Source: a virus
Virus record (IMG/VR): IMGVR_UViG_3300023196_001943
Location: 747-30,463 of that record
Length of the DNA: 29,717 nucleotides
Direction: 5' to 3' (one strand)
Shown here: positions 1 through 29,717 of the stretch, one piece after another
Position numbering within the stretch: position 1 is the stretch's first letter
Layout of the letters: every line of letters starts with the position of its first letter
The notes under the pieces: generated by a model
Databases searched by the model: none
The model's input: the letters and a program-made list of their open reading frames with translations, nothing else
Told to the model about the DNA's origin: nothing
Made by a program: the position numbers and the translations under genes

Positions 1-24
1 CCCCCCTTCCCCCCCTTCCCCCCC
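1..24. repeat. Homopolymeric C-rich tract at window edge
   Basis: Three C runs of 6, 7 and 7 bases are separated by TT. On the minus strand this reads as G runs separated by AA, lying just downstream of the primase/helicase stop codon. Long G runs of this kind can fold into a quadruplex. Because the tract sits at the very edge of the window it may also mark a sequencing or assembly break. Confidence 0.6.
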
Positions 25-28
25 ACTT

Positions 29-2350
29 TCACGCTTCTTGGACCAAAGTCCCTTTTCCGTCTGGAGTGTTGACCACCTCAATCGTCCCATCGGCTAGTGC
101 CGATGAGAGCGCCTCATCGAAGCGATGACGAGTGCCCGCCGCCGTGGTCGCCCTCGCAAGCTTGTTCGTGGCAATCGGCCCCTCGGCCACCTTGCGAAGA
201 ATTGAGGCACGCAGTCGTTCGACCGCTTTGCGTTCCTTCACGTCGTCAATCGTCGCTTCTCGATCCGCCATCGACATCGTCTTGGCATCGGCGCTCCTCG
301 AGTCTGCAGCCCGCTTCACGGCCAGGACGTGCGAGCGAACCCGATCAGAGTGCTTCATGATCATCTCAGCGAGGTCCCAGTCACCAACGGTGACATTCAT
401 GCGCCCTTCCATCAACCCGAGCAGCGCAGCCGTCTTGAGCTTCAAGAGGCCTCTGTGTCCATCCAGGTCGTCCTGATGCTCCGTTCCGGCAGCGACCACC
501 CGTCGGTGGGCTCTGAGCTCGTCACAGACCTCTGAGGCCACTGTCATGAGCTCGTCGCTCCCACGGTCCCAGAAGTTGTCCTGCCCGCCCACACGGAGGT
601 CTCCAGGGTGCTCTGGGAGGATTTCGGGGAACTCGCCGTGTGCCCAGAAGAACACCATCCGCTTCGGGAGTCCAACGAGCTGCGATTCGAACAGTTCCGA
701 GGCGAGGGCGGTTTGGATGTTGATGGTTGCTGCGACTCGTCGTTTGCCGCCGGGGATTCGCCGTTTCGTTTCGATTGAGGCGTTGAGTTGTCCGAGTGTC
801 GAGCCGGACCATGCCGAGCAGAGGGTTTGTACCAGCGTTGTTCCGCTGCGCTTTTGCGCTTCAGTGATGGCGGTGCCCTCGTCTGCTGTGAAGTGGACCC
901 CCTTGTATTGACCGAACTTGTAGGACGGGTCGCCCACCTTCTTGCCTTTTTCGTTGAGTTCGTAGCCCATAAACGCCTGGACGAGCCCTTCGCCGGACCC
1001 GATTGGGGCATCGAAGTCGACTCGCTTGCTCAGCATCCGGCCTGACAGGATCTCTGCGGCGGCTCCGTTGGAGATCGTCTTGCCACCGGAGGATTCCGCT
1101 ACGACGCACGTGATGTAGTCGAGCGTTGCTCTGGCCCCGATGATTGGGGGGATCTTGACGGCCGGCGGGATCATTGCTGCGTACCGGCTGAGTACTGAGC
1201 CGAGAAGCGCTTCTGGGACCGTCATCGAGGCCCATGCGGCGGTACGCATGTGCGTGAACGCAGGCCTGGCTTCCCAGAACTCGTCTGGCAGACCCATGCC
1301 GGGTGCCTCGACTTGGCCGGTTTCGGGGTCAACGTGGGGCCGGGAGGCTTCGGTGATCTGTTTGCGGGTCCACGACATTGCCTGGGTGATATCGCCTTTA
1401 AACCTCACCGCTGCGAGTACTCCGATTGGCGTGACGTGGTCGAACGCACTTCCGGTGAGTATCGCAGCCGACCAGGCCTCGTTGTGCGTCGTTGTGTAGA
1501 CGTTGCAGCCGCCGTCGGGGAACTGCTCGAGGGATCCACCGTCGCGACTCTCTTTGCCGGGGCGTGTCCATTCGATCCGGCCGTTGCGCTTGGCAAAGGG
1601 GCTGTGCCAGCCGTCTTCGGTGAGCAGCGTCGCTATCCCCACCTCGGAGATGATGTGCTCGGTGAGGTCGTCATTGGCTACCCCACCAGGGAGGCCAATG
1701 TGGGTCCTGAGTTCCGGCATCTCATCGAACGATGACGCCAGTTCGTATAGGGCGTCTCGCTCTTGGGTGGTGATTGTGGCGATGGTCCTGGGGCCACCAT
1801 CGCGTCGGCTCCATGAACCTCCGCTTGCGTGGACCTTGCCGTTCGACCCCATGAACACCGCAAAGCCACCTTCGCCACGGGTTTCGATCAGGACTTTGGA
1901 GGTTTCTTGGGGGTTGTGTTCGAGCTCTTCGGGGGTGGCTGGTCGGCGGGCGAGCTTCGTGTTTCCGAGTGCCGGGCCTTGCGTGCGTAGCATCAAGTGG
2001 ATGCCGCCCGACGGCGAGAGGGCTTCGTACCCGGCCTGCAGTTTGGCGAGTAGCTCGCCGAGACCTTCGTCTTGGCATCTCGACAGGAATTCGTTGTACC
2101 CGTCGGAGTTGACGAAGCGCCCTTCGAATTCGAACAGCTCGAGGTTCCCGCTGACCTTGCCGCAGATGACGCCGAGTCCGGTGTCATCATCCTGGAACAT
2201 TTTCATTGTTTCGGCCTCGTTGAGGCGTTCGGGGAGTTCTGTTGGGGACCATCCGCCGAGCCGTGGGGCTTTGGTTCCGTTGTGGTTCACCGGCCAGGGC
2301 TGCACTCCGGCGGCGTAGATCGCTGACGCCCTATCACCAACGATGCTCAT
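29..2350 (-). CDS. Bifunctional primase-polymerase / helicase
   Basis: Likely replicative primase-helicase, 773 aa. Residues 1-200 look like a prim-pol domain: a short motif at 71-77 with Glu74 and Glu76 where the family usually has Asp-x-Asp, SPSGGIH at 112-118, and ETRGEGG at 156-162. A P-loop ATPase follows, with a Walker A-like AESSGGKT at 418-425 and a Walker B-like HFTADEGT near 486-493. The last ~90 residues resemble a winged-helix DNA-binding tail. The frame is open further upstream, but the start at 2350 is preferred: it forms an ATGA overlap with the preceding gene, and the prim-pol domain begins right after it. Acts in phage DNA replication in the cytoplasm. The primase/helicase class is well supported; whether it also polymerises is inference. 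Confidence 0.85.
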   Translation of the reverse strand: MSIVGDRASAIYAAGVQPWPVNHNGTKAPRLGGWSPTELPERLNEAETMKMFQDDDTGLGVICGKVSGNLELFEFEGRFVNSDGYNEFLSRCQDEGLGELLAKLQAGYEALSPSGGIHLMLRTQGPALGNTKLARRPATPEELEHNPQETSKVLIETRGEGGFAVFMGSNGKVHASGGSWSRRDGGPRTIATITTQERDALYELASSFDEMPELRTHIGLPGGVANDDLTEHIISEVGIATLLTEDGWHSPFAKRNGRIEWTRPGKESRDGGSLEQFPDGGCNVYTTTHNEAWSAAILTGSAFDHVTPIGVLAAVRFKGDITQAMSWTRKQITEASRPHVDPETGQVEAPGMGLPDEFWEARPAFTHMRTAAWASMTVPEALLGSVLSRYAAMIPPAVKIPPIIGARATLDYITCVVAESSGGKTISNGAAAEILSGRMLSKRVDFDAPIGSGEGLVQAFMGYELNEKGKKVGDPSYKFGQYKGVHFTADEGTAITEAQKRSGTTLVQTLCSAWSGSTLGQLNASIETKRRIPGGKRRVAATINIQTALASELFESQLVGLPKRMVFFWAHGEFPEILPEHPGDLRVGGQDNFWDRGSDELMTVASEVCDELRAHRRVVAAGTEHQDDLDGHRGLLKLKTAALLGLMEGRMNVTVGDWDLAEMIMKHSDRVRSHVLAVKRAADSRSADAKTMSMADREATIDDVKERKAVERLRASILRKVAEGPIATNKLARATTAAGTRHRFDEALSSALADGTIEVVNTPDGKGTLVQEA

Positions 2351-2697
2351 TTGACGAAGTTTTCTGGGTGGTACGGGGACTTTGTCTTGGAATACAGTGG
2401 GCATTTGGGGTCGTCGTGGTCGAAGAGGCATACGGTGACGTCCCCGTCGAGGAAGTGGTTGATCTGCAACATGCCGGGTCCGCATATGCAGCCTCTAGCC
2501 CTGGCTCGTTTCTCGGAGAGTTCAGCCCATTCCATCCGGCCCTCTTCGGTGTCGAGATCACTGTTCTTGGCGCTGGATATCGTGGTGGGGTCTGGCGGTA
2601 CGCCGATCACGTCGCAGAGGGCGACGATCCTCTTTAGTTGTTCCACTTCTTGGCGGCGTTTGTAGTCTGCTGCCCATTGTTTTGGTGTAGGATTCAT
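2347..2697 (-). CDS. Small cysteine-containing protein, coupled to primase
   Basis: 116 aa, unrecognised. The N-terminal half is charged and probably helical. The C-terminal half holds Cys70, Cys72, Cys90 and Cys99 (C-x-C, C, C), which could bind one zinc or an iron-sulfur cluster; His residues also lie nearby. It is the first gene of the leftward operon and has a good Shine-Dalgarno sequence (AAAGGATGAG before ATG). Its stop overlaps the primase/helicase start as ATGA, so the two are probably translated together, which suggests a replication accessory role. That role is inference from position only. Confidence 0.75.
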   Translation of the reverse strand: MNPTPKQWAADYKRRQEVEQLKRIVALCDVIGVPPDPTTISSAKNSDLDTEEGRMEWAELSEKRARARGCICGPGMLQINHFLDGDVTVCLFDHDDPKCPLYSKTKSPYHPENFVK

Positions 2698-2758
2698 CTC
2701 ATCCTTTCGGGATGTCTACGGACGACCTGGCTGGTGGCCTTGTGGTTGGGTCCTTTGG

Positions 2759-2788
2759 AAGCCCGAGTCGGGATCTCGACTCGGGCTT
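2759..2788. other. 12-bp stem hairpin in the divergent intergenic region
   Basis: Arms AAGCCCGAGTCG (2759-2770) and its exact complement (2777-2788) flank a 6-nt loop. No gene ends into it: genes run away from it on both sides. It lacks a long T tract. It may be a structured 5' leader for the leftward operon, an insulating terminator or a protein site. Confidence 0.5.
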
Positions 2789-2827
2789 CTTACGTTACCG
2801 CACCTCTTCCGTAGCGCGCTCGGAGTC

Positions 2828-2839
2828 TGACACATGTCA
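2828..2839. promoter_or_regulatory. TGACA-CA-TGTCA inverted repeat, possible operator
   Basis: Two 5-bp arms separated by CA lie upstream of the resolvase promoter. The right side runs into CACAGTG (2838-2844), a 7-mer that recurs at 5815-5821 at the same 20-bp distance from its -10 box. Operator function is inference. Confidence 0.35.
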
Positions 2840-2841
2840 CA

Positions 2842-2870
2842 GTGGGCAGCGACTCGCAGTGGTCTACTAT
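2842..2870 (+). promoter_or_regulatory. Candidate promoter for leaderless resolvase mRNA
   Basis: A -35-like GTGGGC (2842-2847), a 17-bp spacer and a -10 TACTAT (2865-2870) would start transcription close to 2877-2878, that is, at the ATG of the next gene. No Shine-Dalgarno sequence precedes that ATG. The -35 is weak; the conserved spacing with 5819-5847 raises confidence. Confidence 0.4.
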
Positions 2871-2877
2871 GGTGTTC

Positions 2878-3381
2878 ATGTCCAAACTGAACTACGTCAT
2901 CGGCGTCGATCCTGGCCAGACGGGTGCTATTAGCGTCCTCGACCGTGACGGCAATTTGGAGTCCGTTGTGGACATGCCGGGGTTCGGTCCTGAACCTATG
3001 GCGATGGACATTGCTGCGCTCTTTGAGGCCGTCGGCTCTCCAGATGAAATAATGGTTGCGCTCGAGGAACCTTTTAGCATGTCGAAGAATAGTTCCCAAG
3101 CGTCGATGACGCAGGGGATCGGCTACGGGATCCTGCTCGGCGTCGTTGGGACCATGGGTCTGCGCCACGAACGGATCAAGCCGGCCGACTGGAAGCGCGA
3201 GCTCGGCCTCCCGATGGGTGCCAAGTACACCTCGGCCCAGAAGAAGACCAACAGCCGCATCCACGCTGCACGCCTCTGGCCTGACCATGCGTACCGTTGG
3301 GAGCGAGCCAGCCAGGATGGCCGGGCCGAGTCTGCTTTGATCGGCGAGTGTTTGCGTCGTCGCATCCTCGGTTCTTTGTGA
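2878..3381 (+). CDS. RuvC-like Holliday junction resolvase
   Basis: 167 aa, close to the usual RuvC length. An RNase H-type fold is indicated by YVIGVDPGQTG at 6-16 (Asp11), a hydrophobic strand ending in ALEEP at 61-65 (Glu63/Glu64), and QDGRAESALIGE at 146-157 (Asp147, Glu151). These are the acidic metal-binding positions of the family. It would cut branched recombination or replication intermediates before packaging. The chosen start is the last of three in-frame ATGs (2869 and 2878 are close); it places the first strand of the fold directly at the N terminus and fits the leaderless promoter. It opens the rightward early cluster. Confidence 0.87.
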   Translation: MSKLNYVIGVDPGQTGAISVLDRDGNLESVVDMPGFGPEPMAMDIAALFEAVGSPDEIMVALEEPFSMSKNSSQASMTQGIGYGILLGVVGTMGLRHERIKPADWKRELGLPMGAKYTSAQKKTNSRIHAARLWPDHAYRWERASQDGRAESALIGECLRRRILGSL

Positions 3382-3389
3382 CACCTCTG

Positions 3390-3395
3390 TAGTAT
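3390..3395 (+). promoter_or_regulatory. Possible -10 box upstream of the basic repeat protein
   Basis: TAGTAT lies 30 bp upstream of the start at 3426 and resembles TAGTGT at 5842-5847. GTGACA occurs nearby (3378-3383) but not at a normal -35 distance, so the call is weak. Confidence 0.22.
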
Positions 3396-3396
3396 T

Positions 3397-3418
3397 CTGA
3401 ACACCCAAACATAAGGAG
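3397..3418 (+). promoter_or_regulatory. Ribosome-binding leader, copy 1
   Basis: This 22-nt element beginning CTGAACACCC and ending AAGGAG matches 3918-3939 at 19 of 22 positions. It supplies the Shine-Dalgarno sequence of the gene at 3426. Confidence 0.6.
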
Positions 3419-3425
3419 AAAACAT

Positions 3426-3869
3426 ATGCCAAGCTCACCGGAGAAACCAGCGTCCCGTAAGGCGACAGCTAAGAAAGCTGCACCGAAACCGAAGCCAGCG
3501 AACACTACGGGTCGCAATAAAGCGTATTCATCAAAAACGCCTGCTCAGAGAGCGTCGGTCTGGGGCAAACCATTTAATTACCTTGATGAGCGCGGCGACT
3601 TCGAATATGAGGGTCCAGGGTTCAAGGCTGCACCGAAGCCATCGAAGAAAGCTGCACCGAAGATAGGAAAGGTGTACCTCGCAGATGGCACGGAGTACAA
3701 AGGCAAGAACGGGAAACCGTCTGGGAGTGGCACGGTGGCACCCAAGAAGGCTGCACCGAGGAAGACTGCACCGAGGAAGGCTGGACCGCCTGCCAAAGCG
3801 CTGATCGGCATCAGCAAGTCAATGAAGAAGCCAATTCCCAGGGCTACGCGGTCGTCGAAGCGTCGATAG
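3426..3869 (+). CDS. Lys/Ala/Pro-rich basic repeat protein, possibly DNA-binding
   Basis: 147 aa, very basic and low in complexity. Short KKAAPK, KAAPKP, KKAAPRK and RKTAPRKA motifs recur through the sequence, separated by a less repetitive middle (about 35-60) and a short segment with YLADGTEYKGK. The repeats are also visible in DNA as gctgcaccga-type units. Composition resembles the tails of histone H1-like bacterial and phage proteins, which bind DNA by charge. A good Shine-Dalgarno sequence (AAGGAG) precedes the ATG. It stands between a resolvase and a nuclease, so a role in coating or compacting DNA is plausible. It has no recognised catalytic motif; function is inference from composition. 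Confidence 0.75.
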   Translation: MPSSPEKPASRKATAKKAAPKPKPANTTGRNKAYSSKTPAQRASVWGKPFNYLDERGDFEYEGPGFKAAPKPSKKAAPKIGKVYLADGTEYKGKNGKPSGSGTVAPKKAAPRKTAPRKAGPPAKALIGISKSMKKPIPRATRSSKRR

Positions 3870-3883
3870 CCAGTAACGCAAAA

Positions 3884-3913
3884 AAGCCCCAGCCCCTTGA
3901 GGGGCTGGGGCTT
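3884..3913 (-). terminator. Strong hairpin with U tract on the minus strand
   Basis: A perfect 13-bp stem (3884-3896 with 3901-3913) is closed by a TTGA loop. The plus strand has a run of six A before it and only CTTCC after it. Read leftward it is therefore a textbook intrinsic terminator (GC stem then U6), facing against all neighbouring genes. On the plus strand it could still act as a weaker, U-poor terminator. Confidence 0.7.
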
Positions 3914-3917
3914 CCAC

Positions 3918-3939
3918 CTGAACACCCCAACCCAAGGAG
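3918..3939 (+). promoter_or_regulatory. Ribosome-binding leader, copy 2
   Basis: Matches 3397-3418 at 19 of 22 positions and supplies AAGGAG to the gene at 3946. The adjoining GGAGTAAGTA resembles TGAGTAAGTA before the gene at 5913. Confidence 0.6.
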
Positions 3940-3945
3940 TAAGTA

Positions 3946-4137
3946 ATGACCACAGACGAAGCCAAAAAGATGTACACCATTGAGGTCGTGTTCACAAGCG
4001 GCAAATCGGTAACGGTTGAGCACGTGATCGGATACGGCCCAATAGGAGAACACTGGGATGCGTACGTGATCGAGACCGAAAAAACTAAGTCGTACCTCAA
4101 CTTTGCGCAAGTGCAGACCATTGAGGTAGTCGGATGA
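3946..4137 (+). CDS. Small protein of unknown function
   Basis: 63 aa, unrecognised. The sequence alternates beta-type stretches (YTIEVVF, SVTVEHVI, YVIETE) and is probably a small beta-sheet domain. It has a good Shine-Dalgarno sequence (AAGGAG, 7 nt before ATG) and its stop overlaps the start of the PD-(D/E)XK nuclease as ATGA, so both are likely co-translated. No catalytic or metal-binding motif is visible. A nuclease partner is only a positional guess. Confidence 0.75.
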   Translation: MTTDEAKKMYTIEVVFTSGKSVTVEHVIGYGPIGEHWDAYVIETEKTKSYLNFAQVQTIEVVG

Positions 4138-5474
4138 GCGGTATCGGCGCAGAGGAGATTGAGGCCAGCCACTCGGCCAAGCCCGACTTCAACCGTGGGT
4201 CCGGCGGTGAGCCGCTGATCCAGATGCCTGACGGCAAGTCGAAGCGTTATGCCCGCCAGTCGTCCCATGGCGACACGCTGGAAGACAAGTCCGGCCTGAG
4301 TAACTGGCTCATCTCAAAAGCCATCGAAGGCGCAGCGATGGACCAGAGCATTTTGGCTCGGGCTCTTGCATCGTCGCCATACGAGGACCATAAGAGTGAT
4401 TGGACCAAGCTCCGTCAGGACGCAATCCAGGCAGCTCGAGGTTCGTACAAGGCAGACATCGGCACCGCAGTCCATGCGATGTCAGAGCGTTGGGAGCAGG
4501 ACTCGACGTACAACCCTGGTCCCAAGTTCTCCCCGGCTTTGGAGGCGTACAGCAAGGTCCAGAAGGATCTCGGCTTGCGCTCGCAGTTGATTGAGTGTCA
4601 ATTCGTTAACGACGAGTTCAACACCGCTGGCACCTGCGACCGCCTGTACGAGCTGACCAAGCCGTTGATCACGCCGACCGATGAGGTCCTTCCGCCCGGC
4701 ACGCTCGTCGTTGGCGACTTGAAGACCGGCTCGAGCCTTGAGTATTCCGCTCCTGGCTACGCCGTCCAGATCGCTGGCTATGCCGGTGGTGTGCTATATG
4801 ACGTTGTCAACAATATCCGTATCCCGACGCCGACGATCAACCAGGACTGGGCGATCATCATGCACCTCAATGTTGAGGAGGCGCACTGCGAGTTTATTTG
4901 GATTGATTTGGAGGTCGGCCGGTTCGGTGCTCGTCTGGCTGAGGAGGTTCGCGAGTGGCGGCGTGCGTGGCGTCGCAAGGGCGGCTACAAGTCCACGATG
5001 CTCGCCGTCAAGGTCGCTCCTGATCCTTCTGACGAGCCCGAGCCCGAGCCTGAGGTGGAGGTTGAGGCTTTGTCGGACTACTCCAAGATGACCAAGGGCC
5101 AGCTTTTGGGGATTGCTAATAGCGATTACGACCTCGGTATCCCGATGGGGTTTGCGAAAGCTCGGATCATTACAGCCATTGTCGCCCACGAAGCCAAGGT
5201 GCCGGAGTCCGCCCCCGAGGAGGCTCCAGAGGACGATCTCGACGGCTGGATTGATTACTGCCGTCGGCGGCTCGACATCATCAAAAGCGACATCAGAGCC
5301 CGCCCCTGGGCGCTCGCTCGATGGGACTCCAAGGTCTTGGTTCCACCAAAGTCGATCACCACGCTTGCTCAGGCCCACGCCCTGTCGAAGTACCTTGATC
5401 GCGTCGAGGCAGAGTTCGGCATGCAGTTTGTTACGGGCCAGCCTTCCCCTGCTCCAAGGAAGGGGAAGCGATGA
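4134..5474 (+). CDS. RecB/Cas4-type PD-(D/E)XK exonuclease
   Basis: 446 aa. The nuclease core shows GTAVHAMSERW at 110-120 (His114), Glu154, GTCDRL at 166-171 (Asp169), VGDLKTG at 193-199 (Asp195, Lys197), and the downstream helix VQIAGYAGG at 211-219 (Gln212, Tyr216). This is the order of RecB-like nucleases carried by many phages and annotated as Cas4-family exonucleases. A Pro/Glu-rich linker follows (DEPEPEPEVEVE), then a short helical module around 315-355 (MTKGQLLGIAN, KARIITAIVAHE) similar to SAP/HeH-type DNA-binding motifs, and a further unrecognised C-terminal domain. It likely resects DNA ends for recombination-dependent replication. It overlaps its neighbours on both sides by ATGA. 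Confidence 0.87.
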   Translation: MSGIGAEEIEASHSAKPDFNRGSGGEPLIQMPDGKSKRYARQSSHGDTLEDKSGLSNWLISKAIEGAAMDQSILARALASSPYEDHKSDWTKLRQDAIQAARGSYKADIGTAVHAMSERWEQDSTYNPGPKFSPALEAYSKVQKDLGLRSQLIECQFVNDEFNTAGTCDRLYELTKPLITPTDEVLPPGTLVVGDLKTGSSLEYSAPGYAVQIAGYAGGVLYDVVNNIRIPTPTINQDWAIIMHLNVEEAHCEFIWIDLEVGRFGARLAEEVREWRRAWRRKGGYKSTMLAVKVAPDPSDEPEPEPEVEVEALSDYSKMTKGQLLGIANSDYDLGIPMGFAKARIITAIVAHEAKVPESAPEEAPEDDLDGWIDYCRRRLDIIKSDIRARPWALARWDSKVLVPPKSITTLAQAHALSKYLDRVEAEFGMQFVTGQPSPAPRKGKR

Positions 5475-5638
5475 GTGATTGCCCGTTCTGTGGCCGGGAG
5501 TGTTTTGCCAGCGACAATATGGGTGTGGTGTTCATCTGTTTTGAATGTCTGGTCGAGTGGCCTTCTGGTCATCTCAGTGAGCTTCGTCAGCACGGCTTTT
5601 CACCGATGTCGAAGATGGCGGTGGTTCATAGTGGCTGA
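5471..5638 (+). CDS. Tiny zinc-ribbon-like protein
   Basis: 55 aa. It starts with an ATGA overlap on the nuclease stop and ends at TGA 5636-5638. CPFC at 4-7 and CFEC at 23-26 form a C-x2-C, x15, C-x2-C arrangement expected of a zinc ribbon; an extra Cys11 lies between. The remainder is short and not distinctive. Translational coupling to the nuclease suggests shared expression. The exact role is unknown; such proteins often bind nucleic acid or a protein partner. Confidence 0.65.
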   Translation: MSDCPFCGRECFASDNMGVVFICFECLVEWPSGHLSELRQHGFSPMSKMAVVHSG

Positions 5639-5807
5639 AGATGACTGCGCCACATGCGGTGCCCGTGTCCGCCACCAGCGCAACATCGAGCGGCGGTGCC
5701 CCCAGTGCCGGGACATCTTCGTCGTGAAGTCCGACAGGAGCAATAAGGTCCACTGCAGCCGGGAGTGTTACCTGGAGGGCTATAAGAAGCCGAAGCGGCC
5801 GGCGTGA
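5631..5807 (+). CDS. Small zinc-ribbon-like protein
   Basis: 58 aa from a GTG start at 5631, overlapping the previous gene by 8 bp. The frame is open further upstream, but that part overlaps the zinc-ribbon gene at 5471 and reads as low-quality sequence, so the GTG is preferred. CATC at 6-9 and CPQC at 23-26 form a zinc ribbon; His41, Cys42 and Cys46 add a second cluster (HCSREC), a pattern seen in HNH-type and zinc-finger phage proteins. The C terminus is basic (YKKPKRPA), compatible with nucleic-acid binding. No catalytic HNH motif is complete. Confidence 0.6.
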   Translation: MAEDDCATCGARVRHQRNIERRCPQCRDIFVVKSDRSNKVHCSRECYLEGYKKPKRPA

Positions 5808-5811
5808 CGAA

Positions 5812-5832
5812 TGACACAGTGACACTGTGACA
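5812..5832. promoter_or_regulatory. Near-perfect 21-bp palindrome, probable operator
   Basis: Perfect arms CACAGTG (5815-5821) and CACTGTG (5823-5829) flank a single A. Pairing resumes outside one mismatch at each end (TG/CA). It overlaps the -35 box of the candidate promoter at 5819-5847, as expected of a repressor or activator site. Confidence 0.5.
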
Positions 5833-5847
5833 GCGCTCCTGTAGTGT
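5819..5847 (+). promoter_or_regulatory. Candidate promoter for the ssDNA-binding-like gene
   Basis: A -35 GTGACA (one mismatch to TTGACA), exactly 17 bp, and a -10 TAGTGT. It has the same geometry as 11204-11232 and 2842-2870. The mRNA leader would be about 60 nt. Confidence 0.5.
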
Positions 5848-5881
5848 CATCCCTGTTCCCAATCGGGAGCTTCCAACAATC

Positions 5882-5895
5882 GAACTTCCAAGTTC
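5882..5895. repeat. GAACTT-CC-AAGTTC inverted repeat
   Basis: A 6-bp perfect inverted repeat with a 2-bp centre lies in the 5' leader of the gene at 5913. It could be an operator half of a regulator site; a 2-nt loop makes it a poor RNA hairpin. Confidence 0.35.
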
Positions 5896-5912
5896 AGAAC
5901 TGAGTAAGTATC

Positions 5913-6389
5913 ATGGGTATCGGATCAGAAGACCTGCAATCAGGAACAAAATGGTGGGGCGGTAAGGGCATCGGTATCGGAGACTCAATCTCCGGCATCG
6001 TCGTCTCCGCTGGCAAGGAACAACAGCGCGACTTCGACTCGGGCGACCTGATGGAATGGGACAACGGCGATCCTCGCATGGAATCCGTCATCGTTCTCAG
6101 CGACACGGGCGAGCACGACCCAGAGCTGGACAACGATGACGGCACTCGCTCGTTGCACCTCCGTGGTGGCAACTACGAAGTCGATGAGGGTTCCGGCGTT
6201 GCCGGTGAGAAGGCTCTCCTCGAAGCCATCAACAAGTCGGGGATTCGCTGTGACACTGGCGTCAAGCTGACGGCGAAGATCACCGGAATGGCCAAGATCA
6301 CCAAGCGTGGCGCGAACGCTGCCAAGCTGTGGACCATCAAGCTGGAGAAGGCTCCCGCCGGTATCGGAGAAGAAGACCTCTTCGATTGA
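5913..6389 (+). CDS. Putative single-stranded DNA-binding protein
   Basis: 158 aa. The segment from about 23 to 60 (DSISGIVVSAGKEQQRDFDS, then MEWDNGDPRMESVIVL) matches a protein type I recall as frequent in actinobacteriophage replication modules and often annotated as ssDNA-binding. It is predicted beta-rich and OB-fold-like. The extreme C terminus is acidic and ends in an aromatic pair region (GEEDLFD), like the protein-docking tails of bacterial SSB and T7 gp2.5. It would coat ssDNA during replication and recombination. The Shine-Dalgarno sequence is weak (GAGTAAG). Family assignment is from memory of the motif; the binding function is inference. Confidence 0.65.
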   Translation: MGIGSEDLQSGTKWWGGKGIGIGDSISGIVVSAGKEQQRDFDSGDLMEWDNGDPRMESVIVLSDTGEHDPELDNDDGTRSLHLRGGNYEVDEGSGVAGEKALLEAINKSGIRCDTGVKLTAKITGMAKITKRGANAAKLWTIKLEKAPAGIGEEDLFD

Positions 6390-6452
6390 GAGAATGTGTA
6401 TGATGGAGTAGCGCACCCGACATGGGAGCGTTCTCCTGATACCCCCCAAAGA

Positions 6453-6484
6453 CGACCCGCATTCGGCCAAGCGAGTGCGGGTCG
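6453..6484 (+). terminator. Terminator-like hairpin before the packaging genes
   Basis: A 13-bp stem (6453-6465 with 6472-6484) includes one G-U wobble, has a 6-nt loop, and is followed by TTT. It separates the early genes from TerS and its candidate promoter. The T tract is short. Confidence 0.6.
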
Positions 6485-6506
6485 TTTGGCGTCCACGGTC
6501 GTGCCC

Positions 6507-6512
6507 TATGCT
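6507..6512 (+). promoter_or_regulatory. Candidate -10 box for leaderless terS mRNA
   Basis: TATGCT lies 7 nt upstream of ATG 6520; the same hexamer lies 8 nt upstream of the scaffold ATG at 11241. No Shine-Dalgarno sequence is present. No good -35 is seen, so an activator may be needed. Confidence 0.35.
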
Positions 6513-6521
6513 GTACAGCAT
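6508..6521. promoter_or_regulatory. Perfect 14-bp palindrome over the terS start
   Basis: ATGCTGTACAGCAT is its own reverse complement. It overlaps the -10 box, the predicted transcript start and the first two bases of the TerS ATG. A bound protein would block both promoter and start. TerS itself has an N-terminal HTH and is one candidate. Confidence 0.5.
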
Positions 6522-6951
6522 GGCTATGTTGGCAGACCAGAACCGTTTCATCGAGTGGCTACTCCGCCCGAAGGCAGAGCGAGTCCCCAGGACGCAGGCC
6601 GATCTCGCTGGGGAGATGGGCGTTGACCCGTCGCAGTTGTCGGCTTGGAAGCGTGACGTTGAGTTCCTGCAGGCCTGGGACGCCCAGTACCTACGGACGA
6701 TTGGTTCGCCCGAGACGAAGATGAAGATCATGCAGACGTTGATGGCCACGGCGACCGACGCCGACGACCCGAAGCACGTCCAGGCTGCGAAGACCTTCTT
6801 TGAGATTGAGGGGTCGCTGCGGCCGTCCAAGACGCAGGTGGATGTGAACTTGCACGGCGTGAAGCCGTCGGAACTCACTGACGACCAGCTCGATGAGCTT
6901 CTCGCAGCGAAGGCCGTCGACGAGCTCGCCCAGCGTCGCGAGAAGTCGTGA
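6520..6951 (+). CDS. Terminase small subunit
   Basis: 143 aa. The N-terminal ~50 residues form a helix-turn-helix-like region (TQADLAGEMG, then VDPSQLSAWKRD), followed by helices that fit the oligomerisation region and an acidic C-terminal segment (LTDDQLDELLAAKAVDELA). Size, HTH and position directly before TerL support the call. It recognises phage DNA and loads TerL for packaging. ATG 6520 is preferred; ATG 6526 is an alternative. The stop overlaps the TerL start as GTGA. The palindrome across its start raises the possibility of autoregulation. Confidence 0.8.
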   Translation: MAMLADQNRFIEWLLRPKAERVPRTQADLAGEMGVDPSQLSAWKRDVEFLQAWDAQYLRTIGSPETKMKIMQTLMATATDADDPKHVQAAKTFFEIEGSLRPSKTQVDVNLHGVKPSELTDDQLDELLAAKAVDELAQRREKS

Positions 6952-8612
6952 GCGACCTATCGCCCGAAGATTTCTCGATGGAGGATCTTTGGCAGGAGCG
7001 CGAGTTCCGTAAGTGCGCTGCGCTGAACACCGCCATCCCCGACGAGCACCTTGTTGCGTTCCTGCATTTCTGCGAGACGTACGTTCATATTCGTCACCCT
7101 GAACATGGCCGGATCAAGTTTGATCCGTTTGAAGCTCAGGTTGAGGCGGTGGGGTCGTGGTTGTCGTGCCGGTATTCGCTGGTGCTTAAGGCGCGGCAGA
7201 TTGGTTTCTCGACGTTGGTGGCGGTTTACGCTTTGTGGCTTGTTGCGTTCCACCCTGACCGGCCGGTGTTGATGTTGTCGAGGACTGAGCGTGAGGCGAT
7301 TAAGCTTTTGCAGAAGGCTAAGTATGCGATGCAATATTTGCCTGAGTGGATGAAGTTTCGTATTGGGCCGGTGAATGTTACGCAGACCAAGATGGAGTTC
7401 ACGAACGGCTCCTACATCGAGTCCCTGCCTTCGGCTTCTGACCCGGCCCGTGGTGAGTCTGCTTATCTGATCATCGTTGACGAGCTGGCCTTCCTGCAGA
7501 ACTCTGAGGAAGCGTGGTCCGCCATTGAGCCAGTGGCCGACGTTGGTGGTCGCGTTGTGATGCTCTCGACGGCTAACGGCCAGGGGAACCTGTTCCACAG
7601 GCTCTGGGTTGAGGCGGTTGCAGGCAATAACCGGTTCGATCCGCTGTTCTTCCCGTGGTCGGCGAACGGCCGAGACCAGGATTGGTACGACGCCAAGGCT
7701 GGCGACCTCGAGCCACACCAGCTCGCTCAGGAGTATCCCGACAATGCCGAGGACGCTTTCTTGAAGTCCGGCCGGCCGGTGTTTAACCTGACTCGCCTGC
7801 GTGAGTACGAGACGCGCCCGCCGATTGCTACGGGGTTCTTTGGCCCGGCTGGCGACTTCATTGAGGATTCTCGCACAATCGATTCGGCGACAAACATCTG
7901 GGCGTACCCCGACGAGGGCGAGAAGTACGTCCTCGGTGTCGACGTTGCCCAGGGCTTTGAGCATGGCGACTTCTCGTCCGTCCACGTCATCGCATGCCGT
8001 AACCCGGCACTGGTGGCGACCTACCATGCCCGTGTCGAGCCGGACATCTTGGGTCGGGACATTCTGCCTAAGATCGGCAGGTTTTACAATCAGGCGTTGA
8101 TTGGTGTGGAGTCGAACCAGCACGGCCTGACGACGCTCAAATACCTGCAGGGGACCAAGTACTTCCCAATCTACTACGAGCGCTCCCCGAAATACAAGAG
8201 GTCCGTTCCTACCGACGTACTCGGCTTCCGCACCTCCCAGGTCACCAAGCCTCTGATTATCGATGAGCTCGCTGGGACGTTGCGTGGGGAGTTCGACATG
8301 CCGGACGCTCACACCCTTGCCGAGTTGAAGACGTTCACCTACAACGACAAGGGGAAGATGTCCGGCTCGCCGTACGACGACCGGACCATGTCGCTGGCTA
8401 TCGGCAACTACATGCGTAAATTCGTGTTCTTCGCTGAGTTCACTCCCGAGAAGAATCCGCCGCCGGGCAGCTTCGGAGATTGGGAGAGGCGCACCTACGG
8501 GGAGAGTTTCTCCGACATCATCAACAAGAAGTCCAGCAGTCGCCCGTGGGGCGACAGGCCGAAGCGTCCACCTATCGGCGCGAACTACGTTAGGACCAAG
8601 TCGCCTTTCTGA
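6948..8612 (+). CDS. Terminase large subunit
   Basis: 554 aa, a normal TerL length. The ATPase domain has a terminase-type Walker A (KARQIGFST, 81-89), Walker B LIIVDE at 174-179 and the coupling motif LSTAN at 206-210. The RNase H-like nuclease has VLGVDVAQG at 328-336 (Asp332), IGVESNQHG at 385-393 (Glu388) and SPYDDRTMS at 474-482 (Asp477/478). It is the packaging motor that translocates and cuts DNA at the portal. The GTG start overlaps the TerS stop, so translation is coupled. Confidence 0.95.
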   Translation: MSDLSPEDFSMEDLWQEREFRKCAALNTAIPDEHLVAFLHFCETYVHIRHPEHGRIKFDPFEAQVEAVGSWLSCRYSLVLKARQIGFSTLVAVYALWLVAFHPDRPVLMLSRTEREAIKLLQKAKYAMQYLPEWMKFRIGPVNVTQTKMEFTNGSYIESLPSASDPARGESAYLIIVDELAFLQNSEEAWSAIEPVADVGGRVVMLSTANGQGNLFHRLWVEAVAGNNRFDPLFFPWSANGRDQDWYDAKAGDLEPHQLAQEYPDNAEDAFLKSGRPVFNLTRLREYETRPPIATGFFGPAGDFIEDSRTIDSATNIWAYPDEGEKYVLGVDVAQGFEHGDFSSVHVIACRNPALVATYHARVEPDILGRDILPKIGRFYNQALIGVESNQHGLTTLKYLQGTKYFPIYYERSPKYKRSVPTDVLGFRTSQVTKPLIIDELAGTLRGEFDMPDAHTLAELKTFTYNDKGKMSGSPYDDRTMSLAIGNYMRKFVFFAEFTPEKNPPPGSFGDWERRTYGESFSDIINKKSSSRPWGDRPKRPPIGANYVRTKSPF

Positions 8613-8628
8613 CGATTTACGTGCCTTT

Positions 8629-8655
8629 GGTCACACTTTCTGCGATAATGTGACC
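8629..8655. promoter_or_regulatory. GGTCACA/TGTGACC inverted repeat across a -10 box
   Basis: Perfect 7-bp arms (8629-8635 and 8649-8655) flank 13 bp that contain the extended -10. It belongs to the same GTCAC/GTGAC sequence class as sites at 2828-2844, 5812-5832 and 11204-11217. Confidence 0.45.
8641..8649 (+). promoter_or_regulatory. Extended -10 promoter upstream of the portal cluster
   Basis: TGC followed by GATAAT is a strong extended -10. A 17-bp spacer leads back to GTGCCT (8621-8626). Transcription would start near 8656 and give a ~29-nt leader with GAGGAG before ATG 8685. Confidence 0.45.
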
Positions 8656-8684
8656 AACGACACGTCTATTTGAGGAGAACAGCT

Positions 8685-8816
8685 ATGGGCACACGCATTC
8701 AAGACCGATCCCGTCCGACGAAACGTCCCATCGTTCGAGGTGACTTGCCGAAATCCACTCCGGTTGCCGAGCCCAAGGCTGAGCAGCCGAAGCGTAAGGT
8801 GAAGTACAAGGGATGA
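8685..8816 (+). CDS. Small basic protein
   Basis: 43 aa, unrecognised. It is rich in Arg, Lys and Pro (for example KRPIVRG, QPKRKVKYKG) and probably disordered. A good Shine-Dalgarno sequence (GAGGAG) sits 8 nt before the ATG, and the stop overlaps the next start as ATGA. These signals, with the promoter upstream, support it as a real gene despite its size. It might be a minor capsid-bound or nucleic-acid-binding peptide; this is inference. Confidence 0.6.
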   Translation: MGTRIQDRSRPTKRPIVRGDLPKSTPVAEPKAEQPKRKVKYKG

Positions 8817-9049
8817 TCTGCGACGAGGGGGGTTGCGGGAAGCCTGTGGATCGCGATGGTCTCTGCTTCTTGCACCGTATATCAGGAACAACGTTTGGGT
8901 TCCGTGGCTCCGCCCGTGAGGGGCGCAAGGGTTGGAACCAGACGGCAAGCGACTGGAAAACCGAGAACTTCGGCACATCCAATGATAAAGAGCTCGCCGC
9001 ACGTGGCATCGAGCGATCATCGAACTACTCAAGTCTGGAATCCCGCTAA
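8813..9049 (+). CDS. Small zinc-knuckle protein upstream of portal
   Basis: 78 aa. The N terminus has Cys3, Cys8, Cys18 and His21 (C-x4-C-x9-C-x2-H, with GLC before the last pair), a zinc-knuckle pattern common in small phage proteins. The rest is polar with SDWKTENFG and many Ser and Arg residues. It starts by ATGA overlap with the previous gene and ends by TAATG overlap with the portal gene, so all three are probably co-translated. The gene at 13344 has nearly the same metal-site spacing. Function unknown. Confidence 0.7.
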   Translation: MICDEGGCGKPVDRDGLCFLHRISGTTFGFRGSAREGRKGWNQTASDWKTENFGTSNDKELAARGIERSSNYSSLESR

Positions 9050-11070
9050 TGGCAAAGAAGATGACCGACAGGGATTTCCTGGCGTTTGCACGCAACGAGC
9101 TTGAGCGCTCAAAGAATTGGCGCTCAACCCGTTCGGGCTACGGCTTCGATGAGCAGTGGCGTCGGTACATCGACTTGTACTCGGGTCGCCACTGGGACAC
9201 GAAGACTGGCACCGACCAGTTGATTGTCAACCTGATCTTCTCAACGATCAACGTGATGGCCCCCGCTGTCGCGATCAACAACCCACGTTTCGTGGTTAAC
9301 GCCCGCAAGCCCGAGCAGGCACCGCAGGCAGTCATCACCGAAGAGGTGCTGAACTACGCCTGGCGCAAGAACGAGTTCCAGCGCGACTTCCGCCTCGCCG
9401 TACTCGACTGGCTGATCACGGGCCAGGGCTGGCTGAAGATCGGCTACAAATCAACCAAGAAGCCGGTACGTAAGGCGACAGACGGCGCTACACCGCAGAA
9501 CTCCGACGCCGGATCCGGCTCCGAGGGCGGCGAAGAGGGCATTGACGACCGTGAAGATGTTGAAGGCAACGTCGAGTCCGAACTCAACATTGAGCCGGGC
9601 GACGACCAGCCCTTCGTGGAGCGCCTCTCGATATTCGACATATACGTCGACCCCGACGCCCGCCACCCGAAGGAGATGCGCTGGATCGCCCAGCGCACCT
9701 GGCGTCCCGTGGCTGACGTGCAGGTCGATTCCCGTTACTCGACAACGCAGCGAGCTCGGGTCTCCGGTTCGCACTGGAGTCCTTGGAGCACGGAGTCTGG
9801 CGATGCTCGCGCAGGGAGCGATGCGGGATCATCGGATAAGCCGAACAAGGGTGCGTTGACGTACGCCGAGGTCATCGAGTTCTACGACATCAAGCGGAAC
9901 ACGGTCTCGACGTTTGCTATCGACGGCGATGGCGACGACAACAATGAGCCCGACGCAGGCTTCTTGATTAAGCCTTCTGAAATCCCATACGCGTCTGGCC
10001 ATCCGTTCGTGATGCTCCGCAACTACGAGGTGCCGGACCATTTCTACTGCATGGGTGACGTGCAGCAGATCGAGTCGCTGCAGCTCGAGTTGAACGAGAC
10101 ACGTACGCAGATGTTGAATTATCGCAAGAAGTTCCGTCGTGCGTGGACGTACCGTAAGGACGCGTTCGACCGTGAAGGTATCCAGGCGCTGGAGTCTGAC
10201 GAAGACAATGTGATGATTCCCGTCCAGAGTGACGAGGCTTTGAGCGGCGTGCTTGCCCCGGTGCCGGCGATCATCAGCCCTGCTGAGTTCTTCGACCAAT
10301 CGGCGATGATCCAGAACGACATGGACATGGTCTCTGGCGTCAGCGATTACGCCAAGGGCAACCCGCAGTCCTCGACCAGGCGCACGGCGACCGAAGCGGC
10401 AATGATCGCCGACGCCGCCAATGCCCGTGCCCAGGATCGCTTGATGAAGATCGAGCTCATCTTGGCCGAATGTGGATCTCGTGTCATTCAGCTTATGCAG
10501 CAGTACATGACGGGCGAGCAGGTTGCTCGGGTTGTGACATTGCCGGTCACTGGTTGGGTGAACTACGACAAGGACTACATCCAGGGCGAGTTTGATTACG
10601 AAGTCCGTGGTGGCTCGACTGAGCCGCATAACGAGACGTTCCGCCGGCAGTCGGCTCTCCAGCTTGCTGACGTGTCGGCGCAGTTCGTGTCGATGGGTGT
10701 TGCTGATCCGGTCGCTCTGTACAAGAAGCTTCTTCGTGACGGCTTTGGCGAGAAGGATCCCGAGCGGTTCATTCAGCAGCAGGCACCCCCGCAGGAGCAG
10801 GCTCCCCAGGGCGGGATGCATGCGATGCCGGATGGCTCAATGATGCCCGATGGTGACATGCCTCCTGAGCAGCAGATGCTGCCGGGTATGGGTGGACCTC
10901 CTCCGCAGGGTGGGATGCAGATGGGTCCTCAGACGGATCCGAACCTCGGGCCGGGCGCTCAAGATCTCACGCCGGAGCTGTTGGCCATGATGATGGCGGT
11001 AGGCTCTGGAGGGGATCCTTCGATGGCCCCGCCACCGGAGATGCTTGACGTCCCGCCACCTTGGGCGTGA
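9049..11070 (+). CDS. Portal protein
   Basis: 673 aa. The N-terminal part (DEQWRRYIDLYSGRHWD, then QLIVNLIFSTINVMAP) and the central helical region (QIESLQLELNETRTQM, DMDMVSGVSDYAKGNPQSS, RTATEAAMIADAANARAQD) follow the pattern of podovirus-type portal proteins. Length and position after TerL agree. It forms the dodecameric vertex ring through which DNA enters and leaves. An acidic, Gly/Ser-rich insertion lies near 145-185. The last ~100 residues are low in complexity (Gln, Pro, Met, Gly), for example PDGSMMPDGDMPPEQQM, and may be an exposed or ejected tail. Confidence 0.9.
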   Translation: MAKKMTDRDFLAFARNELERSKNWRSTRSGYGFDEQWRRYIDLYSGRHWDTKTGTDQLIVNLIFSTINVMAPAVAINNPRFVVNARKPEQAPQAVITEEVLNYAWRKNEFQRDFRLAVLDWLITGQGWLKIGYKSTKKPVRKATDGATPQNSDAGSGSEGGEEGIDDREDVEGNVESELNIEPGDDQPFVERLSIFDIYVDPDARHPKEMRWIAQRTWRPVADVQVDSRYSTTQRARVSGSHWSPWSTESGDARAGSDAGSSDKPNKGALTYAEVIEFYDIKRNTVSTFAIDGDGDDNNEPDAGFLIKPSEIPYASGHPFVMLRNYEVPDHFYCMGDVQQIESLQLELNETRTQMLNYRKKFRRAWTYRKDAFDREGIQALESDEDNVMIPVQSDEALSGVLAPVPAIISPAEFFDQSAMIQNDMDMVSGVSDYAKGNPQSSTRRTATEAAMIADAANARAQDRLMKIELILAECGSRVIQLMQQYMTGEQVARVVTLPVTGWVNYDKDYIQGEFDYEVRGGSTEPHNETFRRQSALQLADVSAQFVSMGVADPVALYKKLLRDGFGEKDPERFIQQQAPPQEQAPQGGMHAMPDGSMMPDGDMPPEQQMLPGMGGPPPQGGMQMGPQTDPNLGPGAQDLTPELLAMMMAVGSGGDPSMAPPPEMLDVPPPWA

Positions 11071-11076
11071 TACACT
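11068..11076 (+). promoter_or_regulatory. Possible extended -10 for the intergenic RNA
   Basis: TGA plus TACACT overlaps the portal stop codon. TTGACG occurs at 11045-11050 but at 20 bp, longer than ideal. A start near 11083 would place the structured element at the transcript 5' end. Confidence 0.3.
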
Positions 11077-11082
11077 AACACC

Positions 11083-11173
11083 GCTGTAGAAAGCGCACTG
11101 ACACGTAGAGTGAAGGGCCAGGGACTTAGTCCTTGGTAGTCCTCGGTAACTGCGCCTCGTTGGTGCGCTTTTT
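11083..11173 (+). ncRNA. Structured intergenic RNA or attenuator between portal and scaffold
   Basis: An outer 9-bp stem pairs AAAGCGCAC (11090-11098) with GTGCGCTTT (11163-11171) and is followed by a T5 tract (11169-11173). Inside is an 8-bp hairpin CCAGGGAC/GTCCTTGG (11118-11125, 11129-11136) with a TTA loop and one wobble. A competing local hairpin, GCGCC (11152-11156) with GG and GCGC (11162-11163, 11165-11168, one bulged T), would use the 3' half of the outer stem just before the T tract. It may be an attenuator, a simple terminator or a discrete small RNA. It is not a tRNA: no T-arm sequence is present. Confidence 0.5.
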
Positions 11174-11203
11174 ACGTTCCCACCAACACCTAGTACGTTA
11201 TGC

Positions 11204-11232
11204 GTGACATTAGTCACATATGGGTCTATGCT
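11204..11232 (+). promoter_or_regulatory. Candidate promoter for leaderless scaffold mRNA
   Basis: A -35 GTGACA (11204-11209), exactly 17 bp, and a -10 TATGCT (11227-11232). Transcription would start within a few bases of ATG 11241, which has no Shine-Dalgarno sequence. The -35 is part of the inverted repeat GTGAC-ATTA-GTCAC (11204-11217). Confidence 0.5.
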
Positions 11233-11240
11233 TGCGAGTG

Positions 11241-12164
11241 ATGACAAATCTCAGTGACGTCTCAGAAGTCCAAGCGGAAACAGAGGCCCCCATCGTTGAT
11301 GACGGTGGACAAGGCGTTGTCGAAGCGACCGAAGAAGCTACCGAAGCGACCCCAGCCTTTGACGAGGCAGACCTGCTCGACACCTCCGAAATCGGAGATC
11401 GGATGGTCCGCCTTACCGTCGATGGTGAAGAGGTCGTCGTCCCGCTAAGTGAAGCACTGTCCGGCTACAACAGCCAGGCAGCATCAACTAAACGGTTCCA
11501 GGAAGCCGCGACACTCAAGCAAGAAGCAGAAGCATCTCGGCGAGAAGCCGAGCAAGCTGTCAATCTTGCCCGAGCAGTGTCGAACGACCCTGGAATGACG
11601 ATGAAGGTACTGGCCTCCCAGGCTGGCCTCACCGTCGAGCAGTTTCTCAATCTCACGCCAAATCAGCAACAAAACATCGCTGAAGCCACTGAGGTTGAGC
11701 CTGAGTTTAGTGATCCGTTGGAAAAGGCGCTCTACCAAGAGCGTCAGGCGCGCATAGCGCTCGAACAGCGGATCAGTGCTCAGGAGGAGGTGTACGCGAA
11801 CCAGCAGGCCGACGCCCGAATCTCGCAGTCAATCGGAGCTCTTCAAAGCCAGTACGGAGCAACACCCGAAGACGCTAGATCCGTTATTCGACAGGCGTAC
11901 GAAATGAGAGTCGGTCCAGAAATGTTCCCGATGATCTATCAGTCTCAGATGTACCAGAAGTCGCAAGCGACAAACTCGGCACAAGCAGAAGCAACCGCTG
12001 CTGGAGTAGCCGAGACCGCACAGCGACAGCAGGCCGCAGCTCAGGCTTCGAACGCCATCAGTACCGGAACAGGTGTAGTCGGGACAGCACCGGCACAGGT
12101 TGTCCAACCGATGACCGCTGAAGAAGCTATTCGTTCCACGCTTGAGCAGCTTGGGGTGAGATAG
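11241..12164 (+). CDS. Capsid scaffold protein
   Basis: 307 aa. It is acidic at the N terminus and strongly helical and Gln/Ala/Glu-rich elsewhere, with a likely coiled coil around 85-120 (KRFQEAATLKQEAEASRREA) and another near 170-205. The C-terminal part is Ala/Gln-rich and ends in a short helix (MTAEEAIRSTLEQLG) of the kind that contacts coat protein. The position between portal and major capsid, together with composition, supports scaffold. It would guide procapsid assembly and then leave. ATG 11241 is preferred over the longer frame from 11220 because the promoter -10 lies inside that extension. Confidence 0.82.
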   Translation: MTNLSDVSEVQAETEAPIVDDGGQGVVEATEEATEATPAFDEADLLDTSEIGDRMVRLTVDGEEVVVPLSEALSGYNSQAASTKRFQEAATLKQEAEASRREAEQAVNLARAVSNDPGMTMKVLASQAGLTVEQFLNLTPNQQQNIAEATEVEPEFSDPLEKALYQERQARIALEQRISAQEEVYANQQADARISQSIGALQSQYGATPEDARSVIRQAYEMRVGPEMFPMIYQSQMYQKSQATNSAQAEATAAGVAETAQRQQAAAQASNAISTGTGVVGTAPAQVVQPMTAEEAIRSTLEQLGVR

Positions 12165-12201
12165 CCCTTCGGCTTCCTTTCCTATTTGAAACGAGATTAA
12201 A

Positions 12202-13266
12202 ATGGCACTCGCCTCACACACCCCAACAACGTGGAACGACATCCTGTCGACCACCATGCACAACTACCGCAAGACGCTGACCGACAACGTCTTCAACTCC
12301 CGTCCGCTGCTCAACCATTACATGAGCAAGGGTCGCGTTAAGACCATCTCCGGTGGTATCTCCATCGTTGAGCCGGTCATGTACGCCGAAGGTCAGGCAG
12401 ACAGCTACGCCGAGTGGGATACCCTCACGGTGACGCCGACGCCGACCGCTTCAGCCGCCCAGTTCGACTGGAAGCAGCTCTATGCGACCATCGCGATCAG
12501 CGGCCTGGAAGAGGCGCAGAACAACGGTAAGGAGATGATTGTTGATCTCCTTGAAGCCAAAATCATGCAGGCTGAGGACACCCTCAAGACCCGCCTGAAC
12601 GGCATGTTGTTCGGCACTTACGCCGGCACGACCCCGGCAAACGACTTCACCCCCATCACGAAGATCATCGGCAACGCCGATGCTGACGCTGTTGGTGGAA
12701 TCGTCACGGGCTCTGGCGTCAATGATTGGTGGAAGTCACAGGTCAACTCGACCGGTGGAGCCCTCACCGGGGCAGGCCTCGAGGACGCTCTTCGCGCCCT
12801 TTACAACGCAACCAGCGACGCTGGCCCCGACGTTGTCGACGCCATCTTCACCAACGCATTCGGCTTCAGCCTTTACGAGTCGAGCCTCACCCCTCAGGTG
12901 CGGTACACCGACACGTCGAAGGCGAACCTCGGGTTCCAGAACCTGATGTTCAAGAATGTTCCGATGATGTGGGACTTCCAGTGCTCCGGTGGTACCGAGG
13001 GAACGGTGTCCGATGCTTCGGCGTCGTTCTACGGCATCAACTCGAAGTACGTCGGTCTGAAGTTGCACAGTGACCGCAACTTCAAGCAGTCGCCGTTCAC
13101 CGACAACATGACTGGGTCGCTCGGCGCTCCAGCATCAGGTGCCGGAATCGGCAGCGCTTCGGGCAACACCCTGGATGCTCGAGTGTCGTTCATCACGACA
13201 TTCGGTAACCACACCACGCGCAACCGTCGTCGCCTCTTCAAGTTGCTCAACGTAACTGCGGCGTAG
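12202..13266 (+). CDS. Major capsid protein, HK97-fold type
   Basis: 354 aa. The sequence opens with TTWNDILSTTMHNYRKTLTD, then GRVKTISGGISIVEPVMY and FDWKQLYATIAISGLEEAQN, and has a helix near 110-135 (LLEAKIMQAEDTLKTRLNG). This matches a widespread phage major capsid family of HK97 fold. The C-terminal half holds the expected loop- and strand-rich axial region with KYVGLKLHSDRNFKQSPF. It builds the icosahedral shell. The Shine-Dalgarno sequence is weak (ACGAGA). A strong 15-bp hairpin follows the stop codon, which could raise capsid transcript level over downstream genes. Confidence 0.92.
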   Translation: MALASHTPTTWNDILSTTMHNYRKTLTDNVFNSRPLLNHYMSKGRVKTISGGISIVEPVMYAEGQADSYAEWDTLTVTPTPTASAAQFDWKQLYATIAISGLEEAQNNGKEMIVDLLEAKIMQAEDTLKTRLNGMLFGTYAGTTPANDFTPITKIIGNADADAVGGIVTGSGVNDWWKSQVNSTGGALTGAGLEDALRALYNATSDAGPDVVDAIFTNAFGFSLYESSLTPQVRYTDTSKANLGFQNLMFKNVPMMWDFQCSGGTEGTVSDASASFYGINSKYVGLKLHSDRNFKQSPFTDNMTGSLGAPASGAGIGSASGNTLDARVSFITTFGNHTTRNRRRLFKLLNVTAA

Positions 13267-13274
13267 ACTGATTG

Positions 13275-13310
13275 GAGGGAGCAGCAGGTACGTTCACCTG
13301 CTGCTCCCTC
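13275..13310 (+). terminator. Perfect 15-bp hairpin after the capsid gene
   Basis: Arms GAGGGAGCAGCAGGT (13275-13289) and its exact complement (13296-13310) flank a 6-nt loop, starting 8 nt after the capsid stop. There is no T tract. U-less hairpins of this kind can terminate partially or protect the upstream mRNA 3' end, especially in GC-rich hosts. Confidence 0.65.
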
Positions 13311-13343
13311 GTCCGGTTCCCCCTCTCTGGAAGGATGGTTGGC

Positions 13344-13679
13344 ATGCCCGACTACTACGCACATCAGCACTCGCAAAACCAAATCAACGACAGTAATATC
13401 GTCAAGCTCAGTTCGCTGTATACGGTTGTTGGTGGCTCTGGTGGGGTGGAGCATGCAAACGGCGACATCAAGCTCGCAGTAGGCAACCAGCTCGCTGCGT
13501 ACAAGCCGCCGGCCCGCCGAGGTAAAGACTCTCCCGGTCGCGTCCTGTGCGCCTCTGAGGACTGTAAGGCGTACCCGATGAAGGAGATTGAGCACTGCTC
13601 GGGCCACGCCCGCAGCCTTGGCCTCATTGAGTCGTGGAGTACGAAGAAGAAGGCGGTCCCCGATGGCGACGCTGGCTGA
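13344..13679 (+). CDS. Small zinc-knuckle protein downstream of capsid
   Basis: 111 aa. Residues 69-88 hold Cys69, Cys74, Cys85 and His88 (C-x4-C-x10-C-x2-H), nearly the spacing of the knuckle in the gene at 8813. The N-terminal half is polar with no recognised domain; the C terminus is basic (STKKKAVPDG). The start at 13344 is chosen because GGAAGGA lies 8 nt upstream; the longer frame would run through the capsid hairpin. It overlaps the adaptor gene by 17 bp. It may be a minor head protein or regulator; function unknown. Confidence 0.7.
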   Translation: MPDYYAHQHSQNQINDSNIVKLSSLYTVVGGSGGVEHANGDIKLAVGNQLAAYKPPARRGKDSPGRVLCASEDCKAYPMKEIEHCSGHARSLGLIESWSTKKKAVPDGDAG

Positions 13680-14349
13680 ACTGCGGACGCTCGTCCGAAC
13701 ACAGACCGAGACCACATCATCTGAGCTGCCAGACGCGACGCTCAACTGGTATCTCCGTCAAGCTTTCGACCGCACGATTGCGGTGGAGAACACTTGGCCT
13801 TCATACGAGGAGCGGTGGGTCGTCACACTCCCGGCCGGGGAGTCGTCTTTCGCTATCCCTGCCGACTGCAACCGGGCGTCTATCAGTTCTCTGGTCAGCT
13901 CGAACGACAACTTCCGTCTGAGCATGACCGACCATGAGACGGCAGAAGACTATTACGGCGCAGGCAACTTTGTTGGCGCTACATCACCGTTCGAGTTTTC
14001 GTTGTGGAGCGGCCAGATCCAACTGTGGCCGAAGCCCGACTACACCGCCGACCGCACTTACGTATTGAGGGGTTATCGCTACCCGACCGACTGGATCGCT
14101 GTAGGAGCGAACTCAGAGGTCGATGCCGACCCCCGCCTCCACTACCCGCTCGCTCACTACGCCATCGCTCTCGCCTACGCCCAGCAGGAAGACGACACGC
14201 TCGAGAACGTCTACATGGTGCGGTGGCAAATGGATGTCGATGCGGCACGCAGCGCCATCATGGAGCCATCCCGTCAGAAGCCTATGCAGTTCGGTGGTGG
14301 GCGCAGGGCGTTCAGCCGGATGCTCCGGTTCAACATCGTTACCCCTTGA
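13663..14349 (+). CDS. Head-tail adaptor protein
   Basis: 228 aa. The N-terminal helices (MATLAELRTLVRTQTETTSS, then DATLNWYLRQAFDRTIAVEN) are typical of phage adaptor proteins that dock under the portal (SU10 adaptor/P22 gp4-like connectors). A beta-rich middle follows (VVTLPAGESSFAIPADCNR, EFSLWSGQIQLWPKPD), then a C-terminal helical part (HYPLAHYAIALAYAQQEDD). Position between capsid and tail genes agrees. It would form the ring joining portal and nozzle. The start at 13663 is preferred because homologous adaptors begin with this first helix; AGAAGG lies upstream. Confidence 0.78.
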   Translation: MATLAELRTLVRTQTETTSSELPDATLNWYLRQAFDRTIAVENTWPSYEERWVVTLPAGESSFAIPADCNRASISSLVSSNDNFRLSMTDHETAEDYYGAGNFVGATSPFEFSLWSGQIQLWPKPDYTADRTYVLRGYRYPTDWIAVGANSEVDADPRLHYPLAHYAIALAYAQQEDDTLENVYMVRWQMDVDAARSAIMEPSRQKPMQFGGGRRAFSRMLRFNIVTP

Positions 14350-14360
14350 GAGGTTCTTGA

Positions 14361-15557
14361 ATGCCAAATCAAATCGTTCCCGACATCACACCTGGGGCAA
14401 CAGCAGCGACCGACACTGTCCTTGGTGTTAAGTCCGGCGGAGATGACAGCCTCGCTCTGCTCCCTTATGGCGCAGACCTCGCCGTCCTCACCGCCGCTGC
14501 CGCCGCCAAACTCCCCTTGGCTGGCGGCACGATCACCGGCCCGCTCTTTATTGAGGAGCCAACCGTAGATGCCCATGCGGCGACCAAACTGTACGTCGAT
14601 ACCAACACGACTGACAAGCTTCCGTTAGCTGGCGGCACGGTCACTGGGGCGCTCTTTGTCGAGGAACCGACCGTGGACGCTCACGCGGCGACCAAACTGT
14701 ACGTCGATACGACTGCCAGTGCCTCCGGTGCGTTGCTGGTGGTGAACGATCTTTCCGATCTGACGGATGCTCCGACCGCTAGGGCGAACCTGGGTCTTGG
14801 TACGTCTGCTATTTTGGCGTCCAGCGCATTTGCTACTGCGGCACAGGGTGCTACGGCTGACGCTGCACTCCAGACCGTTGCGGTCCCCGGCGACATTACG
14901 GCGACGGGCACACCGTCTGCTAGTACCTGGCTGAATGGCGCTGGCGGGTGGTCTACGCCTGCGGGTGGTGGCGACATGCTTGCGTCCGCCAACCTGTCGG
15001 AGCTAACCAACTTTGGGACGGCACGCACGAACCTGGGTCTTGGTTCGGCAGCGACAACAGCCTCAACCGATTATGCTACTGCGGCACAGGGTGCTACAGC
15101 CGACACGGCGACACAGCCTGGCGATCTTGGTACTGCTGCGGCGCAGAACGTCGAGGCGTTCGCTACTGCGGCGCAAGGCACGACGGCCGACACGGCACTC
15201 CAGACTGTTGCAGTTCCCGCAGACATTACAGCAACCGGTACAGCTAGTGCCACAACGTTCTTGCGTGGCGATGGTGCGTGGGCTGCTGCCGGGTTGGCGG
15301 GCGGTGATGGTGACGTGATTGCGTATCAGCCGTTGCTGTACCGCAATGACGGTCGGTCTACCGAGCTGACCTATACGGGTGACGATCTGACACAAGTGTT
15401 GGAGAAAGACGGGGCGACAACTGTGAAGCAAACCGATCTGACGTATACGGCTGGGAAGCTAACGAGTGTGGTCGAGCTGGCTGATTCAATTACGGTGACG
15501 ACGACGTTGACGTATACGGGTGACAAGTTGACTTCTACTGGTCGGGTGGTTTCCTGA
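14361..15557 (+). CDS. Repeat-rich tail fibre protein
   Basis: 398 aa, Ala/Thr/Gly-rich, built from repeats. Two tandem 32-residue units (50-81 and 86-117) share LPLAGGT-TG-LF, EEPTVDAHAATKLYVDT. A second class repeats with NLGLG (143-147, 224-228) and ATAAQG (158-163, 239-244, 268-273), followed by QTVAVP and DITATGT. Three LTYT motifs (336, 360, 383) with the pattern LTYTGDKLTS end the protein. LAGGT-TG and AATK-YVD are classic fibre-shaft motifs. It probably trimerises and contacts the host surface. The Shine-Dalgarno sequence GAGAGG precedes the ATG; the stop overlaps the kelch start as TGATG. Confidence 0.82.
   Translation: MPNQIVPDITPGATAATDTVLGVKSGGDDSLALLPYGADLAVLTAAAAAKLPLAGGTITGPLFIEEPTVDAHAATKLYVDTNTTDKLPLAGGTVTGALFVEEPTVDAHAATKLYVDTTASASGALLVVNDLSDLTDAPTARANLGLGTSAILASSAFATAAQGATADAALQTVAVPGDITATGTPSASTWLNGAGGWSTPAGGGDMLASANLSELTNFGTARTNLGLGSAATTASTDYATAAQGATADTATQPGDLGTAAAQNVEAFATAAQGTTADTALQTVAVPADITATGTASATTFLRGDGAWAAAGLAGGDGDVIAYQPLLYRNDGRSTELTYTGDDLTQVLEKDGATTVKQTDLTYTAGKLTSVVELADSITVTTTLTYTGDKLTSTGRVVS
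14508..14711 (+). repeat. Tandem 96-bp fibre repeat, two copies
   Basis: Copies at 14508-14603 and 14616-14711 encode the 32-residue LPLAGGT to YVDT unit and stay highly similar in DNA, including the shared ending gcggcgaccaaactgtacgt. Confidence 0.75.
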
Positions 15558-16534
15558 TGGATGCTGTTGCTTACGCACTGGCAAACTCAATACCGGCAAC
15601 GTATTCTGCACCTACGGGATGGGCTACAAAGACTGCGTTGCCAGCCACACGCTACAACCACGCCCAGAGCACGTTAAGTGACAACACGGTGTTAGTGACA
15701 GGCGGGCAAACAACGAGTGCTGTCTACTCTTATAGTCTGATAACCAACACTTGGACTACAAAGACTGCGTTGCCAGCCACACGCTACAGCCACGCCCAGA
15801 GCACGCTTAATGATGGGACGGTGTTGGTGACAGGCGGCTTTGTTTCAGGCTCAGCGTCGGCTGATGTGCAGTCGTATGATCCCGTAACCAACGCTTGGAC
15901 TGCTAAAACTGCGTTGCCAGCCACACGCTACAGCCACGCCCAAACCACGCTTAATGATGGGACTGTGCTGGCAACAGGCGGGCGTGGTGTTGGGGCCAGC
16001 CAGTTTGCTGATGTGGACTCTTATAGTCCGGTGACGGATGCGTGGACTACAAAGACTTCGTTGCCAGCCACACGCTTTGACCACGCTCAAAGCCTGTTAG
16101 ATGATGGGACGGTGTTGGTGACAGGCGGGCGTGTTGGGGGCAACGGTACAGGTGCCCGGTCAAATACTGTTGAGTCGTACGATCCGGCGACGGACACGTG
16201 GACTGCCAAGACTTCAATGCCAGTCACAAGAGAGCTTCACGGACAAAGCACGTTGTTTGGCGGCACTGTGCTGACGACAGGCGGCTATGTGAACGGGGTC
16301 GTGTCGTCTAATATGGGGTTGTATGATCCCGCAACCAACACTTGGAGTTCCACGACTTCGTTGCCAGCAACACGCTACAACCACGCTCAGAGCACGTTAA
16401 GTGATCGCACGGTGTTAGTGACAGGCGGCTTTGTTGCAGGCTCAGCGTCGTCTGATGTCCAGTTGTACACGTCAAACGGTGATCCGCTCACCCCTGGCCG
16501 TGCCGCACTTCTCGGCTATTTAGCCGCAAACTGA
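15557..16534 (+). CDS. Kelch-repeat beta-propeller tail protein
   Basis: 325 aa. Six kelch-type repeats start at Trp22, Trp66, Trp114, Trp163, Trp215 and Trp263, each about 44-52 residues with W-TKT-LPATRY-HAQ, DGTVLVTGG and SYDP-TN signatures. The TGG pair and spaced Tyr and Trp are the standard kelch hallmarks. Six blades can close a beta-propeller. A short non-repeat tail ends the protein (LTPGRAALLGYLAAN). No signal peptide is visible. The gene is coupled to the fibre gene and lies in the adsorption cluster, so binding of a host surface glycan or protein is likely, though not shown. The blades are still near-identical in DNA, indicating recent expansion. Confidence 0.85.
   Translation: MDAVAYALANSIPATYSAPTGWATKTALPATRYNHAQSTLSDNTVLVTGGQTTSAVYSYSLITNTWTTKTALPATRYSHAQSTLNDGTVLVTGGFVSGSASADVQSYDPVTNAWTAKTALPATRYSHAQTTLNDGTVLATGGRGVGASQFADVDSYSPVTDAWTTKTSLPATRFDHAQSLLDDGTVLVTGGRVGGNGTGARSNTVESYDPATDTWTAKTSMPVTRELHGQSTLFGGTVLTTGGYVNGVVSSNMGLYDPATNTWSSTTSLPATRYNHAQSTLSDRTVLVTGGFVAGSASSDVQLYTSNGDPLTPGRAALLGYLAAN
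15620..16480 (+). repeat. Six direct DNA repeats encoding kelch blades
   Basis: Units of about 132-156 bp start near 15620, 15752, 15896, 16043, 16199 and 16343. Several share long identical runs such as actgcgttgccagccacacg. Units 1 and 6 agree in their first part, while units 2 and 6 agree in their second part, so the array looks recombined. Confidence 0.75.
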
Positions 16535-16545
16535 ATGGACCGACA

Positions 16546-16932
16546 ATGAACATTGACAATCTTGCAATTATCTTCCCTGACGCTACGGTTGCACAGATCC
16601 AAGCAGCATTTGACGCTATCGACATTGATGCGTTGCACGCTGCCGAAGCACCACGATGGACACACGAAGTTTGGGACCGGACCAGCCCAATCAACGGGAC
16701 ACCTGCCGCCGACGTTCTTGCTCAACGCAACGACATCCCAGCAACCGGCGACGTTGTGTTGGTGAAGTGTGACGGTGGCATTGTGTTCTTCCAGCCGCAC
16801 GACGCCACACAGCCAGGGTTCGTCCCCATTGCTGACGGTGCCGCTGTCGGTGCTGCAATGGCCGCACAGTCTGTAACCGATTCGGTGGACTCGCAGATCC
16901 TCGCCCTGGTGGCTGAAGCGCTCACGGTCTGA
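16546..16932 (+). CDS. Unknown protein in the tail cluster
   Basis: 128 aa, unrecognised and acidic. The N-terminal half is helical (VAQIQAAFDAIDIDALHAAE). A central beta-type part follows (GDVVLVKCDGGIVFFQPHD), and an Ala-rich helix ends it (AVGAAMAAQSVTDSVDSQI). No metal or catalytic motif is visible. It lies between the kelch protein and the nozzle-like protein, with a 1-nt gap to the latter, so it is likely expressed with them; a tail accessory or fibre chaperone role is possible but unproven. Confidence 0.7.
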   Translation: MNIDNLAIIFPDATVAQIQAAFDAIDIDALHAAEAPRWTHEVWDRTSPINGTPAADVLAQRNDIPATGDVVLVKCDGGIVFFQPHDATQPGFVPIADGAAVGAAMAAQSVTDSVDSQILALVAEALTV

Positions 16933-16933
16933 T

Positions 16934-18733
16934 ATGGCAGAACTCCAGCCGCTCGATCTCATTGACTTCACGGGAGGGTTGAACATTCGGCGTACCGAGT
17001 TCAACCTGGGGGAGAACGAGTCGCCGGAGATGCTGAACGTGGAGATCGACCCTCGGGGCGGCATCTTCACACGCAAGGGCTGGTCAAGGTTCAACGTAGG
17101 CGACATTGTTGTAGACCCGACAACTTGGGACCCTAGGTCTGCGGTTTTGGCAGTCGATTCGAGCGGGACGTTCACAGTCCTGGTAGCCAACGGCACGGCG
17201 GTCTATGAGGTGGATGAGGCTGGTGCCACGACTGTCGTTGGAAGCCCCACACCAATCGTCGTCGGCGGTTCATCGCATCTCGCAGATTTCGCCGATTGGG
17301 GTGATGTCGTCTACATCGCCGCCGGTCTCGCCAACCCTTCAATCCGCCGTGTGGCCGGGTCGCCTGGTGTCACAACCGAACTGGGCCGGGTTTACAACGA
17401 CGACTACACGACACCGACGGACGGCAACATGCCGCGCTCGGAGCATGTGGAGGCGCACGGCGGCTACCTGTTCATCGCAGCGATTGACGAACTGACCGAC
17501 ATCAACGGGACTGGGGCTGGGGCACAACGCAACCGTGTCCGCTGGTCGCATCCCTCAAAGCCTGAAGATTGGGCGACGAACGACTACATCGACATTGAGG
17601 TAGGCGGCGGCTCGATCACCGGCCTGAAGTCGTTCCGTGACCATCTGCTCATCTTCAAGACCGACTCGATCTGGGCGTTGTACGGCTACTCTTCGGAAAG
17701 CTTCCAGCTCGTCCAGGTTTCGCGTTCCATTGGTGTGCCGTCGCCGACTGCTATCGCAACCTCAGAGACTGCCGTCTACTTCTTCTCGGCCAGCCAGCGC
17801 GGCGGCATCTACGCCTACGACGGTGCAGCACCCATCGAGCTGTCGGTTAAGATTCGCGAGATCCTGGAGGCGGTCAGCACTTCCCGTTACAGCGATGTCT
17901 GGCTTGGCTGGGCTGGACGCCGGCTCTGGTGTTCTTTGCCGTACGACGACGCAGGGGCGAACGATGTCCAGTCGGTGTTTGTGTTTGACCCGGCGGTCGG
18001 CAACGGCGCATGGATCAGGCATAAGGGCCACGTCGGCAACCTCGCCTGCATCGTTGAAGGTTCAGACATTGAGGCGCAGTACCCGCTGGGTGTGGTTGAC
18101 GGGACGACCGGGACTTCAACCCTGGTCCGGCTCGACTACATCGACAATGCCTACGATTCGATCCTCAAGGTTGAGGACTACGCTTTGCGTCTTGCCGACA
18201 AAGACGGCAACACCTTGATCGTCAACGGGACAGACGACCCTCCGACCTTCCTTTCGGTCTCTGCCGACTTCCTTGGTGGGGAAGGGTTCACGACGTTCTA
18301 CCGGACCCGCTGGCTACATGGTGGGTGGCCTGAGCGCCGCAAGTCTTGGCGTCGCCCCCGTTTCGCTGTAGCAGAACAGAACGAGGAAGTCCTGATTGAC
18401 GTCAGGACAAACTGGGACTACATGCAGGACTCCCCGAAGCGGCAGCATGTTCTTGGCGTCACCCCTGAAGGGACAGTCTTCTGGCGTTCCCTTGGAGCTG
18501 CGGACCCTCTCGGAGGTGGCTTCGACTGGGACGACGGGTCCCTTTGGGGCAGCACCAGTTCGAGCGGCTCCGTATTGGAACGGTCGGCCCCTTCCGGTGC
18601 TGAAGGTCTCGGGGGTCTCGGTGTGGCAAGGTCAGTACAGTTAGAGTTCAGTACGTCAGCTCTGACGCCCGCAAAGAAGTGGGGAATAAACGCAATGTTC
18701 CTCAAATACAAGACCCGTCGATATACGACGTAG
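16934..18733 (+). CDS. Tail nozzle-like structural protein
   Basis: 599 aa. It begins with a beta-rich region and the phrase DFTGGLNIRRTEFNLGENES, PEMLNVEIDPRGG, seen at the start of many podovirus nozzle/stabilisation proteins (P22 gp10 / T7 gp12 role). WD-like repeated strands follow (HLLIFKTDSIWALYGYS, ETAVYFFSASQRGGIYAYDG, RRLWCSLPYDD), suggesting a beta-propeller, and a further beta domain at the C terminus. It would form the distal tube of the short tail below the adaptor. The assignment rests on size, opening motif and position; a general virion structural label is the safe version. Confidence 0.72.
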   Translation: MAELQPLDLIDFTGGLNIRRTEFNLGENESPEMLNVEIDPRGGIFTRKGWSRFNVGDIVVDPTTWDPRSAVLAVDSSGTFTVLVANGTAVYEVDEAGATTVVGSPTPIVVGGSSHLADFADWGDVVYIAAGLANPSIRRVAGSPGVTTELGRVYNDDYTTPTDGNMPRSEHVEAHGGYLFIAAIDELTDINGTGAGAQRNRVRWSHPSKPEDWATNDYIDIEVGGGSITGLKSFRDHLLIFKTDSIWALYGYSSESFQLVQVSRSIGVPSPTAIATSETAVYFFSASQRGGIYAYDGAAPIELSVKIREILEAVSTSRYSDVWLGWAGRRLWCSLPYDDAGANDVQSVFVFDPAVGNGAWIRHKGHVGNLACIVEGSDIEAQYPLGVVDGTTGTSTLVRLDYIDNAYDSILKVEDYALRLADKDGNTLIVNGTDDPPTFLSVSADFLGGEGFTTFYRTRWLHGGWPERRKSWRRPRFAVAEQNEEVLIDVRTNWDYMQDSPKRQHVLGVTPEGTVFWRSLGAADPLGGGFDWDDGSLWGSTSSSGSVLERSAPSGAEGLGGLGVARSVQLEFSTSALTPAKKWGINAMFLKYKTRRYTT

Positions 18734-18757
18734 ACCGAAGAGACTGGGACTAAAAAA

Positions 18758-19531
18758 ATGGCAATGCAGCAACTGAGGAGTATCGAAAATAATACTCCAG
18801 CCTCAGCGACCGACGTCCAATGGAACTTTGGGACGTTGGAGAACCACGTCAACTCTAGTCTGATCGACCGGAATGGGACGATCCCGATGACTGGGTCGCT
18901 TACTCTTGCCGGTGCGCCCACGTCGGCGTTACATGCCGCCTCGAAACAGTATGTGGACGCGATCACCGGGGTGGCTGTAGGGGTGATTGTGGAGTACGCC
19001 GGGACCGTAGCTCCTTCTGGCTGGCTGCTTTGTGAGGGGGCCATCTTGGATCAGGCTTCCTATCCGGCTTTGTTTGCTGTCATCTCGACGGCGTTCAATA
19101 CTGGCGGCGAGGGTGGTACACAGTTCCGTCTACCAGATTTCCGGGATAGGTCGGCAATGGGGGCAAGCGGAACAAAGCCGCGAGGCACGTTGGGTGGTTC
19201 GGCTGATACTTCTGTTGCCACCCATTCTCACACGCTGTCGGGTGCCACCATGACTGGTACGGCAGCTTCGGTACCGGACCACGTCCACAACACTTACATC
19301 CGCACCAACGAAGGGACCTACGTTACGAACGTGGGGTCTGGCGGGGGTTCGGTGCAGGCCTCTGGCCCGAGTTCTTCCGTTGACTACTCAAAACCTTCTC
19401 TTGGTGGAGGGTCGCACGTCCATACTGTGACGGGCTCCGTGACAGGATCTGCCGATCCGGCTGGTGTTTCGCCGACTGGCACGAACCTGCCGCCGTACCT
19501 GGCTGTCAGCAAGATCATCAAGGCGGTCTGA
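18758..19531 (+). CDS. Tail collar-domain protein
   Basis: 257 aa. The N terminus holds a fibre-type unit (PMTGSLTLAGAPTSALHAAS, KQYVDA, 43-67) related to the repeats in the gene at 14361. A phage tail collar domain spans about 75-135: GWLLCEGAILDQASYPALF, then FNTGGEGGTQFRLPDFRDR. The rest is Gly/Thr/Ser-rich with HSHTLSG, DHVHN and GSHVHTVTG, and ends with GTNLPPYLAVSKIIKA. His-x-His pairs like these bind metal in trimeric collar fibres of the T4 gp12 type. It is probably a receptor-binding tip. Confidence 0.85.
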   Translation: MAMQQLRSIENNTPASATDVQWNFGTLENHVNSSLIDRNGTIPMTGSLTLAGAPTSALHAASKQYVDAITGVAVGVIVEYAGTVAPSGWLLCEGAILDQASYPALFAVISTAFNTGGEGGTQFRLPDFRDRSAMGASGTKPRGTLGGSADTSVATHSHTLSGATMTGTAASVPDHVHNTYIRTNEGTYVTNVGSGGGSVQASGPSSSVDYSKPSLGGGSHVHTVTGSVTGSADPAGVSPTGTNLPPYLAVSKIIKAV

Positions 19532-19532
19532 C

Positions 19533-19979
19533 ATGTATAAGCCACCGGACTATGGCGGTTACATGCGCCAGAAGGCGGACGTTGAGTACAAGTACGGCAA
19601 TGACGCCACTCAGAACGCTTACGGTCGGTTCTTGGGGCAGCAGCGCTTCACGCGTGATCGAGGCGACGACAGCCGGGCATTCGGCCGGAGCTACGCCCCG
19701 CAAGCGGCGACGTTCGGAGCGCGCGGCTTGAGTGGCGCTGGTATCAATAGCGGCATCAAGAACCAGAAGATGGGCGAGTTCGTTGGCGACTTCGGACGAG
19801 GCCAACAACGGGCCTATCAGGACCAGACGCTGACAAACCAGCAGTACGATCTAGGTCAGGCGCAGTCAGACCAATGGCGTCAGCAGGCGCTGCAGGGAAT
19901 CGAAACTCAGAAGGCGAACGACATCGCCTGGACGGCACAGAATATTACTGAGCTGAGAAATCAGCTAGGAGGCTTGTAA
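19533..19979 (+). CDS. Small putative internal virion protein
   Basis: 148 aa, helical and rich in Gln, Arg and Gly. Features include AATFGARGLSGAGINSG in the middle and repeated Gln/Tyr helices (RGQQRAYQDQ, TNQQYDLGQAQSDQWRQQ) ending in AWTAQNITELRNQLGG. I recall similar small proteins next to large ejection-type proteins in actinobacteriophages. The start at 19533 sits just past the collar stop. Its stop overlaps the next start as TAATG. An ejection or core-protein role is inference from the neighbourhood. Confidence 0.65.
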   Translation: MYKPPDYGGYMRQKADVEYKYGNDATQNAYGRFLGQQRFTRDRGDDSRAFGRSYAPQAATFGARGLSGAGINSGIKNQKMGEFVGDFGRGQQRAYQDQTLTNQQYDLGQAQSDQWRQQALQGIETQKANDIAWTAQNITELRNQLGGL

Positions 19980-21064
19980 TGGTAGTAACAAATCAAGGAC
20001 CTGGCGGCAACAGCACCAACATGGTGACGCCCACGCCGCCACCCAAGCCCAGCAACATCACCAAAAACACGACGCCCAAGCCATACAGGGGCGGACCTTC
20101 TCCGACTGCGATGGGGAACTTCAACCCAGAAGGACTTGGTGGCGGGAGCTTCAATACCGCCGCATCGGCGACGAAGGCGATGGGAGATTATGGCTATGCC
20201 ATGAATAACCCCACTCCTCCACGCTCCCCCAACGGTGGCCCCGGTGGCGGCGGTGGCGGCGGTGGCCGTCAGATCGACATGGCGGCGATCTTGAAGCTGC
20301 TCGGTAGTAACAAGCCGACGCCGTACGGCCCGCCGAAGGCGTACGAATACGAGGATCTCGTCGTTCCCGATTATGCGGGCACCGGCTTCCGAGAGTACGA
20401 CGGCTCAATGTACGACAAGATGCGTACTGCTGGTGCCGAGGGGCTCGCTGCCGACCTTCAAGTCGGGAAGACAGCTTACGGCGACGCCCGTACCGAGCTC
20501 AGCCAATATCAGGATCCGTTCTCTAATCGTGGGTACACCCAAAACCAGGCGATGCCGGCTGCTATGCAGCGGATGATGGCGGCAAACAACGTCCAGTTCG
20601 ATCCGGCTGAGACTGCTCAGGGCGGGCAGGCTGACGCTGCGTTCGGCAACGTTCTGGCACTTCTTGGCGGCACAGCCCAGCAAGCACAGGCTTCAAACAT
20701 GCGTGCCCTGGCGGGCGATGAGCGCCGATTCGGTGAGTCGCTTGCTTCGGAGGGCCGCTCATACGCCAACGCTATCAACATGACCGAGGCTAAGGCCCGC
20801 CAGACGTATGAGCAGGAGAAGTGGCAGTACGGCGAGGATATCGCCCGGTCGAACTATGAGAAGAACACCCAGTTGGCGGCAACGAACAGCACTGGCCGAA
20901 ACACGGCCGGGCAGTCGAACACGCAAGCGACCAACGAGGTCAACTTGGCGAACACCAGGATGGGCAACGAGAGCCGAGACAACAACGTCAACGCCCTGAT
21001 CCAGTTGCTCGCCAGTGGCCAGAAGATTGATCCTGCAGCTCTTGCTGCTTTCATGGGAGGATGA
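19979..21064 (+). CDS. Putative internal virion (ejection) protein
   Basis: 361 aa. The first ~100 residues are Pro/Gly/Asn-rich and disordered with a long Gly run near 88-95. The second half is helical (AQQAQASNMRALAGDERRFG, TYEQEKWQYGEDIARSNYEK) and rich in Gln, Asn and Ala. No enzyme motif is visible. It is coupled to the previous gene by TAATG, and the next gene follows 5 nt after its stop. Composition and place in a run of four such genes fit a podovirus core/ejection protein that leaves the capsid with DNA. Confidence 0.65.
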   Translation: MVVTNQGPGGNSTNMVTPTPPPKPSNITKNTTPKPYRGGPSPTAMGNFNPEGLGGGSFNTAASATKAMGDYGYAMNNPTPPRSPNGGPGGGGGGGGRQIDMAAILKLLGSNKPTPYGPPKAYEYEDLVVPDYAGTGFREYDGSMYDKMRTAGAEGLAADLQVGKTAYGDARTELSQYQDPFSNRGYTQNQAMPAAMQRMMAANNVQFDPAETAQGGQADAAFGNVLALLGGTAQQAQASNMRALAGDERRFGESLASEGRSYANAINMTEAKARQTYEQEKWQYGEDIARSNYEKNTQLAATNSTGRNTAGQSNTQATNEVNLANTRMGNESRDNNVNALIQLLASGQKIDPAALAAFMGG

Positions 21065-21068
21065 GCAC

Positions 21069-22928
21069 ATGACACCAGAAGAGCAAGCTCAGATGATTGC
21101 CATGTTGCGCCAGATCTTGTCGCAGGGCGGGACGAATACTCCGGCAGTAGACCTCAGCGGATCCCTGTACCCGTCGCTTGGTAAGAAGGTTGGCGACACG
21201 AACTATTACCAGGACCGCGTGCAGATGCTTGGCGACCCATTCGCTGGGGCGATGGCCGGCAATGGGGCGTACGACGAAAGAGCCTTCATGCCGACGATGG
21301 AGCGCACGTCAGTTGAGGCTCCAGGGCGGGCTGTAGCTCAGATGTGGTCACAGGCTCCAGAGGGGTCGGCCACTAAAGTGATGTACGACCTGATGATGGT
21401 GGAGGGTATGGACGTCAATACGGCATGGCGAAACGTCAAGTCGATTGCCGAGGCCGCGCCGGATGGCGTACTGGCGCTCTCGTTGCCTCCAGACCGGATC
21501 GACCAGTACGGCGACGACCAGCTGGGGTCCGGTCTCTACTCGCTGTACGAGCAGGCCAGTAAGATGCGTACCGACCAGGCGACCGACCCAGCCGGGGCTC
21601 AGTACGATCCGGCGACAGGCGGGTTCTACACCGAGTCCGAGATGCCTTCCGCTCTGGCTCAACAGTTCATTGAGATGGGTTTGCCGCTCCCGACGGAGAG
21701 GTACGAGGCCGACTCTGGTGCTGTCACCGACTTCTTCAACACGGAGGGCGCTGGGTACATGCCCGGCCTCGCCGAGATGGGCGCACCCGATGGGCTGTCG
21801 GCTGATTCCGCGGCGATGAACCGGGCGATGGCGGCTCTCAGCGACCGGCCGGTAACCAGTCGGCCTGCGAACCCTCCCCCACGATTCGACCCGCCGGAAA
21901 CACCGATTGAGGCGGCTGTGAGAAGGAACCGAGCGACGCTTGGTCCCGTTATGATCCCATACGGAGATCGTATAAACTTCGATCTTGCCGACGTGATCCC
22001 ATTCGGGGTTCGGAACCTTAAGGGTGTCGTCGACAACGCAAGGAACGCCTTTGGCTCGTCGCCTGAGGAGGCGTCGGCTGGAGCCCCTTCGTCGTACGAC
22101 AGCGTTGCGTCGCAGCTTGCTGAATTGGGACAATTTAGTGGGCCTCGAGGTGCTATGCCGATGGGTGCTGATACGACAAACGATTGGCAGCTTTTCGGAG
22201 AGGAGCCTGTAAGGAACAACACCCCCCCTGCCCCCACTCCAATCGGACCACCTAGTGCCCCCACTCCAATCGAACCACCCAGTGCCCCTCGAGGCGGCTC
22301 GCCAATAGACACTGATCCATACGATCCATTGCGTGGAGAAGATTACGAGCGAGAGAAGCAGCGGATTGCGGATGTACTTGCTGCGCGCGGGGAGGGGCAG
22401 TCGGGTGGTGGTGGCAAGGTAGTCCAGGGACTAGCGCGACAGGCGTACCTCAAGGCGGACTCGTTGATGGGCGACGGCTCCACGGATCAGGCCGCTCGCC
22501 GGGCCATGGAACGCGCACGCGGAGGGAACTACTCGCCCGAGACAATCGACTCATGGACCAACCTACTTCGCGGTAATACCCCCAAGGAAGGGGTCTTTGG
22601 TCTGGACACTTTCGTTACAACACCAGACCGGGTGAGCAGCGGACCCTTGGAAGATTCAATTCTGGGTGCGTACGCTGGGGGCAGGGGGCAGCCTCGGAGC
22701 TACGACCCAGTTGTCCCCCGCATAGACCAGGAGCGTAGGGACCTCCAGGCTCAGATTAACCAGGGCGTCCGAGACCGCCGGAAGATCCGGATGGCCAACA
22801 GTGTTGATGGAGCCACTGGCGCAGGCATCGGCTACGGGGCAAGAAAGGCAGCAAACGAGCAGGGACGTACGCCGTTCACTGACGCAATGGCTCAACGCAT
22901 GATAATGCAGCAGCTCAGCGGTTTCTGA
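21069..22928 (+). CDS. Putative internal virion (ejection) protein
   Basis: 619 aa, unrecognised. It starts with a helix (MTPEEQAQMIAMLRQILSQG) and contains a region with TKVMYDLMMVEGMDVNTAWR. A Pro-rich linker near 395-435 has two close copies of PSAPTPIEPP/PPAPTPIGPP, visible as a direct DNA repeat near 22230-22290. The C-terminal third is Arg/Gly-rich and helical. No catalytic signature is seen. The start at 21069 has a strong GGGAGGAT Shine-Dalgarno sequence; the longer frame runs back into the previous gene. The end overlaps the next start as TGATG. Virion-internal location is inferred from context. Confidence 0.65.
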   Translation: MTPEEQAQMIAMLRQILSQGGTNTPAVDLSGSLYPSLGKKVGDTNYYQDRVQMLGDPFAGAMAGNGAYDERAFMPTMERTSVEAPGRAVAQMWSQAPEGSATKVMYDLMMVEGMDVNTAWRNVKSIAEAAPDGVLALSLPPDRIDQYGDDQLGSGLYSLYEQASKMRTDQATDPAGAQYDPATGGFYTESEMPSALAQQFIEMGLPLPTERYEADSGAVTDFFNTEGAGYMPGLAEMGAPDGLSADSAAMNRAMAALSDRPVTSRPANPPPRFDPPETPIEAAVRRNRATLGPVMIPYGDRINFDLADVIPFGVRNLKGVVDNARNAFGSSPEEASAGAPSSYDSVASQLAELGQFSGPRGAMPMGADTTNDWQLFGEEPVRNNTPPAPTPIGPPSAPTPIEPPSAPRGGSPIDTDPYDPLRGEDYEREKQRIADVLAARGEGQSGGGGKVVQGLARQAYLKADSLMGDGSTDQAARRAMERARGGNYSPETIDSWTNLLRGNTPKEGVFGLDTFVTTPDRVSSGPLEDSILGAYAGGRGQPRSYDPVVPRIDQERRDLQAQINQGVRDRRKIRMANSVDGATGAGIGYGARKAANEQGRTPFTDAMAQRMIMQQLSGF

Positions 22929-25900
22929 TGGCGGCTCCTCGCACAGGCCTGCAGCTTTACGATCCGACTCGGCGCACCCAGCGTCAGCCATGGAGCCCAC
23001 CGAAACGCATTGAGAGTCAGAAGCCAGCGTCTGGAAACTCAACGTTGGAAAGGGCGTACCAGCAGAATGGCCTCGCTGGGCCGGGGGGTTCGTCTGGGTC
23101 GAAAGACGAGAAGGGTCTCGGCGAGAAGTTCTTCGGGACCGCCGTCGGGAGTGGTCTCGGCAAGGTCATCAATAATCCGGTTGTTAAGAGTATCCTGCAG
23201 CCGCTCGATGTATTCGGTATCCCGCAGCGCGTCATTGCTTCAACGATCAATGAGGTCGCTGACGTGTTTGCCGGCGAGGGGTTCAGCCCCAAGGACTGGA
23301 TCGATCAGGTCAACCCTGATGCGTGGCTTGATGGGAACATGGAGGGCTCCATCGGAATGGGCGACGTGTGGCAGAAGCACGGCAAGGCTCTCGGCGCTGG
23401 AAAGAGTCAGTGGGCCGACGCTATTATCGGCCTCACAGGCGACATCGTCACTGACCCGCTCACGTATTTCTTCGGTGCGGGTGTCGTAGACAAGGGGCTT
23501 GATGCTTTGCGGACTGGGTCTCGTCTGAGTGCGGGTATCGCGGCTAAGGGGGCAACCAAGCTGGATGACTTCGCCGCTCTAGAAGCCGCAGTTGCAAAAG
23601 CTGACGATGTTGCAGGCGGTGCCAGCAGGGGTGTCAACGAGGCGGTAAAGAAGGGGAGCCGTCGTAGCCTCACCGGCCGTTCTACCCGGTTTGACATGAT
23701 TGAGGAGGCCAGGGATCTCATTGGGCGCGCTGACGAAGGGGTCTTGAACCAGCTCTATGACGGTCCAGATGTTGTGCGGGAGGCGCTGGAAGAAATCCAG
23801 TTCAAGTCAGGAAGAGGCTTGAGTGCTTCGTCGGGGAAGATCAGCCCCCAGGCGCAAGAGCTCGTTGAGACAGCGCTCAACATCAAACCCCCTGCGGTGA
23901 GGGCGCGAGTACCATTTACCCGCCAACAGGGTGTCGCCGTCCCTGGAACTGAAGCGTTCGCTCAGGGTCTCGGAAATCGGATGGGTGGGGTTCGTCAAAG
24001 ATTTAATGACAGCGATCTCGGCACAGCTATGGTTGCCGCAAAGGCTCCCGTGGACCTTCAGCCAGAGGCGATGGTGATGGCGAGGGGCGCTGGAGCCACG
24101 GCCGAAGAGTTCAAGACGGCGTCAACTGCGTACGGCGTAGCGCAGGGGCGACGCGCCGTCACGGGCGAGTATTCCGTGGCGGCACAGAACGCCATCCAGG
24201 GGTCTCGCAAAAAGATCATGGAGGAGATTAAGCAGCGGCCTGGAAAGAACATGCGGGAGAAAAACGCCGCATACATGGCGGATGTAGAGAATCCTGCGAT
24301 CCCAACACAGTTAAACGTTGTGTTCGAAGCTCTTGGTGGCGAGATGGCGACCAGGCACGGAATCACGATACCGAAGTTGGATCGAGGGGGGAGTGGAGGT
24401 CTAGATTACGCTACGCACTCTTGGGCACCGGAGTTCCGGCGCTTCATGGCTACGTCGAAGAATAAGAAGATCGCCGATATGTGGAATGATCGGCTTGGGA
24501 ACATCACGAACCTGGATCTTACCGAGGAGTCCGGCCGACTCAAGGCTCGACAGGTTCTCCCTGGCGACAAACTCCCGATGCCGGATGGGACCGAATACAC
24601 CGTAATTACAGGATCAATCGATGAGATAAACAGCGCAGCTAAGCTCCACGGATTCAAGGGTCGAGTCCTTGAGGACTCACCGATGAAGATGGTCGATGAC
24701 TACGCTCAAGCTGTCGCTGAGGACGTTGGCCGTCGAGCCTCGCGCGCCGACGCCATCGCTAAGGGGAACCCGTACCTGGAGTACTCAAAAGGACTCCTTG
24801 ACGATCCGGCGGTAGATCTTTCGCCGGCTCAGGAGGCTATCCGTAGGCAGCAGTTTGATGAGGCAGTGGCTGAGCAGATGGCCGCTCAAGCGAGGATCGG
24901 GCAGACCCCCAACATCGGCGAGGCGACGAGAAGCGTCAAGGCGCGCCAGCAGGCAGCTCGAGATTTCGATGATGCGGCTGAGAGCTTGACGGATTCCGGC
25001 AACGACCGGATAGCCCGCTCAATGGAGGCCGACAAGAATGGCAAGTTCTACGACATGGTCCAAGGGGCGTACGACGAGTGGAGGTTGATTGGAAGTAACA
25101 AGGCGGTAGCGGTCGATCCCGAGTTCGACAGAATGTTCCAGAACTTCGCCAAGGTGATCTCGGACCCCGGCCCGGTTGGCAAGGTGTATCGCGAGCTCAA
25201 CAAATACTTCAAGAACTTCGCCGTACTGTCTCCTGGATTCCACGTCCGAAACGGACTGTCGGCGATCTATATGAACATCGCCGATGGCGTCGCAATGAGG
25301 ACGACGGGCAAGGGCATATCGGTGTGGCGGGACTTCTCTAAGATTTCCAAAGACGGAGAGAACGTCCTCGCTGGGGTAAAATTCCTTGACGACCTACGGG
25401 CCGGCAGGAAGATGGAGTACGGAACTGCAGTGGAGCAGAAGCAGATCGCTGATGCGTTCCGCTCCGTGTTCGGCTCAGGAGCTGGCGGTCGATTTACTGA
25501 GTCCGGCCTCGTTGACGGTGGGTTCAATAGGCTTTCTCGCAGAATCACCGATAACCGCGTCACCCGTTGGTCGCAAGACGCTGGAGCGTTTGTTGAAGGT
25601 GCCGTCCGTATGGGCGTGGCGATTGACACGATCCAGAACGGCGGGTCGGTTGCTCAGGCAGTCAGCCGCATCACTCGGCTACATTTCGACTACTCTGAGA
25701 CCTCTACTTTTGACGATAAAGCAAAACAGGCGATGCCTTTCTGGAGCTTCTTCAGTCGTAATATTCCGCTTCAAACCATGCAAGTATGGAGCCGTCCTGG
25801 TGCCTACCTCGCATACGAGAAGATTAAAAACAACTTCGGTCAGCCCGAGGTCTTTGAGGGACGTCAGGGCGAGATCCCTGGCTACATCGAAGATGGCGGC

Positions 25901-26428
25901 GGCATGCCGATCAACCTTGGGCCGTTCGGCAACTGGCTTGAGCCAGACTTGCCGCACACTCGAGTCACCGAGGATATTGAGCGGTACGCCAACATCTTGG
26001 AGAACCCGCTCGGTGCGACCGCCGGCTTGTCGCCCGTCCTCACAGCGCCGCTCGAGTACGGCTTCAAGAAGGACGCATTCACCGGCCAGAACTTCGGGCC
26101 GACCGACTGGGAGCACGTCTCCAACCCAGTCGAGGCCCTTATGATGTTGCCGCTACTCCCGACGAGCCAGGTGAAGTACAAGGACGGCAACTTCTTCATC
26201 AAGACCGAGGCGCTCAACGCCCTGCAGGCAATCGATCCGACCCTCTCGCGTGTCAACCGCATGTCTGGCTCCGGTGGCCGGGAGAAGGAGCGGACCATCG
26301 AGAGCTGGTTGCGCTACTTCGGCCTCCCAGTCCGCAACATCACCGAGAAGCAGATGACGAATGCGGCGAAGAGTCGGTCGTTCGATGAGGCCGACATGAG
26401 GGCTATGGAGAGATCATTGCAGCCGTAG
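22928..26428 (+). CDS. Large internal virion / DNA-ejection protein
   Basis: 1166 aa, the largest gene here. The N-terminal region has NPVVKSILQPLDVFGIPQRV and IIGLTGDIVTDPLTYFFGAG, phrases I recall from large phage internal virion proteins. Long helical, charged stretches fill the middle. Near 765 is LSPGFHVRNGLSAIYMNIAD, and near 935-950 is the aromatic segment PFWSFFSRNIPLQ, a hydrophobic patch that could insert in a membrane. No lysozyme or transglycosylase motif is obvious. It is the best candidate for the main component of a channel that carries DNA across the envelope. Confidence 0.78.
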   Translation: MAAPRTGLQLYDPTRRTQRQPWSPPKRIESQKPASGNSTLERAYQQNGLAGPGGSSGSKDEKGLGEKFFGTAVGSGLGKVINNPVVKSILQPLDVFGIPQRVIASTINEVADVFAGEGFSPKDWIDQVNPDAWLDGNMEGSIGMGDVWQKHGKALGAGKSQWADAIIGLTGDIVTDPLTYFFGAGVVDKGLDALRTGSRLSAGIAAKGATKLDDFAALEAAVAKADDVAGGASRGVNEAVKKGSRRSLTGRSTRFDMIEEARDLIGRADEGVLNQLYDGPDVVREALEEIQFKSGRGLSASSGKISPQAQELVETALNIKPPAVRARVPFTRQQGVAVPGTEAFAQGLGNRMGGVRQRFNDSDLGTAMVAAKAPVDLQPEAMVMARGAGATAEEFKTASTAYGVAQGRRAVTGEYSVAAQNAIQGSRKKIMEEIKQRPGKNMREKNAAYMADVENPAIPTQLNVVFEALGGEMATRHGITIPKLDRGGSGGLDYATHSWAPEFRRFMATSKNKKIADMWNDRLGNITNLDLTEESGRLKARQVLPGDKLPMPDGTEYTVITGSIDEINSAAKLHGFKGRVLEDSPMKMVDDYAQAVAEDVGRRASRADAIAKGNPYLEYSKGLLDDPAVDLSPAQEAIRRQQFDEAVAEQMAAQARIGQTPNIGEATRSVKARQQAARDFDDAAESLTDSGNDRIARSMEADKNGKFYDMVQGAYDEWRLIGSNKAVAVDPEFDRMFQNFAKVISDPGPVGKVYRELNKYFKNFAVLSPGFHVRNGLSAIYMNIADGVAMRTTGKGISVWRDFSKISKDGENVLAGVKFLDDLRAGRKMEYGTAVEQKQIADAFRSVFGSGAGGRFTESGLVDGGFNRLSRRITDNRVTRWSQDAGAFVEGAVRMGVAIDTIQNGGSVAQAVSRITRLHFDYSETSTFDDKAKQAMPFWSFFSRNIPLQTMQVWSRPGAYLAYEKIKNNFGQPEVFEGRQGEIPGYIEDGGGMPINLGPFGNWLEPDLPHTRVTEDIERYANILENPLGATAGLSPVLTAPLEYGFKKDAFTGQNFGPTDWEHVSNPVEALMMLPLLPTSQVKYKDGNFFIKTEALNALQAIDPTLSRVNRMSGSGGREKERTIESWLRYFGLPVRNITEKQMTNAAKSRSFDEADMRAMERSLQP

Positions 26429-26433
26429 AGGAT

Positions 26434-26640
26434 ATGATGTCCCGTATGAACCTCAACGAGCAGACCAGGGCGTACGTCTACCGGATGGCGCTTGCCGTCC
26501 TTGGTGTGCTGTCGTTGTACGGGCTGATTGGCCCTGATGAGATCCCTGTGTGGACCGGGGTGATTGTCGCCGCTCTGGGTATTGGCGCGTCGGGTCTCGC
26601 TTCGGTGAACACGACACGCAAGCCGCCCAAGGATTTGTAA
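26434..26640 (+). CDS. Holin
   Basis: 68 aa (67 if ATG 26437 is used). After a short polar N terminus (NEQTRAYVYR) come two hydrophobic segments, MALAVLGVLSLYGLIG and IPVWTGVIVAALGIGASGLA, separated by a short polar turn, then a basic tail (NTTRKPPKDL). This is the layout of small two-span phage holins common next to actinophage endolysins. It would form membrane lesions that trigger lysis. AGAGGA lies just upstream. Its stop overlaps the endolysin start as TAATG, a typical lysis cassette arrangement. Confidence 0.82.
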   Translation: MMSRMNLNEQTRAYVYRMALAVLGVLSLYGLIGPDEIPVWTGVIVAALGIGASGLASVNTTRKPPKDL

Positions 26641-27452
26641 TGGTTCTGTATCCAGAGGCGTACGGGACGAAGATGACGACCCTTGACGGGATGATCGCCA
26701 AGCACGGCGACAAAATGCATCCCGAGTTCCGTCGCAGATTCTTTGCGTACATCGAGTCGAAGGATGGACTCCTCGGTGTCGGCGGCGGGTTCCGTGCAAC
26801 ACAGCCCAGCAAGGCGGGGTTCGCGCCTCCTGGTAAGTCGTTCCACCAGAACCAGAAGTTCAAGTCTGGTATCACTGCCTACTCGGCTGTCGACCTTGTC
26901 AAGTTGCGCCCCGGTGGCGGCGTCCATGTGTCTCCGTCGTGGGACGACTGTGCCGACGCACCCGACTGGTCGTTGCACACGTTTATCAGTGGCGAGCCGT
27001 GGCACATCCAGTGCATCGAGATGCGCGGCTGGGGTGCCTGGTCCAACGCCGGTCGCCCTGATCCACCTCTGGCGGATCTCCCGAACGAACTACTACCAGG
27101 AGCAGACATGTTTCAGCCAATCCAACCGATCCGCAACAGCGACACTCGAGCTTACGGGGTCAAGCTGGAACCCGGCAAGGCTCAGGCGTGGGGGTTGGCG
27201 TCCGCCATCCCGGCCAACGCCGTGGCTGTTGCTCTCAACGTCACTGTTATCAGCCCTACGAAGCCTGGGTATCTGGTTGTGTGGCCGAGCGGCCCGACCC
27301 CGCCGACAGCGACCGTGAACTTTGCACCCGGCGAAGTGATCAACGGGTCGGCAGTCATTGGCGTGAAGAGCGGCAAGTTTAATATTGAGATCGCTGGGTC
27401 TTCGGCCCACGTGACAGTTGATGTCACCGGGTACTGGACTCCTGCCGAGTGA
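26640..27452 (+). CDS. Endolysin: M15 peptidase with actinobacterial surface module
   Basis: 270 aa. The N-terminal domain is a zinc peptidase of family M15 (VanY or L-Ala-D-Glu type): GGFRATQP at 49-56, SFHQNQ at 67-72 (His69), AVDLV at 83-87 (Asp85), and HTFISGEPWHIQ at 113-124 (Glu119, His122). It cuts peptide bonds in peptidoglycan. After a linker, residues ~157-266 form a beta-rich module with SDTR at 167-170, VAVALNVTVISPTKPGYLVV at 195-214, TATVNFAPGE at 223-232 and HVTVDVTGYW at 257-266. This module is widespread in secreted actinobacterial proteins and probably binds the host wall. No signal peptide is present, so release needs the holin. Confidence 0.87.
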   Translation: MVLYPEAYGTKMTTLDGMIAKHGDKMHPEFRRRFFAYIESKDGLLGVGGGFRATQPSKAGFAPPGKSFHQNQKFKSGITAYSAVDLVKLRPGGGVHVSPSWDDCADAPDWSLHTFISGEPWHIQCIEMRGWGAWSNAGRPDPPLADLPNELLPGADMFQPIQPIRNSDTRAYGVKLEPGKAQAWGLASAIPANAVAVALNVTVISPTKPGYLVVWPSGPTPPTATVNFAPGEVINGSAVIGVKSGKFNIEIAGSSAHVTVDVTGYWTPAE

Positions 27453-27481
27453 TCGCTGCCGCAGCGAGCGGCGGAGTTTCG

Positions 27482-27694
27482 ATGACGGAGATCATCGTTG
27501 CCTGCATAGCGCTCAGTGGCGTGCTGGCCACCAGTGGTGGTCTAATCGTGAGAGAAGTGATCAAGATGAAACGGTCGAACACGTACGAGCATGGCGAAGT
27601 GGTTACGATGGTGAAGACGGTGATCATCGGCCAGGACCAACTTTGCAAAGTGGTTGAACGGCACATAGAACAGCACGAAAACTTGCCTAGATGA
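27482..27694 (+). CDS. Small membrane protein in the lysis cassette
   Basis: 70 aa. An N-terminal transmembrane helix (EIIVACIALSGVLATSGGLI) is followed by a basic turn (REVIKMKRSN) and a soluble amphipathic C terminus (VERHIEQHENLP). GGCGGAG lies 8 nt upstream of ATG 27482. A GTG at 27449 that overlaps the endolysin stop would add 11 residues and is an alternative. It could be a second holin, antiholin or spanin-like accessory; sequence alone does not decide. Confidence 0.68.
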   Translation: MTEIIVACIALSGVLATSGGLIVREVIKMKRSNTYEHGEVVTMVKTVIIGQDQLCKVVERHIEQHENLPR

Positions 27695-27736
27695 CGCCGA
27701 CTGGGACCATGCAACCACTAACCAAATAGGAGATAC

Positions 27737-27955
27737 ATGTCACTCGCTGACGCAATGACGGACACGACGCACAAACCACTCAAAGTTGATGCGCTACTCG
27801 CACGACTTGATCCCGCTGACGCTGACACTTTGCGCGACTGGCTTTCCAATCCGTCTGTTAGCGCGTGCAGTATCGCTGACGCGCTGACGGCTAACGGCAC
27901 ACCGATCACGGCGAACCCGATCAGGACATGGAGAAAACGTAATGTCACTAGCTGA
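27737..27955 (+). CDS. Small HTH-like protein
   Basis: 72 aa. Residues ~25-70 read as a helix-turn-helix: LRDWLSNPSVSACSIADALT, then TPITANPIRTWRKRN with a basic recognition-type helix. The Shine-Dalgarno sequence AGGAG is good. It overlaps the metallophosphoesterase gene by 14 bp, and both proteins begin MSLADA, encoded by nearly the same DNA. It may regulate late genes or act with the phosphoesterase; both are inference. Confidence 0.65.
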   Translation: MSLADAMTDTTHKPLKVDALLARLDPADADTLRDWLSNPSVSACSIADALTANGTPITANPIRTWRKRNVTS

Positions 27956-29096
27956 CGCTTTCAGGGTTGGCGATGACAAACGTGTTGGCAACAAACTGAT
28001 TTTGGATATGGCCGAAGCGCTGGTTGCTCGAGGTGTGGACGCTGAGGAACTAGGCAGGCTCGCCCGGTTGAAAGTCAATTCGTCTGAGTGGCAGAACCTG
28101 ACGAAAGACAGCGACGGCGAAGCACACTTGCACGATTTGCGTGGTATCAAGCTGTCGGCTGAGTGGTACACCGAACCGGAATGGCCTGTCGTGCAGGCGG
28201 CGCAGCCGATCAAGTACACGCCGGCCAAAGCGCGCAGCGTGAACGGCGCAAAGCAGACTGTGATTTTTCCTGATCAGCAGTACGGGTTCCGGCGTGTTGA
28301 TGGTGAACTAATCCCGTGCCATGATCGCGATGCTATCGCTGTGTCGTTGGCTGTGGCTAAGGCGATCAAGCCCGACCGGATCACCAACCTCGGTGACCTT
28401 GTGGACTTGCCGGAATGGTCGCTCAAGTTCACGGTGACACCGGAGCTGGTCGAGACGACCCAGCCCGCGTTGGACGAGGCGTATCGGGACTTGACGCAGC
28501 AACGCGAGATCTGTGACGCCATCGACATTTTGGAAGGCAATCACGACGACCGGTTGGCGATTGCGGTGACAGCCAACGCACGGTCTGCGTTGCGGTTGCG
28601 TAAGGGTGGGACGACACCCGATGATTGGCCTGTGCTGTCGATGCCAAACCTGTTGCGTTTGGATGAGCTAGGCATTGTATATCACGATGGCTACCCGGCG
28701 AACCGAACGAAGATTGCGACCGGCACAGACGAACAGACACCGCTCTACGCGGTGCATGGTGAAGCGTTGGACATGATGAAGCTCGCCAAGCAGTCGCGGC
28801 AGTCGTACATCCAAGGCCACATTCACCGACGCGCTATGTATACCGAGACGTTTGAGATCGACGGTCGCCCGGCAATGGTCACTGCGATGACACCCGGCTG
28901 TCTGTGCCGTATCGACGGGGCGGTGCCGTCAACGAAGTCAGCGAAGACCCGCAAGAGTCCGTTGACTCGGTGGGAGAACTGGCAGCAGGGCATGGCTGTG
29001 ATCACCGAGTGGGATGATGGTGACTGGGCTGCTGAGATTATCCCGATTCATCGGGGTCGCGCTTTGTACCGTGGTAAGACATTTGATACAGCATGA
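27942..29096 (+). CDS. Calcineurin-like metallophosphoesterase
   Basis: 384 aa. The five metal-site motifs are present in order: VIFPDQQYG at 107-115 (Asp111, with Gln113 where His is usual), NLGDLVD at 149-155, LEGNHDDR at 197-204, AVHGE at 270-274 (His272) and GHIHR at 292-296. This is a two-metal phosphoesterase core. The first ~75 residues are extra and contain a small helical segment (KLILDMAEALVARGVDAEEL). The substrate could be nucleic acid, nucleotide or a phosphorylated molecule. Its place after the lysis genes rather than with replication genes is unusual. GGAGAAAA lies upstream; the stop overlaps the next small ORF as ATGA. Confidence 0.86.
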   Translation: MSLADAFRVGDDKRVGNKLILDMAEALVARGVDAEELGRLARLKVNSSEWQNLTKDSDGEAHLHDLRGIKLSAEWYTEPEWPVVQAAQPIKYTPAKARSVNGAKQTVIFPDQQYGFRRVDGELIPCHDRDAIAVSLAVAKAIKPDRITNLGDLVDLPEWSLKFTVTPELVETTQPALDEAYRDLTQQREICDAIDILEGNHDDRLAIAVTANARSALRLRKGGTTPDDWPVLSMPNLLRLDELGIVYHDGYPANRTKIATGTDEQTPLYAVHGEALDMMKLAKQSRQSYIQGHIHRRAMYTETFEIDGRPAMVTAMTPGCLCRIDGAVPSTKSAKTRKSPLTRWENWQQGMAVITEWDDGDWAAEIIPIHRGRALYRGKTFDTA

Positions 29097-29197
29097 AAAG
29101 TCTGGCTGCGTTCTTTGCTGGTGTGACGGTTGGCGTTGTTGCCGCTATCTGTTGGGCCGGTTGGCAAATGTGGTCAGTCATCCAGGACGGCGACTAG
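29093..29197 (+). CDS. 34-residue membrane peptide
   Basis: The start overlaps the phosphoesterase stop as ATGA. After MKS the sequence is one hydrophobic helix (LAAFFAGVTVGVVAAICWAG) with a short polar end (VIQDGD). The ending codon TAG lies in the palindrome CTAG, which also supplies the stop of the convergent gene. Coupling and the clear membrane helix support it; it may be an inner-membrane lysis or exclusion peptide. Confidence 0.5.
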   Translation: MKSLAAFFAGVTVGVVAAICWAGWQMWSVIQDGD

Positions 29198-29421
29198 CCA
29201 GTCGGCTGGTTGACCCAGCGGACCGCACCGTCAGCCATGAACAACATGAGCAGCGGCGGACGGTCGTCGGTCGCTGGAACTTCCATCGCTCCAGCAACGG
29301 CCAGAGAAAGCGTCGGCGTCTGTTCAGGCGCTTCGTCGTCCATGAACCCCGAGGCGATCAAAGCCTCGTCAACAATCTCGACTGTCGGCGGTGGAAGCTT
29401 GCTTGTTGACATGACAGCCAT
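29194..29421 (-). CDS. Small acidic protein, convergent
   Basis: 75 aa, unrecognised, acidic and Pro-rich (PPPTVEIVDEALIASGFMDD), with a C-terminal hydrophobic strand (RPPLLMLFMADGAVRWV). It begins 11 nt after the stop of the partial gene on its right. ATG 29412 is an alternative start. The Shine-Dalgarno sequence is poor. Placement as the next leftward gene and tight packing with neighbours support it; an opposite-strand frame of similar length looks like a shadow. Confidence 0.5.
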   Translation of the reverse strand: MAVMSTSKLPPPTVEIVDEALIASGFMDDEAPEQTPTLSLAVAGAMEVPATDDRPPLLMLFMADGAVRWVNQPTG

Positions 29422-29432
29422 CGTAGCAACGG

Positions 29433-29717
29433 TCAGAAGATGAAACCGACGACATCGAAAATGATGAGGTTGCCGTTGGCTGAATTGAACTCATACTTGA
29501 CACGCCGTGACGAGTCGATGCCGACAGTGATCTGGTTGGAGCCGATATCGGTGCCGTTCAAGTTGATTGTCGCGGTGGAAGGCGTCGTGTCGCCGTAGTT
29601 CCAGACGGTCACATACGCATTGCCAGTTGCTCTCGCAGCAATGTTCATGATGACTGCTTTTGCTCCTGCCACAGCGACACCGCCGATTGAAGTTGAGAAC
29701 GTGTGCGAGTAGATCGT
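29433..29717 (-). CDS. Partial gene with actinobacterial beta-rich module
   Basis: The frame stays open to the window edge, so the gene is cut at its 5' side; 94 residues are visible. The visible part reads AKAVIMNIAARATGNAYVTV, then TPSTATINLNGT, ITVGIDSSRRVKYEFNS, and ends LIIFDVVGFIF. This follows, element by element, the module at residues ~193-266 of the endolysin gene at 26640 (VAVALNVTVIS, TATVNFAPG, DVTGYW). It is therefore the C-terminal end of a protein with the same surface-type module, possibly a fibre or adsorption protein. A GTG at 29672 is an internal codon rather than the start, given the continuing match upstream. Confidence 0.7.
   Translation of the reverse strand, partial: TIYSHTFSTSIGGVAVAGAKAVIMNIAARATGNAYVTVWNYGDTTPSTATINLNGTDIGSNQITVGIDSSRRVKYEFNSANGNLIIFDVVGFIF

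Follow-up and report, generated by a model that had tools for sequence, protein, structure and literature searches.

Several phage endolysins consist of two polypeptides made from a single gene, namely, Lys170, LysIME-EF1, CTP1L, CD27L, CS74L, and LysP7951 (PMC4777826, PMC9430671). Endolysins of this type are expected to yield both polypeptides, which in many cases would assemble. The characterised complexes contain four or six wall-binding domains (in ratios of 1:3, 2:2, or 1:5), not three (PMC9430671). The endolysin explored here is encoded in a window of 29,717 nucleotides of viral DNA, this being the whole stretch that was analysed. It resembles these proteins in its single catalytic domain and single C-terminal module, and in that a ribosome-binding site and a start codon lie in frame where the two meet, so that a free C-terminal polypeptide is predicted. 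It differs in that its module is not a Pfam domain, in that three modules would be expected per complex instead of four or six, and in that its short form is predicted from sequence. We assign a probability of roughly 0.6 to the reading in which this gene encodes an M15-type endolysin with a borrowed module and also supplies free modules, giving a multi-module complex that would grip the wall, with the copy of the module in a gene at the edge of the window acquired separately.

The lysis cassette begins with a holin gene of 68 aa (positions 26434 to 26640, plus strand), which matches phrog_6116 (holin; E of 1e-14) and Pfam Phage_holin_9 (E of 2e-5) and the stop codon of which overlaps the ATG of the endolysin gene. 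The latter (26640 to 27452, plus strand; 270 aa) encodes a putative N-terminal M15/VanY-like zinc peptidase domain followed by a C-terminal surface module. The putative zinc-site motif, read from the sequence, is S-F-H69...A-V-D85...E119-P-W-H122, which resembles the SxH, AxD, and ExWH motifs of endolysins of the M15/VanY D-alanyl-D-alanine carboxypeptidase family. In this SFHx(15)D plus EPWH arrangement, the gap between H69 and D85 exceeds the spacing of the classical SxHxxGxAxD motif. A Pfam search of the peptidase domain returned no match to any model, whereas its relative in contig L007 reaches VanY (PF02557; E of 2.9e-5). Residues 1 to approximately 150 of the window endolysin align with this relative and share 65% identity with the corresponding domain of L002. 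Since searches with the whole endolysin and with the edge fragment returned no match in IMG/VR or GenBank phages, relatives were reached via the metallophosphoesterase gene that adjoins the lysis cassette (27942 to 29096, plus strand; phrog_20266, E of 6e-48), homologues of which are found in 19 viral contigs with identities of 34 to 92%. An IMG/VR search with the 1166-aa upstream protein gave no relative. The C-terminal modules are exchanged among the endolysins of L002, L003-6, and L007.

The surface module of the endolysin comprises residues 157 to 270 (27108 to 27449, plus strand). A second copy is located at the C terminus of the edge gene (29433 to 29717, minus strand), of which the window holds the last 94 residues, the 5' end being open at the contig end. 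Both copies were recognised by a hidden Markov model (HMM) built from 126 nonredundant cellular modules, with no window sequence included. The endolysin copy scored 82 bits (E of 1.4e-23) over family positions 1 to 113, and residues 12 to 92 of the edge fragment (29442 to 29684, minus strand) scored 42.3 bits (E of 4e-11) over positions 32 to 111; no third match was obtained in the six frames of the window at E of 10 or below. When the edge sequence was shuffled 5,000 times, no score exceeded 12.9 bits, which rules out a chance match, and direct BLASTP between the two open reading frames (ORFs) gave 32% identity over 56 aa (E of 5e-6). The profile search called for by the initial annotation, which had proposed a shared surface module, therefore places both segments in one family, and the ordered motifs on which that proposal was founded (NVTV/NIAA, PTATVNF/STATINL, and DVTGYW/DVVGFIF) turn out to be the conserved core of the family. 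It is confirmed that two genes carry one host-type surface module. The N-terminal strand of the module, P-x-R-x-x-D-x-R, is present in the endolysin as PIRNSDTR; in the edge fragment, this region falls beyond the contig end.

The two copies are about 23% identical in the family alignment and occupy separate positions in the tree, in agreement with the earlier suggestion that they are not a recent copy. The endolysin module pairs with the module of another phage (100/96), while the edge module clusters with cellular modules (92/83), outside the phage clade. Because of these separate groupings, the two modules are taken to be two acquisitions, and a duplication within the phage is ruled out by the tree. 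The C-terminal segment of approximately 114 residues of the endolysin would have been borrowed from secreted proteins of actinobacteria-type hosts, and the edge gene would belong to this family through an acquisition of its own.

Regarding the nature of the edge gene, one account, given somewhat less than even odds, is that of a host-derived moron (a secreted surface protein expressed in infection or lysogeny) or of a contig end that is chimeric with host DNA. This is favoured by the placement of its module among cellular ones, by a G+C content of 52.8% against 58.9% for the window, and by the viral contigs L106 and L107, which encode secreted-type module proteins. It is opposed by a third-position G+C of 69%, which matches the phage, by the shortness of the fragment from which these values derive, and by the stretch from the metallophosphoesterase to the edge, in which nothing pointed to a break in the assembly. 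The right end of the window is the end of the contig, and the N terminus of the edge gene lies outside it. An exact-match scan of IMG/VR with a 26-base stretch of the gene found no overlapping contig. Closure through the left end was also considered and rejected: the record is linear, with a gap of N beside the window start and no continuation there.

A direct homologue of the phage module is an unnamed module of about 115 aa found in secreted proteins of Actinomycetota ("LDTR ... LNVT ... SNLN ... DVxGY"), typically three in tandem, with 31 to 43% identity and tblastn E values of 1e-16 to 1e-12. The phage copies differ in being single and in their phage-specific N-terminal sequence "MFxxIxPIRNSDTRxY", present in the endolysin and in the phage contig L105. 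No Pfam or NCBIfam model describes the family, and no sequence relation to any solved protein was found. Secreted proteins of Actinomycetota, peptidoglycan hydrolases among them, carry the module in abundance, and as many as 145 copies occur in a single genome of Ilumatobacteraceae. The label "actinobacterial" used previously holds for the bulk of the family; further members come from Acidobacteriota, Myxococcota, and Proteobacteria and from a Saccharibacteria bin. Among 56 triple-module cellular proteins, Amidase_2 occurs in seven and GH25 in one; these 8 of 56 with a peptidoglycan hydrolase domain indicate that wall hydrolases of host-type bacteria carry the module too. From such sequence contexts, it is plausible that this is a wall module.

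The copy number in cells follows a simple rule. Exactly three modules are present in 83 of 92 cellular ORFs and more than three in none, and the tandem reaches the C terminus in 76 of the 83; a three-module tandem is predicted as a single rigid body (pTM of 0.92). In one Acidobacteria genome, the 38 modules are distributed over 12 triple and 2 single ORFs, and both single-module ORFs carry long collagen-like Gly-X-Y stalks. Overall, such stalks were found in 4 of approximately 43 single-module proteins versus 0 of 115 triples (P = 0.005). The remaining singles (approximately 39 of 43) are stalkless and include secreted proteins of Acidobacteriota with one C-terminal copy, one of them with a zincin-like metalloprotease motif. 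Since most cellular singles have no stalk, one copy per chain may act as a monomer.

AlphaFold2 predicts the endolysin module as a jelly-roll-like beta sandwich of eight strands (pLDDT of 96.6), the first of which starts one residue after Met157. A row that came from an annotated plasmid record was omitted from the input of one structure prediction. Foldseek matches to the PDB were weak (best E of 4e-3; TM-scores of about 0.4 to 0.5) and include several proteins known as trimeric jelly rolls, namely, the KHP40 trimeric cement protein, the BC2L-C lectin domain, BclA, and ACRP30. The possible resemblance to TNF/C1q-like jelly rolls (the BclA C terminus, the BC2L-C N-domain, and ACRP30) is a weak one of fold, at these TM-scores, with no similarity in sequence. 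BclA and C1q sit on collagen-like stalks, as do several single-copy cellular module proteins, and the commonest cellular form, three copies in one chain, is unlike that of TNF/C1q-like domains. From the copy numbers in cells, the stalks, and these fold matches, we infer that the module may be a trimer-forming jelly roll.

At the exact border between catalytic domain and module, the endolysin gene contains an in-frame AGGAG-N5-ATG (27098 to 27110), comprising a Shine-Dalgarno pentamer (27098 to 27102, plus strand) located 5 nt upstream of the ATG at 27108. This is the only one of the 192 internal in-frame ATGs in the 21 window genes with a strong pentamer, and any Shine-Dalgarno tetramer at 4 to 9 nt precedes 12 of the 192. 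The border ATGs of the window, L002, L003-6, L007, and L105 all have such a signal (5 of 5; strong in three), counting ATGs that were picked after inspection, in relatives that are not fully independent. The signal is kept in four endolysins despite the different modules behind it, and it is present in L105, where a LamG-like domain and not a peptidase precedes the module. It should be considered, against the reading as an internal start, that start signals do least harm in domain linkers. RNA folding around the start was unremarkable (z of -1.4). Neither this start nor the three-copy pattern figured in the initial annotation. Judging from these signals, the endolysin gene seems able to make free module copies as well, the predicted second product running from Met157 to the stop codon (27108 to 27452, plus strand; 114 aa).

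A mechanism can be proposed in which the module works in threes in cells, either as three tandem copies or as one per chain, in some proteins with a stalk that trimerises. In the phage gene, translation from the additional ribosome-binding site and start at the first residue of the module would yield free modules beside the full-length enzyme. The two products would assemble, most simply into a set of three modules (one full-length to two free), and the multi-module complex would keep the peptidase attached to the host wall while lysis proceeds. The stricter version, in which the module is an obligate trimer-former that is normally present as three tandem copies and the single phage copy is completed through the internal start into one enzyme with two free modules, a stoichiometry unreported in the PMC9430671 review, is put forward tentatively.

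It is unlikely, by comparison, that the short product is scarce or absent and that the endolysin acts as a monomer with one wall-binding module. Such a monomer would fit the absence of the trimerising stalk from many cellular single-module proteins, the swapping of C-terminal modules among the related endolysins, and a border, "DM-F..I.PIRNSDTR", that is the same behind the M15 domain of the window and the LamG-like domain of L105. However, the Shine-Dalgarno sequence has been retained while the window and L105 modules fell to 43% identity, it is found at all four unrelated border sequences, and signals of this kind are used in tested endolysins of other phages (PMC4777826, PMC9430671).

The proposal that one module serves this phage both in lysis from within the cell and in adsorption from outside, with the edge gene encoding a virion-associated receptor- or wall-binding protein, appears improbable. 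The two modules do belong to one family, the viral fold matches of the module include tail fibres, and in L105 the module is carried by a LamG-like protein directly after the tail hub gene (phrog_1887, E of 7e-81) and separate from the GH25 endolysin of that phage. Nevertheless, the edge gene lies on the strand opposite to the late operon of structural and lysis genes, its location is not among virion genes, and it matched no virion family (phrog_34307 was reached weakly, with E of 0.002). Its module groups with cellular copies outside the phage clade. Searches of collections of viruses, phages, and plasmids yielded no relative of the gene, nor did a scan with an edge-led alignment, and the module was found in none of the 20 phage records reached via the metallophosphoesterase or the large internal protein, within their available sequence. 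The gene could equally well be a moron or encode a secreted surface protein of the kind seen in L106 and L107.

The module represents a large family with neither a Pfam or NCBIfam model nor a solved structure, and the phage endolysin offers a small handle on its binding target and its assembly. The case suggests that phage lysins take wall-binding parts from secreted proteins of their hosts. The pattern of three copies, or one on a stalk, predicts a trimer, and the internal start predicts what the make-up of the endolysin complex would be.

The endolysin (26640 to 27452; 270 amino acids), whose start is overlapped by a holin gene (26434 to 26640; phrog_6116, E 1e-14), combines about 150 peptidase-like N-terminal residues with a surface module of 114 C-terminal residues. 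Residues 1 to ~150 look like an M15/VanY peptidase: they carry the motifs SFH69, AVD85, and EPWH122, are 65% identical to the counterpart in the related phage locus L002, and are homologous to that of a second related locus, L007, which matches Pfam VanY (E 2.9e-5).

The relationship between the module and the right-edge gene (29433 to 29717, minus strand), which the contig end cuts down to its 94 C-terminal residues, was explored by sequence comparison. Direct BLASTP between the endolysin module and the edge fragment gave an E value of 5e-6. Homologues of the endolysin module on Streptomyces plasmids (E 2e-5) were used to seed a scan of genome contigs, which yielded 231 relatives (80 kept), mainly from Actinomycetota and also from Acidobacteriota, Myxococcota, Saccharibacteria, and Proteobacteria. 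A profile HMM was then built from 126 non-redundant cellular modules and from no window sequence. It matched both the endolysin (E 1.4e-23) and the edge fragment (E 4e-11), confirming the proposal of the initial annotation that the two genes share a host-type module; it revealed no further copies in the window. The edge fragment scored 42.3 bits, versus 12.9 bits for the best of 5,000 edge shuffles. Curated libraries gave no match to either segment and no module model for the full Streptomyces protein, and no solved protein matched the module in sequence; the family is therefore unnamed in the libraries searched. One Ilumatobacteraceae genome contains 145 module matches, and the family seems expanded in this group.

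Among the 92 cellular ORFs of the scan, 83 carry three modules in tandem, 3 carry two, 6 carry one, and none carries more; the third module ends the protein in 76 of the 83. Structure prediction gives the three-module tandem (361 residues) as a single rigid unit (pTM 0.92). The 38 modules of an Acidobacteria genome are distributed over 12 triple and 2 single ORFs, and both singles bear long collagen-like Gly-X-Y stalks. Overall, such stalks occur in 4 of ~43 single-module versus 0 of 115 triple-module ORFs (p 0.005). The closest solved folds match weakly (E 4e-3 and up), and several among them are trimeric jelly rolls. Given the three-copy pattern, the stalks on some singles, and these jelly rolls, we read the module as trimer forming, although most single-module proteins are without a recognised trimerising part. 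Judging from domain content (Amidase_2 in 7 and GH25 in 1 of 56 triple-module proteins), the module in cells decorates secreted enzymes, cell-wall amidases among them.

At the module border of the endolysin, positions 27098 to 27110 read AGGAG-CAGAC-ATG, in frame, and the encoded Met157 directly precedes the first strand of the module in the AlphaFold2 model (pLDDT 96.6). A survey of 192 internal in-frame ATGs in 21 window genes found a Shine-Dalgarno (SD) tetramer 4 to 9 nt upstream of 12, and a strong pentamer at the endolysin border ATG alone. In related loci the catalytic domain, the C-terminal module, or both are swapped (M15 with another C-terminal module in L002, amidase in L003 to L006, M15 in L007), and the border ATG with its SD is present despite these exchanges. 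It also occurs in the phage contig L105, whose homologous module lies behind a LamG-like domain. Border ATGs thus have an SD in 5 of 5 cases versus a 6% background, which is unlikely by chance, with the borders chosen after being seen and not fully independent. A LamG-like domain also precedes the endolysin catalytic domain in one ORF in L002:429-1775, L003:1571-2995, L005:2066-3487, and L006:3756-5180, and L003 to L006 have an additional Met at the LamG/amidase border. The arrangement, here read from sequence, is that of known two-polypeptide endolysins, where an internal start at the domain border yields a short product that in many cases forms a complex with the long one (PMC4777826; PMC9430671).

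The initial annotation had also proposed that one module serves inside at lysis and probably outside at adsorption; on this reading the edge gene would encode a virion-associated receptor- or wall-binding protein. L105 shows the module on a tail-side protein, its gene following the tail hub gene apart from a GH25 endolysin. For the edge gene itself this role is not supported: its strand is opposite to that of the late operon, it has no relatives in the viral, phage, or plasmid collections searched, and the module is absent from the sequence compared in 20 of 20 phage records reached through neighboring genes. A secreted-type module protein, such as the viral contigs L106 and L107 carry, is equally possible. 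When 65 modules were placed in a tree, the endolysin and L105 copies came out as sisters (support 100/96) that share a long branch, and the edge copy grouped with cellular modules (92/83) in an unresolved neighborhood. With these separate places and ~23% identity between them, the copies are two acquisitions and not the products of a duplication, which bears out the earlier view that they are not a recent copy.

The virus record is linear (30,463 bases), and the window (bases 747 to 30463) ends where the contig ends. No continuation of the edge gene was found at the left end of the record, and an exact-match search with 26 bases of the gene turned up no contig that overlaps it. A 10-N run (~737 to 746), just left of the window, with G and C homopolymers on its two sides, marks the record as a scaffold, whose left 736 bases may not adjoin the window in the phage. 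Between the lysis cassette and the edge gene lies a metallophosphoesterase (27942 to 29096), the best-conserved gene of the region, 88 to 92% identical among contigs with wholly different endolysins. A 75-residue ORF (29194 to 29421, minus strand) begins 12 bases past the edge gene stop, on the same strand, and has no relatives among the related loci compared. In the tail region, a protein of Kelch-like ~55-residue repeats (15557 to 16534; TNTWTTKTALPATRYSHAQSTLxDGTVLVTGG) is a candidate host-contact protein.

Compared with two-sided use, the better account is an endolysin gene with two products and a surface module that is widespread, unnamed, and probably trimeric. The phage would have set a single module copy behind a peptidase, the internal start would provide free copies, and a three-module complex, perhaps one long and two short chains, would hold the wall during lysis. 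Family membership, the signals at the border, and the three-copy rule were obtained by computation; we infer production of the short form, trimerisation, wall binding, and the 1:2 ratio. This ratio would differ from the 1:3, 2:2, and 1:5 of characterized two-polypeptide endolysins (PMC9430671) and, while it may equally prove wrong, would if true be a new stoichiometry.
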